A stretch of DNA of 64,000 nucleotides from an uncultured Flavobacteriales bacterium (lineage in GTDB: Bacteria > Bacteroidota > Bacteroidia > Flavobacteriales > CAJXXR01). Location: assembly GCA_913063375.1 (NCBI GenBank), contig CAJXXR010000004.1:1-64000 (forward strand). The letters run 5' to 3'. Numbering within the stretch: position 1 is the first letter of the stretch; each line of letters begins with the position of its first letter. This document shows, one piece after another, positions 1 through 64,000 of the stretch. Under the pieces are notes generated by a model. It was not told the DNA's origin. It did no database searches and saw only the letters and a program-made list of their open reading frames with translations. Made by a program: the position numbers and the translations under genes.

Positions 1-1515
1 GGAGCAAGTATTAGCGATCAAGCTAGAGCATTGAGAAAAGGTGCTCAAGTAATTGTTGCTACTCCTGGACGTATTAAGGACATGATTCGTAGAAATTATG
101 TTCAACTTGAGGATGTTCAATACGTAGTATTGGATGAGGCTGATGAAATGTTGAATATGGGATTCAAGGAGGATATTGATTCTATCTTGTCTCATACGCC
201 AGACACCAAGTCTACTTGGTTGTTCTCAGCAACTATGCCTAAAGAAGTGTCAAACATTTCTCGTAACTACATGTCTAATCCCGAAGAAATTACTTGTGGG
301 AGAAAGAATGAAGGTGCTAGTACTGTTGATCACGTTTATTTTACAGCAAAAGGGTATAATAAATATGCAGCATTAAGAAGATTGATTGATATTGATCCTT
401 CTATGTTTGCTATTATCTTCTGTAGAACACGTTCTGAAACTCAGGAAGTTGCAGAGAAACTAATAGCAGGTGGTTATAATGCTGGTTCATTACACGGTGA
501 TTTGTCTCAAAAGCAAAGAGATGTTGTAATGAATTTATATAGAAAGCGTAGTCTTCAATTCTTGGTAGCAACAGATGTTGCAGCTAGAGGGATTGATGTA
601 AGTGACGTATCTCACGTAATTAACTATCAATTACCTGATGATATTGAAGCTTATACACACCGTTCAGGTAGAACAGGACGTGCTGGAAAGGAAGGTAAAT
701 CATTTTGTTTGATCACGCCACGTGAAAAATACAGAATACGCCAGATTGAAAAAATCATCAACAAAAAGTTTTCTGAAGGTAAACTTCCAAGTGGTGAAGA
801 GGTTTGTGAAAAACAACTTTTCAACATTATTACGAAGATCCAAGAGGTAAACGTTGAAGATACTACAGTAGATAAATACATGGACAAAGTCTATGAGGCA
901 TTTGCTGATAAAACTAAGGAAGAAGTTTTAAAACAACTGATTTCTCTTGAGTTAAATAAGTTTGCTAAGGAATATAAAAACTCTGGTAACCTTAACGAGT
1001 CTAGCTCTCAAGGTGGTGCTAATGCAGGTCTTAAGCGTATTTTCATCAATATCGGAACGCAAGATGATGTTGATTGGACGTCACTTAAAGATTATGTAAG
1101 ATCTATTACAGGTTTAGATAAAGAAGCTATCAATGGAGTGGATGTGAAGAATAAATTCTCATTCTTCAATGTGAAGCAAGAATTGGCAGATAAACTTGTT
1201 ACAGATTTTGCAGATCAAAAATTCCAAGGTAGAAAAATCGTACTTCAACTATCCACTGACCCAGGTGGTAGTGGTGGTGGTGATAGAAGACGTAGATCTA
1301 AGCCAGGATTCGGAAGAAGCGAAGGTGGTGGAGATCGCCGTGATCGTGGAGGCCGTAGAGATGGTGGTGGAGAACGTCGTGATCGTGGAGACCGTAGTGA
1401 CCGTGGTGGTGACCGCCCTCGTAGATCATCATCTTCTAATTCTTCTAGCAGTCGTTTCGACCGTAAAGAAGGTGGAGGAGGAGAAAGAAATTTCTCTCGT
1501 CGTAGAAGAGGATAA
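1..1515 (+). CDS. DEAD-box ATP-dependent RNA helicase, 5'-truncated by window edge
   Basis: The reading frame is open to base 1, so the gene begins upstream of the window and the Q motif and Walker A (motif I) are missing. Visible helicase motifs in order are TPGR (Ib), LDEADEML (II), FSATMP (III), IIFCRTR (IV), ATDVAARGID (V) and HRSGRTGRAG (VI). After the helicase core comes a DbpA/CsdA-like RNA-binding domain (around GLKRIFINIG to IVLQLS) and a C-terminal tail very rich in Gly, Arg and Asp (RGG-like), which should bind RNA non-specifically. This is the layout of cold-shock/ribosome-assembly helicases of the DeaD/CsdA type, acting on structured RNA in the cytoplasm. A strong terminator follows. 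The TTG at base 31 is not a credible start because the frame upstream continues conserved helicase sequence (GASISDQARAL). Confidence 0.95.
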   Translation, partial: GASISDQARALRKGAQVIVATPGRIKDMIRRNYVQLEDVQYVVLDEADEMLNMGFKEDIDSILSHTPDTKSTWLFSATMPKEVSNISRNYMSNPEEITCGRKNEGASTVDHVYFTAKGYNKYAALRRLIDIDPSMFAIIFCRTRSETQEVAEKLIAGGYNAGSLHGDLSQKQRDVVMNLYRKRSLQFLVATDVAARGIDVSDVSHVINYQLPDDIEAYTHRSGRTGRAGKEGKSFCLITPREKYRIRQIEKIINKKFSEGKLPSGEEVCEKQLFNIITKIQEVNVEDTTVDKYMDKVYEAFADKTKEEVLKQLISLELNKFAKEYKNSGNLNESSSQGGANAGLKRIFINIGTQDDVDWTSLKDYVRSITGLDKEAINGVDVKNKFSFFNVKQELADKLVTDFADQKFQGRKIVLQLSTDPGGSGGGDRRRRSKPGFGRSEGGGDRRDRGGRRDGGGERRDRGDRSDRGGDRPRRSSSSNSSSSRFDRKEGGGGERNFSRRRRG

Positions 1516-1540
1516 ATCCAACTGGATACAAAATAAAAAA

Positions 1541-1569
1541 GCGCGGTATATATATACCGCGCTTTTTTT
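1541..1569 (+). terminator. Intrinsic terminator of the DEAD-box helicase
   Basis: A perfect 22-base palindrome (1541-1562, built on GCGCGGTATA) is flanked by an A run and followed by a run of seven T. It lies 26 bases after the helicase stop codon. Confidence 0.9.
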
Positions 1570-1582
1570 ATGCCTTATAACT

Positions 1583-1615
1583 AAAAAGAGCCTTCCAATT
1601 TGGAAGGCTCTTTTT
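1583..1615 (-). terminator. Intrinsic terminator of the metallopeptidase gene
   Basis: A 16-bp stem (AAAAAGAGCCTTCCAA and its complement) with a one-base centre lies 3 bases beyond the minus-strand stop codon. Its T runs on both sides mean it could work in both directions, backing up the helicase terminator in this convergent gap. Confidence 0.9.
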
Positions 1616-1618
1616 AGT

Positions 1619-4600
1619 TTAATGTATGATGGATATACTTTCTTTAGAAGAATGTCCTAACTGATCTTCTAGTAGGATATAATACAGTCCGTTTGTTAGG
1701 CCTTGTACATCTATTGAAAGGTTGTTTTGTCCTTGACTAAGCTCTTGATTGCTTAAATCGATTACTTTAATTCCTAGCTGGTTGTACACAGCAATAGATA
1801 GATTAGTTCCTTCAGGATTGAATATTTGAATGCTTAATTCGTTATTAGCTGGATTTGGGAAAATACTTGAACTCCAGTTCTCCATTAGAATTGATTTTCG
1901 AAGGTTCGTCACAATCGAGATTCCATCCTTAGAATATATTGCATCCCCAGTATTTAATTCAATCTCCAACAAATATTCAACTTGGTTTTCTGCATTCCAA
2001 AGTTTTAAACTAAAGGCAGAATTAGCACTAATGTTTTCAACCAGTTCAGTACTACTATCATCTCCCCATATTGTTAGTGCTGTATGAGCACCTTGATATA
2101 CGCTTGAACCAATAAGTTGTCCTTTTTCGTTGAAAGCGGCTATTTCATCTCCTTCCATTGCCATTCCTTCTAATACATTTAAAGGTAAAGCAATGGTCAT
2201 ATTTGAACCAGTTTTAAGTGGTTTTGAATAGAAAGAAGGTGTTATGTTACCTGCGAGTTTAGCAGTAGCTAGCGTAGTTGAGTTAGAAGCATAAGTAAGA
2301 ATATCCTGATTGTTCATGTTGATCTGGTATCCTTCTCCTGGCTCCATATTTCCAATATTATTGATATTGAATTGTGGCCAGTACACATTTCCTTCAGCAT
2401 CCTTTACCAACCATATATTTGCTGTAATATCAGCAAGAGCTGAGCTAATAATGGCTTCATGTGTTCTTAAATATCCTAAGTAAGACCAGCCTGGGTCCAG
2501 TGTTAATGAATGGTTCGTTGGATCAACTACGGAACCTTCTACGTTCCATGTTGCATCTGCATCCATTTTCACCTTATAGGCCTTCCCTATTGTTAAGTCT
2601 CCAATATTGTTAATGTTGAAGGCTGGCCAATAAACAGATCCATTTTCGTCTTTAGCTAGGAATATATCATTCGCGATAGGAGCCATTGAAACAGAAATAT
2701 CAGCGTCATTTGGATCTATATATGTAGAAACAAAGTTCCAGCCATTTACCATATCAATAGATTGACCATTACTAGCGTCAATACTTTCGATAGCACTTAT
2801 TCCATCGTCAGCATATTCTCCTTCATTAGGCATGTTGATATCATAACTAACTTCTGCATTTAGGGTAGCTAAGGTGGAGATGTCAAATACTTTCCAAACG
2901 AAACTTTCTCCGTCTTGGAATCCATTATCTTCACCGTCTTCAGCTCCATATGCAGTAATCGTTGCATTGGCTCCATTCCAAATAATAAAACCACCACACT
3001 GTGATAGACCATTCTGATCGTAGAATACACCTACATAATCTCCATTAGCTAATGCGTCACCATTGATGTCCATTAATGCATTGGTAGGGATAAGAATAGT
3101 ATGATTTTCTGAAGTTGCTGTAACATCCCAAATACTATCAGTTGCAGGTGTATATTCACAAGAACCATCATTTGTATTTGCTAACGATTCAAAGTTAAGT
3201 GCAGTACTGTCTGTACATCCTAAAACAACAGTAATACATGAACCATCATCTACAGTAGCTGTAGGGTTGTAGTTCCAAGCTGTTGGATCTGTACAACCTA
3301 AAATATTTGTGATACATGATCCATCGTCAACATTTGCGTTTGCGTTATAATTTGCCGCGGTAGAATCAGTACAACCTAATACGGTTGTTATACAAGATCC
3401 ATCATCAATAGTAGCGTTTGAAGAATAATTGATGGCTGATTGATCTGTACATCCATAAATATCAAACATACAAGAGCCATCAGAGATATTCGCTCCAGCA
3501 TTGAAATTGTTTGCTAATGAATCAATACATCCATAAATAGCATCAATACATGAATTGTCATTACTCGTTGCATTCCAGTTGAAATTTGCAGCATAAGGAT
3601 CTGTACAACCCCATACCTCTAAGTTCAGTAAGGTGTCTGCGTAATATATAGCATTAGGAATACTAGTACTTACGTGCGCTTCAATATGATAGGTTCCATT
3701 TTCAGCAAAAATATGACCAAGAGGATTACCTATTTGACTTCCTGTACTGTCGCCGAAAGCCCATGTTACTGAAAGTACAGATACTCCAGGAGCAGCTGTA
3801 ATCCAGAAATTATACGAACTATCTACCAATTGTTCATAGTGAAGGAATACAATATCATTTGAGCAAGAGCCATCATCTATCCCTGCTAATGGATCGTAAT
3901 TGTTGTAGGTGCTATCTGTACATCCACTTGGTAAGAAAATACATGTACCGTTATAAATAGTTGCAGCAGGATCGTAATTGAATGCTGTAGAATCTGTACA
4001 GCCAAAAATTTCTTCCACACAGAATCCATTGTCCGTATTTGCATTCGGATCAAAATTCAATGCAGTAGGGTCTGTACATCCATATGCAAATTCCTCACAA
4101 CTCCCGTCATCGAAAGAAGCATTTGGATTATAATTGAATGCTGTAGCATCTGTACAACCATGAATGATACAGTTTCCATTATCAATATTAGCATTTGGAT
4201 CGTAATTGATAGCTGTCGAATCTGTACATCCCATTACTAAACAGCTTCCATCATCTACATTTGCATTTGCATTGAAGTTTAATGCATCTGGATTGGTACA
4301 TCCAATAACTTCTGGTTCACAAGAGCCGTCATCTTCTGTAGCAGCAGGGTCGTAATTGAACGCTGTAGGATCTGTACAGCCATAAATAGCTGGAATGTCT
4401 GTAGTTGTAAAACTTAAGGTGTCAGACCAAAGGCTAAACCCACAAGCATTTTGAGATTTCACTCTCCAAAAGTATTCTGTATCTATTTCCAAAATAGGAC
4501 TAGGGAAGTAATTATTTTCCGTTGAAGTACCGGTTTGAAAAAGAGTAGCGAAGGTAGAATCTGTGGAAATTTCAATGGTGTATGATTGAATGAAATTCAC

Positions 4601-7012
4601 AGGGTCCCACATAAAGTTTACCCCTTCTGGAATGTCAGTTGCATCATCCAATGGGAACGTTAAAATAGAAGTTGTTGGTAGACTATTTGCTACTTGGTAA
4701 ATAATATCCGTAGTATGGGTGATTGTATCATCCGTCCCTGTAATGGTTATTAGATAATCTCCAGGTGTAATTGTATTAGGTTCAAAGGTGATGCTTGTAG
4801 TTGTTCCTGGTGCCACAAGAGTATCTCCAAAAGTGAAGGTTGCACCAGCAGGCACTCCCGTTGCAGAAAGTTGTACATCGTTAGAAAAACCTAAAATTTG
4901 TTCAACTTCTAAAGAGTCGATTGCAAAACCTGGGGCACAAATAGCAAAAGTATTGTCATCCGGGTTTAAGACAAAATCTGGAGTAGTTGGTTCTGTAACA
5001 GTAAAATTGTTATCTGAGATATCGAAGAAAACATTATTGTCTGCTTTAATTTTAATACGACAGGTTGTACTACTCGTAATACCTGTTGGTAAAACTCCAA
5101 TTGGAATCAAAACTTGGCTTGTTCCATTATTAGGAACATTAAACGCCAATGTAGTTGGATAGGTGAAACCACCGTCAGTAGAAAGAGTAATGGTTACATG
5201 TGAACAGTTTACTGGAGCTATATCTGTATTTGCAACATCCCAGTTAATGGTTACCAATTCATTTTCGGCAACAACTTCTCCACCATTTAAGTCTTCCACA
5301 ATAAATGGACCAGCAGTTCCTGCAACATTTAAACTTAAGTTATCATAATCAAATCCCCCAGTTCCAGCATTGTTATCTCTTACAACAAATCTAAAATTCA
5401 TAGATCTTGTATAAGTAGGTAGCATTTCACCAATTGAAGTGGTATTATTTACTAAGTCTACTAATCTTGGGAAAACTCTGGTAGCATTTGTTGTAGGAGC
5501 CCATACCCTAAATATAGGTTCATTAGCAGTAGGGTTTTCCAAATCAGTTAATGTAGTAGTTGACGGTCCTAAATCAAATTGTTCCCAAGTATAGGTAAGT
5601 ATATCTCCATCAACATCAGTTGCAGATCCTGTTAATTCGAAAGGTGTAGAAACGGGAATTGTATATCCTCCTGTCCCTGCATTCGCGTCAGGTACATTGT
5701 TTGTTGAGAGTTCAATAACGGCACAAGTCGTACCATCTATATGGGTTTGAATTTGATCGTAACTGTGTGAATGAAAAATGGCATCTGAATTATTTTGTAA
5801 GTTCGGTGCACAAATTCCAGCATACCCCATTATTGTAGAGGCACTTCCTGGTTCATAGGCTGAATTAAGGGCTCTATTACAGGTGTTATTTTGAGTGTGT
5901 GAAGCTCCAAATTGGTGTCCAACTTCATGAGATACATAGTCGATGTCAAATGGGTCACCTGTGGGCGCGGATGAACCTGTAACTCCACGTGCTTTATTAG
6001 AATTTGAACAAACAACTCCTAAACCAGCTAATCCACCACTGTCAGTTCCAAAAAGGTGTCCTATATCAAAGTTGGTAGATCCAATGGCTGCAGTGATTTC
6101 TGTTTGTGCTTCAGTAATCATTAAATTGGTAGTCCCGTTGGTATAAGGATCGGTAGCAGAGTTGGTTTCAATTAGTGTATTAGTATTTGATACAAGAATT
6201 AATCTTACCGCTAAATCAGCTTCATAAATTTCATTTACCCTATTTATAGTAGTTGTCATAGCTGCTAAAGCCAATGGAACGGTCCCTCCATGGAAGGTCG
6301 TATATTCACCAGTGGCAGCTAAAGCCAATCGATACTTTCTTAATTCTGTTCCAGTAGGAACAGCAATAGAAGGTGGTGTAGTCGTCAAATCTTCTTGTGG
6401 AGCAAGAGGAGTAATAATACCAAGAGTATTTGTATCCTCTAGTTTACAAGTAAAAGTTGACTCACCTTGTTTTTGGAAATCCCGCTTAAAATAGGATATT
6501 GCGTATTGGGTATTGTGTTGACTGTATGGGTCAATAAAAACGGTACCCATTTTTGAACGAATCATGGCATGAAAACCAGAAGGAGAAATATCCAATCGAA
6601 CCGTCGCTGTTCTATCTTCGACACCCTGACCTAAAAATGTTTTTATGTTTGGGAATTTAGCAGCTAAACCATCCTCAAAAATTGGCGATTCTACAATACT
6701 AAAGTTCATTGTAGTACCGTTTGGCATAGGTAAGGTAATCATATACCCGCTATTCTTGGCGCTAACCTGTGTTTCATGAGGTGCCGCAAATAAGAAGTTG
6801 GTTAGATCCGTATGGGAAACTTGAGCAACTTGGTATTTGTTTGGTATAATAATACGAGCTCCTTCGGTATTGACTACATTCCTAGATTCTAGTTCGAAAA
6901 AGGACTGCTGTGCTTTGGAAGAAAATGAAATAAATAGAAAAAAAGCGCATAAAAAATGCGTAAATGAATAGGTAATGTTCCTCAGCATAACTTGGGCTTT
7001 GCGATTAAACAT
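1619..7012 (-). CDS. Giant secreted reprolysin-like zinc metallopeptidase with 13 GCTD repeats and T9SS sorting domain
   Basis: A 1797-residue exported protease. The N-terminus is a signal peptide ending SSKAQQ; a second ATG at 6988 (residue 9) gives a more usual signal length. A propeptide-like region follows, then a catalytic domain with the zinc site HEVGHQFGASH at residues 362-372 and a downstream 'IMGYAG' Met-turn, as in M12B reprolysin-like enzymes. Next are Ig/fibronectin-like domains and, at roughly residues 875-1290, 13 copies of a ~21-residue repeat of pattern GCTD.TA.NY...A..DDGSC. These run as 7, then a PKD-like domain, then 6. The C-terminal ~85 residues (FPNPANN...) form a type A T9SS sorting domain, so the product should cross the outer membrane by T9SS. 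Substrate unknown. The repeats resemble cysteine-bounded, Asp-rich stalk repeats of Bacteroidota surface proteins, and a calcium-binding or disulfide-stapled spacer role is inference. Confidence 0.9.
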   Translation of the reverse strand: MFNRKAQVMLRNITYSFTHFLCAFFLFISFSSKAQQSFFELESRNVVNTEGARIIIPNKYQVAQVSHTDLTNFLFAAPHETQVSAKNSGYMITLPMPNGTTMNFSIVESPIFEDGLAAKFPNIKTFLGQGVEDRTATVRLDISPSGFHAMIRSKMGTVFIDPYSQHNTQYAISYFKRDFQKQGESTFTCKLEDTNTLGIITPLAPQEDLTTTPPSIAVPTGTELRKYRLALAATGEYTTFHGGTVPLALAAMTTTINRVNEIYEADLAVRLILVSNTNTLIETNSATDPYTNGTTNLMITEAQTEITAAIGSTNFDIGHLFGTDSGGLAGLGVVCSNSNKARGVTGSSAPTGDPFDIDYVSHEVGHQFGASHTQNNTCNRALNSAYEPGSASTIMGYAGICAPNLQNNSDAIFHSHSYDQIQTHIDGTTCAVIELSTNNVPDANAGTGGYTIPVSTPFELTGSATDVDGDILTYTWEQFDLGPSTTTLTDLENPTANEPIFRVWAPTTNATRVFPRLVDLVNNTTSIGEMLPTYTRSMNFRFVVRDNNAGTGGFDYDNLSLNVAGTAGPFIVEDLNGGEVVAENELVTINWDVANTDIAPVNCSHVTITLSTDGGFTYPTTLAFNVPNNGTSQVLIPIGVLPTGITSSTTCRIKIKADNNVFFDISDNNFTVTEPTTPDFVLNPDDNTFAICAPGFAIDSLEVEQILGFSNDVQLSATGVPAGATFTFGDTLVAPGTTTSITFEPNTITPGDYLITITGTDDTITHTTDIIYQVANSLPTTSILTFPLDDATDIPEGVNFMWDPVNFIQSYTIEISTDSTFATLFQTGTSTENNYFPSPILEIDTEYFWRVKSQNACGFSLWSDTLSFTTTDIPAIYGCTDPTAFNYDPAATEDDGSCEPEVIGCTNPDALNFNANANVDDGSCLVMGCTDSTAINYDPNANIDNGNCIIHGCTDATAFNYNPNASFDDGSCEEFAYGCTDPTALNFDPNANTDNGFCVEEIFGCTDSTAFNYDPAATIYNGTCIFLPSGCTDSTYNNYDPLAGIDDGSCSNDIVFLHYEQLVDSSYNFWITAAPGVSVLSVTWAFGDSTGSQIGNPLGHIFAENGTYHIEAHVSTSIPNAIYYADTLLNLEVWGCTDPYAANFNWNATSNDNSCIDAIYGCIDSLANNFNAGANISDGSCMFDIYGCTDQSAINYSSNATIDDGSCITTVLGCTDSTAANYNANANVDDGSCITNILGCTDPTAWNYNPTATVDDGSCITVVLGCTDSTALNFESLANTNDGSCEYTPATDSIWDVTATSENHTILIPTNALMDINGDALANGDYVGVFYDQNGLSQCGGFIIWNGANATITAYGAEDGEDNGFQDGESFVWKVFDISTLATLNAEVSYDINMPNEGEYADDGISAIESIDASNGQSIDMVNGWNFVSTYIDPNDADISVSMAPIANDIFLAKDENGSVYWPAFNINNIGDLTIGKAYKVKMDADATWNVEGSVVDPTNHSLTLDPGWSYLGYLRTHEAIISSALADITANIWLVKDAEGNVYWPQFNINNIGNMEPGEGYQINMNNQDILTYASNSTTLATAKLAGNITPSFYSKPLKTGSNMTIALPLNVLEGMAMEGDEIAAFNEKGQLIGSSVYQGAHTALTIWGDDSSTELVENISANSAFSLKLWNAENQVEYLLEIELNTGDAIYSKDGISIVTNLRKSILMENWSSSIFPNPANNELSIQIFNPEGTNLSIAVYNQLGIKVIDLSNQELSQGQNNLSIDVQGLTNGLYYILLEDQLGHSSKESISIIH
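4314..4389 (-). repeat. First copy of the 13-unit GCTD...DGSC repeat array (array spans about 3150-4389)
   Basis: The coding array spans roughly 3150-4389 on the minus strand. Each unit starts Gly-Cys-Thr-Asp and ends Asp-Gly-Ser-Cys (variants GCTN, GCID, DNGNC, YNGTC, NDNSC). Two cysteines per unit suggest one disulfide per repeat. The array is broken by a PKD-like domain (about 3610-3870) after seven units. It is a protein repeat with diverged codons, not a nucleotide tandem repeat. Confidence 0.8.
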
Positions 7013-7058
7013 AAGTTTTAGATAAAATTCAGCTAAAATTATGAAAAAAAAACTAGTA

Positions 7059-7086
7059 TTGATTTAATTAGAATCTATTATTTTTG
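7059..7086 (+). promoter_or_regulatory. Bacteroidota-type promoter of rarA
   Basis: TTG at 7059-7061, 17-base spacer, TATTTTTG at 7079-7086, matching the TTG-N17-23-TAnnTTTG consensus. The rarA ATG lies 19 bases beyond, leaving a very short leader. Confidence 0.65.
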
Positions 7087-7105
7087 CTAAACTAAATAGT
7101 GGAAT

Positions 7106-8383
7106 ATGGCCTTAAAACCTTTGGCAGAAAGAATGCGACCAAATGATCTAAAAGATTATGTTGGGCAAGAACATATTATAGGAGAAGAAGGGAGTTTGCT
7201 TAAAGTGTTGAAAGCGGGGGTATTACCTTCTATTTTACTGTGGGGACCTCCTGGTGTAGGGAAAACTACATTGGCTTATTTACTTGCGAAATTTATTGGT
7301 AGACCTATTCATTTGGTGAGTGCAATAAATTCGGGAGTAAAAGAAGTTCGTGAAGTTATTAAACAAGCTACATCTAGGGATATGTTCCATCAAACCCCTA
7401 TTTTGTTTATAGATGAGATTCATCGATTTTCAAAAACGCAACAAGATTCATTACTTTCGGCTGTTGAGAAAGGGGATGTAATATTGGTAGGAGCTACTAC
7501 AGAGAATCCGTCCTTTGAAGTAATTTCGGCCCTTTTATCAAGGTGTCAAATTTATACTTTGAAGCATCTAGAACGTTCTGAACTTGAGATGATTTTAGAG
7601 CGAGCGATCGAGGAAGATGAAGTATTAAGTAAAAAGGAAATTACATTAAAAGAAACGGAAAACCTTATCCGGTATTCTGGTGGAGATGCTAGAAAGTTGA
7701 TGAACCTATTGGAACTAGTTGTAAACAGTTGTCCTGGGGATACGCTTTCAATCGACAATGATATGGTAGCGCAGAATATTCAAGATCAGCTCTATCTTTA
7801 TGATAAAAATGGAGAGATGCATTATGATATTGTCTCTGCATTGATTAAATCAATACGCGGATCGGATCCAAATGCTGCAGTTTATTGGTTGGCTAGAATG
7901 ATTGAAGGGGGAGAGGATCCCAAATTCATTTCTAGAAGGTTATTGATATTGGCCTCTGAAGATATTGGAAATGCAAATCCTACCGCCTTGATTATGGCAA
8001 ATAATTGTTTTCAGGCAGTACAGGCTATTGGATTCCCTGAATCAAGAATTATTCTATCACAATGTGTAATATATTTGGCAAATTCCGCCAAAAGTAATGC
8101 ATCTTATATGGCGATTAATTTAGCCCAACAAGAGGTAAAAAAATCAGGCCACCAATCAGTCCCTTTACACCTTAGAAATGCACCAACTAAATTGATGCGG
8201 GATTTGGGTTATGGGGATAATTATAAATATGCACACAACCACCAAGGTAATTTTGTTCAACAAGAATTTTTACCTGATTTGATTTCGGGGACTACCTTTT
8301 ATAAGCCTGGTAATAATGCCAAGGAGAATCAATGGAAGGATCAGTTGAAATTTAAATGGAAAGGTAAATACAATTACGATTAG
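7106..8383 (+). CDS. rarA: Replication-associated recombination protein A (AAA+ ATPase)
   Basis: A 425-residue AAA+ ATPase of the RarA/MgsA/WRNIP1 family, which acts at stalled replication forks and interacts with single-stranded-DNA-binding protein. Visible features are the N-terminal 'LAERMRPNDLKDYVGQEHI' segment, Walker A GPPGVGKT at residues 47-54, Walker B FIDEIHRF from residue 101, sensor 1 'GATTENPSFEV', and a C-terminal tetramerisation domain ('SIRGSDPNAAVYWLARMIEGGEDP'). Length is normal for the family. A consensus promoter sits just upstream and bshC starts four bases after the stop, so the two are probably co-transcribed. Confidence 0.95.
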   Translation: MALKPLAERMRPNDLKDYVGQEHIIGEEGSLLKVLKAGVLPSILLWGPPGVGKTTLAYLLAKFIGRPIHLVSAINSGVKEVREVIKQATSRDMFHQTPILFIDEIHRFSKTQQDSLLSAVEKGDVILVGATTENPSFEVISALLSRCQIYTLKHLERSELEMILERAIEEDEVLSKKEITLKETENLIRYSGGDARKLMNLLELVVNSCPGDTLSIDNDMVAQNIQDQLYLYDKNGEMHYDIVSALIKSIRGSDPNAAVYWLARMIEGGEDPKFISRRLLILASEDIGNANPTALIMANNCFQAVQAIGFPESRIILSQCVIYLANSAKSNASYMAINLAQQEVKKSGHQSVPLHLRNAPTKLMRDLGYGDNYKYAHNHQGNFVQQEFLPDLISGTTFYKPGNNAKENQWKDQLKFKWKGKYNYD

Positions 8384-8387
8384 AATT

Positions 8388-9989
8388 ATGTTTATAAAAT
8401 CATCCTTAAGTTTTCCTGAAACAGGAGCTTTTAATAAGATTATAAGGGACTATCAGACTAATGCCGATCATTTAAGACCTTTTATTTCCGAGTTTCCTAG
8501 TTTGGAAAACCTGGATAAACTTTCAAATAATTTGTCCTTTTCTAAGGAAAAGAGACAGGTATTGCAAGAGGTTTTATTGGAACAGTATGCCGAAATTGAT
8601 AGTTCAGAAAATACGAACAACAATATCCATAAATTGGGGGAGGACAATACCTATACTATTGTTACCGGACACCAAATATGTTTATTTACAGGGCCATTGT
8701 ATTTTATTTATAAAATTGCTAGTACGCTACAACTGTGTAAGCAATTGAATGAAAAGTACCCTGCAAAGAATTTTGTTCCAGTGTATTGGATGGCTACTGA
8801 AGATCATGATTTTGAAGAGGTAAATCACTTCAATTATTTTAAGGATCGAATAGTTTGGGAAACAGAGCAGACTGGGATGGTTGGATCATTTGGATTGGAG
8901 ACAATGGAGCCTCTAATGGAGCAAGTCGAAGAATTGTTTTCTGGAATGCCAAATGGAAATGATTTGAATGAGCTATTTAAGGACTGTTATGGTAATTCAA
9001 AAAATCTATCTGAAGCAACCCATAAGTTGGTGAATGCTCTTTTTGGAAAACATGGCCTTCTTATATTAGACGCTGCGGATACAAGGTTGAAAAATCAGGC
9101 AGTTTCATGGATGCAAGAGGAGCTGGAAGAAGGATTTGCTGAAAAGGCCTTTCAAGATCAACTTCAGCATTGGCCAAAAGAGTATAAAGTACAGGCAAAG
9201 CCACGTGAAATAAACCTATTTTATGTGTTGAAAGACATAAGAGGAAGGATTGTTCGATCTGGAGAACAGTTTGAGGTATTGAATTCAACTATTTCATTTT
9301 CTAAGGAAGAGATTATGAAAGAACTTCAAAATCACCCAGAGCGCTTTAGTCCAAATGTTATATTGAGACCTCTGTATCAGGAAACCATTTTACCTAATAT
9401 AGCTTATATAGGTGGTGGTGGTGAAATTGCTTATTGGATGTTACTGAAAAAGATATTTGATAAAAGGAATATTGAATTCCCAATTTTAATAGTCCGTGAC
9501 TCCGTGTTGATTGTAGATCAGGCGGCAGCAAAGAAAAAGGAAAAATTAACCTTAACAGATGCCGAATTATTCTCAGACCCTCATCAAGTATTAAAGGGAC
9601 ATGCCGAAGAGTTGCTAAACGGTAAGATTGATTTGGAGACAGAAAAGGTCTTGATTCTAAATCAGTATGATCAGATTAAGGAAAAGGTGGCAGTAGTCGA
9701 CAAAAACCTTCAACAGACAGTACAAACGGACATCAATAAATTTATAAAAGGTTTTGATCAATTAAAAGGGAAAATTATCCGTGCTGAAAAGCGAAAAAAT
9801 CAGGATATGGAAACCCAATTGGTTAATTTTAAAGACCGACTATTTCCGAATGGCAGTTTGCAGGAAAGACATCAAAACTTTTCAGTTTTTTACCAGAAGT
9901 GGGGGCAGGAATTTATTGATTGTTTGGTAGAGGAACTCAATCCTTTAGAAAAGAAGTTTTGGATCTTAACAGAAAAGAAAGATTCCTAG
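8388..9989 (+). CDS. bshC: Bacillithiol biosynthesis cysteine-adding enzyme
   Basis: A 533-residue protein matching BshC, the ligase that adds cysteine to glucosaminyl-malate in the last step of bacillithiol synthesis. Recognisable family signatures are 'TGHQICLFTGPLYFIYKI' near residue 95, 'VPVYWMATEDHDFEEVNHF' (the nucleotide-binding-like HIGH/ATEDHD region), 'RPLYQETILPNIAYIGGGGEIAYW', and a long coiled coil followed by the closing 'NPLEKKFWILT'. It lies 4 bases downstream of rarA, and the association of the two looks positional only. Its presence implies bacillithiol is the low-molecular-weight thiol of this organism; bshA and bshB are not in this window. Confidence 0.93.
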   Translation: MFIKSSLSFPETGAFNKIIRDYQTNADHLRPFISEFPSLENLDKLSNNLSFSKEKRQVLQEVLLEQYAEIDSSENTNNNIHKLGEDNTYTIVTGHQICLFTGPLYFIYKIASTLQLCKQLNEKYPAKNFVPVYWMATEDHDFEEVNHFNYFKDRIVWETEQTGMVGSFGLETMEPLMEQVEELFSGMPNGNDLNELFKDCYGNSKNLSEATHKLVNALFGKHGLLILDAADTRLKNQAVSWMQEELEEGFAEKAFQDQLQHWPKEYKVQAKPREINLFYVLKDIRGRIVRSGEQFEVLNSTISFSKEEIMKELQNHPERFSPNVILRPLYQETILPNIAYIGGGGEIAYWMLLKKIFDKRNIEFPILIVRDSVLIVDQAAAKKKEKLTLTDAELFSDPHQVLKGHAEELLNGKIDLETEKVLILNQYDQIKEKVAVVDKNLQQTVQTDINKFIKGFDQLKGKIIRAEKRKNQDMETQLVNFKDRLFPNGSLQERHQNFSVFYQKWGQEFIDCLVEELNPLEKKFWILTEKKDS

Positions 9990-10059
9990 TCGGAAATAAG
10001 GACCATTCCAGTTTAAAGCAGTAAATTGCGGCGAATTTTAGACAGTTAAGCAGACTACT

Positions 10060-11592
10060 ATGCAAGAAAAAGTTATCATTTTAGATTTCGGATCTCAGTA
10101 TACCCAACTAATCGCAAGAAGAGTAAGAGAACTGAACATTTACAGTGAAATACACCCGTTCAATAAAATGCCTGAATTGGATGGAAATGTAAAAGCAGTA
10201 ATTCTATCAGGAAGTCCACATTCTGTACGAGAGGAAAATGCTCCGAATCCAGATTTATCTGAGATTCAAGGTAAATACCCATTATTGGGTGTTTGTTATG
10301 GTGCACAATTCCTAGCGGCAAAAGCAGGAGGTGTAATTATGCCTTCTAAAATTCGTGAGTATGGTAGAGCAAATTTGAACTATGTTGATTCTAGTTCAGA
10401 ATTATTGAAAGGGGTTCCTACCGATTCTCAAGTTTGGATGAGTCATGGTGATACAATTACTAAATTGCCTGAATCATTTAACGTAATTGCAAGTACCAAA
10501 GATGTACAATGTGCTGCGTATAAAATTGAGGACGAATCTACCTATGCTATTCAATTCCACCCTGAAGTATATCACTCAACGGATGGAGCAACTTTATTAA
10601 AGAACTTTTTGGTAGACATCGCTGGTTTTAGCCAAGATTGGACACCGAATTCTTTTATTGAAGAAACAGTAGCAGATATTAAAGCAAAAGTAGGAAACGA
10701 TAAAGTTGTTTTAGGATTGTCAGGCGGAGTAGATTCTACCGTAACGGCTGTTTTATTGAACAAAGCTATCGGAGATAATTTATACTGTGTATTTGTAAAC
10801 AACGGTCTTTTAAGAAAGAATGAATTCAACAGTGTTTTGGATAACTATGAGCATATGGGCTTAAATGTTATCGGTGTAGATGCTGAAGATAAATTCTTAA
10901 CAGCTTTGGAAGGATTATCTGATCCAGAATTAAAGCGTAAGGCAATTGGGAAAACTTTTATTGAAGTTTTCGATGAAGAAGCAAATAAACTAGAAGGTGT
11001 TAAATGGTTAGCTCAGGGAACTATTTACCCTGATGTAATTGAATCTGTATCTGCCACAGGTGGACCATCAGCTACAATTAAATCTCACCATAATGTTGGT
11101 GGATTGCCAGATTTCATGAAACTTAAGATTGTTGAGCCTTTGCGTAAAATCTTCAAGGATGAAGTACGCCGTGTAGGTAAAGCAATGGGTATTGATCCTG
11201 AATTATTAGGAAGACATCCTTTCCCAGGACCAGGTCTTGCTATTCGTATTTTAGGAGATATTACTAAAGAAAAAGTGAGCATTCTTCAAGAAGTTGATCA
11301 TATTTTCATTCAAGGTTTGAAAGATGCTGGGTTGTATGATTCAGTATGGCAAGCTGGTGCAATGTTACTCCCTGTTCAATCGGTTGGTGTAATGGGTGAT
11401 GAAAGAACCTATGAAAGAGTAGTTGCACTTAGAGCTGTAGAGTCTACAGATGGTATGACTGCGGATTGGGTACACTTACCATATGAATTTATGGCGGATG
11501 TTTCTAATCAAATAATAAACCGTGTTAAAGGAGTTAATCGTGTTGTATACGATATCAGTTCAAAACCACCTGCTACTATTGAGTGGGAATAA
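10060..11592 (+). CDS. guaA: GMP synthase (glutamine-hydrolysing)
   Basis: A 510-residue fused enzyme converting XMP to GMP with glutamine and ATP. The N-terminal class I glutamine amidotransferase has its nucleophile in 'GVCYGAQ' (Cys79) and the His167/Glu169 pair in 'QFHPEV'. The ATP-pyrophosphatase domain has the P-loop SGGVDST (221-227). The C-terminal dimerisation domain carries '[14 protein letters not shown]' and ends with the expected '[13 protein letters not shown]'. Length and motifs are complete. It is a single-gene unit between a 70-base gap and a strong terminator. Confidence 0.97.
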
Positions 11593-11602
11593 TTGATAAG
11601 AT

Positions 11603-11642
11603 AAAAAAAAGGCCGTTCATTTTTGAACGGCCTTTTTTTTTT
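11603..11642 (+). terminator. Intrinsic terminator of guaA
   Basis: Stem GGCCGTTC/GAACGGCC (11611-11618 with 11625-11632), six-base loop, then a long T run; preceded by eight A. Confidence 0.92.
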
Positions 11643-11721
11643 TAACTTTAGGACAGGGCAGATAGTTGATACACTTATTTGTTAAAGTTAGGATACTAAT
11701 GATTAATTGGAAAATGTTAGA

Positions 11722-12603
11722 ATGACTGAGATATATAGAAAAAAAGCATACCCTTTTGAACAGATAGCCGTAGCTGTTACCTTTTCTCCTAGATTATTGG
11801 CGGTATTGGCGGAAGCATTCCGTGTTGTAGCGGTATTTGGAGCAAAAAAGTTAATGATTATTCATATTGGGAAATGGAGTGAAGAACAAGAGCATATACT
11901 AGAAGAAAATATTAAGAAAACAAATTTAAAAGATGCCAGCTTCGAAATTATTCATGAAGAATCGAAGGACGTCGTAAATAATATCCTAGATATCTGTAAG
12001 GATAGATTAGTAGATTTATTGATAATTGGAGCATTAAGAAAAGAGAATATTTTCGATTATTATATGGGGTCAATTGCTCGAAATCTTAGTCGACGAGCAA
12101 AGTGTAGCTTGTTGATGTTGACAGAGCCACAAGAGAAACCAAAAGCCTTTGAAAGAATTGTGGTGAACGGGATAGAAAATCCAAAGACCATTCCTACTAT
12201 TGAAACAAGCTTGTATCTAGCTGACCATGAAAAAGCCAATGAAATATTCGTTGTTAGGGAAGTATACTTGCCATTAATTGATTCTGGTCTTTGCACAGAT
12301 ACAACAGATGAAGAATCGGAGGACATAAAAAAGGAATTATTTGAGGATGTAGTGAGCAAAAGTGATGCAGACTTAGAAAAAATAATAGGATTTAAAAATA
12401 TTGTAATTAAGAAAAGAACAATCCATGGTAAACCGGGCTATAGCATAAGGAATTTCGCAAAAAGCTATCAAGCCGATCTACTAATTATTAATTCCCCTGA
12501 TAAAAGGATGGGATTTTTAGATCGTGTATTTACCCATGATTTAGAACATTTGTTATCCAGGATTCCATGTAATTTATTAATTGTGCATTCAAGAAGGAAT
12601 TAG
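11722..12603 (+). CDS. Tandem-domain universal stress protein (UspA family)
   Basis: A 293-residue cytoplasmic protein with two Usp folds in tandem. The first half begins 'FEQIAVAVTFSPRLLAVLAEAFRVVAVFGAKKLMIIHI' and ends with the nucleotide-loop-like segment 'GALRKENIFDYYMGSIARNLSRRAKCSLLML', comparable to the G2xG9xGS ATP loop of ATP-binding Usps. The second half ends 'FLDRVFTHDLEHLLSRIPCNLLIVHS', where the loop is degenerate. I chose ATG at 11722 rather than the in-frame TTG at 11707. The antiporter gene starts one base after its stop, so the two are translationally coupled. The likely role is a nucleotide-responsive partner or regulator of that antiporter (inference). Confidence 0.82.
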   Translation: MTEIYRKKAYPFEQIAVAVTFSPRLLAVLAEAFRVVAVFGAKKLMIIHIGKWSEEQEHILEENIKKTNLKDASFEIIHEESKDVVNNILDICKDRLVDLLIIGALRKENIFDYYMGSIARNLSRRAKCSLLMLTEPQEKPKAFERIVVNGIENPKTIPTIETSLYLADHEKANEIFVVREVYLPLIDSGLCTDTTDEESEDIKKELFEDVVSKSDADLEKIIGFKNIVIKKRTIHGKPGYSIRNFAKSYQADLLIINSPDKRMGFLDRVFTHDLEHLLSRIPCNLLIVHSRRN

Positions 12604-12604
12604 T

Positions 12605-13864
12605 ATGGCGACATTATCACATCAGGATATAATAAATATACTTATAGCCTTATCAATAATATTGATAGGGTCGAGATTGCTTGCCGAATTATTTAAGAAG
12701 TTTAGTTTACCAACAGTATTAGGTGAAATTATTTTTGGGGTTCTAATTGGTCCAACTGTTTTTGGCTATTATTTTCCTGAAACCTTTGAAACAGTTTTCC
12801 CATTTATTTCTGAAAATCCAGAGTATGCACAGGTGCAAATAGGGATGGGTACAATAACTGAGCTGGCTATAATAATGTTATTATTTGTTGCTGGTTTGGA
12901 GGTACAGCTACCTGTTGTTATTCGACAAGGTAAGGTAGCCTTGACAACGACATTGTTTGGGATGTTGGTGCCAATTGGAGTTGGTTTTTTAGGGGTTCTT
13001 TTATTTCCAGAATATTTGGAGGTAAATGGAGATACAGATATCGTAGTCTATGGCTTTTTTATAGGTGTTATATTATCCATTACTGCCCTTCCCGTTATTG
13101 CTAGAATCCTGATGGATTTAAAAATGTTTAAGACGGAGATGGGGATGGTTATAATAGCCTCAGCTATGTTGATTGATTTATTAGGATGGTTGGTTTTCTC
13201 TGTGCTATTAACTATGATGGACGCTTCTCATGAGGGAAATGTATTGATGACAATTATATCTGTTGTAATATTTATGGGCGTTCTTTTAACTATAGGAACA
13301 AAATTGTTTGATAAAGCGCTGCCTTGGATTCAATCAAAATTTTCATGGCCTGGTGGTGTGCTCTCTATTTCATTGGGATTGGCATTTTTAGGTGCTGCCT
13401 TTACGGAGTCCATAGGAATCCATTCTATCTTAGGTTCTTTCATTGTTGGGGTAGCCATTGGCGATTCTTCCAATTTGAGGGAGAATACAAGGGAAATAAT
13501 AATGCAATTTGTAATGAATATATTTGCACCCTTGTTTTTTGTTTCGATAGGGCTATATATCAATTTTATAGAAAGCTTCGATTTAGGACTTGTTCTTACG
13601 CTATTATCATTGGCTTATATAAGTAAAATATCAGGAGCTACAATTGGTGCCAGACTTGGCGGTATGCCAAAGAAGGAATCTCTTACAATAGGTATGGCTA
13701 TGAACACACATGGAGCCCTAGAGATTATTTTAGGTACTTTGGCTTTAAATATGGGATTCATAACCAAAGAGTTTTTCGTTGCTATTGTTGTTATGGTTGT
13801 TGTTAGTATTATTACAGCTGCTCCATTAATACGATTATTCCCAATTGAAATAGAAGAAAAATAA
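12605..13864 (+). CDS. Cation:proton antiporter, CPA2 (KefB/NapA-type)
   Basis: A 419-residue inner-membrane protein with about 12-13 hydrophobic segments and no cytosolic nucleotide-binding (RCK/TrkA-N) domain. CPA2 features include the N-terminal 'LGEIIFGVLIGPTVFGYY' motif, 'ITELAIIMLLFVAGLEVQL', 'ILSITALPVIARILMDL' and, late, 'FVSIGLYINF' and 'MAMNTHGALEIILG'. It should exchange Na+ or K+ for H+ across the inner membrane. The start is ATG 12605, one base after the Usp stop; the TTG at 12581 would overlap that gene. Coupling to a Usp is a known theme, since some CPA2 antiporters carry a fused C-terminal Usp domain. Confidence 0.88.
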   Translation: MATLSHQDIINILIALSIILIGSRLLAELFKKFSLPTVLGEIIFGVLIGPTVFGYYFPETFETVFPFISENPEYAQVQIGMGTITELAIIMLLFVAGLEVQLPVVIRQGKVALTTTLFGMLVPIGVGFLGVLLFPEYLEVNGDTDIVVYGFFIGVILSITALPVIARILMDLKMFKTEMGMVIIASAMLIDLLGWLVFSVLLTMMDASHEGNVLMTIISVVIFMGVLLTIGTKLFDKALPWIQSKFSWPGGVLSISLGLAFLGAAFTESIGIHSILGSFIVGVAIGDSSNLRENTREIIMQFVMNIFAPLFFVSIGLYINFIESFDLGLVLTLLSLAYISKISGATIGARLGGMPKKESLTIGMAMNTHGALEIILGTLALNMGFITKEFFVAIVVMVVVSIITAAPLIRLFPIEIEEK

Positions 13865-14017
13865 ATTTTTCTATTTCTTTAGAATGTTTTCTTATTCTGA
13901 AAATTTGAAATTCTTCAACGATCAAATAATTTGCATTAACGAGAAAGTGAGTTACTTAACCTAAATTCCATTGGTAGTATAGCTAAGCCTTGTTCTTTTG
14001 CAATCAAATTGTTTGAT

Positions 14018-15325
14018 ATGGAAAAGTTAAAAAGCTTGTATATAATCTTATTCTTGGTTGCAGGTTTTCAAATAGAGGCTCAAGAGGAAAAAGTTCAAAG
14101 TACTTTATACTATCCGCACACCTTTAAAGAGGATTGGTCTATAAAATTGGGTCTACACAATAATTATTTAATTGGTGATTTGGAATCTCATAAGAATAGT
14201 TCTGATGGATTAGACTTGGGGATTGGTCTCGGAGTCTTTAAACAAATAAGCCCGAGTACTTCTTTAGGGCTTAGCTATTTTGGCGGCAAAATGAGGGCGT
14301 CAAATCCAAAGGGATTTGCTAAGGAATATAGATTTGGGGTTAATACTAACTTCAAAATGTATTCTTTAATCGGAAAGTTTTACTTCAATAGACTAAATGA
14401 ACACCTAGGAAGGACTCCAAATTTTAATATATATGGAAGTGCCGGATTGTCCTATCTGTCTTTTGACTATATGTTAAAAGGGAGAGAGGATAGGTTTTTA
14501 ATGGTAGAGCATGGGAAGCTACATAACGAATTGGATTCTTGGGCGTTTTCTGTGGGTTTGGGGCTGGAGAAGAAAATTTCCGAAAAGTTTTACTGGGATT
14601 TTGGTATTACAGCGTTTATTACAAATAGTGATTTCATTGATGGAAATCCCACTATATATTTAGCAGGAAATGATGGAGATGATATCATACTGTCAACTAG
14701 CATTAGCATTGGCTATAGATTCGGGACTTCTGTAGAAAGAGGGCATAAATGGTCCAATTCTTATGCTCCAAGTCAAAACACTAAATTAATTGCAAAGAAT
14801 AGAAATATAGAATTTGATCATCGTTTGGCTCAATTGGAGGATGGTGATCTAGAACTGGATAAAAGCGATTCTGATCAGGATAGTGTATTAGATATGTTTG
14901 ACTTGGAAGAATCCAGCCCTAATGCATTCGTTAATTTTCAGGGAATAGAAATAAAAGATAATGAATCCTTATTGGTTGAAAATACCGTTGAATTGAAGGA
15001 GGTTAAAGCAAAATACGAATCTCTATTTTTTGAGTCTGATAAGAGTGAAATAAAAATGGAATATGTTTCAAAATTACTACTAGTATCAACATTCTTAAAA
15101 GAAAATGATGAAATACAGGTTATATTAGTGGGATACGCTGACGTTGAAGGGGATTCCTCCTATAATATGGACTTGTCTAAACGACGAGTATTGTCAGTTC
15201 AACGAATGTTAGTTTCCTATTTTGGTATCAATTCAGAACGAATTTCACTCGATTGGAAGGGGGAAAGTACGTCAATTTCAAGTAACAAAGAATATAATAG
15301 GAGGGTTGATATTTTGCTTAAATAG
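14018..15325 (+). CDS. OmpA-family outer membrane protein (first of tandem pair)
   Basis: A 435-residue protein with signal peptide (MEKLKSLY...QIEAQ), an N-terminal eight-strand-like beta-barrel of about 230 residues, a short acidic segment resembling a thrombospondin type 3 repeat ('DSDQDSVLDMFD', partly decayed), and a C-terminal OmpA/MotB peptidoglycan-binding domain ('FFESDKSEIKMEY', 'VILVGYADVEGDSSYNMDLSKRR'). It is expected to be an integral outer membrane protein tethered to peptidoglycan. Start chosen at ATG 14018, three codons inside a TTG-started frame. Paralogous along its length to the next gene. Confidence 0.9.
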   Translation: MEKLKSLYIILFLVAGFQIEAQEEKVQSTLYYPHTFKEDWSIKLGLHNNYLIGDLESHKNSSDGLDLGIGLGVFKQISPSTSLGLSYFGGKMRASNPKGFAKEYRFGVNTNFKMYSLIGKFYFNRLNEHLGRTPNFNIYGSAGLSYLSFDYMLKGREDRFLMVEHGKLHNELDSWAFSVGLGLEKKISEKFYWDFGITAFITNSDFIDGNPTIYLAGNDGDDIILSTSISIGYRFGTSVERGHKWSNSYAPSQNTKLIAKNRNIEFDHRLAQLEDGDLELDKSDSDQDSVLDMFDLEESSPNAFVNFQGIEIKDNESLLVENTVELKEVKAKYESLFFESDKSEIKMEYVSKLLLVSTFLKENDEIQVILVGYADVEGDSSYNMDLSKRRVLSVQRMLVSYFGINSERISLDWKGESTSISSNKEYNRRVDILLK

Positions 15326-15735
15326 ATATGTTTTTATTACAATAGTTTATACTAAAAGGGGTGTCTGTTATGGATATCCCTTTTTTCATTTATTTGTCAG
15401 ATGGCCGTATTTATTAGATTTATCAGATGTAATTCTTTGTTGGGGGTATAAATGGATCTTTATACATCTGATAATTGTTGGTCAAAATTTTGCTTTATTT
15501 TTTCAAAGGAAATTGTTCTTTTCAATAATTGTACGCAAGCATATTAATCATTTATAAATAGTAAATGAGGGCTAATTTTACTATTTTTGTATACAATCAT
15601 TGAAAGATTAAATTATTTAAAATCAAGCAGCTAAACGAATAATATTGTCGTTTAAACTATCGTTTTGTACCTTAATTATGAATAACTAATGGTATTAATT
15701 AATGGTTACGCTGTAGCATAAAGCATATTGGAAAG
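15326..15735. other. 410-base intergenic region between the OmpA paralogs
   Basis: No credible gene. It contains the terminator of the first OmpA gene (15354-15386), a TATTTTTG -7-like box at 15582-15589 without a well-spaced TTG upstream, and an inverted repeat TAAACGA (15632-15638) / TCGTTTA (15648-15654) inside what would be an approximately 140-base leader of the second OmpA gene. Confidence 0.6.
15354..15387 (+). terminator. Terminator of first OmpA-family gene
   Basis: AAAAGGGG stem pairing with a CCCTTTT arm (12 bp with two G-T pairs, seven-base loop), followed by T's; about 28 bases past the stop. Confidence 0.75.
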
Positions 15736-17031
15736 ATGAAAAAAATAGGATTATTATTCGCTAGTTTGCTGCTGTTCTGTACAGGAAATGTGCAGGGACA
15801 GGAGCTTAATGAGGTCTTCTTTCAGCCCGAAAGACGTGGTTTATTTGAAGATGTCTCCCTTGGTATTGGACTGCATTATAACTATCTAGCTGGAGATTTA
15901 AGGTCTCTTTCTCATGAGGAAGATGATCTTGATTTTGGTTTTGGAGTGCAATTGTGCAAACAGATAAGTCCATCTATTGAATTAGGATTTGAATACTTTG
16001 GAGACAAAGTGTCAGGGTCTGACCCTACTGGGTATGGGGATCCATACAAATTTAATGTAGAGACAGATTTCACAATGTCTACTATTTTGGCGAAGTTCTA
16101 TATTAATCGCCTACAGGAGCATTTTGGAATTCACCCTAAAGCCAATTACTATCTAAGAGGTGGTTTATCCTATTTAGATTATGAATATCAATTATCTGGT
16201 CGTGAAGATCCATTCTTACCAATGGAAGAGCATACTTATGGATTGAATCATAGTTTTACTACTTGGGCCTACACAATAGGTATTGGTATGGAAAAGTATA
16301 TTTCAGATAGATTCTTTTTGGATCTAAGTATTTCTGCCCATATTTCTAATGACGATTTTTTAGATGGGGACCCTACTATTAACCTTGGACCAAATGATGG
16401 TAATGACGTAATAGTTTCTTCCAAAATTGGTATCTCATACAGATTAGGATCTAATAGAGAGACTGGCTTCAAATGGTATAATTCTTATGTTGAAGATAAG
16501 GAGAAAATGATGGGATTAGAATCTCAAATTGCAGATCATGCCTCAAAACTGAAGAGTTTGAATTCAGATGTGAAAGCATTAAAAATGAAAAGAGCATGGG
16601 TTGATTCTGATGGTGATGGTGTACATGATGCAGATGATTTGGAACCTAATTCTAGAACGGGTGCAATGGTTAACTTCCAGGGGATAGAAATTCCAGAAGG
16701 CTCAGATGGCATAATGGCATTTAATCCAGTATTCTTCAAATTTGATATGAGTACACTCGAGGAAAAATTCCATGAACAACTGGCAGCAGTTGCTATATAT
16801 ATGAAAGATAACCCTGACGCAAATATTATCCTGGTTGGTCATGCTGACAAGACTGGTTCAGATGAGTACAATGAAGACTTGTCTAAACGTAGAGTTGCTG
16901 AAGTTCAACGACTTCTGGTTGAGGGATTCGGGATCTCAGGGGATAGGTTTACATTGGATTGGAAAGGTGAAACACAACAAATATCTACATTCGACAACAT
17001 AAATAGAAGAGTTGATTTTGTAGTGAAGTAA
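15736..17031 (+). CDS. OmpA-family outer membrane protein (second of tandem pair)
   Basis: A 431-residue paralog of the preceding gene with the same architecture: signal peptide ending 'NVQGQ', a barrel beginning 'VSLGIGLHYNYLAGDLRSL', a short coiled coil ('LESQIADHASKLKSLNSDVKAL'), an intact thrombospondin type 3-like motif 'DSDGDGVHDADD' (calcium-binding type), and a C-terminal OmpA domain with 'IILVGHADKTGSDEYNEDLSKRR'. Unlike its neighbour it keeps the canonical Asp pattern in the TSP3 motif and the 'GHAD' turn. It has its own leader and terminator, so it is likely transcribed separately. The long leader could hold post-transcriptional control, but no known regulator is evident. Confidence 0.9.
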   Translation: MKKIGLLFASLLLFCTGNVQGQELNEVFFQPERRGLFEDVSLGIGLHYNYLAGDLRSLSHEEDDLDFGFGVQLCKQISPSIELGFEYFGDKVSGSDPTGYGDPYKFNVETDFTMSTILAKFYINRLQEHFGIHPKANYYLRGGLSYLDYEYQLSGREDPFLPMEEHTYGLNHSFTTWAYTIGIGMEKYISDRFFLDLSISAHISNDDFLDGDPTINLGPNDGNDVIVSSKIGISYRLGSNRETGFKWYNSYVEDKEKMMGLESQIADHASKLKSLNSDVKALKMKRAWVDSDGDGVHDADDLEPNSRTGAMVNFQGIEIPEGSDGIMAFNPVFFKFDMSTLEEKFHEQLAAVAIYMKDNPDANIILVGHADKTGSDEYNEDLSKRRVAEVQRLLVEGFGISGDRFTLDWKGETQQISTFDNINRRVDFVVK

Positions 17032-17055
17032 TTTGTAATAAATTGATTAGTAAGG

Positions 17056-17087
17056 AGGAGATTGTTAATAACAATCTCCTTTTTTTG
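17056..17087 (+). terminator. Terminator of second OmpA-family gene
   Basis: Perfect 11-bp stem AGGAGATTGTT/AACAATCTCCT with an AAT loop, followed by seven T. It sits inside an upstream in-frame extension of cmk, arguing for the later cmk start. Confidence 0.92.
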
Positions 17088-17132
17088 TTTTTTGGATTTT
17101 GGATTATTGTTACTTTTACAAAAAAGATATTC

Positions 17133-17813
17133 ATGTCGAAGATTAATATAGCCATTGATGGATACTCTTCAACTGGAAAGAGTACCATTGCAAAACTTAT
17201 AGCCAAACATTTTTCATTTACTTATATTGATACAGGTGCTATGTATAGATGCCTGACATTGTTTGGTATGAGAAATGGTTGGATTACAGACGGTGAGATT
17301 GATGAACCTGCTATATGTGCAAACCTTGATAAGGTGAAAGTAACCTTTGGAGATTCTAAAGGTAAGAGTTTAGTATTTCTGAATTCGGAAGATGTCAGTG
17401 ACGAAATTCGATCTATGGCTGTTTCCCAGAAGGTTAGTGTTATTAGTCAAATTAAAGAAGTGCGTGAATATCTAGTTCATTTACAACAAGAACTTGGTAT
17501 GGATAAAGGGGTTGTAATGGACGGTAGAGACATTGGGTCTGTGGTATTTCCCACTGCACAACTGAAGTTGTTTATAACTGCAAGTCCTAAGATCAGAGCG
17601 AGGAGAAGGTTTGATGAATTGAAAGGGAAAGGGGTTACCGTAGATTACGATACCGTTTGTGATAATTTACAAAAGCGGGATTCTATGGATACGTCAAGAA
17701 TAGAAAGTCCATTAATTCAAACGGATGATGCTGTTCTTTTTGATAACAGTAATTTATCACCGGAGGAGCAAATGAGAATGTTAATTTCTTTGGTTCAATG
17801 TAGAATTTCTTAA
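17133..17813 (+). CDS. cmk: Cytidylate kinase
   Basis: A 226-residue nucleoside monophosphate kinase phosphorylating (d)CMP. The P-loop GYSSTGKST is at residues 10-18, followed by 'DTGAMYRCLT', 'VMDGRDIGSVVFPTAQLKLFITA' and 'RARRRFDEL', all typical of Cmk; the length is normal. ATG 17133 was chosen because the longer frame from 17043 would run through the preceding terminator and lacks homology. It is followed by a bidirectional terminator shared with the convergent dioxygenase-like gene. Confidence 0.95.
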   Translation: MSKINIAIDGYSSTGKSTIAKLIAKHFSFTYIDTGAMYRCLTLFGMRNGWITDGEIDEPAICANLDKVKVTFGDSKGKSLVFLNSEDVSDEIRSMAVSQKVSVISQIKEVREYLVHLQQELGMDKGVVMDGRDIGSVVFPTAQLKLFITASPKIRARRRFDELKGKGVTVDYDTVCDNLQKRDSMDTSRIESPLIQTDDAVLFDNSNLSPEEQMRMLISLVQCRIS

Positions 17814-17820
17814 GATTCTA

Positions 17821-17868
17821 TTATTAAAACAAAAAAGCTTCCATACAGAAGCTTTTTTGTTTTAATAA
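17821..17868. terminator. Long bidirectional terminator between cmk and dioxygenase-like gene
   Basis: A perfect 21-bp inverted repeat (17821-17841 with 17848-17868) around a six-base loop. GC-containing core AAGCTTC and T runs on both sides. The minus-strand stop codon at 17862-17864 lies within the right arm. Confidence 0.92.
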
Positions 17869-18818
17869 TAAGATTGTTTATTTCTCAATACCTTGATATA
17901 ATGTACTTGAAGCGCGTTTATTTTGAGTGCAATGAAATAATGTCCGTTGGGTAGTTCATTTTCAGGATTCCATACCAATTCATATTTTTCTGGGACTTTA
18001 GTTTCCTCTTCAAGAATTGCAACCTCGCGGCCTTGGAGGTCGTACACAGAAATACCCACCTTTGCTTCTAGAAAAATTCCATATTGTATAGTTAAGGTGT
18101 TAGAAAATGGATTGGGACTTGCTTGGTAAATAATTCCTTTGTCTAAGTGAATATCATGGAGTCCTAAAGCTGTACCAGAACCATCTATTACAATATCCCA
18201 AGTACCTTCGAGGTGTCCTTGAGAATTTGCCGTTAAAGGTATAATTCTATCACTGGCATCATAAATCCCACTTGTTATAGAAGCTGCATTGTCATTGGTT
18301 ATATTTGGATCTCCTTGAAAGTATAATTGAGTTGTTAATGTGGGGAATCCAGGAGGTGTTATTTTAAAATGAATATGAGAAGGACGATAACTAAGACCAT
18401 TTAAATAGAGACCAGGTTTTACCGTCTCAAATAAGTAAAATCCTTGTGTATTGGTTAGTGTTTTTCCTCTTAAATTGAATCCTGTATTATCATAGGAACC
18501 AGCATCGTTTGCATGCCAGATATCGATTTCTGTATTTGGGATAAATTCATCGCAATTTATATTTAATACTCTACCACTTAAAATTAATTTTGTGCCGGGT
18601 TCATTTGATTGCGATAATTCATTATTTAGTAGACCTGGGGCATTGGGGGTGTAAAAAGGACCTTGGCCAAAGTAATCAATAGTAGTTTCATTACAGGCGG
18701 TAAATTCCATTTTTTTGGAAGGATTGTTTGCCTTTATTATTTCTGGAAGTATACCTAAACCAAGAACACCAAGTGAGGTGTTCTTTAGAAATTGACGTCT
18801 GCTATTTTCAGTACTCAT
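17862..18818 (-). CDS. Intradiol ring-cleavage dioxygenase-like protein with Tat signal and T9SS sorting domain
   Basis: A 318-residue exported protein. The N-terminus has a twin-arginine motif, SRRQFLKN, and hydrophobic core, suggesting Tat export of a folded metalloprotein. The middle is an intradiol dioxygenase fold: 'GRVLNINCDEFIPNTEIDIWHAND' and the Fe(III) ligand set Tyr109 (GSYDNTG), Tyr144, His148 and His150 (YRPSHIH), all present. From about residue 235 a T9SS type A sorting domain follows ('PNPFSNTLTIQYG', 'VYDLQGREV'). It probably binds iron and may open catechol-type rings, but secreted homologs are poorly characterised and the substrate is unknown. Carrying both Tat and T9SS signals is noteworthy. 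Confidence 0.88.
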   Translation of the reverse strand: MSTENSRRQFLKNTSLGVLGLGILPEIIKANNPSKKMEFTACNETTIDYFGQGPFYTPNAPGLLNNELSQSNEPGTKLILSGRVLNINCDEFIPNTEIDIWHANDAGSYDNTGFNLRGKTLTNTQGFYLFETVKPGLYLNGLSYRPSHIHFKITPPGFPTLTTQLYFQGDPNITNDNAASITSGIYDASDRIIPLTANSQGHLEGTWDIVIDGSGTALGLHDIHLDKGIIYQASPNPFSNTLTIQYGIFLEAKVGISVYDLQGREVAILEEETKVPEKYELVWNPENELPNGHYFIALKINALQVHYIKVLRNKQSYY

Positions 18819-19057
18819 AATTTTATATTTAAACCTGATTCAAGTTAAGAATTTAAGGAACATATGATTCGTTCCCAAGGTTAAAAATGGTTTCAAATAG
18901 GGAATTAAACTCTTTTTTATTCTTAACTGGATCTATGAAAAAATTTGAATTTTAAGGTCTCAAAGGAGAGGAAATGAATTACTTTTATCTTCGCATTTGG
19001 TTATTAATAAAAACTGAATTGTGGATTCACCTAAAACTAATTATTTTAAGAAAAATA

Positions 19058-19687
19058 ATGAAGAAATTACTTACAGCCCTACTTGCCGTTTTTGCCCTAT
19101 CAGAAGGAGTGTCTCAGGAATATGTGGAAGATATTACAAACGATATCTGCGAATGTATTGAAAATGTTCCAGACAGCTTGAATGAACAGGAGTATTCCAT
19201 GCGTTTTGGAATTTGTATTCTAGAAAAAGCAATGCCTTATAAAAAGAAGTTGAAGAAAGACTTTAAAATTAATTTGGATAAGGATATAACTTCTGAGAGT
19301 AGAAAATTAGGTGAGTTGTTCGGTATTAAAATGGCTTCTGCTTGTCCTTCAGTATTAATGGAGGCAACTAAATTAATGGGGCTTGATAACTATGACGAGG
19401 AAATTGTTGAAACTTCAGAAGTTGTAAAAACAATAGAAGGATTGGTTACCAAAATTGATAATAGCCCTTTTGTTACCTTATCTGTAAAAGATGAATCAGG
19501 GAAAACTACCAAACTAGTGTGGTTAACTTTCATACAATCTGAAATGGAATTAACTGATGAATATAATAGCCTGTTTGGGAAGTCAATAGAGGTGAGTTAT
19601 ATTGAACAGGAATTCTTTGATCCAAAAATTGAAGAATACCGTAATTTTAAGGTTATTTCTAAAATTGCAGTATACAAATGGGAATAG
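19058..19687 (+). CDS. Secreted hypothetical protein with Cys-rich N-terminal half
   Basis: Not recognised. A 209-residue protein with a signal peptide (MKKLLTALLAVFALSEGVSQ). The first half is helical with conserved-looking cysteines ('NDICECIENV', 'FGICILEKA', 'SACPSVLME'), a pattern seen in uncharacterised Bacteroidota periplasmic proteins. The second half ('EGLVTKIDNSPFVTLSVKDESGKTTKLVWL') reads like a small beta-barrel domain. The start at ATG 19058 gives a proper signal peptide; the frame is open upstream to 18974 with no such signal. Single gene with its own terminator. Confidence 0.75.
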   Translation: MKKLLTALLAVFALSEGVSQEYVEDITNDICECIENVPDSLNEQEYSMRFGICILEKAMPYKKKLKKDFKINLDKDITSESRKLGELFGIKMASACPSVLMEATKLMGLDNYDEEIVETSEVVKTIEGLVTKIDNSPFVTLSVKDESGKTTKLVWLTFIQSEMELTDEYNSLFGKSIEVSYIEQEFFDPKIEEYRNFKVISKIAVYKWE

Positions 19688-19704
19688 TGTGATTTAAAAG
19701 AATA

Positions 19705-19739
19705 TAAAAAAGGGACTCCATTTGGAGTCCCTTTTTTTA
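19705..19739. terminator. Bidirectional terminator between hypothetical gene and cysteine-dioxygenase-like gene
   Basis: Stem AGGGACTCCA/TGGAGTCCCT (19711-19720 with 19723-19732), A run before, seven T after; serves the convergent genes ending at 19687 and 19773. Confidence 0.88.
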
Positions 19740-19772
19740 TGAAATATTGAACAGTTTAAAATTAAAGTCTCA

Positions 19773-20474
19773 CTAATATTTTAGACTCATTTGAGCAATT
19801 TGGTTCATCTTTTCTGAAGAAAACTCTTCATTGTATCTAGAAAGGAAGGGAACATAGGTGCCTAAAAATTCAAACCATGTTTTCTTTTCTACTTTTTTCA
19901 AAGGTTCGGTAGAGCTGATTTCCTCATCGGTTAAATTAAAGAAAGCCCCTCCAGTAGTATATTTTATTAAGCCATTTTCTGGCTCAAAAATCCTTGCATC
20001 AGCAGTGATGTTTTCTCGTGCATCTTGCGTTCCATAAATATGTAAACTTAGATATCGGGCATCACTAAAATTCCCCATTTGGTGTATCAAACCATTATTT
20101 ACTAAAGCAACATTAGAAGGGTTTAGAATCTCTCTTTTTGCCAATTTAAGTTCATCTTTATGGAATGAGTAAAGTAAGTGTGTAGCCTGTCCAAAAACTT
20201 GAACAACTCCCCATTCTGTATATCCATGGTTATGTATAGAAGAGAAATCACCTGGATTCCATGACATCACCATGACCTCAAAATTCTTTCCTTCATAAAC
20301 CATTTGTCTTCCATATCCATTCTTTTTGGGATGGTTGAAATCTTGCCAATTTTCGAGATCAGTACTAGTAAGTTGAATTTTGTCCAAAATACCTGAAAGG
20401 GCTCTTGGATCCATTTTTGGATCCGCCTCAATCTCTTTAACTAGTTGGTTTAACTTTGGTATGTTTAAGTCCAT
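19773..20474 (-). CDS. Cysteine dioxygenase-like cupin protein
   Basis: A 233-residue cupin of the cysteine dioxygenase type I family. The Fe(II)-ligand triad is visible as His81 and His83 (HNHGYTEWG) and His131 (NNGLIHQMGN). Such enzymes oxidise cysteine, or another thiol such as 3-mercaptopropionate, to the sulfinate in the cytoplasm. It is slightly longer than typical (~200) because of a C-terminal extension. The start codon overlaps the stop of the upstream acetyltransferase by one base (TAATG), so the two are translationally coupled. The true thiol substrate cannot be told from sequence alone. Confidence 0.82.
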   Translation of the reverse strand: MDLNIPKLNQLVKEIEADPKMDPRALSGILDKIQLTSTDLENWQDFNHPKKNGYGRQMVYEGKNFEVMVMSWNPGDFSSIHNHGYTEWGVVQVFGQATHLLYSFHKDELKLAKREILNPSNVALVNNGLIHQMGNFSDARYLSLHIYGTQDARENITADARIFEPENGLIKYTTGGAFFNLTDEEISSTEPLKKVEKKTWFEFLGTYVPFLSRYNEEFSSEKMNQIAQMSLKY

Positions 20475-20962
20475 TATTTAATCAATTTTTGCATGATCAC
20501 TACGTCCTCCCATTGATCATTTAGGAATCCTATTTCTTTTTGTATCCCGACTGTAGTATAGCCAAACTTTTCATGAAATAGGATACTAGACTCATTTCTA
20601 CATAAAATTTTGGCAACTATATGTCGGAAATTCAAGGATTTTGCTTCTACCATTAACCAAGACATCAATTCTTTACCAATGCCTTTACCCAGGGAATTTG
20701 GATTTAAAAAGATAGAATTTTCACAAGTAAATCGGTAGCCTAATCTTGGGCTGTACATTTTTAGGATTCCCCATCCTGCAATGTCGTTATCCAATTCTAT
20801 AACCGCTAGCACTTCTCTTTCTTTAAGATTAAGAATCATTTCACGAATTTCTGTTTCATGAATGGGATCTGTAAACATACAGCTTTCACCAGTATCTATA
20901 TGATGACTGTATATTTCAGCTATGGGCTTTGTATCAGAAAGTTTTGCTTTGCGAATTGTCAA
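20474..20962 (-). CDS. GNAT-family N-acetyltransferase (phosphinothricin acetyltransferase-like)
   Basis: About 163 residues. It starts at TTG 20962, giving the usual beginning 'TIRKAKLSDTKPIAEIYSHHI'. The coenzyme A-binding motif A is 'SIFLNPNSLGKGIGKELMSWLMVEA' (Q/RxxGxG/A as 'LGKGIG'), followed by 'VAKILCRNESSILFHEKFGYTTVGIQKEIG'. It resembles phosphinothricin/amino-acid N-acetyltransferases of the Pat family. The frame is open to 21055, but that part lies within the preceding terminator hairpin and lacks homology. Coupled to the cysteine-dioxygenase-like gene by a one-base overlap. Substrate unknown. Confidence 0.8.
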   Translation of the reverse strand: MTIRKAKLSDTKPIAEIYSHHIDTGESCMFTDPIHETEIREMILNLKEREVLAVIELDNDIAGWGILKMYSPRLGYRFTCENSIFLNPNSLGKGIGKELMSWLMVEAKSLNFRHIVAKILCRNESSILFHEKFGYTTVGIQKEIGFLNDQWEDVVIMQKLIK

Positions 20963-21040
20963 ATCTGAATTTTTGCAAATTTTATGAAAAAAAATGAAAA
21001 TTTCCAATATCTCGGGGCAATATTTAGCCACGGCAGGGAA

Positions 21041-21071
21041 TAAAAAAAGGACCAACTAATAGTTGGTCCTT
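21041..21071 (-). terminator. Terminator of the DUF349 gene
   Basis: Stem AAGGACCAACT/AGTTGGTCCTT (21047-21057 with 21061-21071), AAT loop; on the minus strand the stem is followed by a T run. It separates the DUF349 gene from the acetyltransferase gene. Confidence 0.9.
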
Positions 21072-21075
21072 TGTG

Positions 21076-22911
21076 CTAATCGTTTGAAGATTCAAGTGAT
21101 TTGATCAATTTCAAATCCTCTCGAATAGTATCAATCTGTCTTTGATGTTTCTGAATCAATTTGTCCACTTCTTTATAGAAGGGATTATTGTCACCCCCTG
21201 AAATCATCATTCTGTTATTTTCGTATTGTTTCAGTTCTTTATTCAACTGATCAATTTTACTTCGAAGGAATTGTCTTTCTTTTTGGATTTTGTAATCTGC
21301 ATTGTCATTGGCTAGAATGGATTCAATTTTCATTTTAAATTGAATCTGACGCTTCTCTTTTTCATCGAGTCTTAGCTTTCCATATAAAGAGTCCATCAAT
21401 GATTTATAACCGTTGTCAATCTCATTTTTATGTTCCCTAGGGACAGATCCAATTGCTTTCCAGCGTTTGTTGCATTCTGCAAGAAGTTGCAAATCTGCTT
21501 TACTGTCTTCTCCTAATTCAATACCATTAAATTCGTCTAATAAGGATTTTTTGGCGGTATAATTATCTTTCAATTCTACCATCATCCCATCGAAATGTGC
21601 AGATCTTCTATCGAAGAAATGATTGCAAGCACCTCTGAATTTTTCCCAGATAACATCAGCATCCTTACTATAAGGTTTTGGACTATTTTTCCAGTCCTTT
21701 TGTAAGTCTTTTAGTTTTTCAGCAGTGCCCTTCCAGTCTTCACTTTCTTTTAGCGATTCTGCCTTCTCTAATATTGATTGCTTTATTTTTAAGGCATCCT
21801 TTTGACGAGATTTTATTAGTTTATAAAATTCGTTTTTGTGATGATTGAATTCCTTGATTGCTGCAATAAAGAGATTCCAGCTTTCTTGGCTTTGTGTTTT
21901 ATTTAGATGGCCAATGGTTTTCCATTCTTCACGAAGCGCATTTATCTCTTGAATTTGTTCTTGCCAATCTTTATGGGATTCCAATTTAGTAATATCAATG
22001 GATTTTACTTTCTCAACTAGAACTAGTCGTTGTGAGAAATGGATTTCCATTTCAACCTTTTGAGCTTCATACAATGCATGTCTTTTGCTATGCATTATTT
22101 TTGTAGCCTCTTGGAATCTATTCCAAACATCTTCACGGAATTCTTTAGCTACAGCTCCTACTTCTTCCTTCCAGATTCTATGAAGGCCTTGTAGCTCTTC
22201 AAATGCAGGATAAAAATCTTCCCTTTCCAAGAGTGCCTCAGCAGCAATACATAGGTCTTCCTTTTTCTTAAGGTTGCGTCTAAATTCTACCTCTCTAAGT
22301 TCTCGGTCTAAATTCAAAAGATCGAAGAATCTATCTACGTGGTGATGGAAATTTTTATATAAATTATCTGCATCCTTGGAAGGTACATTACCAATACCTT
22401 TCCACTTTTCTTGTAGTTCTTTAAAGTCTTGGAAAGAGGTAGATTCATTTCTATCTATGAGTGCTTTTAATTGCTCAACAATGGCCTTTTTATCTTCAAA
22501 ATTTTGAAGTTGATTGGCTTCCATTTGTTGATAATAATTGGCTCTTTGCTTTTTATAGGCTTGAAATAGATCTCTAAACTTATCTTGAATAGGGGATTGG
22601 TATTTGAAATCTTCTTCTTTTCCTCCTTCCGCTATAAAAGTAGTAAAAACCACTTCTTTTTCTTTTTCGTATAATTGCTTGAATGCCTTACTTGCCGAAT
22701 CAAAGAAGTTTTTCAATTTTGGAATTGAAATTGCTGCTTTAATTTCTTCAAGAACAGTAAGCATTTCTTCAGCAGCTAATTCACTGAAGTTTTCTTGGTA
22801 TTTTTTTAGAAGTTCCGCTTCCTTGTTTACTTCTACACTTTCGTTGCTACTTTCGTGAACGATTTCTAGCTTCTCAGGACTCAATTGGTCCTGTTCGATT
22901 GGGTTTTCCAT
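21076..22911 (-). CDS. DUF349 repeat protein
   Basis: A 611-residue, highly charged, mostly helical cytoplasmic protein with five DUF349 repeats, each marked by W-K and a following L/W..F helix: 'WKGIGNVPSKDADNLYKNF', 'WKEEVGAVAKEFREDVWNRF', 'WKTIGHLNKTQSQESWNLF', 'WKNSPKPYSKDADVIWEKF' and 'WKAIGSVPREHKNEIDNGY'. The N-terminal ~60 residues are acidic and probably disordered, and the C-terminus is a coiled coil ('KIDQLNKELKQYENNR'). DUF349 proteins are widespread in Bacteroidota and their function is not settled. It is the last gene before a strong terminator, downstream of aroE. Confidence 0.9.
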   Translation of the reverse strand: MENPIEQDQLSPEKLEIVHESSNESVEVNKEAELLKKYQENFSELAAEEMLTVLEEIKAAISIPKLKNFFDSASKAFKQLYEKEKEVVFTTFIAEGGKEEDFKYQSPIQDKFRDLFQAYKKQRANYYQQMEANQLQNFEDKKAIVEQLKALIDRNESTSFQDFKELQEKWKGIGNVPSKDADNLYKNFHHHVDRFFDLLNLDRELREVEFRRNLKKKEDLCIAAEALLEREDFYPAFEELQGLHRIWKEEVGAVAKEFREDVWNRFQEATKIMHSKRHALYEAQKVEMEIHFSQRLVLVEKVKSIDITKLESHKDWQEQIQEINALREEWKTIGHLNKTQSQESWNLFIAAIKEFNHHKNEFYKLIKSRQKDALKIKQSILEKAESLKESEDWKGTAEKLKDLQKDWKNSPKPYSKDADVIWEKFRGACNHFFDRRSAHFDGMMVELKDNYTAKKSLLDEFNGIELGEDSKADLQLLAECNKRWKAIGSVPREHKNEIDNGYKSLMDSLYGKLRLDEKEKRQIQFKMKIESILANDNADYKIQKERQFLRSKIDQLNKELKQYENNRMMISGGDNNPFYKEVDKLIQKHQRQIDTIREDLKLIKSLESSND

Positions 22912-22987
22912 CTTATTGATAAATATTTATACACTAAAATTGACGCGTAAAGTTACTCAAAATATTGTCTCATCTGTTCATTTATTC

Positions 22988-23740
22988 TTACGAACATGTG
23001 TTGAATAGGTGATTTTTAGTCCAAATTTCCCAAGATTTTTCAGCTTGCCAATAAAGCATATCCTTTCCATTTAGAATCATTGCATTTTGGGCTTTAGATT
23101 TTTCGAGAAAAAGTGTCTGGGCTGGATTGTAAATTAGATCGATACAAAAGTGATTATCCCCTATAAATTCAAAAGGAATGTTTGGGTGTTTTTCAACTTC
23201 TGGAAACATTCCAATGGGAGTCGTATTGACAATAACAGGGTGATGCTTCAGAACGAATTCATTAATGTTTGAATAGCCAATTTGGTTGGCTTTTGGGTTT
23301 CTGCTAACTTCTAAGCACTTCAATCCCAATTTTTCCAGCTGGTATTTTACTGCTTTGGATGCGCCACCAGTACCTAAGATTAATGCTCTTTCATGACTGT
23401 AATGTAGAAAAGGCTTTATAGATTGACCAAAACCAATAGCATCGGTATTGTATCCAATCCATTTACCATTTTTAATATCAATACAATTTACTGCCTGAAT
23501 TTGCTGTGCTTCGGGACTAATTTCGTCAAGAAAGGGGAGGATGGTCTCCTTATAAGGAATAGTTACATTAAATCCGGATAACCCTCTTAAATTAATTTCT
23601 GACTTGATATCAACTAAAGTGTCGACTTCAATGATTTCATAACTGTATTCCTTCAATCCCAGTTTTTGGAATTTATCGTTGAAAAAGGTAGGAGAAAAAG
23701 AATGTTTTAAACTCCTACCTAATAGTCCATATTTGTGCAT
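22988..23740 (-). CDS. aroE: Shikimate dehydrogenase
   Basis: A 250-residue NADP-dependent enzyme reducing 3-dehydroshikimate to shikimate in aromatic amino acid synthesis. The N-terminal substrate site is 'GLLGRSLKHSFSP', with catalytic Lys in 'GFNVTIPYKETILPFLDE' and Asp in 'GYNTDAIGF'. The nucleotide loop is 'ALILGTGGASKAV', and 'VNTTPIGMFP' and 'IDLIYNPAQTLFL' complete the family pattern. The C-terminus 'GKDMLYWQAEKSWEIW' replaces the usual 'G..ML..Q...F..W'. ATG 23740 fits the family; the frame upstream overlaps the DUF368 gene. There is a 13-base gap to that gene, so they are co-transcribed. Confidence 0.95.
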   Translation of the reverse strand: MHKYGLLGRSLKHSFSPTFFNDKFQKLGLKEYSYEIIEVDTLVDIKSEINLRGLSGFNVTIPYKETILPFLDEISPEAQQIQAVNCIDIKNGKWIGYNTDAIGFGQSIKPFLHYSHERALILGTGGASKAVKYQLEKLGLKCLEVSRNPKANQIGYSNINEFVLKHHPVIVNTTPIGMFPEVEKHPNIPFEFIGDNHFCIDLIYNPAQTLFLEKSKAQNAMILNGKDMLYWQAEKSWEIWTKNHLFNTCS

Positions 23741-23753
23741 GTAGTCTATTGAT

Positions 23754-24785
23754 TTATGTTCTTGAAACCTTCTGATATTTGTCAATTAGATATATTAAAA
23801 AGAATCCAAATAGGATCAATACCAGATTCATGATGAGGTTTGCATTTATTTCAGGAAAATATCGTTGATAGTTGTTAACAATAAATCTTCCTGATTTTGA
23901 GATAACTGGATTTCCATAAGAATCCAGTAAATAGTGTTCCAATTTCCATGGCCAAACGGTCCCTAAGGAACCAAGTAAGAACCCCGCAATGAGTGAAAGT
24001 GTATTGTGCTCATACTTCTGAATGAAATGAGAAAGAATCTGAGCCAATAGTACTATTCCCACTATAGAGCCGGATACAAAAAGCAGCATTATTAATAATA
24101 GGTGTTGCCTTCCTTCCTCACTGAAATGTGAAAAGTCCCATTGTATTATATCTCCAATACTTGCATATAATTCATTTACGGAATATACCATACAAAGGGC
24201 ATAATTGCCTAAGAGTATTAGTAGAAAGGAACCAGATAATCCTGGTAGGGACATACCACAAACGGAAATGAAGCCACAGAAAAATACAAATAGATAGTTT
24301 GAATTTTCCGGCATTGGATCTAGAAACGATAGTAAGATTCCTATTATTGCTCCTGCTACACCTAATCCAATGGTTTTTTTCGTTGCGGGTAATTTCCGCC
24401 AAATTGAATGAGCAGTTCCGAGAATGAGGCCAAAAAAGAAGCTCCATACCCAATTTCCATAATGTTCGAATAAATAATCTAGTAGTATGGAGATGCTAAA
24501 ATAACTAATGATAGTTCCTGAAAAGATAGCAACCAGGAAAGCCCCATTCACTCTTTGCATAAATGCTTTGAAGCCCCTTTTTCTTAATACTAAAAGACTC
24601 TTAAGATTTAATTTCTTTAGGGAGTTGATAAGTTCTTCATAAAAATCAAGAATTATTGCAATAGTACCTCCTGAGACCCCTGGAACCTTATTGGCAGTCC
24701 CCATTAGAAGTCCTTTAATTACTAAGAAGAAGTAATCAATACCCTTTCGAGAGCTATATTTTTTCCTCTTTTGTTTTGGATCCAT
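23754..24785 (-). CDS. DUF368 membrane protein (second of pair), putative polyprenyl-phosphate translocase
   Basis: A 343-residue polytopic inner-membrane protein with the DUF368 signature 'KGLLMGTANKVPGVSGGTIAIILDFYEELI' at its N-terminus and the mirrored 'CGMSLPGLSGSFLLILLGNYALC' in the middle. The family was reported (as PopT) to recycle undecaprenyl phosphate across the membrane, alongside DedA-family UptA. The ATG at 24785 was preferred over TTG 24794. It overlaps the 3' end of the first DUF368 gene by 32 bases, a coupled pair that probably arose by duplication. Here the first motif has 'ANKVPGVSGGT', against 'ADIVPGVSGGT' in its paralog. Confidence 0.85.
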   Translation of the reverse strand: MDPKQKRKKYSSRKGIDYFFLVIKGLLMGTANKVPGVSGGTIAIILDFYEELINSLKKLNLKSLLVLRKRGFKAFMQRVNGAFLVAIFSGTIISYFSISILLDYLFEHYGNWVWSFFFGLILGTAHSIWRKLPATKKTIGLGVAGAIIGILLSFLDPMPENSNYLFVFFCGFISVCGMSLPGLSGSFLLILLGNYALCMVYSVNELYASIGDIIQWDFSHFSEEGRQHLLLIMLLFVSGSIVGIVLLAQILSHFIQKYEHNTLSLIAGFLLGSLGTVWPWKLEHYLLDSYGNPVISKSGRFIVNNYQRYFPEINANLIMNLVLILFGFFLIYLIDKYQKVSRT

Positions 24786-25683
24786 ATTCCACAAAAAATA
24801 TTAGAGCTAATCCTAGTGTACAGCACAATATAGCAAGAAATACTTGAGGATCATGTTCAAATTGCTGTGGTAATACACTTTTTTGTAAAACTGGGACCTC
24901 TACGCCATGTCTATCTAATGCGGTTGTTAAAGTGTTGCGCCATGGCCATACTTTGTTTAAGGACCCTATCATAAATCCTGTAAGCAATGCCATCGTGGTT
25001 TTCTTTTGGTTTTTGAATAACCAATTCAAAAATCTTGAAAAACTCAATAAACCAATCACAACTCCTAGAGCAACGCTTAAAATATCCAAGATTTTAAAAT
25101 CACTCAAGGATTGCATGATGTATTTATATTTCCCCAAAAGAAGCAGAATAAAACTACCAGATATTCCTGGTAATATCATAGCACATGAAGCTATTGCTCC
25201 AGATAAGATTAAAAATGGGTAACTGTTAGGACTTTGAATACTATCTGAAACGGTTATAAAATAGGCGATAGATACTCCAATCACGAGTGCGCCGTATTCT
25301 TTCATTTTCCATCCTTTTTCAGACTTTCCAATGAGCCAAGCAGACCCTAAAATCAAGCCAAAGAAAAATGACCAGGTCATCACAGGATGATGCTCAAGAA
25401 GATTTTTCATTAGTTTAGCTAGGGAAATAAAGCTGACAATGATTCCTAGGAAAAGACTTATAAGAAAATTTCCGTTTAGACTGGCCCAAAATGATTTTAT
25501 TCCCTCTTTTCTTAAGGTAGCTAGTAAACCTAAATTGATGTTATTAATAGATGCTATCAATTCCTCATAGATACCAGTAATAAAGGCTATGGTTCCCCCA
25601 GAAACACCTGGAACGATGTCTGCTGCACCCATGGCAACACCCTTAATGCTTATTAGCATATACTCTTTAATAGTACGTGGCAT
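24754..25683 (-). CDS. DUF368 membrane protein (first of pair), putative polyprenyl-phosphate translocase
   Basis: A 309-residue polytopic membrane protein with the paired motifs 'KGVAMGAADIVPGVSGGTIAFITGIYEELI' and 'CAMILPGISGSFILLLLGKYKYI'. This is the more canonical of the two paralogs. DUF368 proteins have been linked to return of undecaprenyl phosphate to the cytoplasmic face for peptidoglycan, O-antigen and teichoic acid synthesis. Its coding end overlaps the second paralog by 32 bases, and a rhodanese-domain gene ends 42 bases upstream. Whether both paralogs act on the same lipid, or as a heteromer, cannot be told from sequence. Confidence 0.87.
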   Translation of the reverse strand: MPRTIKEYMLISIKGVAMGAADIVPGVSGGTIAFITGIYEELIASINNINLGLLATLRKEGIKSFWASLNGNFLISLFLGIIVSFISLAKLMKNLLEHHPVMTWSFFFGLILGSAWLIGKSEKGWKMKEYGALVIGVSIAYFITVSDSIQSPNSYPFLILSGAIASCAMILPGISGSFILLLLGKYKYIMQSLSDFKILDILSVALGVVIGLLSFSRFLNWLFKNQKKTTMALLTGFMIGSLNKVWPWRNTLTTALDRHGVEVPVLQKSVLPQQFEHDPQVFLAILCCTLGLALIFFVEYGSKTKEEKI

Positions 25684-25725
25684 AATTGATATGATAGAAA
25701 TATTAAACTTTAATTATTGGTAGAA

Positions 25726-26016
25726 TTATTTGATAAAAGCTTCGTAACCTCCTTCAAGACAGAATAGGTTATTCAATTGATATTTCTTTTCCAAAATATA
25801 GATCATGGCACCTGCTCTACGTCCAGTTTGACATACAATGACAACATCTTCTTCTCTATGGATTGCTGAAATGTCATTTGCCAAATCATCCATAGGGATG
25901 TTAGTTTCTGTGATAGATCCATCTTCAAATTCAAAGTTCTCTCTTATATCGATTATTTGAATCGATTCCTTAGCGTTCAGCTTGGTTTTTAATACGGATG
26001 CGCTGATTGTCTTCAT
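25726..26016 (-). CDS. Single-domain rhodanese-like sulfurtransferase
   Basis: A 96-residue cytoplasmic protein consisting of one rhodanese domain. The family elements 'IQIIDIRENFEFEDGSI' and the active-site loop 'VVIVCQTGRRAGAMIYILEKKYQLNNLFCLEGGYEAF' are complete, with catalytic Cys62 and the loop arginines. Such proteins (GlpE/PspE size) move sulfane sulfur from thiosulfate or persulfides to acceptors. ATG 26016 was chosen; the 8-residue upstream extension from 26040 would start within the hairpin at 26032-26064. It lies between the phosphosulfolactate synthase and the DUF368 pair. Confidence 0.88.
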   Translation of the reverse strand: MKTISASVLKTKLNAKESIQIIDIRENFEFEDGSITETNIPMDDLANDISAIHREEDVVIVCQTGRRAGAMIYILEKKYQLNNLFCLEGGYEAFIK

Positions 26017-26031
26017 AGGTGTATATCTTAA

Positions 26032-26064
26032 TCGTGCCACTCAGAAAAAATCTAAGTGGCACGA
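26032..26064 (-). other. Inverted repeat between phosphosulfolactate synthase and rhodanese genes
   Basis: Perfect 10-bp stem TCGTGCCACT/AGTGGCACGA with a 13-base loop containing an A run. No T tract follows on the minus strand, and the rhodanese ATG is only 15 bases away. It could be an attenuating or mRNA-stabilising hairpin rather than a full terminator. Confidence 0.6.
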
Positions 26065-26090
26065 GGTAATTCTAATTATGTATTTTTTGA

Positions 26091-26873
26091 CTACTTGTTG
26101 TTCGGTTGTAATTCTTCAGGAAGGAATTGGAAAAAAGTATCTCCACGTAGTCCTAATCTTAGTGTTTCCAATGGTATAACTTCATTGGAAGCAATATTCC
26201 CAAGGTTAACATTCGCCCCAAGGAATTTGATAAACCAAACTTGTTGTGATTTCTTAGGTGCTTCCCAAAGGATATCTTCAGGAGAAATATTACGATTGAT
26301 TTCTTCGATAAGATCAGAACGGATTTCTCCGCTATTTCTGAAAATACCAACATTTCCACCTTCTCTAGCTTCTGCAGTAACCTTCCAAGCTCCTGCTTCT
26401 AGTTCTTTCTGGATCATTTCAATCCATTTATGTGGAGGAATTAGTACATCAGCATCTTTAGAACCTACTTCAGATAACACAGTGACATATTTCGATAATT
26501 TTGTAATATATTCACATTTCTTGCTGTGATCAATATAGATTGAACCGTCTGATACTTCAGCTGTGTTCAAACCATATTTATCCAACAATCTGACATAATC
26601 TTCAAATCGGTTTCTTGCTATGAAGGCCTCAAATAGGGTGCCTCCTAAATATATTTTCATACCAGCCTCCCTATACAAACGAATCTTTTCTTCAAGATTA
26701 TTTGTTAAATAAGAAGTACCAAAACCAAGCTTTACTAGGTCGGTATAGTTGGCGGATGAATCAATAAAGTTTTCAACTTCACGAATACTCAATCCCTTAT
26801 CCATCATCATTGTGACCCCTTTACTTCGAGGCTTTTCTGGACGCTCTGGAATAAAATTCAGATCAAAATTCAT
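26091..26873 (-). CDS. comA: Phosphosulfolactate synthase (ComA family)
   Basis: A 260-residue TIM-barrel-type enzyme matching the ComA family, which adds sulfite to phosphoenolpyruvate to give 2-phospho-3-sulfolactate, the first step of the archaeal coenzyme M pathway and of sulfolactate formation. Family hallmarks seen are 'RPEKPRSKGVTMMMDKGLS', 'DLVKLGFGTS', 'GMKIYLGGTLFEAFI', 'TAEVSDGSIYI', 'VLSEVGSKD', 'VTAEAREGG' and the close 'LETLRLGLRGDTF'. Its start overlaps the end of the TPR gene by 11 bases, so it is translated from the same message. In Bacteroidota it may feed sulfonate metabolites, but the product is unproven. Other com genes are not in view. Confidence 0.88.
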   Translation of the reverse strand: MNFDLNFIPERPEKPRSKGVTMMMDKGLSIREVENFIDSSANYTDLVKLGFGTSYLTNNLEEKIRLYREAGMKIYLGGTLFEAFIARNRFEDYVRLLDKYGLNTAEVSDGSIYIDHSKKCEYITKLSKYVTVLSEVGSKDADVLIPPHKWIEMIQKELEAGAWKVTAEAREGGNVGIFRNSGEIRSDLIEEINRNISPEDILWEAPKKSQQVWFIKFLGANVNLGNIASNEVIPLETLRLGLRGDTFFQFLPEELQPNNK

Positions 26874-28275
26874 TTTTTCCTTTTCTGTTTATGATTTGCA
26901 GAATCTCTTCGTTCAATAAAAAGTCTTTTAGTAAGTAGCTATACTTACTAAGTAATTCTGGCGATTCGAAGTATACCTTTTGGAAATATGAAATAGCTTT
27001 GTCTTGTTGATTAGACATAAAGCATAAATAGGTAAGAAAATATAAAATATCGGTAGGGTTACTAAAGATTTTTAATGCCTTTTCCCCCATTTCTATCCCT
27101 AAATCAAATTTTTCTAATTTTGCCAAAACACTTAAGAATAATTTGTAAAAGGAAGTAGAAACTTCTCCTTTTGCCTCTAATGCAGACATTAATTCAAATG
27201 CCTCCATCCAATTTTTATTTTTTATGTGAATTTGGCACACATATAGAATGTAATCAAGATTTTCAGAATCTAATTCTACAGCCTTTTCGAAAGAGGCTAA
27301 AGCTTCTTCTTTACAATTAAATTTGAGAAAGGATTTACCTAACTCAAACCAAGCTTCATCCATCTGAGGATCCTCTTTTTTAGCAAGTGCAGCGAATCTC
27401 ATCCAATTTTTATGATTGGATAATTCTCTGTAGCATTTGGCCAATTGTAAAAAAGTATAGGCATAGGGATCTTCCAATTTTGCCACCTGTTCTAAAATTT
27501 CAACGGCCTTTTCGAACTTCTTTAGCTCCATAAGAATAAAGGCCATCTCATGATAAGAAGCAATAAACTCTTCATCAATTAGATAAGCATATTCAAATGC
27601 AACATAGGCTTGTTTATAATCTTTCTTGTACTTGTGTAATAGTCCAAGATGAAACCAAAGATTGGCGCAATAAGGTGAGTCGTCTGTAAGTCCTTGCAAA
27701 AAGGTAATTCCTCTATCGTAATTTGAAATTATTTCGCAACAAACAAAGTATAAATTTATACTCATTTCATCGTCTGGAATCAATTTCATATACTTTTCCA
27801 AGTATAACAGGGCATCTTCATATTCGCCTTGATTTCTATACTCAAAGGCTAGATAAGGAAATGCATCCTCTGGAAATTCTAGATTGGTGATTGCTTTTTT
27901 GTAGGAGCTAATTGCTTCAGGTGTATTACCCGATTTTGAAAACAACATCCCTTTAGCTAGGTGGATGTCTCCATTAGAAGGTTCCAAATTCTCAGCTTTC
28001 TCAAGAAAGGTTTTTGCCTCATCGTCCTCATGTAACATTGATTTCAATTGGGCTTGCCTTAAAAAAAGCGAACAAGTATCTGGATGTATTTCTAATGCTA
28101 CATGAATAATCTTTTCGGCCTTTTCAAGCTTATTTTCATCTAAATGAAAATCGATAACCTCCTCGAAGATGTCACAGTCCAAATACTGTGATTGCTTTGA
28201 GTGAAGCATCATTTCTACTTGTTTTAAGAGATCATCGTTAAGACGACCATTTGGGCTCTGATTGTTTTCTAGCAT
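26863..28275 (-). CDS. Tetratricopeptide repeat protein
   Basis: A 470-residue soluble protein made almost entirely of TPR units (around ten), recognisable by repeated patterns such as 'AWFELGKSFLKFNCKEEALASFEKAVEL' and 'YLALAFEYRNQGEYEDALLYLEKYMKL'-like helices. No signal peptide or membrane segment, so cytoplasmic. TPR arrays serve as protein-protein scaffolds; no partner is evident. ATG 28275 was chosen because the upstream TTG at 28296 would fall within the promoter -7 box. It is the first gene of an operon continuing into phosphosulfolactate synthase with an 11-base overlap. Confidence 0.88.
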   Translation of the reverse strand: MLENNQSPNGRLNDDLLKQVEMMLHSKQSQYLDCDIFEEVIDFHLDENKLEKAEKIIHVALEIHPDTCSLFLRQAQLKSMLHEDDEAKTFLEKAENLEPSNGDIHLAKGMLFSKSGNTPEAISSYKKAITNLEFPEDAFPYLAFEYRNQGEYEDALLYLEKYMKLIPDDEMSINLYFVCCEIISNYDRGITFLQGLTDDSPYCANLWFHLGLLHKYKKDYKQAYVAFEYAYLIDEEFIASYHEMAFILMELKKFEKAVEILEQVAKLEDPYAYTFLQLAKCYRELSNHKNWMRFAALAKKEDPQMDEAWFELGKSFLKFNCKEEALASFEKAVELDSENLDYILYVCQIHIKNKNWMEAFELMSALEAKGEVSTSFYKLFLSVLAKLEKFDLGIEMGEKALKIFSNPTDILYFLTYLCFMSNQQDKAISYFQKVYFESPELLSKYSYLLKDFLLNEEILQIINRKGKNEF

Positions 28276-28293
28276 GCATTTATGGAATACCCG

Positions 28294-28325
28294 CAAATGT
28301 ACAATATCTATTAAGAGTGGAACAA
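28294..28325 (-). promoter_or_regulatory. Promoter of the TPR/comA operon
   Basis: On the minus strand, TTG (28325-28323), 21-base spacer, TACATTTG (28301-28294); the ATG at 28275 is 18 bases further on. Confidence 0.6.
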
Positions 28326-28378
28326 AAATAAAGTGACAAAATCTCTATTTATTTGTGCCTATGTTAGACAAGATACAG

Positions 28379-28457
28379 ATAACCTTTAATAGTTATCACG
28401 GTATTATTCACTCAGCTCCCTATCTTAGGAGATGGGATAAATATAAGGTTATTTTTT
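28379..28457 (+). other. Structured intergenic element ending in a T run
   Basis: Outer arms ATAACCTT (28379-28386) and AAGGTTAT (28445-28452) enclose a bulged hairpin TCCC-T-ATCT / AGAT-GGGA (28417-28437) with loop TAGG. Six T follow on the plus strand. It lies in the gap between the divergent TPR and glmM genes, where no upstream plus-strand gene needs a terminator, so a small RNA or leader element is possible. No clear promoter is visible for it. Confidence 0.35.
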
Positions 28458-28485
28458 AATAGATAATAAAGCATGCTCTATTTTT

Positions 28486-28514
28486 TTGTTCACGGGAATT
28501 GCTTCTTATATTTG
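28486..28514 (+). promoter_or_regulatory. Promoter of glmM
   Basis: TTG (28486-28488), 18-base spacer, TATATTTG (28507-28514), an excellent match to the Bacteroidota consensus. The ATG is 15 bases beyond the -7 box, so the leader is only about 10 bases. Confidence 0.75.
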
Positions 28515-28529
28515 TGAAAAATAATTGAG

Positions 28530-29918
28530 ATGACATTAATAAAATCAATATCAGGAATTAGAGGAACCATTGGTGGGAAAATTGGAAATGCCCTTACTCC
28601 AGTAGATATTGTGAAATATACTTCTGCATACGCTGCTTGGCTACTTGCGAAATATCCAAATGGGGATAAAAAGGTAGTACTTGGAAGAGATGCTAGAATT
28701 TCTGGTGAAATGGTACGGTCTTTAGTATCTAATACCTTGCAAATGATGGGTATTGATGTGATTGACCTAGGCTTGTCTACAACTCCTACAGTGGAGGTTA
28801 TGGTTGTTAAATACGAAGCCATAGGTGGTATCATTTTGACAGCAAGTCATAATCCAAAACAATGGAATGCCTTAAAATTATTGAACAATAAAGGTGAATT
28901 TATTTCTGCAGAGGATGGAGAGACATTAATGCAGATAGCAGAAGATGAATCCTATGATTTTTCTGATGTAATGTCTCTTGGTAGTTATACAGAGAATACA
29001 ACTTCACTTGGTGAACATATCCAAGATATATTGGATCTAGAGCTGGTAGATCGAAATTTGATTGAAAAAGCAAATTTTACGGTCGCTGTAGATGGAATAA
29101 ATTCTTCTGGTGCATTTGCTGTACCTGCCATGTTGAGAGCCTTAGGTGTTAAAACTATTGAAGTTATTAATGCCGAACCAAACGGTCACTTTGCGCATAA
29201 TCCAGAACCATTGAAAGAACATCTAACAGAGATTTCTAGCCTTATTAAATCTACTAAAATGGATTTGGGAATTGTGGTAGATCCGGACGTTGATAGGCTG
29301 GCTTTTGTTTGTGAAGATGGTTCTATGTTCGGTGAGGAATATACTTTAGTCGCTGTAGCTGATTATATTTTGGCAAATAAAAAGGGAAATACAGTTTCCA
29401 ATATGTCTTCAACAAGAGCTTTAAGAGATATTACTGAAAAGCATGAAGGTTGTAAGAATTTCAGTTCCGAAGTTGGTGAGGTGAATGTTGTAAAAATGAT
29501 GAAAGCCGAAAATGCTGTAATTGGTGGTGAAGGGAATGGTGGAATAATTTATCCTGAATCTCATTATGGTCGTGATGCTTTGGTTGGAATTGCTTTATTT
29601 TTAACAAGCTTGGCGCAAAAGAAAATGAGCCTAACCGCTTTGAGGGATTCTTTTCCAGCTTATACAATTTCGAAGAATAAAATTGAATTGACTCCAGCTA
29701 TTGATGTTGATGCAGTTTTAGAAACAATCTATCAAAAATATAAAGCGGAGGAATGCAATAGGGCAGATGGGTTGAAGATATATCTTAATCAGGAATGGGT
29801 TCATTTACGTAAGTCAAACACGGAACCGATTATTCGAATTTATACAGAATCTGAATCCAGTGATTCCGCAGAAAAGTTAGCTGTTAGGTTTATGGATGAA
29901 ATTCGTGCTACTATTTAA
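28530..29918 (+). CDS. glmM: Phosphoglucosamine mutase (alpha-D-phosphohexomutase family)
   Basis: A 462-residue phosphohexomutase. The catalytic phosphoserine is Ser106 in 'ILTASHNPKQWNALK', the metal loop is 'VVDPDVDRLAF', the sugar-specificity loop 'GGEGNGGIIYPESHYGRDAL', and the phosphate-binding site is 'RKSNTEPIIRIYTE'. The start 'IKSISGIRGTIGG' is the usual N-terminal signature. Bacteroidota copies of this type are annotated as GlmM, converting glucosamine-6-phosphate to glucosamine-1-phosphate for UDP-GlcNAc synthesis. A phosphomanno/phosphoglucomutase activity cannot be excluded. A GlmU-like protein at 53930 would take the next step. Own promoter, transcribed alone. Confidence 0.88.
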   Translation: MTLIKSISGIRGTIGGKIGNALTPVDIVKYTSAYAAWLLAKYPNGDKKVVLGRDARISGEMVRSLVSNTLQMMGIDVIDLGLSTTPTVEVMVVKYEAIGGIILTASHNPKQWNALKLLNNKGEFISAEDGETLMQIAEDESYDFSDVMSLGSYTENTTSLGEHIQDILDLELVDRNLIEKANFTVAVDGINSSGAFAVPAMLRALGVKTIEVINAEPNGHFAHNPEPLKEHLTEISSLIKSTKMDLGIVVDPDVDRLAFVCEDGSMFGEEYTLVAVADYILANKKGNTVSNMSSTRALRDITEKHEGCKNFSSEVGEVNVVKMMKAENAVIGGEGNGGIIYPESHYGRDALVGIALFLTSLAQKKMSLTALRDSFPAYTISKNKIELTPAIDVDAVLETIYQKYKAEECNRADGLKIYLNQEWVHLRKSNTEPIIRIYTESESSDSAEKLAVRFMDEIRATI

Positions 29919-30046
29919 ATAGTCATTTATAGCAATTTTGTTAACACAAATTAAGAATCAATTATTTGTGTATTAAAATTTACAATTTGTTTAGTTTCAT
30001 AATTTGAATACTGAACAGTATATTTGCTCCCAAATATTACCAAAAG

Positions 30047-31183
30047 ATGAGAGTTTATCTTGACAATGCGGCCACTACAAGAGTGGATGATGAGGTACTT
30101 GATATAATGTGTGAAACATTAAGAGAGTATTATGGAAACCCTTCTTCTACCCATTTTTTTGGGAGAAAGAGTAAATCTTTGATTGAAAGAGCAAGGAAAA
30201 ATGTTGCAAAACATATGAATTGCAAGCCTGGTGAAATATTTTTCACTTCTGGAGGTACTGAAGCCGATAATATGGCTTTGGCTTGTTCTGTTATGGATTT
30301 GGGGGTGAAACACATCATTACTTCATCTGTGGAACACCATGCTGTAGGTCACACTGCTGAGGATCTTAAAACCAAACATGGTGTTGAGGTTTCTTATGTT
30401 AAGCTTTTGGAAAATGGAGATGTTGATTTAGCCGATTTAGAATCGCTGTTAAAAAACAATCCAAATAAAACCATCGTTTCATTAATGTACGCCAATAATG
30501 AAATTGGGAATTTGTTGCCAATAGAAAAGGTAAGTTCCTTATGTCGCAAATACGATGCGTATTTTCACTCGGATACAGTACAGTCTATGGCACATTACAA
30601 CTACGATCTTGAAGTTTGTGACATTGATTTTATTACCTGTGCAGCGCATAAATTCCATGGACCAAAAGGTGTTGGGTTTTTGTATGTAAATGATAAGGTT
30701 AAAATTCAGCCTTTAATTCACGGTGGTGCTCAGGAGAGAAATATGCGTGGTGGTACAGAAAATTTACACGGAATTGTAGGTCTTTCAAAGGCACTTGATG
30801 TAGCTTATGATGATTTAGATGGACATCGTAAACATATTGAGTCTGTGAAAAGCCACATGATTGGATTATTACAGAAAAATATTGAAGGTGTTAGGTTTAA
30901 TGGAACTAGCGGTGATATAAATGAAAGTTTATATACAGTCTTAAGTGTTTCATTACCGGAAACCCCAATAGGTGCAATGTTGTTATTCAATATGGACCTT
31001 CTAGGAGTTTCTTGTTCTGGTGGATCTGCTTGTACCTCAGGTGCAAATAAAGGATCTCATGTATTAGCTGGAATTAATGCAGACCCGAATAGGCCAGCTA
31101 TCCGTTTTTCATTTTCTAAGTACACAACTATAGAGGAAGTGGAATATGCAGTGGACCAATTGGTAAGTTTGTATAAAGACTAA
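30047..31183 (+). CDS. Cysteine desulfurase (NifS/IscS family)
   Basis: A 378-residue PLP enzyme that converts cysteine to alanine and an enzyme-bound persulfide for Fe-S clusters, thiolated tRNA and other sulfur uses. The N-terminus 'YLDNAATTRVDDEVLD' and 'FTSGGTEADNMAL' are typical. The PLP lysine is Lys202 in 'CAAHKFHGPKG', and the active cysteine is Cys329 in 'SGGSACTSG', a class I (IscS/NifS) loop. A TATATTTGC box at 30019-30026 may be its -7 element. A terminator follows. No scaffold (iscU) gene is adjacent, so assignment between housekeeping IscS and specialised NifS-like roles is open. Confidence 0.93.
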   Translation: MRVYLDNAATTRVDDEVLDIMCETLREYYGNPSSTHFFGRKSKSLIERARKNVAKHMNCKPGEIFFTSGGTEADNMALACSVMDLGVKHIITSSVEHHAVGHTAEDLKTKHGVEVSYVKLLENGDVDLADLESLLKNNPNKTIVSLMYANNEIGNLLPIEKVSSLCRKYDAYFHSDTVQSMAHYNYDLEVCDIDFITCAAHKFHGPKGVGFLYVNDKVKIQPLIHGGAQERNMRGGTENLHGIVGLSKALDVAYDDLDGHRKHIESVKSHMIGLLQKNIEGVRFNGTSGDINESLYTVLSVSLPETPIGAMLLFNMDLLGVSCSGGSACTSGANKGSHVLAGINADPNRPAIRFSFSKYTTIEEVEYAVDQLVSLYKD

Positions 31184-31202
31184 TTTGAAAATATAAAAAT
31201 TG

Positions 31203-31241
31203 AAAGGGCTTCTCCATTTGTTGGATTAGCCCTTTTTTTTA
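31203..31241 (+). terminator. Terminator of the cysteine desulfurase gene
   Basis: AAAGGGCT pairs with AGCCCTTT, with an inner TCCA/TGGA helix, followed by a run of eight T. Confidence 0.85.
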
Positions 31242-31260
31242 TGTTTTTCAGTTGAGTTGA

Positions 31261-31289
31261 TTGGTTCGATTAATTAAATTATATTTTTG
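31261..31289 (+). promoter_or_regulatory. Promoter of the glycosyltransferase cluster
   Basis: TTG (31261-31263), 18-base spacer, TATTTTTG (31282-31289), 16 bases before the ATG of the first glycosyltransferase. Confidence 0.72.
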
Positions 31290-31305
31290 TTAAAAATTAT
31301 CGCCC

Positions 31306-32430
31306 ATGCGAATAGCTTACGATGCCAAAAGAGCTTACCACAATAGTAGTGGATTAGGGAATTACAGTAGAGACTTAATCAGAGGGATGGTACAACACCA
31401 TCCTGAAAATGAGTACTTGTTACTGAATCCTAAGAAATCAGATCGCTTAAAGGAATTAGATTCACTGGAGAATGTCCAAGAGATAAGACCAAAATCTTGG
31501 TTTTGGAAAAAGTTTTCTTCACTATGGCGTAGATTTAAACTGGTGAAATTAGCCGAAAAAGAAAAGACAGAAATATTTCATGGTTTAAGTAATGAATTAC
31601 CCTCAGGTATTCAATATGCTAAGCTAAAGAAAGTAGTAACCATCCATGATCTTATCTTTTTAAGATATCCTAATTGGTACCCATTCATTGATAAGGCAAT
31701 TTACTATTCGAAATTTAAAGCAGCAGCGCAATATGCTGATCGGGTGATTGCTATAAGTGAGCAAACAAAGATAGACCTAATATTGTTTTTTGGTATTTCT
31801 CAAGATAAGATTGACGTAGTATACCAAACTTGCCACCCGGCCTTTAAGCAAGATTACGCTATGGCCGAAAAGGAAAGAATACGTACTAAATATTCTTTAC
31901 CATCAAAATTTGTGCTGCAGGTTGGTACTATTGAGCCACGGAAAAACTTGATATATACCTTATCTTCTATAAAAGATTTACCGGATGTTCAATTGGTGGT
32001 AATAGGAAGACAAACAGACTATCAGAAAGAAGTGGATAGTTTTATACAAGCCCATAATCTAGCCGATAGAGTTCATTTTATTAGCGTAGGTCCAATGGAA
32101 GATTTGGCGGTAATTTATCAGCTAGCGCACGTTTTTTGCTATCCTTCTATTTTTGAAGGTTTTGGAATACCTATCATTGAGGCTTTATATAGTAAGGTTC
32201 CCGTTATTACGAACAAGGAAGGGGTATTTCCAGAAGCGGCTGGCCCTGATTCTTATTATGTCGATCTAGCCCATTCAGATGAAATGAAGTTGCTTATTCA
32301 AACCTTATATGAAAAGGAAGACCTTCGGAAAATAGGTATTGACAAAAGTCGTACCTTCGTATCCAAATTTGATGAAGCCAAAATTATGGCCGATTTAGAT
32401 ACCGTCTATAAAAGTCTATGGAAAAGATAG
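31306..32430 (+). CDS. Glycosyltransferase family 4 (GT-B fold)
   Basis: A 374-residue cytoplasmic or membrane-peripheral glycosyltransferase. The N-terminal half has 'YDAKRAYHNSSGLGNYSRDLIRGM', a glycine-rich acceptor-domain loop, and 'KKVVTIHDLIFLRYPNWYP'. The C-terminal GT1-type donor domain has 'VLQVGTIEPRKNLIYTL' and the E-x7-E nucleotide-sugar motif 'PSIFEGFGIPIIEALYSKVPVITN'. It probably transfers a sugar (mannose- or glucose-like) to a lipopolysaccharide or other glycan. It is first of three glycosyltransferases in a row with gaps of 30 bases and 1 base, with a consensus promoter upstream. Donor and acceptor unknown. Confidence 0.9.
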   Translation: MRIAYDAKRAYHNSSGLGNYSRDLIRGMVQHHPENEYLLLNPKKSDRLKELDSLENVQEIRPKSWFWKKFSSLWRRFKLVKLAEKEKTEIFHGLSNELPSGIQYAKLKKVVTIHDLIFLRYPNWYPFIDKAIYYSKFKAAAQYADRVIAISEQTKIDLILFFGISQDKIDVVYQTCHPAFKQDYAMAEKERIRTKYSLPSKFVLQVGTIEPRKNLIYTLSSIKDLPDVQLVVIGRQTDYQKEVDSFIQAHNLADRVHFISVGPMEDLAVIYQLAHVFCYPSIFEGFGIPIIEALYSKVPVITNKEGVFPEAAGPDSYYVDLAHSDEMKLLIQTLYEKEDLRKIGIDKSRTFVSKFDEAKIMADLDTVYKSLWKR

Positions 32431-32460
32431 GCCTATATTGATTTTAGAATTTGAAAAAAA

Positions 32461-33228
32461 ATGCAATTGGTTACAGCTATTATCCCAACATATAACGAAG
32501 AGAAGAATATTGAAGCAGCAATAAAATCTGTCCTTTGGGCCGATGAGATTATTGTTGTAGACTCTTTTTCCACAGATTCCACTTTAGATATTGCAAGGAA
32601 ATATCCTGTGACAATCCATGAACATGAATATGAGAACTCTGCAGCTCAAAAGAATTGGATCATCCCTCAGGCAAAGCATGAATGGATCTTTTTGTTGGAT
32701 GCGGATGAGGAAGCAAGTGATTCCTTGATTAAGGAAGTTCAGCGTACCATTCAAATGGAAAAAACCTGTGATGCTTATTGGATTCCAAGGATCAATAAGT
32801 ATATGGGTAAATGGGTGAAATATTCTGGTTGGCAAAATGATGCGGTAATTCGTTTATTCAAGCGTGATACTTGTAAATACCAAGATAAACACGTTCATTC
32901 TGAAATAGAAACTACTGGGAAAATTGGAAGGTTGAAGCATAAAATAAAACATGATGCTTATAAAGACTTTGCAATAATTCTTAAAAAAATAGATACCTAT
33001 TCTTCTTGGAAGGCCTATGATAGACGTAGGAAGACTCCAAAGGTAACAGCCTTTCATTTTGTGATTAAACCCTGGTTTAAGTTCTTCAAACATTATATCA
33101 TGAAGTTTGGTTTTCTCGATGGGAGAGTGGGCTTTATTATTTCAGCTTTAAGTGCCTATGATGTATTTATTCGAGCTGTGAAAATGTGGAGAATAGAGGA
33201 AGGTGAAACCTTTAAGCAAAATAGATAG
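32461..33228 (+). CDS. Glycosyltransferase family 2, lipopolysaccharide core-type
   Basis: A 255-residue GT-A enzyme. It shows 'VTAIIPTYNEEKNIEAAIKSVLWADEIIVVDSFSTDSTLDIA', the DxD metal site in 'WIFLLDADEEAS', and a basic C-terminal region ('RRRKTPKVTAFHFVIKPWFKFFKHYI') that looks membrane-associated. The pattern resembles WaaE/KdtX-type core glucosyltransferases that act on the heptose region of lipooligosaccharide, though specificity cannot be fixed. It sits one base before the next glycosyltransferase, so they are translated together. Confidence 0.88.
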   Translation: MQLVTAIIPTYNEEKNIEAAIKSVLWADEIIVVDSFSTDSTLDIARKYPVTIHEHEYENSAAQKNWIIPQAKHEWIFLLDADEEASDSLIKEVQRTIQMEKTCDAYWIPRINKYMGKWVKYSGWQNDAVIRLFKRDTCKYQDKHVHSEIETTGKIGRLKHKIKHDAYKDFAIILKKIDTYSSWKAYDRRRKTPKVTAFHFVIKPWFKFFKHYIMKFGFLDGRVGFIISALSAYDVFIRAVKMWRIEEGETFKQNR

Positions 33229-33229
33229 T

Positions 33230-34024
33230 ATGTTGAAAACATCCTTACTAGTTTGTACTTACAATTGGCCAGAAGCCTTGGAGTTGGTTTTAAAAAGTAT
33301 TTTGAATCAGGCCCAATTACCTGATGAGGTCCTTATAGTAGATGATGGATCTACGGAGGATACCAAAAATTTGGTCGCAAAATATCAAAGCAATTTTCCA
33401 GTTCCTTTACACCATGTTTGGCATCCAGATGATGGTTTTAGAAAAACAATTATCTTAAATGAAGCCATAGCTAAGGCTAAAGGTGACTATATAATTCAGA
33501 TGGATGGTGATTGCGTTTGCCACTCCTCATTTGTGAAAGATCATATTGATTTTGCTTCCAAGGGAAGTTTTGGACAAGGGAGTAGGGTTTTTATGAATCC
33601 TGAACGCTCCGAATTAGCACTACAAAATTTTAATTTTAGTATTCCATTTTACAGTAAGGGAATAGTGAATAGGTTGAATGCCATACATGCCCCGTTTATG
33701 CGGAAAATGATGGATAAACCATCTACTTCTTTAGCTGGAACCAGAGGGTGTAATGTCGCTTTTTGGAAATCCGATTTGATTCAGGTTAACGGATATAATG
33801 AAGCTATTCAAGGTTGGGGTAGAGAAGATACTGAATTGGCCGTACGATTGATGAATAGCGGTATCTCAAAACGTAAATTAAAATTTGGGGCTATTCAATA
33901 CCATATACATCATGAAGACAATTCCAGAGGGAAATTAGCTTCCAACCATGGAATCCTAGAAACTGCCATTGCTGAAAAATGGACCCGTTGTGAGGATGGT
34001 TTAAACCTGCACCTGGAAAATTGA
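33230..34024 (+). CDS. Glycosyltransferase family 2 with galactosyltransferase-like C-terminal region
   Basis: A 264-residue GT-A enzyme. N-terminal 'SLLVCTYNWPEALELVLKSILNQAQLPDEVLIVDDGSTED' and the DxD-type site 'YIIQMDGDCVCH' mark the nucleotide-sugar domain. The C-terminal 'GTRGCNVAFWKSDLIQVNGYNEAIQGWGREDTELAVRLMNSG' matches the Glyco_transf_7C-like acceptor motif, with the W-G-x-E-D catalytic signature. ATG 33230 follows the previous stop by one base; the GTG at 33203 would overlap. Likely glycan or lipooligosaccharide assembly with the two upstream enzymes. Confidence 0.88.
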   Translation: MLKTSLLVCTYNWPEALELVLKSILNQAQLPDEVLIVDDGSTEDTKNLVAKYQSNFPVPLHHVWHPDDGFRKTIILNEAIAKAKGDYIIQMDGDCVCHSSFVKDHIDFASKGSFGQGSRVFMNPERSELALQNFNFSIPFYSKGIVNRLNAIHAPFMRKMMDKPSTSLAGTRGCNVAFWKSDLIQVNGYNEAIQGWGREDTELAVRLMNSGISKRKLKFGAIQYHIHHEDNSRGKLASNHGILETAIAEKWTRCEDGLNLHLEN

Positions 34025-34121
34025 TAAATTGTATCATTTTTAACATTTTGTTGGAATTTTACAAATCAGGCGAGGGTCTTATAGAAAGAATTACCTTTGT
34101 CAAAATTTAAATACCAGAGAT

Positions 34122-34937
34122 ATGAATGCTTTGAGAGAAATCATCGAAAAGGCTTGGGATAATAGAGAAATGCTTAAAGAGGCGGATGTACAAGCTACTA
34201 TTCGTGAAGTAATTGAATTATTGGATAAAGGAACACTTCGAGTGGCTGAACCGGTTGAAGGTGGTTGGCAAGTGAATGAATGGGTAAAGAAGGCAGTAGT
34301 TATGTATTTCCCTATTCAAAAGATGGAAACTATTGAAGTAGGACCGTTTGAATTTCATGATAAAATGAAATTGAAGACGGACTATGCTGCAAAAGGAGTA
34401 AGAGTAGTTCCACATGCAGTAGCAAGATATGGAGCATACCTTTCTGCAGGAGTTATCATGATGCCATCTTATGTAAACATTGGTGCTTACGTAGATGCTG
34501 GAACCATGGTTGATACTTGGGCAACAGTTGGGTCTTGTGCTCAAATTGGTAAAAACGTTCACCTTAGTGGAGGTGTTGGTATAGGTGGTGTATTGGAGCC
34601 ATTACAAGCTGCTCCAGTGATCATTGAAGATGACGCTTTTGTAGGGTCTAGATGTATTGTCGTTGAAGGGGTGCGCGTTGAAAAAGAGGCGGTACTTGGT
34701 GCAAATGTTGTTTTGACAGCTTCAACAAAGATTATTGATGTAACTGGTGATGAGCCAATCGAATATAAATGTTTGGTTCCTGCTCGTTCTGTTGTAATCC
34801 CTGGTTCATATACCAAATCATTCCCATCTGGGGACTATCAAGTTCCGTGTGCATTGATTATTGGTAAAAGAAAAGAAAGCACAGATAAAAAGACTTCATT
34901 AAATCAAGCACTTAGAGATCACAGTGTGGCGGTTTAA
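34122..34937 (+). CDS. dapD: 2,3,4,5-tetrahydropyridine-2,6-dicarboxylate N-succinyltransferase
   Basis: A 271-residue left-handed beta-helix acyltransferase transferring succinyl from succinyl-CoA in the succinylase route to meso-diaminopimelate and lysine. Hexapeptide-repeat core: 'VRVVPHAVARYGAYLSAGVIMMPSYVNIGAYVDAGTMVDTWATVGSCAQIGKNVHLSGGVGIGGVLEP', then 'IIEDDAFVGSRCIVVEGVRVEKEAVLGANVVLTASTKI'. Normal length. A TACCTTTG -7-like element is at 34092-34099. dapA, the committed step of the same pathway, is at 52943 in this window but not linked. Followed by a strong terminator. Confidence 0.96.
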   Translation: MNALREIIEKAWDNREMLKEADVQATIREVIELLDKGTLRVAEPVEGGWQVNEWVKKAVVMYFPIQKMETIEVGPFEFHDKMKLKTDYAAKGVRVVPHAVARYGAYLSAGVIMMPSYVNIGAYVDAGTMVDTWATVGSCAQIGKNVHLSGGVGIGGVLEPLQAAPVIIEDDAFVGSRCIVVEGVRVEKEAVLGANVVLTASTKIIDVTGDEPIEYKCLVPARSVVIPGSYTKSFPSGDYQVPCALIIGKRKESTDKKTSLNQALRDHSVAV

Positions 34938-34963
34938 TAAAGACTTAAATTTCTATTATTTAT

Positions 34964-34996
34964 AAAAGCGCTGTTTTTAACAGCGCTTTTATTTTT
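34964..34996 (+). terminator. Terminator of dapD
   Basis: Perfect 12-bp stem AAAAGCGCTGTT/AACAGCGCTTTT with a TTT loop, followed by T-rich sequence. Confidence 0.9.
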
Positions 34997-35094
34997 CTGT
35001 TTAAAGAGAATGGTCCTAATTTTTAAATAAATGATATATTGTTTCCTAAAGGATAGGATGAATTTTTAAACTGTATTTTAAAAAATTATTTCAA

Positions 35095-35718
35095 ATGAAA
35101 TTTATATTTTTTTACTATTGTTTTATCTGGTTAATAGTTCCAATAAACACTTCTTATGCCCAAGATTCTATTACACTTTTAGGAAAAAAGGATGCTTATA
35201 TAAATAGTATTTTTCCAGAAAGGAGTTTTAAGATTCATGGGGGAACTTGTTTAGTTGCTGCTGCCTGGACTAACCAAAATAGACCATGTATTGTTAGGGC
35301 ACTATTTGATTTTGATATGTCTTTGATCCCTAGTGAGGGAGTGGTGGAAAAAGCTATTTTATCTTTATACGGTGCGACAGATCATAGTGATGGTGCGCAT
35401 TCAACTAGTGGAGGTTCAAATGAGTCAGAACTTCTAAGAATTACAAGTTGTTGGGATGAAGAATCGGTGACTTGGAACTCACAGCCTGGCTATAGTGACG
35501 AAAATAAAGCCACTTTAATAGAAAGTGTATTACCAGAAGAGGATTATTTAAATATTGATGTCACTGAATTGGTGAAGGATATGATAGATTCGCCTTCTGA
35601 AAGTTATGGCTTTATGTTGAAATTGATTACAGAAGAGTACTATAGAAAAATGGTTTTTGCAACCAGTAACAATTCCGATGTGAGCATTCATCCAAAATTG
35701 ATTGTTACTTTTGAATAG
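35095..35718 (+). CDS. Secreted DNRLRE/CBM96-like beta-sandwich protein 1
   Basis: A 207-residue protein with signal peptide (cleavage near SYAQ/DS) and a single domain of DNRLRE type. The features are 'AAWTNQNRPCIVRALFDFDMSLIP', 'AILSLYG', the locus-specific 'GAHSTSGGSNES', 'ITSCWDEESVTWNSQP', 'EDYLNIDVTELVKDM', 'YGFMLKLITEEYYRKMVFATS' and 'HPKLIVTF'. DNRLRE modules are normally parts of large secreted proteins, and some have been classed as carbohydrate-binding module 96. Here the domain stands alone with no T9SS tail, so the protein is probably periplasmic or released. Followed 30 bases later by paralog 2. Ligand unknown. Confidence 0.82.
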   Translation: MKFIFFYYCFIWLIVPINTSYAQDSITLLGKKDAYINSIFPERSFKIHGGTCLVAAAWTNQNRPCIVRALFDFDMSLIPSEGVVEKAILSLYGATDHSDGAHSTSGGSNESELLRITSCWDEESVTWNSQPGYSDENKATLIESVLPEEDYLNIDVTELVKDMIDSPSESYGFMLKLITEEYYRKMVFATSNNSDVSIHPKLIVTFE

Positions 35719-35748
35719 ATGTTAAAACAAAACTAGGAAAGCAGATCT

Positions 35749-36390
35749 ATGAATAGAGTACTAATGATTTACAGCTGTTTTATAGGAATGTTTTTAGCTT
35801 CCTGTACCCATTCAAATGACATCCAGACATTGATTTTGCAACCTGATGGGAAAAAGGGAAAAGATAACGTAATAGTGAGCTTATGGCTTGAGAAGAATAA
35901 ATATGTAAGTCAAGAATTCGCGTCGTGTGCATGGACTGCAATGGGAAAATCTGTCACCCTTCGTTCTTTACTTGAATTTGATCTTTCACAAATTCCGAAG
36001 TCAACTAAAATTATTGATGCAAGATTATCATTGTTCTCCTATGGATCTATGCACAATGGGAATCACACTACAAGCGGTGGATCTAATGAGTCCGTTATTC
36101 AGAGAATAATCCAACCATGGGATGAAGCGGAGGTTCATTGGGGAAATCAACCGCTAACTACTGAACAGAATCAGGTATTCCTATTGGAAAGTGTAGCACC
36201 AATAGAAAACTATCTTAATATTGATGTTACAACAATGATCCAGGATATGATAAATAATCCAGAAGAAGGACATGGTTTTATGTTGAAGCTAGTAAATGAA
36301 GTACATTATAGAAGAATGTTGTTTGCTTCTAGTGATAACTATAACTCAAATCTTCATCCTAAGTTGGAGCTAAAATATGTTCTAAAATAA
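35749..36390 (+). CDS. DNRLRE/CBM96-like lipoprotein (paralog 2)
   Basis: A 213-residue paralog of the preceding gene that differs by having a lipoprotein signal peptide: the lipobox 'FLASC' puts the lipidated Cys at about residue 19. The mature domain keeps 'CAWTAMGKSVTLRSLLEFDLSQIP', 'HTTSGGSNES', 'PWDEAEVHWGNQP', 'ENYLNIDVTTMIQDM', 'HGFMLKLVNEVHYRRMLFASSD' and 'HPKLELKY'. It would be anchored in a membrane, perhaps the outer membrane, while its paralogs are soluble. It shares a transcript with paralog 1 (30-base gap) and faces the convergent LytTR regulator gene 30 bases away. Confidence 0.82.
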   Translation: MNRVLMIYSCFIGMFLASCTHSNDIQTLILQPDGKKGKDNVIVSLWLEKNKYVSQEFASCAWTAMGKSVTLRSLLEFDLSQIPKSTKIIDARLSLFSYGSMHNGNHTTSGGSNESVIQRIIQPWDEAEVHWGNQPLTTEQNQVFLLESVAPIENYLNIDVTTMIQDMINNPEEGHGFMLKLVNEVHYRRMLFASSDNYNSNLHPKLELKYVLK

Positions 36391-36420
36391 TGTCATTGAC
36401 TTAGGTAAAAGGGTTATAGT

Positions 36421-37173
36421 TTATTGACTAAAATAGTTCAAAAAATCACTTTTTCTAGTTGAGGAAACTGGAATATTAATATCATTAATTAGAATGACTT
36501 CTCCACCTTTCCCTTTTTTATAATTTTTCACATAGTTGATATTTATAAGATGGGATTTGTGAACACGTACAAAGTCATATTCTTTAAGGGTTTCTTCATA
36601 AAATTTTAGTGTTCTACAAATGGTTCTCTTGGTTCCATCTTTCAAAAAGAAATCAGTTAAGTTATCATTGGCTTTACAATGCAGAATGTCTTTAAGTTGT
36701 ACCACCTCAAACCCTTCAAGGGTTGGTAAGACCATTTTCTTCAGCTGTTTATTTTCAATGTTTATATTTTCTAATAAGATTTTGGAAGTTTGAATTTTTG
36801 TTTTGTTTTGAATTTGAGCTTCAACATTTTCAACCGCTTCTATTAATTGATCAATATTTAAAGGTTTCAATAAGTATCGACTTGCACTCATATTTATAGC
36901 TTGAAGTGCATAACTACTATAGGCAGTGACAAATATGGATTCGAAGTTTATGTTTTCAAATTTTTCCAAAAGATCGAAAGCATTACCATAAGGCATCTCG
37001 ACATCAAGAAAAACTAAATCAGGTTTGTTAGAGTTTATAATTTTATAGGCATCGTTTATATTGCTAGCCTCTCCAATAACATCTACTTTTGGGCAATATT
37101 TTTCAAGGAAATTTCGAAGCGTTATTCTACTAGCTTCTTCATCTTCAACAATTAGTGCTCTTAATTTTGACAT
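36421..37173 (-). CDS. LytTR-family response regulator
   Basis: A 250-residue two-component regulator. The receiver domain starts 'RALIVEDEEASRITLRNFL', with acidic pocket Glu10/Asp11, phosphoacceptor Asp57 in 'LVFLDVEMPYGNAFDLL', the Thr in 'SIFVTAYSSYA', and Lys in 'RYLLKPLN'. After a linker comes a LytTR DNA-binding domain ('ILHCKANDNLTDFFLKDG', 'FVRVHKSHLININYVKNY', 'NIPVSSTRKSDFLNYF'). It is the only regulator in the DNRLRE locus and the natural partner of the two LytS/YehU-type kinases on the same strand. It is separated from them by paralog 3, which runs the other way. No promoter was identified for it. Confidence 0.93.
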   Translation of the reverse strand: MSKLRALIVEDEEASRITLRNFLEKYCPKVDVIGEASNINDAYKIINSNKPDLVFLDVEMPYGNAFDLLEKFENINFESIFVTAYSSYALQAINMSASRYLLKPLNIDQLIEAVENVEAQIQNKTKIQTSKILLENINIENKQLKKMVLPTLEGFEVVQLKDILHCKANDNLTDFFLKDGTKRTICRTLKFYEETLKEYDFVRVHKSHLININYVKNYKKGKGGEVILINDINIPVSSTRKSDFLNYFSQ

Positions 37174-37477
37174 AGTATTTGAGGGGGAATTGAGGTTTTT
37201 AATTGAATTTTTAATGGATTTAAGATAGTTTTTTTTAGATAAACTCCAAAGTGCATAAGTCTACTTTTTTGACTTTATAGTATCTTTTGATTATTCAATT
37301 AATATTTTGAATTAACATTTAATACAGATGGACTTATATTTGCTAGTAATGTTAAAAATCGATTTCTTTTTAATTTAGAAAAGGAGGAGTATTATCGCTC
37401 CATGTTTTTAGCCTCTTCAGATTATCAGTATATTAAAATGCATCCAAAAGTAATAATAACCTATTATTTTAAAAAGA
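37174..37477. other. Intergenic region upstream of DNRLRE paralog 3, holding a gene remnant
   Basis: Between the LytTR gene (minus) and paralog 3 (plus). The left ~130 bases show nothing coding. A TATATTTG -7-like box is at 37335-37342 with no well-spaced TTG. The right part is the C-terminal fragment of a DNRLRE gene, described separately. Confidence 0.6.
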
Positions 37478-37485
37478 GTGAATAA
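37351..37485 (+). pseudogene. Remnant of a fifth DNRLRE paralog (C-terminus only)
   Basis: The plus-strand frame ending at the TAA at 37483-37485 reads 'NRFLFNLEKEEYYRSM', 'FLASSDYQYIKMHPKVII' and 'TYYFKKSE'. It aligns without gaps to the C-terminal ends of the four intact paralogs (for example 'GFMLRLVEEMYYRKMIFASTD...HPTLQIIYTKKK'). The frame is open only back to 37303, has no upstream start codon giving a signal peptide, and lacks the 'STSGGSNES' and 'WDE..V.W' core. Its stop codon overlaps the GTG start of paralog 3 by a few bases. It is therefore the stranded 3' end of a deleted copy, too short to be listed as a gene. Confidence 0.8.
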
Positions 37486-38110
37486 GGCAGGTCTCATAAT
37501 TTTTATTTTCAGTTTCCATTGGTCTGTTCTATTTGGTCAAGACACCTTACTATTAAGGTCAGATAACTCTGAAATCATTGATGTGATGATATCTAGTGCT
37601 ACGCACTATAGAGGATATCCAAGCTCACCAGAAATTTCAGGTATAGCTTGGACTGGAAATTTAAAAAAAATAAAAGGGAGGGGGTTTATAGATTTTGATT
37701 TATCAACACTTCCTGAGGGCATTGAATTAAAATCAGCAAGCCTGTCATTGTATTCGATTGTTTCTATGCACAATGGAAATCATTCTACGAGTGGAGGTTC
37801 AAATGAATCTGTGTTGCAACGTGTGATAAGTGATTGGGATGTGAAAACTTTAAATTGGTCAAACCAACCCTATACTACCTCAGTGAATGAGGTAATACTT
37901 ATAGAAAGTATATCAGAGAATGAAGATTATTTGGATATTGATATTACGGCCTTGGTACAAGATATTTTGGAGGATAGAGAATGCAGCTTTGGTTTTATGC
38001 TTCGCCTAGTTGAAGAGATGTATTATAGGAAAATGATATTTGCCTCAACGGATTATTTGGATAGTTCAAAACACCCAACTTTACAAATTATTTATACTAA
38101 AAAGAAATAG
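37478..38110 (+). CDS. Secreted DNRLRE/CBM96-like protein (paralog 3), GTG start
   Basis: A 210-residue paralog with a Sec signal peptide (NKAGLIIFIFSFHWSVLFGQ/DT). No ATG is available before the signal peptide, so translation should begin at GTG 37478, which overlaps the stop of the paralog-5 remnant. The domain has 'IAWTGNLKKIKGRGFIDFDLSTLP', 'GNHSTSGGSNES', 'SDWDVKTLNWSNQP', 'EDYLDIDITALVQDI', 'FGFMLRLVEEMYYRKMIFASTD'. Its 'SMHNGNH' stretch is shared with paralog 2. It runs into the convergent kinase gene with only 18 bases between the stops. It lies between the LytTR gene and the kinases, breaking what would otherwise be a minus-strand kinase-regulator operon. Confidence 0.82.
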   Translation: MNKAGLIIFIFSFHWSVLFGQDTLLLRSDNSEIIDVMISSATHYRGYPSSPEISGIAWTGNLKKIKGRGFIDFDLSTLPEGIELKSASLSLYSIVSMHNGNHSTSGGSNESVLQRVISDWDVKTLNWSNQPYTTSVNEVILIESISENEDYLDIDITALVQDILEDRECSFGFMLRLVEEMYYRKMIFASTDYLDSSKHPTLQIIYTKKK

Positions 38111-38128
38111 TTTCCAATATTTTGAAGC

Positions 38129-40147
38129 CTATTTTTGCGGAATGGTTAATATAATCATGGTACCACAATCTGCCTTGTCAGGGTCTAAATCGCTTACTTC
38201 TTCAGTGATTTTTATTTTATGGAGATCCTCAAATATTTGTATTCTATGTTTAATATTCTTTAAGGCTATACTTTTATTTTTCTTTTGGTTATTGGTTTTG
38301 TATTCCTTACTTTTTTCCCTTCCAATACCGTCATCAATTACAGTAACCAAGAGGTTCCCTCCATCATTTTTAATGGAGACTTTTAATAGCCCCATTTCCT
38401 TTTTATATCTCAATCCATGCCATATAGCATTTTCTATATAGGGTTGAATAAGCATTGGTGGTAACTTGAATTCATCTTCATCCAAATCGGCATCAATATC
38501 AAGCGTAAAAGTGAATTTGTCCTTGAATCTGTGGTGTTCTAATTCCAAATAGATATTTATTATTTCTAGCTCCTTACTTAATGGAATGAAATCATATTCT
38601 GAATTCTCCATTACAGACCGCATCAAACTTGAAAACTCACTTAAGAAGCTATTGGCTGCCCTTTCATCGTTAAGGGAAATAAAGCTATTTACAGAATTCA
38701 AGGCATTAAATATAAAGTGAGGGTTCATCTGCGATCGTAAAGACCTTAAGGCTAATTGCTGATTAGCAACTTTACGTTGTTTCGAAATATGTCTTAAATA
38801 AAATATCCCTATGGTAACTAAAACTAGCCCCAAGGCCAATATTAAGATTATCTGATTGGAGTTTTCGTTATCCGTTTTCAGGCCTATAATTTCATTTTTG
38901 TCTATATATTGATTTCGTTGTAATTCGTTCGCATTTAAGGTGTTTCCTAAACTTGATGCTCCAGATTCTGAATTTTCATAATTTAATTTTAGCTGATGCG
39001 ATTTGATGGTATCACGGAGTTGCTCGTATGAAACAAAATATTGTAAGGCTTTCTGCTGATTATTTGACTTATTTAAATGATGGGCTAAATCTTTAATTAT
39101 TTCGATTTCAGCGTTTATAAATAGGGCATAGCTAATTTTGGAAAAATATTTGTCAACTGCTCGTACTGCTTTGTCAAATTCTTCCTTCTTATAGTATCTA
39201 TTGGCTGATTTAAGATATTCGAGGGAATTTAAATTTTTATCATTTAGAATTTCATTCCTAATCCTTAACTGCTTAGTCGTAAAAATATCTGCAGTTATAG
39301 AAGAGGTATCAGGACTACCATCGGCATTAATTACAAAAAAGGTAGAGTCGGTTACCGTTTGATCGATTTCATTATTTGCCAAAGCATGGTATTCTTGCGC
39401 TTTTTTGGTGTCACCAAGCTGAAAATAACAATCAGCAATCCTTCTATAGCAATTTCTAATATTTAAGTTTTGGTTATTATGTTTTTCTTTAATCAATAGT
39501 CTGTTATAAACGTCTATAGCCAGTAAGAATTGATTTGAATTAAAGTAATTGTCTGCAGCCTTGTAATCAAAATTATCTTGAATTAAAGAATTAGATATTT
39601 TCAAATTTAGGATGGCATATATTTCATTAGCGCTATCATATTCACCAAGTTGTGCATATATTTCAGCCCAGTCACTATAGAATACTATAGGGACTATGTG
39701 AAACTCTAATTCAATGCAATAATTTAATTCTATACGTCGATATTTTCTTTTTGGAGGTTGATCTTGTTTTTGATAGTCCTCCAATTTTAAAATAAGGGGA
39801 ATATTTATTTTTTTTAGTTGCCCTTTGGCTAATTTCAAATATTGTAAAGCAATAGTTGGTTTCTGAAGATTTTTATAGGAACGCCCCATGAGCATATAAC
39901 AATAGGCTGTTTCCCTATATAGGTTTTGCTTTATGGATAGCGGGATCAGGTCATTTATATTGTGAATGGCCTCTTCTGGATTTTTGGAAATTTGAGGTTC
40001 AATTTCTGTAATCAGATTAAATAGATACAACCCCGTTGTGTCTACCTCCATAATTTCTTTTTTGGAAGTACTTTGATTCTTAGCCAAAGTTACTCCGTAA
40101 AAAAGAGATACTAGGAATAGTATGTGCTTAAATTTAATTCTGATCAT
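38129..40147 (-). CDS. TPR-sensor histidine kinase, LytS/YehU type (kinase 1)
   Basis: A 672-residue sensor kinase. N-terminal signal/anchor (MIRIKFKHILFLVSLFYGVTLAK), about 400 residues of TPR-like helices probably in the periplasm ('RNCYRRIADCYFQLGDTKKAQEYH'), one transmembrane helix near residues 430-450 ('IILILALGLVLVTIGIFYL'), then a His_kinase (PF06580-type) domain with phosphoacceptor His477 in 'SQMNPHFIFNALNSV'. An HATPase domain follows ('LPPMLIQPYIENAIWHGLRYK', 'VIDDGIGREKS'). Paralogous to kinase 2 with the same His position. The likely partner is the LytTR regulator at 36421. A consensus promoter lies so close to the ATG that the transcript should be almost leaderless. Confidence 0.92.
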   Translation of the reverse strand: MIRIKFKHILFLVSLFYGVTLAKNQSTSKKEIMEVDTTGLYLFNLITEIEPQISKNPEEAIHNINDLIPLSIKQNLYRETAYCYMLMGRSYKNLQKPTIALQYLKLAKGQLKKINIPLILKLEDYQKQDQPPKRKYRRIELNYCIELEFHIVPIVFYSDWAEIYAQLGEYDSANEIYAILNLKISNSLIQDNFDYKAADNYFNSNQFLLAIDVYNRLLIKEKHNNQNLNIRNCYRRIADCYFQLGDTKKAQEYHALANNEIDQTVTDSTFFVINADGSPDTSSITADIFTTKQLRIRNEILNDKNLNSLEYLKSANRYYKKEEFDKAVRAVDKYFSKISYALFINAEIEIIKDLAHHLNKSNNQQKALQYFVSYEQLRDTIKSHQLKLNYENSESGASSLGNTLNANELQRNQYIDKNEIIGLKTDNENSNQIILILALGLVLVTIGIFYLRHISKQRKVANQQLALRSLRSQMNPHFIFNALNSVNSFISLNDERAANSFLSEFSSLMRSVMENSEYDFIPLSKELEIINIYLELEHHRFKDKFTFTLDIDADLDEDEFKLPPMLIQPYIENAIWHGLRYKKEMGLLKVSIKNDGGNLLVTVIDDGIGREKSKEYKTNNQKKNKSIALKNIKHRIQIFEDLHKIKITEEVSDLDPDKADCGTMIILTIPQK

Positions 40148-40152
40148 AGGCC

Positions 40153-40183
40153 CAAATGTACTTAATATGATCCATTCTTACAA
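40153..40183 (-). promoter_or_regulatory. Promoter of kinase 1, near-leaderless
   Basis: On the minus strand, TTG (40183-40181), 20-base spacer, TACATTTG (40160-40153). The ATG at 40147 begins five bases after the -7 box, so the transcript would begin at or next to the start codon. Same elements and spacing as the kinase 2 promoter. Confidence 0.68.
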
Positions 40184-40413
40184 GAGGTGAAGATTCTAAA
40201 TCCCTTATTAATAAAGGCTTTAGCGTGATTTTTGTCCAGCTAGCGTAATTGAGGTAGTTAACTAAGTGAAAAGGTGCTTTCACTAATTCTGCCTTGAATG
40301 TGAATAAAACAAAAGTTAAGTTTACAGTAATAATAATGTAATACAAAGCACCGGAGTAATGGGGATTATAACGGTAAATTAATGTTTAAGTAATTAGATA
40401 TTTTAAATGTGTG

Positions 40414-40444
40414 GAAAAAAAGCGATCATTGATCGCTTTTTTTT
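40414..40444 (-). terminator. Terminator downstream of kinase 2
   Basis: Palindrome AAAGCGATCA...TGATCGCTTT with A and T runs on both sides; T tract on the minus strand, 76 bases after the kinase 2 stop. Confidence 0.82.
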
Positions 40445-40519
40445 GTTTTATCAAACTTCAATACCTTCCTCTTGTATTAATAATTTAACACTTGCCCAAA
40501 GGAAATAAGCGTGGTTCCT

Positions 40520-42541
40520 TTAGTTTTTTTGAGGTATTATGATGATTATTTTTGTTCCAGTATCTTCTTTTTCAGTATATAAGTCTGTTATTTTTACATC
40601 AATTTTAATCTTATGTAAATTTTGAAAAATTTCTATCCTTTGATCTATATTTTTAAGCGCGATACTTTTATTCTTCTTTTGGTTTTTGGTCTTAAATAAT
40701 TTACTCTTAACTCTACCAATACCATCATCCATAATCTCTATTATAATCTTATTGCTCTGCTCTTTTATATTTATCTGCAAGAAACCCTTTTCATTTTTAT
40801 AGCGCAATCCGTGCCAAATAGCATTTTCAAGGTATGGCTGAATCAACATTGGAGGTAATTGAATATGGTCTTCATCAATGTTTTCATCAATGTTAAGATG
40901 AAAGGTGAATTTATCCTTAAATCGATGATGTTCAAGTTTAAGGTAAATATTTAAAATTTCGATTTCCTTTGTTAAGGAAATAAAGTCATATTCCGAATTT
41001 TCCATTACTGTACGCATCAAGCTAGAAAATTCGCTTAAAAATTTGTTTGCATCTCTTTCATTATTTAGAGAGATAAAACTATTCACCGAATTTAAGGCAT
41101 TAAATATGAAATGTGGATTCATTTGTGATCGTAAGGATCTGAGCGCTAATTGTTGATTGGAGACCTTTCTTTGTTTGGATATTCGTCTTAAAAATAGAAC
41201 CCCTACTGTTACAATCAGTAAACCAAAAAGGAGTAAATTGTTCATGTTATTAGTGAATTCTTGCTCTTTTTTTAAAAAATCATACTTATTATCTTTTAGT
41301 TCTTTAGCTCTTTGAATTTTGTCTGCGTTAAGGATGTTTTGTAATCCTTTAGCTCCAATTTCGGAAGATTTATTACTTGCCAGAACTTGATGATTTTTAA
41401 TGGTATCTCTTAATGCTTCATAGTGCATTAAATACTGGAGGGCTTTTTCTGGCCTATTAGTTTTACTTATTTGATTTGCTATATCTCTTATGATTTGAAT
41501 TTCTAATTCTTCAAATAAGGCGTAGCAAATTTTTCCAAAATACTTATCCAACGCCCTTTCTGCCTTTTGAAATTCCTTGTTTTTATAATATTTCTTAGCA
41601 AGGTTTAAATACGCTAAAGAATTTAGATTTTTCCTTTTTAATATTTTGTGTCTTTGATGACGTTGTTCAGGGCTAACTATATTAATATTTAACTCATTGC
41701 TTTTAGATAATTCATCCTTTTGAATTATATCAAATATAGAATCGCTTACGGATTGATCTATCCCAACTTTGGCAAGCTGAAGAAATGCTTCAACATTTTC
41801 CATGTCACCTAATTCATAATAGCAATCTGCGATTCTTCTACAACAATTTTTAATATTTAAGTTTTGATTACCATGCTTTTCATGAATCAATAGTTTTTTA
41901 TAATCTTCAATTGCAGCTGTATATTTCCCGGATTCAAATTGGTTCTGAGCAATGAAGTATTCTAAATTACGATGAATTGAGTTATTGGTAACCCTTTCTC
42001 GCAATATATTGAGCATTTCATTAGAGTTGCTATACTGCTCCAATTGTTTATATATTTCTGCAATGTCAATATAAAAGCCTATTGGAATAATGTTTTGTTT
42101 TAATTCAGCGCAAGTGAAACGTCCTTTTTTCTTATATTTTCTTTTTGGAGTCTGATTATTTTCATTGAAATTTTTTAAACTAAAAAAGACTTGGATTCCT
42201 TTTTTGTCAAATTGGAACTTTGCCAATTTCATATATTGAAGTGCAAGGGTCGGTTGCTGCAGGATTTTATAACATCGCCCTAATAATATATAACAAAAAC
42301 CTGTCTCCCGATTCGCATTTTGTTTAATTGCTAAGGGTAGTATTTCATTTAATTGGTCAATGCAATGTTCTGGTTCATCTTCAAGGCTTGATTCTAAATT
42401 CAAAATTTGGTAGAATAAGCTATCACTTTTAGACTCTGTGTTGATGGACTCGCTCGTCTTTCTTGAAATTCCGACTCCAATTGTAGACTGAAGAGATAAG
42501 ATTATACCCAGAAAAAGAAGAATGTATTTTAGTTTTTTCAT
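40520..42541 (-). CDS. TPR-sensor histidine kinase, LytS/YehU type (kinase 2)
   Basis: A 673-residue paralog of kinase 1. Signal/anchor (MKKLKYILLFLGIILSLQS), TPR-rich periplasmic region ('IKNCCRRIADCYYELGDMENVEAFL'), one transmembrane helix ('LLLFGLLIVTVGVLFL'), phosphoacceptor His477 ('SQMNPHFIFNALNSV') and HATPase motifs ('LPPMLIQPYLENAIWHGLRY', 'IMDDGIGRVKS'). The catalytic halves of the two kinases are nearly alike while the TPR sensor halves have diverged, suggesting different inputs to one output. ATG 42541 was chosen; the TTG at 42550 falls in the -7 box. It has its own terminator and promoter, so it is not simply co-transcribed with kinase 1. Divergent from DNRLRE paralog 4. Confidence 0.92.
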   Translation of the reverse strand: MKKLKYILLFLGIILSLQSTIGVGISRKTSESINTESKSDSLFYQILNLESSLEDEPEHCIDQLNEILPLAIKQNANRETGFCYILLGRCYKILQQPTLALQYMKLAKFQFDKKGIQVFFSLKNFNENNQTPKRKYKKKGRFTCAELKQNIIPIGFYIDIAEIYKQLEQYSNSNEMLNILRERVTNNSIHRNLEYFIAQNQFESGKYTAAIEDYKKLLIHEKHGNQNLNIKNCCRRIADCYYELGDMENVEAFLQLAKVGIDQSVSDSIFDIIQKDELSKSNELNINIVSPEQRHQRHKILKRKNLNSLAYLNLAKKYYKNKEFQKAERALDKYFGKICYALFEELEIQIIRDIANQISKTNRPEKALQYLMHYEALRDTIKNHQVLASNKSSEIGAKGLQNILNADKIQRAKELKDNKYDFLKKEQEFTNNMNNLLLFGLLIVTVGVLFLRRISKQRKVSNQQLALRSLRSQMNPHFIFNALNSVNSFISLNNERDANKFLSEFSSLMRTVMENSEYDFISLTKEIEILNIYLKLEHHRFKDKFTFHLNIDENIDEDHIQLPPMLIQPYLENAIWHGLRYKNEKGFLQINIKEQSNKIIIEIMDDGIGRVKSKLFKTKNQKKNKSIALKNIDQRIEIFQNLHKIKIDVKITDLYTEKEDTGTKIIIIIPQKN

Positions 42542-42547
42542 TAGTAC

Positions 42548-42578
42548 CAAATGTAGCTAAAAGCGTAGAGTAAAACAA
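42548..42578 (-). promoter_or_regulatory. Promoter of kinase 2, near-leaderless
   Basis: On the minus strand, TTG (42578-42576), 20-base spacer, TACATTTG (42555-42548), with the ATG six bases after the -7 box. It matches the kinase 1 promoter in both boxes and in spacer length. Confidence 0.68.
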
Positions 42579-42752
42579 GTTAATATTCTTTGTGTAGCCT
42601 TATTTTTAAGGTTATAAGGTATTGTAATTATTGACTTATTATAAAGTAATTAGACCTCCTTATATTTGAGGTTTAGAGGAGTTTATTTAAATAAATTTTT
42701 CATGGATGTATTATAATTTTATCTTTATAGATAAATTAAAGAGTAGAAAATT

Positions 42753-43370
42753 TTGCATCCCTTTAAATTAACATTTTCCTTATTTTTTGTGAGCTGTATT
42801 CTTATTGCTCAAGATAGTTTGATTTTAATTCCAAATGGAAGAACTGGTAAAGATGCCTATTTGTCTAGTTTTCATCCAGATATAAATTTTGGTGATTTTA
42901 ATGATATATCTTCTCATGCATGGACAAATGGAGGAGAAGATGCAATTGTTAGGTCCTTAATAGAATTTGATCTTTCTGAATTGAAAAATGGAACGATCAT
43001 TAAGTCAGCTATGCTTACATTTTATGCAAGTAAAAATTCCCCTGGTGGCTCTCATTCAACAAGTGGTGGATCAAATGAAGTATTGATTCAAAGAGTGATA
43101 ACTCCTTGGGATGAAAATACCGTTTGTTGGAATAACCAACCTCAAACAACCTCTCTTAATGAGGTAACTCTTATTGAAAGTGTATATTATAATGAAGATT
43201 ATGAAAATATTGATGTCCGCCAATTAATTCAAGATAGTATGGATGATCTGGATAATAGTTTTGGATTTTTATTACGCCTTAAAACCGAAGAAATATACAG
43301 AAAACTTGTATTCGGATCTAGTGATGTGAAAAATATGAAACTACGTCCAAAGTTAGTTATAGTTTATTAG
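42753..43370 (+). CDS. Secreted DNRLRE/CBM96-like protein (paralog 4), TTG start
   Basis: A 205-residue paralog with a Sec signal peptide (HPFKLTFSLFFVSCILIAQ/DS). The only start that preserves the signal peptide is TTG 42753. The domain has 'HAWTNGGEDAIVRSLIEFDLSEL', 'GSHSTSGGSNE', 'TPWDENTVCWNNQP', 'EDYENIDVRQLIQDS', 'FGFLLRLKTEEIYRKLVFGSSD', 'RPKLVIVY'. It is transcribed divergently from kinase 2 across a 211-base gap holding TATATTTG at 42661-42668, a possible -7 box giving a leader of about 80 bases. The arrangement points to joint control with the kinase gene. Confidence 0.82.
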   Translation: MHPFKLTFSLFFVSCILIAQDSLILIPNGRTGKDAYLSSFHPDINFGDFNDISSHAWTNGGEDAIVRSLIEFDLSELKNGTIIKSAMLTFYASKNSPGGSHSTSGGSNEVLIQRVITPWDENTVCWNNQPQTTSLNEVTLIESVYYNEDYENIDVRQLIQDSMDDLDNSFGFLLRLKTEEIYRKLVFGSSDVKNMKLRPKLVIVY

Positions 43371-43386
43371 CAAATTCCTTAATAAA

Positions 43387-43947
43387 TTAAGCTGTCTTCC
43401 ATTTTATATTACATCCAATACTTGGTTTCTGAATGGCTGAAATAGATAATCCTTTTAGCGTAAAGTCTAAGGCTTTTCTTATATCCTTTCCAGTTATTCC
43501 TTCGTTATTTCCTGGTCTCGAATCATCGAATTGTCCTCTATAACTCAATTTCATATTTCCATCAAATAGGAAGAAGTCAGGCGTACAAGCAGCATCATAG
43601 GCTTTTGCTATAGCTTGGGTTTCATCATACAGATAGGGAAATGAAAAATTAAAATCTTCCGCCTGTTTTTTTAAAAACTCTGGTTTGTCCTGAGGATAAT
43701 TTACAACATCATTTGAAGAGATTGCTATGAATTTCACCCCTTTATCTTTATAGTCTAATGCCAATTGGGCTATTGCTTCATTTAAGTGAATTACAAAAGG
43801 ACAATGTGCGCAGATAAAGAATATTAAGGTGGCTTTATCAGATTTTAATTGATCTAAATTTTTCCGAGTGTTTGATACTACTTCCAAGGCTTCAAAATCT
43901 GGAGCTGTAGTACCAAGGGCTAACATATTGGATGGGGTAAGTGACAT
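43387..43947 (-). CDS. Thioredoxin-fold redoxin (AhpC/TSA-like) protein
   Basis: A 186-residue cytoplasmic thioredoxin-fold protein: 'ALGTTAPDFEALEVVSNTRKNLDQLKSDKATLIFFICAHCPFV'. The 'CAHCPF' motif is a CxxC redox pair in the place where peroxiredoxin-like proteins keep the peroxidatic Cys. 'ISSNDVVNYPQDKPEFLKKQAEDFNFSFPYLYDETQ' and 'ACTPDFFLFDG' (cis-Pro loop) are typical of the small redoxin family widespread in bacteria. A peroxidase or thiol-reductase role is likely. ATG 43947 was chosen because the longer frame passes into the upstream terminator. It follows the 2-Cys peroxiredoxin gene, but a terminator separates them. Confidence 0.85.
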   Translation of the reverse strand: MSLTPSNMLALGTTAPDFEALEVVSNTRKNLDQLKSDKATLIFFICAHCPFVIHLNEAIAQLALDYKDKGVKFIAISSNDVVNYPQDKPEFLKKQAEDFNFSFPYLYDETQAIAKAYDAACTPDFFLFDGNMKLSYRGQFDDSRPGNNEGITGKDIRKALDFTLKGLSISAIQKPSIGCNIKWKTA

Positions 43948-43963
43948 GATAATTATTTTATTT

Positions 43964-44000
43964 AAATAAAAAAAACCGTTCAACTTTCATTGAACGGTTT
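43964..44000 (-). terminator. Terminator of the peroxiredoxin gene
   Basis: Stem AAACCGTTCAA/TTGAACGGTTT (43973-43983 with 43990-44000); followed on the minus strand by a T run. Confidence 0.88.
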
Positions 44001-44022
44001 AAAGGTACTATTATTTTTTTGC

Positions 44023-44655
44023 TTAGTTAGCAGATAAATATGCAGCTGTAGCAGCGTGGCTAGCTTTCATACCATCTTTACCTTTACTCCAGTTTGCCGG
44101 ACAAACTTCACCGTTGTTTTCGAAGAAAGTTAACGCATCTACCATACGGATAGCTTCATCTACATTTCTACCCAATGGCAAGTTGTTTACCAATTGATGT
44201 TGAACAACACCGTTTTTGTCGATAAGGAATAAACCTCTATAAGCGATCAATTCAGTAGAAGCTACTAATTCATCATTTTCGTTGTAAGCGTAATCTCCTG
44301 TTAAAACATCAAAGTTTTTAGAGATTGTTTTGTTAGTATCAGCAACAACTGGATAAGTTACTCCTTGAATACCACCTTGGTTTTTTGGCATTTGCAACCA
44401 ACCCCAGTGACTCATTTCAGTATCAGTTGAAACAGCAACTACCTCAGTATCTCTAGATTTGAATTCTTCCAATTTCTCTTGGAATGCATGCAATTCTGTT
44501 GGACAAACGAAAGTAAAGTCTTTTGGGTAGAAAAATAGTACTACATTTTTCTTTCCGATGAATTGCTCCAAAGAGAAATCAGCAACTACATTTGTTCCAT
44601 CAACTACTGCTTTTGCGCTAAATTGAGGTGCTTTTCTTCCTACTAGTACAGCCAT
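44023..44655 (-). CDS. 2-Cys peroxiredoxin (AhpC/Prx1 type)
   Basis: A 210-residue thiol peroxidase reducing hydrogen peroxide and organic peroxides. The peroxidatic Cys51 is in 'FYPKDFTFVCPTELHAF', the resolving Cys in 'NGEVCPANWSKGKDGM', and the catalytic Arg in 'AYRGLFLIDKNGVVQH'. The C-terminal 'YLSAN' extension is short. A typical 2-Cys enzyme of the Prx1/AhpC class; no ahpF reductase is nearby, so the reductant is probably thioredoxin or another dithiol (inference). A promoter is visible about 40 bases upstream, and the gene ends at its own terminator. Confidence 0.94.
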   Translation of the reverse strand: MAVLVGRKAPQFSAKAVVDGTNVVADFSLEQFIGKKNVVLFFYPKDFTFVCPTELHAFQEKLEEFKSRDTEVVAVSTDTEMSHWGWLQMPKNQGGIQGVTYPVVADTNKTISKNFDVLTGDYAYNENDELVASTELIAYRGLFLIDKNGVVQHQLVNNLPLGRNVDEAIRMVDALTFFENNGEVCPANWSKGKDGMKASHAATAAYLSAN

Positions 44656-44694
44656 TTTATTTGTGTTTTGATTGGTTATCTAAATTCTTGAATG

Positions 44695-44723
44695 CAAATT
44701 TACCATTCCATGTAAAATAGCAA
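44695..44723 (-). promoter_or_regulatory. Promoter of the peroxiredoxin gene
   Basis: On the minus strand, TTG (44723-44721), 18-base spacer, TAAATTTG (44702-44695); ATG 39 bases beyond the box. Confidence 0.6.
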
Positions 44724-44766
44724 GTATAATTAGGTTAAATCTTCTTTATGATTCGATAAAGAATCT

Positions 44767-45228
44767 TTATAAGTCCCCTTTATCATATTTATCAATGATG
44801 ATCTCACAAGCTTCGTCTAGCATATTATATACATTTTGAAAACCATGATCAGCATCGTAATAAGGATCTGGGACAGCTTTATTCATTCCTGGTTCAGTCA
44901 TATTAAGAATCAACTTCACCTTTTTGTGGTGTTCCCTGTCTTGAGTTAGCTTTATTATATTGGTATAGTTGGAAGAGTCCATAACATAAATGATGTCAAA
45001 AATAGCAAAGTCTTCCATTACAAATGGCCTTGAACGTTGTGCTGTAATATCTATGCTATGCTTTTTGGCAACCAAAATGGATCTACTATCTGGTAATTCT
45101 CCTGCGTGGTAAGAAGAAGTTCCAGCAGAATCTACAAATAGGTCTCTGTCCATGGCTTTATGGTTCAAAATACCTTCAGCAAGTGGTGAACGACATATAT
45201 TTCCTAGGCAAACCATTAATATTTTCAT
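44767..45228 (-). CDS. Low-molecular-weight protein-tyrosine phosphatase
   Basis: A 153-residue LMW-PTP. The N-terminal P-loop 'MVCLGNICRSPLAEGIL' gives catalytic Cys7 and Arg13, and the general-acid loop is 'VPDPYYDADHGF'. Length and motifs are complete. In bacteria these enzymes often dephosphorylate tyrosine kinases that control polysaccharide export, though no such kinase gene is adjacent here. The signature could also belong to an arsenate reductase-like relative, but the 'DPYYD' acid loop favours a phosphatase. Single gene; a CAAATTTA (minus TAAATTTG) box lies about 25 bases upstream. Confidence 0.92.
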   Translation of the reverse strand: MKILMVCLGNICRSPLAEGILNHKAMDRDLFVDSAGTSSYHAGELPDSRSILVAKKHSIDITAQRSRPFVMEDFAIFDIIYVMDSSNYTNIIKLTQDREHHKKVKLILNMTEPGMNKAVPDPYYDADHGFQNVYNMLDEACEIIIDKYDKGDL

Positions 45229-45340
45229 GATTATTACAAATTTTGATTGTAGTCAAATTTAGGTATTTTAAAGATAATTGGAAGATTATGAATAATCTAA
45301 AGATTAGCTTTGTGTGTTTATTATTTAAAAATTCACTAGA

Positions 45341-46672
45341 ATGAAAAGAAAATTAGTAACACTGTTAACTATCTTGACAATTTGTTTGATTTCCGAATTA
45401 CAAGCCCAGTTTGATATTACTGAAGTTGGATTATTGCCGGAAAAAGTGTCTAATAATGCTGTTTGCGAGGGGTTTATAAACGATACTGCTTTTGTTTTTT
45501 CTTTCGGAGGGATAGATTCTACTAAAAGTTATACTGGAATTCATCGAAGATCTTTTCGGTATAATGTTCTTACAGGACTATCAGAATCTATACTAGATCT
45601 TCCCGATACTCTTGGGAAAATTGCATCTGGGGCCTCCAGAATTGGAGACATTATTTATATAGCTGGAGGGTATCATGTCTACGAAGATGGACATGAAAAA
45701 TCATCTAATAAAATACATCGTTATGATATAATAAATAATATATTTCTATCTGATGGAGCAAATATACCTATTGCAATCGATGATCATGTACAGGCAGTTT
45801 GGCAGGATAGTTTAATTTATTTGATTACAGGTTGGAGCAATTTCGGTAATGTTCGAAGTGTTCAGATTTATAATCCAACTACAGATAGCTGGCAAGTTGG
45901 GACTCTTATACCTAATACCAATAGTTATAGGTCATTTGGGGCTTCCGGAACTATAGTGAATGATACCATTTATTATTTTGGAGGGGCAACTTCTAGCTTT
46001 GGGTTTGATATTCAAAATAAATTACGAAAAGGTATTATAAACCCAGCTGCCCCGACTCAGATTACATGGTCCATTTCCACTCCAGATCCAGCTATTGATG
46101 GCTACCGAATGGCTAGTTGTTCAGTAGATGATAAAGCTTATTGGATAGGAGGTAGTAATGCAACATATAACTACGATGGTATTGCCTATGATGGATCAGG
46201 TGGGGTTCCTACATCTAATCGAGTATTATGGACTGAAATAGATAGTATTCAGTGGTTTGAGGATTTTCTTTTGGAGATACCTATGGATTTGCGTGGAATT
46301 GGAAATGTAAATGATACTATTAAGTATTTAGCAGGTGGAATGATAGGTGATCAATCCCTTACAGATAAGGTTTATAAAATTAGATTTAATCATTCTTTTA
46401 TAGGTCTTGAAGAGACAGGTGAATTAAAGAATGAATTTGAAATCTATCCGAATCCATCCAGTGATATTATAACAGTTAAGTTTCCCGATAATTTGGAGAC
46501 TAAAAAATTAAGAATACGTGGTGTTAATGGTGTATTGATAAATGAGTATACCATAGCAGCTCAGATTAATCAATATCAAATTGGCATTTCCCATCTTCTT
46601 CCAGGTGTTTATATTGTTGAATGCGTAGGAAGACAGAGTGTATTACATGCAAGTAAGTTACTTATACATTAA
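45341..46672 (+). CDS. Kelch-repeat protein with T9SS type A sorting domain
   Basis: A 443-residue secreted protein. Signal peptide (MKRKLVTLLTILTICLISELQAQ), then kelch-type beta-propeller blades with the diagnostic patterns 'IYIAGGYHVYEDGHEKSSNKIHRYD', 'LIYLITGWSNFGNVRSVQIYNPTTDSW', 'DTIYYFGGATSS' and 'AYWIGGSNATYNYDG'. The C-terminal ~80 residues ('NEFEIYPNPSSDIITVKFPDNL', 'HLLPGVYIVEC') are a T9SS sorting domain. It is expected on the cell surface or released. Kelch propellers bind proteins or glycans, but the ligand is not known. Followed by a perfect terminator. Confidence 0.88.
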   Translation: MKRKLVTLLTILTICLISELQAQFDITEVGLLPEKVSNNAVCEGFINDTAFVFSFGGIDSTKSYTGIHRRSFRYNVLTGLSESILDLPDTLGKIASGASRIGDIIYIAGGYHVYEDGHEKSSNKIHRYDIINNIFLSDGANIPIAIDDHVQAVWQDSLIYLITGWSNFGNVRSVQIYNPTTDSWQVGTLIPNTNSYRSFGASGTIVNDTIYYFGGATSSFGFDIQNKLRKGIINPAAPTQITWSISTPDPAIDGYRMASCSVDDKAYWIGGSNATYNYDGIAYDGSGGVPTSNRVLWTEIDSIQWFEDFLLEIPMDLRGIGNVNDTIKYLAGGMIGDQSLTDKVYKIRFNHSFIGLEETGELKNEFEIYPNPSSDIITVKFPDNLETKKLRIRGVNGVLINEYTIAAQINQYQIGISHLLPGVYIVECVGRQSVLHASKLLIH

Positions 46673-46723
46673 ACTGTGGCAATGACGTGGCCTATAGTCT
46701 AAGCTAATTTCCTAAGAATGATG

Positions 46724-46763
46724 AAAAGCCCTAATTTCTAATCTGAAATTAGGGCTTTTATTT
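46724..46763 (+). terminator. Terminator of the kelch protein gene
   Basis: Perfect 15-bp stem AAAAGCCCTAATTTC/GAAATTAGGGCTTTT, six-base loop, T-rich trailer. Confidence 0.9.
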
Positions 46764-46852
46764 TGTATTGAATTGCAGTAGTATATTGAAAAAATGCTAT
46801 GACCTATATTTTTAGTATATTCAGTTTTAATAGAATCTTAGATTACAATGGT

Positions 46853-48328
46853 ATGAGAAATTTACTTTTTATTGTCCTTTCAATACTTTCTAGTACTTCA
46901 ATAGTGGCTCAATCCGATTATGCCTTGTTTCCGAAGGATAGCATTATCTATTCAAGTGAGCAATTTGAATTCCCTATAAAAACCTTGGAGTATGATACCA
47001 TTGGAGGGGTGGTATATCAAGTTCTTCACCCTACCTATCATGCAGAATTTAATAGTTTAAATGCCTATTTAAGTTTGATTGATTCTAATCCGACTACAGA
47101 TGATTACTCTAATTGGAAAATTGAGCATTGGATGGGGGCTAATTTTAATTATGATAGCAATGGTGTATATCAATTTGAAAATAGAACTGGTGAAGAATTC
47201 ACCATTTATACCCAAGAGGAGGTTGGTTATGATTGGATTTTTGTTGAATTTTCAAATGGCGATTATATTGAAGCTACAGTGGATTCAATTAATGAAATTA
47301 CGGATGCTTCTATCACAGATTCTGTGAAGTATATAAGTTTTGAATATAAAGATTCTTTGGGGATATCAGTTCCGGATACTATGAATACAATTTCTTTTAT
47401 TGTTTCAAAGCATAATGGTGTTATTCAGTCTCTTGCTTTTTATGAATATCCATATTTAAAGGAGGAATTCGAGAGATCCATTATTATTGAACCTCTTGTG
47501 GATATAGAAGAAACCAATCGATATAGAATTTGGAATGCCGAAATTGGTGATGAATTTCACAGTTATATTGAAATTTCTGCCAATGGTGAATATTGGGAGG
47601 AATGGTATAAAAATAGAACGGTTTTAATCACTGGAAAGAATTGGGAACTTGTGGGGAATAAATTCACCTATACACTGAGTATAAAGGAGAGTTTGAATTA
47701 TATTTTCGCTGGACCGCCATCTTTTTTTTCATTCAATGATACGGTAACAATTGATTTGAACAATTTTTTATGGATGGATGAATTGTTGTTTGGAGTAGAT
47801 CATCCAGTTTCACAATATGATACAGAAGAAGCTGCAAAATCAATGTTTAATGATAGTCTGTTTACGATTGGTCAGCAGTTGAGAGAATTTTATTCTCCCT
47901 GGTATCCCTATGAAGATCATATTGTAGGTGAACATTATGTAGAAGGTTGTTATGGATTATATGTATTTGGGGAGGCTCCTTTGTCTTTTGGTAAGAGACT
48001 AATAAAACTGGTATACATTAAAAAAGGTGATTATACATGGGGCTCACCTTATAATCTGAATGTTGAGGAATTGTCAAATTCATCTATAAATATGTATCCA
48101 AACCCAGGGATTAATACAATTGTAATAGATGGTCTGAATCAAAATTTCGATGATCTAGTTGTAAATATATATGATATAGGAGGAGGGCTTCTAAATTCTA
48201 AAAGGATTGATTTAGAATCTCCTAAAATGACGGTGGATGTGAGTTTTCTTCCGGCGGGTATTTACTTTGTGGAAATTAAAAAGGATGAACAGTTTTCAGA
48301 TATTCAAAAATTAATAATAAAGAGATAA
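46853..48328 (+). CDS. T9SS-exported protein of unknown function
   Basis: Not recognised beyond its export signals. A 491-residue protein with a signal peptide (MRNLLFIVLSILSSTSIVAQ) and a C-terminal T9SS sorting domain ('SINMYPNPGINTIVIDGLN', 'FLPAGIYFVEIKKDEQF'). The middle ~390 residues are rich in aromatic and acidic residues and beta-strand-like ('YEYKDSLGISVPDTMNTISFIVSKHNGVIQSLAFYEYP'), a phrase that recurs in secreted Bacteroidota proteins of unknown role. The ATG at 46853 gives a normal signal peptide; the longer frame from 46799 does not. It lies downstream of the kelch gene but after its terminator. Confidence 0.8.
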   Translation: MRNLLFIVLSILSSTSIVAQSDYALFPKDSIIYSSEQFEFPIKTLEYDTIGGVVYQVLHPTYHAEFNSLNAYLSLIDSNPTTDDYSNWKIEHWMGANFNYDSNGVYQFENRTGEEFTIYTQEEVGYDWIFVEFSNGDYIEATVDSINEITDASITDSVKYISFEYKDSLGISVPDTMNTISFIVSKHNGVIQSLAFYEYPYLKEEFERSIIIEPLVDIEETNRYRIWNAEIGDEFHSYIEISANGEYWEEWYKNRTVLITGKNWELVGNKFTYTLSIKESLNYIFAGPPSFFSFNDTVTIDLNNFLWMDELLFGVDHPVSQYDTEEAAKSMFNDSLFTIGQQLREFYSPWYPYEDHIVGEHYVEGCYGLYVFGEAPLSFGKRLIKLVYIKKGDYTWGSPYNLNVEELSNSSINMYPNPGINTIVIDGLNQNFDDLVVNIYDIGGGLLNSKRIDLESPKMTVDVSFLPAGIYFVEIKKDEQFSDIQKLIIKR

Positions 48329-48364
48329 AAAAAGCCCCCTCTGAATAATCAGAGAGGGCTTTTC
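48327..48364 (+). terminator. Terminator after the T9SS hypothetical gene
   Basis: AGCCCCCTCTGA pairs with TCAGAGAGGGCT (one mismatch) around ATAA, followed by TTTT; A run at its start, overlapping the stop codon. Confidence 0.82.
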
Positions 48365-48403
48365 ATTTATTCTAGAGTCTTTCAACCCTAACCTATCACA
48401 TCT

Positions 48404-51046
48404 TTATACCAAAGATGCCAATTGCTCTTCTAAAGCTTTAATCTTAGCTTCAGCATCTGCTTGTTTTTGTTTTTCCATTGTAATAACTTTTTCGGGGGCA
48501 TTGTTCACAAAACGCTCATTGCTCAATTTCTTTGCAACAGAGGTTAAGAATCCTTGTTGGTATTTCAATTGTTCATTGATTTTTGCAACCTCTTCTTCTA
48601 TATTGATATTATCTTCTACAGGAATAAAGTACTCAGTACTTCCTACCATGAAAGATAAAGCTTGACTTGGCTTTTCTCCATTGAAATGGAATTCACCAAT
48701 ATTTGCCATCTTTTTAATAACAGATGAAAGTGGAGCAATAGTATCACCATTAGAGATAAATAAGTCTAAAACAGTTTTTGGACTCATCCCTTTAGAGCTT
48801 CGTACACTTCTTACCTGCGTTACCGCTTGGAATACATGGTCAAAGTTTTTCAATGTTGTAGCATCTACAGCATCTACATTGGCTGTTGGCCAAGAAGTCT
48901 GCATGATAGAATCTTTTTCATCTCTATCGCCCAATAAGTGCCAGATCTCTTCAGAGATAAATGGCATAAATGGATGAGCCAATTGCATCAGTCTTTCAAA
49001 GAATGATACGGTTCTATCGTAAGATATACGATCGATAGGAGCCAAATATGCTGGCTTTACGATCTCTAAATACTGTGCACAGAAATCATCCCAGATCAAT
49101 TTGTAAATACACATCAAGGCATCAGAGATACGGTATTTTTCAAAATGATCATTAATCGTAATGATACTGTCGTTTAGTTTATTTTCAAACCAAGTATACG
49201 CTAATTCACTAGCCTCAGGACATTCTAGATCTTCAATTTCCCAACCTTTTACCAAACGCGTTGCATTCCATACCTTGTTGTTGAAGTTTCTTCCTTGTTC
49301 ACACAATGGGAAGTCCCAAGAACCGTCTTTATTTTCAATACTTGGGAATTTCAAATCAGACCCAGCTGCTGAAGTCAATAAAAGACCAGTACGAACACCA
49401 TCCGCTCCAAAACGCTTGATTAATTCAAGTGCATCCGGTGAATTCCCTAATGATTTAGACATCTTACGTCCTTGACCATCACGAATAAGTCCAGTATAGT
49501 AAACTGTTTTAAAGGGTCTTTCATCCTTGTATTCATATCCAGCCATGATCATTCTAGCAATCCAAAAGAACATGATATCTGGACCAGTAACGATGGTTTC
49601 TCCCGGATAGTAATAATCCAATTCTTTTTCATCGAATACACCAATTGGCCATAACCATGAAGAGAACCAAGTATCCAATACATCTTCTTCTTGCTTAAGA
49701 TTTGCAATAGTAAGTGCACTGTTTCCCGTTCTTTCAATAGCTAATGGAAGCGCCTCTTCAGCTGTCTTTGCAACAACGAAATCATTGGTGTCAGGTCCAT
49801 AATAAAATGCTGGAATTTGATGACCCCACCACAATTGACGAGAAATACACCATTCACGGATATTTTCCATCCAGTGACGGTAGGTATTTTTAGAATTCTC
49901 TGGGAAGAACTGAATAGTATCATTCATTACATTCTCCAGAGCAGGCTTTGCCATTTCGTCCATACCACAGAACCATTGCATAGACAATCTTGGTTCAACT
50001 ACGGCATTACTACGTTCAGAACGACCAACCTTATTGGTGTAGTCTTCCATTTTTTCCACCGCTTGAATTTCTTCTAGCATAGGAACTATTTTTTTACGCG
50101 CTACAAAGCGGTCTTCACCGATCAATACCTGTGCGTTTTCGTTTAGTTTTCCTGTAGCATCTAAGATATCGATAACCTGAAGCTTGTGTTTTTTCCCAAG
50201 CTCATGGTCATTCATATCATGTGCAGGGGTAACCTTCAAGCACCCAGTACCAAACTCCATGTCAACGTATTCATCAAAGATGATAGGAATTTCACGGTTT
50301 ACGATCGGTACAATTGCCTTTTTACCTTTTAGGTGTTGAAATCTTGGATCATTTGGATTCACACAGATTGCAGTATCACCCAATAAGGTTTCTGGTCGCG
50401 TTGTAGCAATGATTAATTGCTCATCTGAACCAGCTATCTTATAGCGTATATAGTATAATTTTGATTGCTCTTCTGAGTGAATTACTTCCTCATCAGACAG
50501 TGCAGTTTGAGCTGCAGGATCCCAGTTTATCATTCTGGTACCTTTGTAAATTTTCCCTTTATTATAAAGATCAATAAAGGCATTGATTACATGTTCAGAA
50601 TAATCTTCATCCATCGTGAAGCTGGTTCTATTCCAATCACAAGAAGCACCAAGCTTCTTCAATTGTTGAAGAATTAATCCACCATGTTTGTCTTTCCATT
50701 CGAAGGCATGTTTCAAAAATTCATCTCTGGTGAGATCTGATTTCTTGATTCCTTCACTTGCCAATTTTGCGACGACCTTGGATTCTGTAGCAATTGATGC
50801 ATGGTCTGTACCTGGTACCCAACATGCATTTTTACCCATCATACGCGCTCTACGAATCAAGACATCTTGAATCGTGTTGTTTAGCATATGACCCATGTGT
50901 AATATCCCTGTTACGTTCGGAGGAGGGATGACAATAGTAAATGCTTCTCTATCATCAGGTGTAGAGCTGAACAAGTCTTGTTCCATCCATTGTGCATACC
51001 ACTTATCTTCCGTATTTGCGGGATTGTATTTACTGGCTATTTCCAT
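48404..51046 (-). CDS. valS: Valyl-tRNA synthetase
   Basis: An 880-residue class I aminoacyl-tRNA synthetase charging tRNA-Val. HIGH is at residues 50-53 as HMGH ('NVTGILHMGHMLNN') and the KMSKS loop is at 528-532 ('GRKMSKSLGNSPDAL'). The editing (CP1) domain shows 'ATTRPETLLGDTAICVNP', the anticodon-binding domain lies in the last third, and a C-terminal coiled coil ('NEQLKYQQGFLTSVAKKLSN') is present. All are typical of bacterial ValS. ATG 51046 was preferred over TTG 51064 because 'MEIASKYNPANTED' is the family start. Transcribed alone. Confidence 0.97.
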   Translation of the reverse strand: MEIASKYNPANTEDKWYAQWMEQDLFSSTPDDREAFTIVIPPPNVTGILHMGHMLNNTIQDVLIRRARMMGKNACWVPGTDHASIATESKVVAKLASEGIKKSDLTRDEFLKHAFEWKDKHGGLILQQLKKLGASCDWNRTSFTMDEDYSEHVINAFIDLYNKGKIYKGTRMINWDPAAQTALSDEEVIHSEEQSKLYYIRYKIAGSDEQLIIATTRPETLLGDTAICVNPNDPRFQHLKGKKAIVPIVNREIPIIFDEYVDMEFGTGCLKVTPAHDMNDHELGKKHKLQVIDILDATGKLNENAQVLIGEDRFVARKKIVPMLEEIQAVEKMEDYTNKVGRSERSNAVVEPRLSMQWFCGMDEMAKPALENVMNDTIQFFPENSKNTYRHWMENIREWCISRQLWWGHQIPAFYYGPDTNDFVVAKTAEEALPLAIERTGNSALTIANLKQEEDVLDTWFSSWLWPIGVFDEKELDYYYPGETIVTGPDIMFFWIARMIMAGYEYKDERPFKTVYYTGLIRDGQGRKMSKSLGNSPDALELIKRFGADGVRTGLLLTSAAGSDLKFPSIENKDGSWDFPLCEQGRNFNNKVWNATRLVKGWEIEDLECPEASELAYTWFENKLNDSIITINDHFEKYRISDALMCIYKLIWDDFCAQYLEIVKPAYLAPIDRISYDRTVSFFERLMQLAHPFMPFISEEIWHLLGDRDEKDSIMQTSWPTANVDAVDATTLKNFDHVFQAVTQVRSVRSSKGMSPKTVLDLFISNGDTIAPLSSVIKKMANIGEFHFNGEKPSQALSFMVGSTEYFIPVEDNINIEEEVAKINEQLKYQQGFLTSVAKKLSNERFVNNAPEKVITMEKQKQADAEAKIKALEEQLASLV

Positions 51047-51196
51047 GTGTATAGTTGTCGTCAAAATTATGAAAGCACAAAGTTAAAGCTTTTTGAACTT
51101 TTTGAAGGTATTTGGAAAAGGGAAATTAGGGAAGAATTAAGGGCTTTCTTTTTCAGAGGAATCCATGAAGTGCGGATAGTAGGCTAATTTTTAAAA

Positions 51197-51229
51197 TAAA
51201 AAATCGGAATACTCTTTAGAATATTCCGA
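51197..51229 (-). terminator. Terminator of the transglutaminase-like gene
   Basis: Stem TCGGAATA/TATTCCGA (51204-51211 with 51222-51229); on the minus strand followed by a T run. It lies 29 bases after the stop. Confidence 0.82.
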
Positions 51230-51257
51230 CTAATAGGGGATGGAAATAGGCTATTGA

Positions 51258-52814
51258 TTAATAACCAGATTTTCGTACTATTTCGTATCTATTTTTTAAG
51301 AAATCATTATCGGGTGCCAAGCTGATTCCTTCTTGCAGAATTCTTTTTCCTTTTGAATAATTCTTTTGTCTATATTGAAAGGCACATGCCTCTCCATATA
51401 TAGAGGCAATAACCTCTTGTTCATAATCGATATAATTATGTTTTTTTAGGAAGTCACGCATTTTATTTAAGTATAAATTTCCTTTTCTGCCGTTATCATA
51501 CTTATAGGCGTTTAACCCTCTGTAGGAACAGATATATAAATATAGATTCTTCATATTAGTATTTCCTAAAAAGGGATAATTTTTTAAAATGGAATCAATT
51601 TCATTTAATATTCCTTTTTCGTGCTTTCTTTTATTGAAGTCATTTCCAACAATGTATAGAAACTTTTTTTGCATGAAGTCATGTGTGGAATCAGAAGCAC
51701 ATGCTAGTTTTATATGTTTCAAGGCAAATTTTAAATTAGAATCTTGATACATATATGCCATTTGAATATGAAAGTCAGTAGTAATTTCAGTTTTAAATGC
51801 AGAATCCTCTATTACAGCAAGAACTGGAGATAGAATTTCTTCATATTTTATTGGGTTAGGATGTCGCCTAACCAACTGTTCATCCATTCGGATTTTGTAA
51901 TTATGAATTAGGCTTTTGTAGTTTTCAGGTCCTGTTATCTGGCAAATCTTTAGAAGATTTTCAGATTGGAATTGATCGTTGTTTTGCTCTTTATGGACTA
52001 TTTGTATCAATGCCTGAAGCATTAAGTTGTTATTAACCTCAGAAGGGTAAAGAGCATTATGTTTTTCCAAGTTTATAACGGCTTTGTCCCAATTCGAATT
52101 ATTAATTGCTTCTATTCCGTTATTGAAATATTGAAGACCTGCCAATTGCAATAAGTTAATTTTATTTTCTCCTTTAAAATAATATTTGTCGAATACCTCT
52201 TCTAGATTATGGTTGGAAAAGTCTTCTTCACTGATTAATTTATTATTCTCAAGAAATTCTACATACCTTTTCTTAAAGTTATAATCTAATGAAATATTTC
52301 CAGATGATCCATTTGTAGTTTCAAGGTATATCTTGTCAGAATGCGGAAAAGCAATTAAATATACATGAGTGATAGTTTCTTGAATTTCATAGGGTATGCC
52401 CAAACGATCTAGAATTAAGGCATAAAATGCCGTTCCAGTAACGCAATTGAATGTTCCATTTTGGAAAATATGTGAGAAGAAGGTGTTCTCATCATACTTT
52501 TTAAAAAGCTTGTTATAAACTAGTTTGTTTAGTTCCCTTATTTGCTTTTTTCTCGATTTTTTATGCAATTGTTTTGTTTCGAAATAATCGGTAATTTCTT
52601 TAATTTCAAAATCTACCCTTTTGATATAATGATCAATATCTATAGTTGTATCAATTGCAAGAAGTAAAGGGACTATATCAATACTATCTGTTGATAAATT
52701 AAAATACTTTTTTTCACTTTGATTTAGAATGGAAGTATCCTTATTATTCTGTGCAAGAGTTATAGAAAAGGATAAGAAGAATACTGCACTTAAAATATTC
52801 GATAGTAAATTCAT
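51258..52814 (-). CDS. Secreted transglutaminase-like/TPR protein of unknown function
   Basis: A 518-residue protein with signal peptide (MNLLSNILSAVFFLSFSITLAQ). Residues ~85-170 look like a bacterial transglutaminase-like (or SirB1-like) papain fold: 'NGTFNCVTGTAFYALILDRLGIPYEI' gives Cys124 on a helix, 'ETITHVYLIAF' gives His150, and 'KIYLETTNG' provides a possible third polar residue. The remaining ~330 residues form TPR-like helical repeats. No T9SS tail, so probably periplasmic. It could be a protease, an amidase or a non-catalytic peptide-binding module. It lies alone between valS and dapA, with a terminator. Confidence 0.7.
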   Translation of the reverse strand: MNLLSNILSAVFFLSFSITLAQNNKDTSILNQSEKKYFNLSTDSIDIVPLLLAIDTTIDIDHYIKRVDFEIKEITDYFETKQLHKKSRKKQIRELNKLVYNKLFKKYDENTFFSHIFQNGTFNCVTGTAFYALILDRLGIPYEIQETITHVYLIAFPHSDKIYLETTNGSSGNISLDYNFKKRYVEFLENNKLISEEDFSNHNLEEVFDKYYFKGENKINLLQLAGLQYFNNGIEAINNSNWDKAVINLEKHNALYPSEVNNNLMLQALIQIVHKEQNNDQFQSENLLKICQITGPENYKSLIHNYKIRMDEQLVRRHPNPIKYEEILSPVLAVIEDSAFKTEITTDFHIQMAYMYQDSNLKFALKHIKLACASDSTHDFMQKKFLYIVGNDFNKRKHEKGILNEIDSILKNYPFLGNTNMKNLYLYICSYRGLNAYKYDNGRKGNLYLNKMRDFLKKHNYIDYEQEVIASIYGEACAFQYRQKNYSKGKRILQEGISLAPDNDFLKNRYEIVRKSGY

Positions 52815-52879
52815 TTGTTATTGATTTTAAAGATCTAAATATACTTTGTAAATTCTAGACTATAACCAATGATAACAGA

Positions 52880-52924
52880 AAAAGGCCCTTATAGTCCCAA
52901 TTTTTTGGTTCCATAAAGGCCTTC
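52880..52924 (-). terminator. Terminator of dapA
   Basis: AAGGCCCTTAT pairs imperfectly with ATAAAGGCCTT, with an inner CCAA/TTGG helix; a T run follows on the minus strand. Confidence 0.75.
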
Positions 52925-52942
52925 TTGTATTCTTTTAGTAAT

Positions 52943-53815
52943 TTATCGTAGTTCAGCTTTAATTTTAGCTGATAATTCTGACGAAACTTCAACCAAAGGT
53001 AAACGTACATAATTCTCACATACACCTCTTAGTTTCAATACTTCCTTAATTCCTCCTGGGTTTCCTTCGGCGAAGATTAAGTTCATCATTTCTAGTTGCA
53101 TATAATGGAGATTCTTTGCTTCTTCATTATTCCCGGCAAGACCTTCTCTTACCATATCAGAAAATTCTTTTGGATAGGCCATTCCTTGTACAGAAATAAC
53201 ACCATCACCACCCATAAGTACAAGGGGTAGAGTAAGGGCATCGTCACCAGACAATACTAGGAACCCTTCAGGACGGTCTCTTAAGATTTCCATACATTGC
53301 ATCATATCTCCGGAAGCTTCTTTAACTGCGATGATATTATCGAAATTATTTGCTAAACGAAGTGTTAGACTAGCAGACATATTTGAAGAAGTTCTACCTG
53401 GTACATTGTATAAAATGATTGGTAGAGGTGAAGCCGTAGCAACCGCTTCAAAATGCTTATATATTCCTTCTTGTGTAGGTTTGTTATAAGCTGGAGAAAC
53501 AGAAAGTATAGCGTCTACTCCGGTAAAATCAGTACTTTTTATTTGCTCGACAACAGCTTGTGTACAATTACCACCCAATCCTAGAACGATAGGTAATCTT
53601 CCTTGGTTTTCAGCTATTACTGTATCCAGAACCTGTTTCTTTTCAGAATCATTTAAAACGGCACTTTCACCGGTAGTACCCATTACTACCAAATGTTCAA
53701 CGCCACCATCAATAAGGTAATTTACCAGTTTCTTTAATGCAGGATAATCCACGTCTCTATTTTCAGTGAATGGAGTAACAATTGCAATTCCGGTACCTCT
53801 TAATTTAGTAGTCAT
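52943..53815 (-). CDS. dapA: 4-hydroxy-tetrahydrodipicolinate synthase
   Basis: A 290-residue aldolase condensing pyruvate with aspartate semialdehyde, the committed step to diaminopimelate and lysine. The barrel signatures 'GTGIAIVTPFTENRDVDYPAL', 'VMGTTGESAVL', 'ILYNVPGRTSSNM' (Tyr136, Arg141) and Schiff-base Lys165 in 'IIAVKEASGD' are all present. Normal length and complete. Followed by a hairpin terminator and read alone. dapD of the same pathway is at 34122, so the two are unlinked here. Confidence 0.96.
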   Translation of the reverse strand: MTTKLRGTGIAIVTPFTENRDVDYPALKKLVNYLIDGGVEHLVVMGTTGESAVLNDSEKKQVLDTVIAENQGRLPIVLGLGGNCTQAVVEQIKSTDFTGVDAILSVSPAYNKPTQEGIYKHFEAVATASPLPIILYNVPGRTSSNMSASLTLRLANNFDNIIAVKEASGDMMQCMEILRDRPEGFLVLSGDDALTLPLVLMGGDGVISVQGMAYPKEFSDMVREGLAGNNEEAKNLHYMQLEMMNLIFAEGNPGGIKEVLKLRGVCENYVRLPLVEVSSELSAKIKAELR

Positions 53816-53929
53816 GACTGATGTCTTTTCGTAATTAGTTTATGCAAAATTAATATTCTTTGGGAGTATAGGAGTGCTTTGAGAATTAATATACTTATTT
53901 TAGTCGTTTAAATAAAAATTCAACAAAGC

Positions 53930-55099
53930 ATGGCGATCATTTTATTCGACGGTGAGGAAAGAATAGACCTATTACCATTAACATATACAAGACCTATATC
54001 TGAATTAAGAATAGGGATATTAACCATAACGGAAAAATGGCGCAAGTATTTCCAGTCAGAAATTGGTTTTTTAACGGTTGATTATTTACAAGCAAAATAC
54101 CCTTATTTAGAAGGTGAAAATCAAACTTTTATCCGTGGAAATGTATGCCCTAACCCTGAATTGTTTACAGCGATTCAAAACCTGGGACTAGGTGACGGAA
54201 TTTACCAAGCAGATAAATTGATCGTATTCAAAGGAAATAAGGCACAATTTTTATCCCATACCATAGCAGCTGATAATTATACCGTAGACCTTTTAATGGT
54301 GAATAATCCATGGGATATCTTCAGTAAAAACGGCGAAGCCATACAATGTGATTTTGACCTTATAACGGATGGTAGAACTTCTCAATTCTTGAGTAATACC
54401 AATACTGTCTTGGGGCCTGAGAATGTATTTGTTGAAGAAGGTGCGACGGTAGAATGTGCTATAATTAATGCTACCAATGGACCAGTATATATAGGCAAGG
54501 ATGCTGAAATTATGGAAGGGTCTTTGGTTAGAGGACCTTTGGCTTTATGCGAGCATGCTACTTTAAAATTGGGAACAAAAATTTATGGACCCACTACGGT
54601 AGGGCCACATTCTAAGGTAGGAGGAGAGGTTAATAACTCAGTTATCCAAGGATTTAGTAATAAAGGACATGATGGGTTTTTAGGGAATTCAGTAATAGGA
54701 GAGTGGTGCAATATTGGTGCAGATTCTAATAATTCAAACCTTAAGAATAATTATGCTGAAGTGAGACTTTGGTCTTATAGAGATGAAAGATATGTACCTA
54801 CGGGTTTACAGTTTTGTGGACTTATAATGGGTGATCATTCGAAATGTGGAATTAATACCATGTTCAATACAGGGACAGTAGTTGGCGTGAATTCCAATAT
54901 TTATGGAGCAGGATTTCCTCGAAATTTTGTACCCTCGTTCGCTTGGGGAAGCGCAGCAGGAATGAAGGAGTATAAAACGAATAAAGCCTATGAAGTTGCA
55001 GAGGTAGTAATGAAGAGAAGAGGACTTGTATTTGATGAACAAGAAAAGGATATCTTGAATAAGGTATTCGAACTGAGTTCAAAACATAGGAGATTCTAG
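53930..55099 (+). CDS. GlmU-type nucleotidyltransferase/acetyltransferase (alternative Bacteroidota family)
   Basis: A 389-residue protein of the alternative GlmU family found in Bacteroidota. It begins 'MAIILFDGEERIDLLPLTYTRPISELRIGILTITEKW', a reduced nucleotidyltransferase domain whose 'R-P-...-R-I-G' stretch replaces the usual GxGTRM loop. A left-handed beta-helix with hexapeptide repeats follows ('VYIGKDAEIMEGSLVRGPLAL', 'TVGPHSKVGGEVNNSVIQGF', 'GIGADSNNSNL'-like). It is presumed to make UDP-N-acetylglucosamine from glucosamine-1-phosphate, downstream of glmM. Direct proof for this family is limited, so a related sugar-nucleotide role is possible. Bidirectional terminator follows. Confidence 0.85.
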   Translation: MAIILFDGEERIDLLPLTYTRPISELRIGILTITEKWRKYFQSEIGFLTVDYLQAKYPYLEGENQTFIRGNVCPNPELFTAIQNLGLGDGIYQADKLIVFKGNKAQFLSHTIAADNYTVDLLMVNNPWDIFSKNGEAIQCDFDLITDGRTSQFLSNTNTVLGPENVFVEEGATVECAIINATNGPVYIGKDAEIMEGSLVRGPLALCEHATLKLGTKIYGPTTVGPHSKVGGEVNNSVIQGFSNKGHDGFLGNSVIGEWCNIGADSNNSNLKNNYAEVRLWSYRDERYVPTGLQFCGLIMGDHSKCGINTMFNTGTVVGVNSNIYGAGFPRNFVPSFAWGSAAGMKEYKTNKAYEVAEVVMKRRGLVFDEQEKDILNKVFELSSKHRRF

Positions 55100-55118
55100 A
55101 TAGAATTTAATCCAAAGT

Positions 55119-55153
55119 AAAAAAGGCATACCAATACGGTATGCCTTTTTTTA
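55119..55153. terminator. Bidirectional terminator after the GlmU-type gene
   Basis: Stem AAAAAGGCATACC/GGTATGCCTTTTT with an AATAC loop; reads in both directions and abuts the stop codon (55151) of the convergent small membrane gene. Confidence 0.92.
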
Positions 55154-55369
55154 TAGCTGTCTTTTAAAAAACAAATAGTAAATGTTGGTTACTAGAATAA
55201 AGCCGTTACTTATAATAATAGGCCATTCCATATTGAGTAGAAAGCCATAAACTATAAAGAGAATGCAAGCAGTAGAGTTCCAGTATCGTAAGGTTTTAAT
55301 TTCCTTATTTGTGAAAGAAAACATTAATATGGCTGCAGCAAAATAGCCTATTATATCTGTAGTTGACAT
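55151..55369 (-). CDS. Small three-helix membrane protein
   Basis: A 72-residue hydrophobic protein with about three membrane segments ('DIIGYFAAAILMFSF', 'NSTACILFIVYGFLLN', 'PIIISNGFILVTNIYYLFF'). The layout resembles short SemiSWEET/PQ-loop or YgjV-like membrane proteins ('IGY.AA...F......LR..N...C..F..YG.L......I..N'), but no defining motif is present, so no function is claimed. Its stop overlaps the terminator arm of the GlmU-type gene. Codon use and hydrophobic pattern favour a real gene. Confidence 0.65.
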   Translation of the reverse strand: MSTTDIIGYFAAAILMFSFTNKEIKTLRYWNSTACILFIVYGFLLNMEWPIIISNGFILVTNIYYLFFKRQL

Positions 55370-55452
55370 GTTGAATTAGCATTTGTTAGCTTCAATCTAC
55401 TATTTTAAATGCTATAATTCACTTCCCGTTTACTAATTATTGAGGATCATTG

Positions 55453-55845
55453 CTAATTCTGTTGAGGGTCTGAAGGATATAAGATTTTAATTTGCATAAC
55501 AGTAGCAATGGAAAGGGCTCTTACTTTTGCTTGGTTCGCAATTTCTCCCTCAAAATTTTGGTTTACAGTTTCATTAAATAGATGTAACCATCTTTCAAAT
55601 AAAGCTTGGGTAAAAGGGCAGGTTTGATGAACCTCTTTATGCTTTTTCATAGGGTTACCATTAAAAGTTCCCGTATGGAATAATATACTTTCCCAGAAGC
55701 TGTACATTTTCACTAAATGTGTGTCCCAATTCACGTTAAACTTTTGATCGAAAATTGGCCCCAAAGATTCATCATCTCTTACTTTTAAGTAAAATTGATT
55801 CACTAAGAATTCTATATCTGTTCTGGACGTTATGTCTTTTTTCAT
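55453..55845 (-). CDS. Group III truncated haemoglobin
   Basis: A 130-residue 2-on-2 globin. Features of group III (trHbP) are 'LVNQFYLKVRDDESLGPIF', 'HLVKMYSFWESILFHTGTFNGNPMKKHKEV' and 'FERWLHLFNETVNQNFEGEIANQAKVRALSIATVMQIKI', with the heme-proximal region around 'HKEVHQTCPFTQALFERWLHLF'. Such cytoplasmic globins are linked to oxygen or nitric oxide handling and, in several bacteria, to microaerobic life. It stands alone, with no reductase or regulator next to it. Closely spaced in a cluster of small genes between the GlmU-type gene and the redoxin lipoprotein. Confidence 0.9.
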   Translation of the reverse strand: MKKDITSRTDIEFLVNQFYLKVRDDESLGPIFDQKFNVNWDTHLVKMYSFWESILFHTGTFNGNPMKKHKEVHQTCPFTQALFERWLHLFNETVNQNFEGEIANQAKVRALSIATVMQIKILYPSDPQQN

Positions 55846-56058
55846 GCTCCTACTATCTATAGTGAATGTAGCAATTCCCTATTTTACACCTAAAACCGTA
55901 AATTTATCAAACTTTAATGGGTTCATTCCCGCTACGATACAAATGTTGTGGATTCCTTTAAATTAAACACTGAGAAATATCAGTTTTTAAAAATTCTGAC
56001 ATTTTTTAACATAAAACCATGTAACTTTGAATTTCTCATTAAAGATTATTTACTGCTA

Positions 56059-56619
56059 ATGTCAAAGATTTATAACTTATTTGGAGGTCTATTTATGCTT
56101 GTTCTTTTTGCCTGTAGTGGAGGTAAGGGAAAAATGATGCAAGCTTCGGATTTGAATTTTCAAAAACCAGATAAGCTATCTGTATTTTATTTTTTAAGTC
56201 CTGAATGCCCACTTTGTGAAAATTATACAAAGGATATCAAAGATTTCTATCGAGAATTTTCTGCCGACAGTGTTGAATTTTATGGTGTATTTCCTGGGAA
56301 GGATTTTCCTGAGGAAAGGATCATGCGGTATTTTAAAGAATATGATCTTCCAATTATTCCTGTTTTGGATGTTGATTTTGAAATGACTCAATATTTCAAA
56401 GCTGAAATAACGCCAGAATGTGTTTTGGTTTCCTCTACAGGGGAAATTCTTTATCAGGGGAAATTTGATAATTGGTTATTAGCGCTGGGTAGAAGAAAAA
56501 GAACGGTTGACCAATTTTATTTGAAGGATGCCATAAAAGCTACCCTTGCCAATAAGGAAATCCTAGTGAAAAAGACTGCTCCAATTGGTTGTTTTATAGA
56601 ATTCAAAAATTCACACTAA
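56059..56619 (+). CDS. Redoxin-domain lipoprotein with CPLC motif
   Basis: A 186-residue lipoprotein with signal peptide and lipobox (LFAC, lipidated Cys19). The thioredoxin fold has 'LSVFYFLSPECPLCENYTKDIKDFYREF', in which Cys50-Cys53 form a CxxC pair, and a strand pattern typical of AhpC/TSA/ResA-like periplasmic redoxins. The C-terminal 'APIGCFIEFK' carries an extra Cys. It is probably a membrane-anchored periplasmic thiol oxidoreductase; partner unknown. The start is ATG 56059; the in-frame extension to 55948 has no signal. Its stop overlaps the ATG of the downstream subtilase by one base (TAATG), so the two are translated together. Confidence 0.82.
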   Translation: MSKIYNLFGGLFMLVLFACSGGKGKMMQASDLNFQKPDKLSVFYFLSPECPLCENYTKDIKDFYREFSADSVEFYGVFPGKDFPEERIMRYFKEYDLPIIPVLDVDFEMTQYFKAEITPECVLVSSTGEILYQGKFDNWLLALGRRKRTVDQFYLKDAIKATLANKEILVKKTAPIGCFIEFKNSH

Positions 56620-58103
56620 TGTTCAGATTGCTATTTGCTTTGTTTATTTTGACTTTTTTATCATTAAAAGCACAAAAAAGACATTTCAATTTTCAAATGG
56701 AGGATGTAAGTTGTTTCGAAAATCTAAATATTAGATTGGCAAAACAAAAGCAACATACTATTCCTTTGCATAAAATGTCGGTTTCTGCCAATCTGAATTA
56801 CTATTATAGTATTCAACTAGACATAGATAGGGATAGTTCATTGTTGCATCACTTAAAGCACTCTGCCTGCGTTCAAAATTTGGAAATGGTACCAAAAACT
56901 ACTTTGGCTACTATTTTTATTCCCAATGATACCTTGTATCCTGCACAATGGAATTTGGATTTTATTGATGCTCCTGAGGCATGGGGAATTAGAAACCCAA
57001 CAGATACTATTCTTATAGGAATAGTCGATACGGGAACTGATTTTGATCATCCAGATTTGCAAAATTTTTATCGGAATGAGGCAGATCCTGAAAATGGATT
57101 GGATGATGATGGAAATGGACTTGTAGATGATTACCGAGGTTGGGATTTTGGGATGGTAGATAACAATGCTCAGATTGCGGATGGGATTGGTTTGGATCAT
57201 GGTGTCCAAATGACTTCTTTGGCTGCAGCCCCTTCCAATAATTTACATGGAATAGCTAGTCCTGCACCAATGGTAAAATATTTACCAATTAAAATCACAA
57301 ATGATCAAGGAGGAATAGGAGACCCTTATGAGGGCGTAGCCTATGCTATTGAAATGGGCTGCAAGGTGATAAATTGTTCTTGGACCCAATCGGCAATAAC
57401 GAATTATGGAAAATCTGTTATCGCATTGGCCAAAGAAAAAGGAATACTTATAGTAGGCGCAGCGGGTAATTTTGATAACAATAATCCACAGTATCCCTGT
57501 GCAGATCCAACTGTTCTTTGTGTAGCGGCTATAGATGATTCTGGTGAAAAAACGACTGTTAGTAGTTATGGTCCATGGATAGATATAGCTAGTCCAGGAT
57601 TGAATATGTGGGCGGCAAGACCTGGCAGTAATTATGGATTGGCAGGAGGGACTTCAGGGGCATGTGCTTTTACAAGTGGTACTGCTGCATGGTTGTTTTC
57701 GATTTTCCCTGAGGAAGATGGAACTGCCATAAAAAATAGAATTATGGAAGGAGCAAAAGAACATTCTCTTTTGTTTGAACCCTATTTAACGAATTTGGGA
57801 ACGGGGACCTTAAATATGTTTCAGGCACAGGAAAATGAAGAGAAGAGCTTTTCAGGTTTAGAAGTTTGGCCAAATCCTTCGAATGGTAATTTTAGCGTAA
57901 CCTTTAGGTTGGTTGAAATGGAGGATTATTCCTTATTTATTTTTGATGTTCTTGGGAGAGAAATTGTTCGAAAAACAATGGATAATCTTCAATTAGGTGA
58001 AAATCAAGTTGATTTAAATCTTGTTTTAAAATCAGGGGCCTATTATTTAGTTCTTAAAGCAGAAAATACCTTTTTTCTCCAAGAAATTTTTATTGGAAAC
58101 TAA
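56619..58103 (+). CDS. S8 subtilisin-like serine peptidase with T9SS sorting domain
   Basis: A 494-residue secreted protease. Signal peptide (MFRLLFALFILTFLSLKAQ) and a short prodomain (to about residue 110). The catalytic triad is Asp137 ('IGIVDTGTDFDHPDL'), His194 ('LDHGVQMTSLAA') and Ser346 ('GGTSGACAFTSGTAAW'), with oxyanion Asn284 in 'AAGNF'. The C-terminal ~80 residues ('EVWPNPSNGNFSVTF', 'LGREIVRKTM') are a T9SS sorting domain. The subtilase domain is relatively short, without a protease-associated insert. It overlaps the redoxin lipoprotein gene by one base, hinting that the redoxin assists disulfide chemistry of this or similar secreted proteins (inference). Confidence 0.92.
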   Translation: MFRLLFALFILTFLSLKAQKRHFNFQMEDVSCFENLNIRLAKQKQHTIPLHKMSVSANLNYYYSIQLDIDRDSSLLHHLKHSACVQNLEMVPKTTLATIFIPNDTLYPAQWNLDFIDAPEAWGIRNPTDTILIGIVDTGTDFDHPDLQNFYRNEADPENGLDDDGNGLVDDYRGWDFGMVDNNAQIADGIGLDHGVQMTSLAAAPSNNLHGIASPAPMVKYLPIKITNDQGGIGDPYEGVAYAIEMGCKVINCSWTQSAITNYGKSVIALAKEKGILIVGAAGNFDNNNPQYPCADPTVLCVAAIDDSGEKTTVSSYGPWIDIASPGLNMWAARPGSNYGLAGGTSGACAFTSGTAAWLFSIFPEEDGTAIKNRIMEGAKEHSLLFEPYLTNLGTGTLNMFQAQENEEKSFSGLEVWPNPSNGNFSVTFRLVEMEDYSLFIFDVLGREIVRKTMDNLQLGENQVDLNLVLKSGAYYLVLKAENTFFLQEIFIGN

Positions 58104-58107
58104 TTAG

Positions 58108-58165
58108 AAACCTTTACATTTGTGGCTCAAAGGAAAAGATAGTAAGGGGTTTTGTTTTTTTTTAG
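58108..58165 (+). terminator. Candidate terminator of the subtilase gene
   Basis: AAACCTTTAC can pair with GTAAGGGGTTT (one G-T pair and one bulge), followed by a run of T. The loop is long, so this is less certain than the others. Confidence 0.5.
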
Positions 58166-58240
58166 AAAGGATGCATTGCAGAATGATCTCATTGAATTCT
58201 CTATTTTAGACCCTTAGTCATTCAATTATAAGCTACGAAC

Positions 58241-58669
58241 ATGAAATTACAAGGAATTTTATCTATTGCAGGAAAACCTGGATTATACAAAATTATTGGT
58301 CAAACTAAATCAGGTGTTCTGGTTGAAAGATTGGGAGAATCAAAGCGTTTTCCAGTTCCGGGATCTACTCGTATGAGTGCATTGGAGGATATCGCTATTT
58401 TTACTTATGAAGAAGAGATTCCATTGAAAAATGTAATGGAAACTATCTTTAAAATGGAAGAAGGTAAAGAATGTATCAGTCACAAAGAATCTTCAGATAA
58501 ATTGAAGTCTTATTTCGAGACTGTTTTACCAGATTACGATCAAGACAGAGTGTATATATCAGATCTTAAAAAGGTATTTAGTTGGTATAATTTATTGAAC
58601 CAAGAAGGTTATGTTGGTTTAATTGAAGAAACAGCTACTGAAGAAGTAGAGAATAGCGAAGAAGCTTAA
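58241..58669 (+). CDS. DUF5606 domain protein
   Basis: A 142-residue cytoplasmic protein matching DUF5606, a Bacteroidota family: 'LQGILSIAGKPGLYKIIGQTKSGVLVERLGESKRFPVPGSTRMSALEDIAIFTYEEEIPLKNV', with an acidic C-terminal tail ('EETATEEVENSEEA'). The N-terminal half reads as a small beta-barrel and the family is usually found near translation or growth genes; its function is not established. A terminator follows, so it is transcribed alone. Confidence 0.88.
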   Translation: MKLQGILSIAGKPGLYKIIGQTKSGVLVERLGESKRFPVPGSTRMSALEDIAIFTYEEEIPLKNVMETIFKMEEGKECISHKESSDKLKSYFETVLPDYDQDRVYISDLKKVFSWYNLLNQEGYVGLIEETATEEVENSEEA

Positions 58670-58685
58670 TTGCTAATTGCATTTG

Positions 58686-58716
58686 AAAAGCAACCGATAG
58701 GTTGCTTTTTTTTTGT
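58686..58716 (+). terminator. Terminator of the DUF5606 gene
   Basis: Stem AAAAGCAACC/GGTTGCTTTT with a GATA loop, then a long T run. Confidence 0.9.
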
Positions 58717-58868
58717 CTAAACTTTTTAATGATGATCAGTAATTCCCTAATTCAATGATCTGAAAGCTTTTCTTTTTTTATATTAGTACTTTATTGCGCT
58801 TTGGTGGTACTATGAATAATGGGAAATGAGGATTGAATTTTCATAAACCAAAGTAAAAACAATTTTAT

Positions 58869-60956
58869 ATGAAATCATTTTTTGCCCGTATTGGTCAATA
58901 TTATTCTTTGATATATAAGTTAATTGTAATTATCATTACTATTGGTTTATTGGCATATATGTTACCTCGGGAAGTCAGATTTAAATATGAATTTGCTAAA
59001 GGAAAGGTCTGGCAATACGATCATCTTTATGCTAGTTTTCCTTTTTCAGTACTCAAAACAGAGGCTGAGTTAGAAGAGGAGGAGAGCCTTATACGTACCA
59101 ATTCAAAGCAATATTATTATAAAGATAGATCGGTGGTTCAAAGGCAATTGGACCGGTATAATTCTAATTTCGATCGTATAGTTCAAGAAAAGGAAGAAGC
59201 CTTAGCAAAAGGAATTAAGGCTTTGTTTTCTGGAACAGAGAAGGATGATCTAGAAAATTTAAAATCTTTAAAGTTTGTTGGCCAAAATATTTTAAGGGAC
59301 CTTTTTGATAAAGGAATAGTTAGCCTTAATTCTACAGAAAAGGATTATATCTACCTTAGGACAGACAAGATCGTTAAGACGTCCAGTATTCACAATTTGT
59401 ACTCGCTTCAGCAGGCCTCCAAATTTATAGTAGATATTAAATTATTGGAGTTTCAAAAGAAATTTTTGATTCCAATACTTCAAGAATCCTTGGCGAATAA
59501 TATCTTTTTTGATGAAGAAGCGAGCCAACTTGAATTGAATACTACCTTGGCAAAAATAACGAGGGTAAAAGGGAGTATAGAGGAAAATTCTTTAATTATA
59601 GCTAAAGGGAAGTTAATTACTACTGAAAACTACCAAGTCCTAATTTCCTATAAACAACAATTTGTAAAACAAAATACCAATAATACCAATTTAGTATTGA
59701 TGATTGTTGGTCAGACTTTGTTGGTGTCCATTTGTATTATGATTTTATTTTTCTTTATCACACAGTTTAGAGAAGATATAATAGAGGACACCAATAATTT
59801 ACGATTTATATTTATCAATGTAGTGCTGATGTTTGGTATGGCTAAACTTTGTATAACGGTTAGCCCTGAACTAATCTATGCGATGCCTTTTTGTATTTTG
59901 CCCTTAGTATTAAAGGCCTTTTACGACACGAGGTTGGCGTTGTTTTGTCATTTGATTACAACTATACTGATCGCATTTATTGTAGCGAATAGCTTTGAGT
60001 TTATCTATATAGAATTGATGGGTGGGATTATTTCAATCTTGGCTGTGAATAGTATGTATAAAAGATCGGACCTATTTCTATCCGCTACCAAAATAATTTC
60101 TGTTTATATCGTTTCCTATTTTGCATTAGCAATTATTCAAAATAATTCGCTTGAAGAGATCAACTATTGGAATTTCATGTATTTAGCTATTGGTGGAGGC
60201 TTGACAGTAATGGCCTATCCTTTGATCTATTTATTTGAGAAAATGTTTGGGCTTATTTCAGATGTTTCATTATTGGAGCTATCTGATACGAATAATCCTT
60301 TATTGAAAAAATTACAAGAAGAGGCGCCAGGTACGTTTCAGCATTCCTTACAAGTTGCGAATCTTGCTGAAAATGCTGCTAATGAAATTGGAGCCAATGC
60401 ACTGCTTGTAAGGACTGGGGCACTGTATCATGATATTGGTAAAATGAGTAATCCTTTGTTTTTTATAGAAAATCAGGTTACAGGAGTGAATCCTCATGAC
60501 GAATTACCCTTTGAGGATAGCGCAAATGTAATTGTAGACCATGTGATCAACGGTATTGAAATTGCCAAAAAATATAATTTACCGGATAGAATTATAGATT
60601 TTATTCGAACACACCATGGTACTAGTACTGTACAGTATTTTTATAGACAATATTTGAAATCCTTTCCAGAAGGGGAATTAGATCAAAATGCCTTCAGTTA
60701 TCCAGGACCAAAACCATTTTCAAAAGAAACGGCAATATTAATGATGGCAGACTCCGTGGAAGCTGCTTCGAGAAGTTTATCCAATCCAGCCTTGGATGAT
60801 ATTCATGTGTTGGTAGATAAAATTGTTGCTAGTCAAATGAAAGAAGGGCAGTTTGATAACGCTGATATTACTTTCAAGGAAATAAATGTCATCAAGAAAA
60901 TATTGAAACAGCGGTTGAGAAATATTTACCACCTGAGAATTGAATATCCCGATTAA
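58869..60956 (+). CDS. 7TM-HD phosphohydrolase, PgpH-type (putative c-di-AMP phosphodiesterase)
   Basis: A 695-residue inner-membrane protein. N-terminal anchor, then an extracytoplasmic 7TMR-HDED-like sensing domain (about residues 40-270), a block of about seven membrane helices (residues ~275-465), and a cytoplasmic HD domain with metal ligands in 'HSLQVANLAENAANEIGANALLVRTGALYHDIGKMSNP' and 'IRTHHGTSTVQYFYRQYLKSF'. The layout matches PgpH, which hydrolyses cyclic di-AMP, a messenger linked to osmotic and cell wall homeostasis. It ends directly against the stop of the convergent idi gene. No cyclase is in the window. Confidence 0.92.
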   Translation: MKSFFARIGQYYSLIYKLIVIIITIGLLAYMLPREVRFKYEFAKGKVWQYDHLYASFPFSVLKTEAELEEEESLIRTNSKQYYYKDRSVVQRQLDRYNSNFDRIVQEKEEALAKGIKALFSGTEKDDLENLKSLKFVGQNILRDLFDKGIVSLNSTEKDYIYLRTDKIVKTSSIHNLYSLQQASKFIVDIKLLEFQKKFLIPILQESLANNIFFDEEASQLELNTTLAKITRVKGSIEENSLIIAKGKLITTENYQVLISYKQQFVKQNTNNTNLVLMIVGQTLLVSICIMILFFFITQFREDIIEDTNNLRFIFINVVLMFGMAKLCITVSPELIYAMPFCILPLVLKAFYDTRLALFCHLITTILIAFIVANSFEFIYIELMGGIISILAVNSMYKRSDLFLSATKIISVYIVSYFALAIIQNNSLEEINYWNFMYLAIGGGLTVMAYPLIYLFEKMFGLISDVSLLELSDTNNPLLKKLQEEAPGTFQHSLQVANLAENAANEIGANALLVRTGALYHDIGKMSNPLFFIENQVTGVNPHDELPFEDSANVIVDHVINGIEIAKKYNLPDRIIDFIRTHHGTSTVQYFYRQYLKSFPEGELDQNAFSYPGPKPFSKETAILMMADSVEAASRSLSNPALDDIHVLVDKIVASQMKEGQFDNADITFKEINVIKKILKQRLRNIYHLRIEYPD

Positions 60957-61466
60957 TTAGGATTTTGGAAAGAAGTCCTTTTCCATGATCAATTTAAACC
61001 AAACCGTGAAGGAATTGGGATCTAAGGCAATTTCATTTTTAATAGCAGAAATTGATAGGTATCTAAATTCGGAAGCTTCATCTGGGTTTAAAACAGGTGT
61101 ATCCTCCGTGTCAAGACTAAGGATGTGGTCGTACTCATGTTCTGTGAGTCCATTTTCAAAGGAAGCTTTATAGAGAAGATGGCCAATGGATATTAGGTCT
61201 AGGTGGCAGTGAATACCAATTTCTTCTTTTAATCGTCTTTTACAGGCTGTTTGAAGGTCTTCATCCGGTTTTGGATGACTACAGCATGCATTGGTCCATA
61301 AGTTCGGGCTATGATACTTTGAGGCAGCTCTTTTTTGAATAAGCATCTCTCCTTTGGCATTAAATATAAAAACAGAAAAAGCCCGATGAAGTAAACCATA
61401 CTCATGGGCTTTTAATTTTTCCATTCTGCCGATTTCATTATCCTGCTTATCGACTAAAATTACCAT
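60957..61466 (-). CDS. idi: Isopentenyl-diphosphate delta-isomerase, type I
   Basis: A 169-residue Nudix-fold enzyme interconverting IPP and DMAPP. Active-site Cys lies in 'TNACCSHPKPDEDL', and 'KRRLKEEIGIHCHLDLI' gives the Nudix-like helix with metal-binding glutamates. 'NGLTEHEYDHIL' contains the conserved Glu-x-Glu. Complete and of normal length. Its start is one base beyond the stop of the LytTR regulator gene upstream, so they form one transcript. It abuts pgpH tail to tail with no spacer. Confidence 0.94.
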   Translation of the reverse strand: MVILVDKQDNEIGRMEKLKAHEYGLLHRAFSVFIFNAKGEMLIQKRAASKYHSPNLWTNACCSHPKPDEDLQTACKRRLKEEIGIHCHLDLISIGHLLYKASFENGLTEHEYDHILSLDTEDTPVLNPDEASEFRYLSISAIKNEIALDPNSFTVWFKLIMEKDFFPKS

Positions 61467-61467
61467 A

Positions 61468-62190
61468 TTATTTGAATAGGTTAAGGCTTTTCATTAGATC
61501 ATCTTTTTTAGATCTACTCACAGGAATGATCTTTTTATCAATCAAAAGTGTAGTATCTTCAATATCAACAATTTTGTCTATGTTAACGATATAAGACCTG
61601 TGAACTTTGATAAACTTATTGTCTGGCAGTTTATCATTAATTTTTTTCATGGTAGTATGAACAATATACCCTTTATTGGCAGTCTTGAATACTACGTAGT
61701 CACCATTTGCTTCTAGGTATAAAATATCGTCAAGATTTAATTTCACGAAACGAGTATCTACCTTGATGAAAATATATTTTGTATTCGTTGTACTATCCGC
61801 AGCACCAGTAGTTTCTGTGCCATTTTCTTGAATTGCTTCTTGTTTTGGAACAACTCTTTCAGATGCTTTTACAAATCTTGAAAAATCAACAGGTTTCACT
61901 AGGAAGTCACAAACACTATGTTCGAATGCTTCAACAGCGTATTCTCTATTTGAGGTAACAAAAATTATTTGTGGTAATTCATTAGTGCTTTTCAGCAAGT
62001 CTAATCCCGAAAAGTCTGGCATTTCAATATCTAGAAATATGACATCCACTTCATTTAACTTGATGAATTTCATTCCATCAAGAGCATTGTCAAATTCACC
62101 AACCTGATCTAAACTATCTAATTTAGATATGTAGGATGATATCAATTCTCTTGACATTTTATCGTCGTCAATAACAATACATTTAATCAT
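61468..62190 (-). CDS. LytTR-family response regulator
   Basis: A 240-residue response regulator. The receiver has 'CIVIDDDKMSRELI', phosphoacceptor Asp54 ('VIFLDIEMPDFSGLDLL'), 'IIFVTSNREYAVEAF' and Lys in 'DFLVKPVDF'. A linker rich in Thr/Gly ('GTETTGAADSTTN') leads to a LytTR DNA-binding domain ('ILYLEANGDYVVFKTANKG', 'FIKVHRSYIVNIDKIVDIED', 'IIPVSRSKKDDLM'). It follows an Hpt-domain gene by 12 bases and precedes idi by 1 base. The pairing with a free Hpt protein implies a multi-step phosphorelay, and the hybrid kinase is not in this window. Confidence 0.93.
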   Translation of the reverse strand: MIKCIVIDDDKMSRELISSYISKLDSLDQVGEFDNALDGMKFIKLNEVDVIFLDIEMPDFSGLDLLKSTNELPQIIFVTSNREYAVEAFEHSVCDFLVKPVDFSRFVKASERVVPKQEAIQENGTETTGAADSTTNTKYIFIKVDTRFVKLNLDDILYLEANGDYVVFKTANKGYIVHTTMKKINDKLPDNKFIKVHRSYIVNIDKIVDIEDTTLLIDKKIIPVSRSKKDDLMKSLNLFK

Positions 62191-62202
62191 ATCTATTCCT
62201 AT

Positions 62203-62547
62203 TTAGTTCTCTTGTAATCTTTTTTCAATAAAAAGGTATGCACTATCAATGGTCAAAATGATGTTCTCAAAATTACTTTCTAAGTAAGGTAAATCCTTAG
62301 CTTTCATTTTGCGTTCATGAATTTCAAACTCATCAAAAACTTCTACCAATCCGACCATTTTAAAAGAAGGCCTCATCTTATGGAAAATTCCCTTTAAGGA
62401 TTCTAGATCTTTATGGTCATATCCTGTTACAATTATAGCCTTAGATTCAATTAATTGATCTAAGAATAATTTGAACATTTGATTGATCAAATCTTGGTCA
62501 CCAAAATAAAGTTTGTCTAAAATTTTCTCGTCGAAGATTAATTCCAA
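62203..62547 (-). CDS. Hpt (histidine phosphotransfer) domain protein, TTG start
   Basis: A 114-residue stand-alone helical phosphotransfer protein. His56 sits in 'KGIFHKMRPSFKMVGL', the equivalent of the 'H.LKG....G' Hpt motif, with 'LPYLESNFENIILTIDSAYLFIEKRL' as the closing helices. Translation probably begins at TTG 62547, because no ATG precedes the first helix. Directly upstream of a LytTR regulator with a 12-base gap, it would pass phosphate from a hybrid kinase to that regulator, which is uncommon for LytTR systems. Confidence 0.82.
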   Translation of the reverse strand: MELIFDEKILDKLYFGDQDLINQMFKLFLDQLIESKAIIVTGYDHKDLESLKGIFHKMRPSFKMVGLVEVFDEFEIHERKMKAKDLPYLESNFENIILTIDSAYLFIEKRLQEN

Positions 62548-62717
62548 TTTTGCTATAATTAAGTTAGGTTATGATTAACGAAATTAACCTATTCAGCCCT
62601 TTTAAAAAAGGAATATAATAAAATATATTAATTTAAAGAATTGTCTGAAGAGAAACAGTCGAAATATCTCGAAATTGCCGTTATATTTGACTTTTTCCAG
62701 TCTAATTTACTGTTAAA

Positions 62718-63332
62718 TCAAGCTTTTTTATTGCGTTTTATGATATAGATCTTACTCTCCTCTTTCCGGATAAGTCGTTCAATATTTTTTTGATGTGATA
62801 CCAATACTAAAGCTGCAACTGTTATTGCAAAAAATAATAGGGCAGGTTCTGTAACATCAAAAACAAAGATTAACCATAGTGGAAATGAAATTGCTGAAAT
62901 TATTGAGCTCAGTGAAACATAATGTGATATACTTAATAAGATTATAAATAAACACAATGAAAGCAATGCGCCTAAGGGGTGCAATGCAAGTACTACACCA
63001 AGTAAACTAGCGATTCCTTTACCTCCCCGAAATCCTGCATATACTGGGAATATATGACCAATAACAGCTATAATACCTAAGGTCACCTGCATTGGGATAT
63101 TATCAGGAGTACCGGATAATAAAACAAGATTGACAGAAGCAAATGCTTTTAATATATCTATAAGTAAGACGGGAATACCCGCTTTTTTTCCTAATACCCT
63201 AAAGGTGTTGGTTGCTCCAGCATTTCCACTTCCATACTCGCGTACGTCAATTTTGTAAAACGCTTTTCCTATCCACACAGCAGTAGGGATAGAACCAATT
63301 AGATAGGCTAGGAGATACAATAATATCTTCAT
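62718..63332 (-). CDS. plsY: Acyl-phosphate glycerol-3-phosphate acyltransferase
   Basis: A 204-residue inner-membrane enzyme with about five to six membrane helices that acylates glycerol-3-phosphate from acyl-phosphate, the first step of phospholipid synthesis. The family motifs are clear: 'LIGSIPTAVWIGKAFYKIDVREYGSGNAGATNTFRVLGKKAG' (motif 1), 'GHIFPVYAGFRGGKGIASLLGV' (motif 2) and 'YVSLSSIISAISFP' (motif 3). The C-terminus is basic. Transcribed alone, divergent from nothing and about 65 bases from the next gene. Confidence 0.95.
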   Translation of the reverse strand: MKILLYLLAYLIGSIPTAVWIGKAFYKIDVREYGSGNAGATNTFRVLGKKAGIPVLLIDILKAFASVNLVLLSGTPDNIPMQVTLGIIAVIGHIFPVYAGFRGGKGIASLLGVVLALHPLGALLSLCLFIILLSISHYVSLSSIISAISFPLWLIFVFDVTEPALLFFAITVAALVLVSHQKNIERLIRKEESKIYIIKRNKKA

Positions 63333-63397
63333 AGTTTAATTTCTAACCAAGCTGCAATTTACAAATAATTCACTTTTTATCTAATTTTTCTGTCAAT

Positions 63398-64000
63398 TCA
63401 CCTCTTGAAATCAGGACTAAGTGTTGTTTTAAATCGTTCTCCTTTCTTCTTTTTGTCCTTTGTCTTTTTCTGTATCAGTCGATTATATTTATCTTCTGAA
63501 GAATAGGTGTACAATATATTTCCGTCGATTTCTAAGAAATAATAGCCTCCTTCTTCGAATTCTAGGTAGAAATACCAATAGTCACCCTCAGAATCTGGTC
63601 TATATTGTACATTTCCTTTGACCAATCTGTCCACTTTGGTTCCATTTACATGGTTTAAGCTTAAATATTCTTCAGAACTTTCAAATACTTCTAGATCTTT
63701 ATTCCAGACCATATTGAGCCCTGTGAAAAATAGGTCATTTCGCATGGATGGATGCACAAAATACCTCCCTTTTGCTTTTGCTTTAAAATACCTTTTGCTT
63801 TGTTCTTTTCCAATAACTGCCGCTAAGAAATTTGAAAAGCTTTGCTGGTCTTCATCAGATTGCTCCACATGTTTTAGTTTCCTAACAATATCTTTTCTCA
63901 TCCATTTTAAAGCCTTTTCGGCAATTGGAAAATCAATTCCGAGGTGTAGTTCAAACTGACTTGGTGTTTCTTTATCCTGCTCCCACTGTATGGAACCATA
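63398..64000 (-). CDS. Hypothetical protein, C-terminal part only (5' end beyond window)
   Basis: Not recognised. The minus-strand frame stays open from the stop at 63398 to the right edge of the window, so the protein is at least 200 residues and its start lies outside. The ATG at 63901 is probably internal, because the sequence upstream of it ('IDFPIAEKALKWM', 'ETPSQFELHLG') reads as normal protein. It contains acidic-aromatic stretches ('EGDYWYFYLEFEEGGYYFLEID') and ends in a very basic tail ('QKKTKDKKKKGERFKTTLSPDFKR'), which could bind nucleic acid or membrane phosphate. No signal peptide can be judged. Confidence 0.72.
   Translation of the reverse strand, partial: YGSIQWEQDKETPSQFELHLGIDFPIAEKALKWMRKDIVRKLKHVEQSDEDQQSFSNFLAAVIGKEQSKRYFKAKAKGRYFVHPSMRNDLFFTGLNMVWNKDLEVFESSEEYLSLNHVNGTKVDRLVKGNVQYRPDSEGDYWYFYLEFEEGGYYFLEIDGNILYTYSSEDKYNRLIQKKTKDKKKKGERFKTTLSPDFKR

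Follow-up and report, generated by a model that had tools for sequence, protein, structure and literature searches.

One envelope role is already known for DNRLRE-like lipoproteins. A 2025 Nature paper (PMC12611786) reports that the BAM complex of Flavobacterium johnsoniae contains BamH, an exported DNRLRE-like lipoprotein, and gives 8WAB, a chondroitin-sulfate-binding CBM, as its closest structure. A second relevant structure, 7VBO, is the alginate-binding founder of CBM96, with a lysine-rich stretch and a basic groove (Lys10, Lys22, Lys25, Lys27, Lys31, Arg36 and Tyr159; PMC9971899). In Bacteroidota, the proteins nearest in build to those studied here are single-domain DNRLRE proteins, which have one domain copy and a signal peptide and mostly end in a type IX sorting tail. 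On the signalling side, the closest system is a gene set that we characterize below, composed of a VWA-domain lipoprotein, a TPR-LytS kinase and a LytTR regulator. Literature term searches found no published description of this module, and no open-access paper combined VWA, LytTR, tetratricopeptide and two-component. The pairing of DNRLRE with histidine kinase returned only an unrelated Enterococcus study from the open-access literature.

A family of small DNRLRE proteins among two-component genes

A 64,000-nucleotide stretch of DNA (referred to hereafter as the window) from an uncultured Flavobacteriales bacterium (CAJXXR01; GCA_913063375.1, contig CAJXXR010000004.1) was analysed. At 35095-43370, between the dapD and peroxiredoxin genes, four intact genes and one truncated gene of a single family lie on the plus strand around three two-component genes on the minus strand. 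The intact genes are D1 (35095-35718, 207 aa), D2 (35749-36390, 213 aa), D3 (37478-38110, 210 aa, GTG start) and D4 (42753-43370, 205 aa, TTG start). The minus-strand genes encode a response regulator with Response_reg and LytTR domains (36421-37173) and two paralogous LytS-type kinases, HK1 (38129-40147) and HK2 (40520-42550), in which a TPR sensor and a transmembrane segment precede the His_kinase and HATPase domains. The HK2 reading frame opens with TTG, and an ATG nine bases further in is a likely candidate start. These open reading frames are as the initial annotation described them. Its decayed fifth copy is also real, but consists of the C-terminal end only: the remnant (37309-37485, plus strand, readable from about 37309) matched positions 174-208 of the A1 model at 37360-37464 (E 1.9e-6), and its stop codon and the start of D3 fall within an 8-base overlap.

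The D2 start is 30 bp downstream of D1, and the two genes are likely to share one transcript. HK1 and HK2 are probably transcribed separately, with a terminator-like hairpin of 14 pairs (40414-40444) between them. D4 is divergent from HK2 across an intergenic region at 42551-42752; the remnant and D3, taken together as the remnant/D3 unit, likewise diverge from the regulator gene. Elsewhere in the window, two adjoining minus-strand genes at 23757-25683 are VCA0040-like (undecaprenyl phosphate translocase-like).

All four intact D proteins matched NF033679 (DNRLRE_dom; 81.8-103.9 bits, E 5.7e-23 to 8.9e-30, cut-off 34 bits) and PF24517 (CBM96; 43.5-61.2 bits, cut-off 26), which bears out the family assignment made earlier from motifs. 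D2-D4 are 39-42% identical to D1, and a full-length alignment contained 49 invariant columns. The motif TSGGSNE is invariant. The motif forms quoted in the initial annotation are approximate, D1 having WNSQP, D2 TTSGGSNE and ENY, and D3 WDVKTLNW. The four proteins formed one group with long branches in 98% of bootstrap trees; their nearest kin, with weak support, were the homologs at L117 (family f27) and L156 (family f20). The genome to which the window belongs is 83% complete, and no member of the family beyond these five sequences was found in it.

The structure comparison proposed in the initial annotation was carried out on D4 and gave the expected fold. The AlphaFold model (pLDDT 96.6) is a two-sheet beta-sandwich as in 8WAB and 7VBO (TM 0.68-0.77); in Foldseek searches 8WAB was the best solved match (E 2.8e-8), and 7VBO was also matched (E 9.6e-7). 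The D proteins thus have both the beta-sandwich and the profiles in common with these CBMs, but stand alone, with no lyase attached. In a weak sequence alignment inspected by eye, the basic groove of 7VBO was not apparent in D4: the stretch of D4 opposite the alginate-binding stretch of CBM96, ISSHAWTNGG, contains no lysine. The mature D proteins are acidic (pI 4.5-5.8). Matches of the D proteins to TGF-beta propeptides were rejected as a clue to function, as the beta-sandwich is a fold in common; a likeness of CBM96 to the TGF-beta propeptide fold had already been noted (PMC9971899).

By eye, an apparent Sec signal peptide was recognized at the start of D1 (..TSYAQD), D3 and D4, and a lipobox, FLASC, in D2, which is a probable lipoprotein. 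A Pfam search of D1-D4 found no type IX sorting tail (PF18962 or CHU_C), so that the proteins probably remain in the periplasm or are held at the outer membrane. The genome does make use of type IX tails: two adjoining exported proteins encoded at 45341-48325 in the window carry them, one of these proteins also having Kelch repeats.

Homologs were present in 17/398 genomes of the order and 58/395 of the class, and comprised 101 reading frames. About one-third of these encode single-domain proteins of 360 aa or less, some 20 encode proteins of around 500 aa with two domains, and the remainder are larger. Small single-domain DNRLRE proteins are therefore common in Bacteroidota, and the earlier statement that the domain normally occurs in large proteins is half true. 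Among 33 small single-domain homologs, 24 had a PF18962 tail and two a CHU_C tail. It is the missing type IX tail, not small size, that is unusual about the D proteins, and the only other tail-less single-domain homologs were those at L073, L156 and L174.

A conserved Bacteroidota module that includes the kinase-regulator pair

Loci related to the window's kinases were collected from the same order (L223-L242, found through the kinase part of HK1, and L205 and L206) and from the rest of the class (L215-L222). The LytTR regulator gene lies directly downstream of the kinase gene in nearly all of the same-order loci found through the kinase part. In 25 of the 30 loci a gene for a VWA-domain lipoprotein of about 400 aa is divergent from the TPR-LytS gene, which is followed by the LytTR gene; this arrangement was found in 16/20 and 2/2 of the two same-order sets and in 7/8 of the class loci. 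Most class loci add two further genes, one for a secreted protein of about 210 aa with no Pfam match and conserved Cys and His (sA), the other for a YkuD_2 L,D-transpeptidase of similar length (sB). The window's kinases and regulator are homologous to those of the module by sequence and tree, and the pair belongs to this module, a relationship that is new here. A widespread Bacteroidota module, in some families including an L,D-transpeptidase, is thereby pointed out.

The window differs from the module in several respects. The sA and L,D-transpeptidase genes are absent from it, and no match to the VWA gene was found in the window or in about 80 kb more of the same genome. The kinase gene is doubled, and D4 occupies the VWA slot, the HK2/D4 intergenic region corresponding to the kinase/VWA-lipoprotein divergent region of the relatives. 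The regulator gene is on the same strand as HK1, but is split from it by D3 and the remnant on the opposite strand, whereas kinase and regulator genes are contiguous in the relatives. Near the module of one genome, G651, a tandem run of seven genes encodes exported proteins that resemble one another and are about 190-215 aa long (L215:15427-19999).

The H, N and G boxes of the kinases (His_kinase, PF06580) and the receiver Asp of the regulator (FLDVEMP) are intact. HK1 and HK2 are 54% identical overall, with 45% identity between their sensor parts and 73% between their kinase parts, and formed a pair found only in the window (support 100/100), showing that the duplication is private to this lineage. 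They grouped with the kinases at L215 and L217 (98/93). The L215 pair is homologous over its full length (kinase 42%, regulator 67% identity), and the L217 regulator is likewise 67% identical to that of the window. The window's regulator and kinases grouped with families f20, f46 and f79, followed by f27, and not with order-mates, which points to horizontal transfer or to a deep paralog. The window's TPR sensor had no match in 388 same-order genomes; eight genomes from elsewhere in the class had kinases that matched it.

DNRLRE genes and two-component genes in other genomes

The gene set DNRLRE, TPR-LytS and LytTR, for which the initial annotation had proposed a search of other Bacteroidota genomes, was found nowhere else in the sampled genomes, and none outside the window had a DNRLRE gene adjacent to a gene of this kinase family. 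No DNRLRE gene occurred at any of the 30 module loci. Co-occurrence at the level of genomes was considered and rejected, since only the window's own genome combined a DNRLRE match with a kinase match in the order sample, and in G677, where both are present, they are on different contigs.

A looser linkage was detected within the order. We scanned the neighbourhoods of 91 homologous DNRLRE loci, 18 from the same order and 73 from elsewhere in the class. A LytS kinase gene of a LytS/LytTR pair was within 3 kb of the DNRLRE gene at 5/18 same-order loci, as compared with 0.25 expected; the five represent three independent arrangements (P 0.002, with the 3 kb limit set after the data had been seen). 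At L066:9693-12512, genes for a single-domain DNRLRE protein with a type IX tail, a short LytS kinase and a LytTR regulator follow one another on one strand with gaps of up to about 16 bases; at L079 and L081 the DNRLRE gene is beside a Reg_prop kinase gene; at L082 and L083 a LytS kinase gene is 2 kb away. The frequency in the remainder of the class was that expected (1/73 as against 0.8). The linked kinases are of other families (Reg_prop or short LytS), none of the window's TPR type, and the linkage is thus a recurrence in the loose sense and not a conserved gene set. The initial annotation would have put the linkage down to chance if the neighbourhood were unique and the homologs scattered away from two-component genes. 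The neighbourhood is unique among the sampled genomes and the homologs are scattered; those within the order have two-component neighbours at the frequency given above.

A proposed envelope-response system with a changed output, and its rivals

The reading that we favour, tentatively, is that the locus represents an altered version of the module, an envelope-response two-component system whose exported output now consists of DNRLRE proteins. The kinase gene would have been duplicated in this lineage, and a locally expanded D family would have filled the divergent exported-protein slots. The TPR kinases would detect changes in the cell envelope and phosphorylate the LytTR regulator, which would turn on the D genes nearby. 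The D proteins would then bind glycans in the periplasm or at the outer membrane. In the relatives the genes of the kinase and of an exported partner diverge, and D4 and the remnant/D3 unit are divergent here; from this gene context we infer that the D genes are probably switched on by the kinase-regulator pair. In the simplest reading, the regulator controls divergent exported genes in the relatives and in the window alike, with D proteins in the window either substituting for the earlier exported output or adding to it. If so, the module is an envelope-response system and the window a natural output swap. DNRLRE/CBM96, an orphan exported domain family, is tied by this locus to a signalling module. 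The functional link proposed initially thus gains indirect support from the conserved exported partner of the kinase family, from the slots that the D genes occupy and from the enrichment within the order. Counting against it, that enrichment is confined to the order, the module loci have no DNRLRE gene, and a search of the four intergenic regions for a common regulatory motif gave nothing above shuffled sequence.

A serious rival, and a realistic possibility, is that the neighbourhood is due to chance. The D genes would have entered or expanded jointly with a transferred kinase-regulator pair, or beside one, but would act independently of it, their products binding, for example, the cell's own surface polysaccharide. 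The absence of the gene set from other sampled genomes is as this predicts, as is that of the whole cluster from the dapD neighbourhoods of six other genomes. Three glycosyltransferase genes are directly upstream of dapD in the window, and two of the three other tail-less homologs are in polysaccharide loci, one flanked by a Wzx-like flippase gene and a Wzy-like ligase gene (L073:8424-12800), the other between two GT2 genes (L174:8547-11400). Against chance are the interleaved order of the D genes and the two-component genes, the position of the D genes in divergent slots, the intactness of four of the five copies, and the recurrence of LytS/LytTR pairs near DNRLRE genes within the order.

An unlikely reading, close to the suggestion of the initial annotation, is that the D proteins act upstream of the kinases, as periplasmic ligands or co-sensors, with a glycan-loaded or glycan-free D protein docking on the TPR domain of HK1 or HK2 and setting kinase activity. 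TPR domains bind proteins and peptides. The tail-less D proteins and the sensors, which apparently lie outside the inner membrane in the periplasm, are probably in the same compartment, so such docking is possible. The lower identity of the sensor parts is what different partners would produce, but divergence of this kind is ordinary among paralogs. A weak model of the HK2 sensor matched TPR peptide sensors such as NprR; its pLDDT of 59.9 supports the TPR class alone, and a finer structural assignment was dropped. Homologs of the sensor in other genomes have no adjoining D gene. In a more specific form, which we think distinctly improbable, D1-D4 would be diversified periplasmic glycan-binding adaptors that dock on the two TPR sensors and report which glycan of the envelope or environment is present. 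The envelope-response system would thereby have been repurposed into a protein-mediated sugar sensor with multiple ligands.

It is very improbable that the D proteins are parts of outer-membrane machinery like BamH: 8WAB is the closest match of both BamH and D4, and D2 has a lipobox, but BamH is part of the BAM complex, whereas the D proteins come from five local copies beside signalling genes, three of them without a lipobox and none with BAM genes beside it.

No DNRLRE relative was confirmed in viral contigs, and plasmids yielded two weak matches, from Priestia. At L147:35-1475 and L180:9351-10249, DNRLRE genes are split into adjacent reading frames and are probably frame-shifted or decaying copies.
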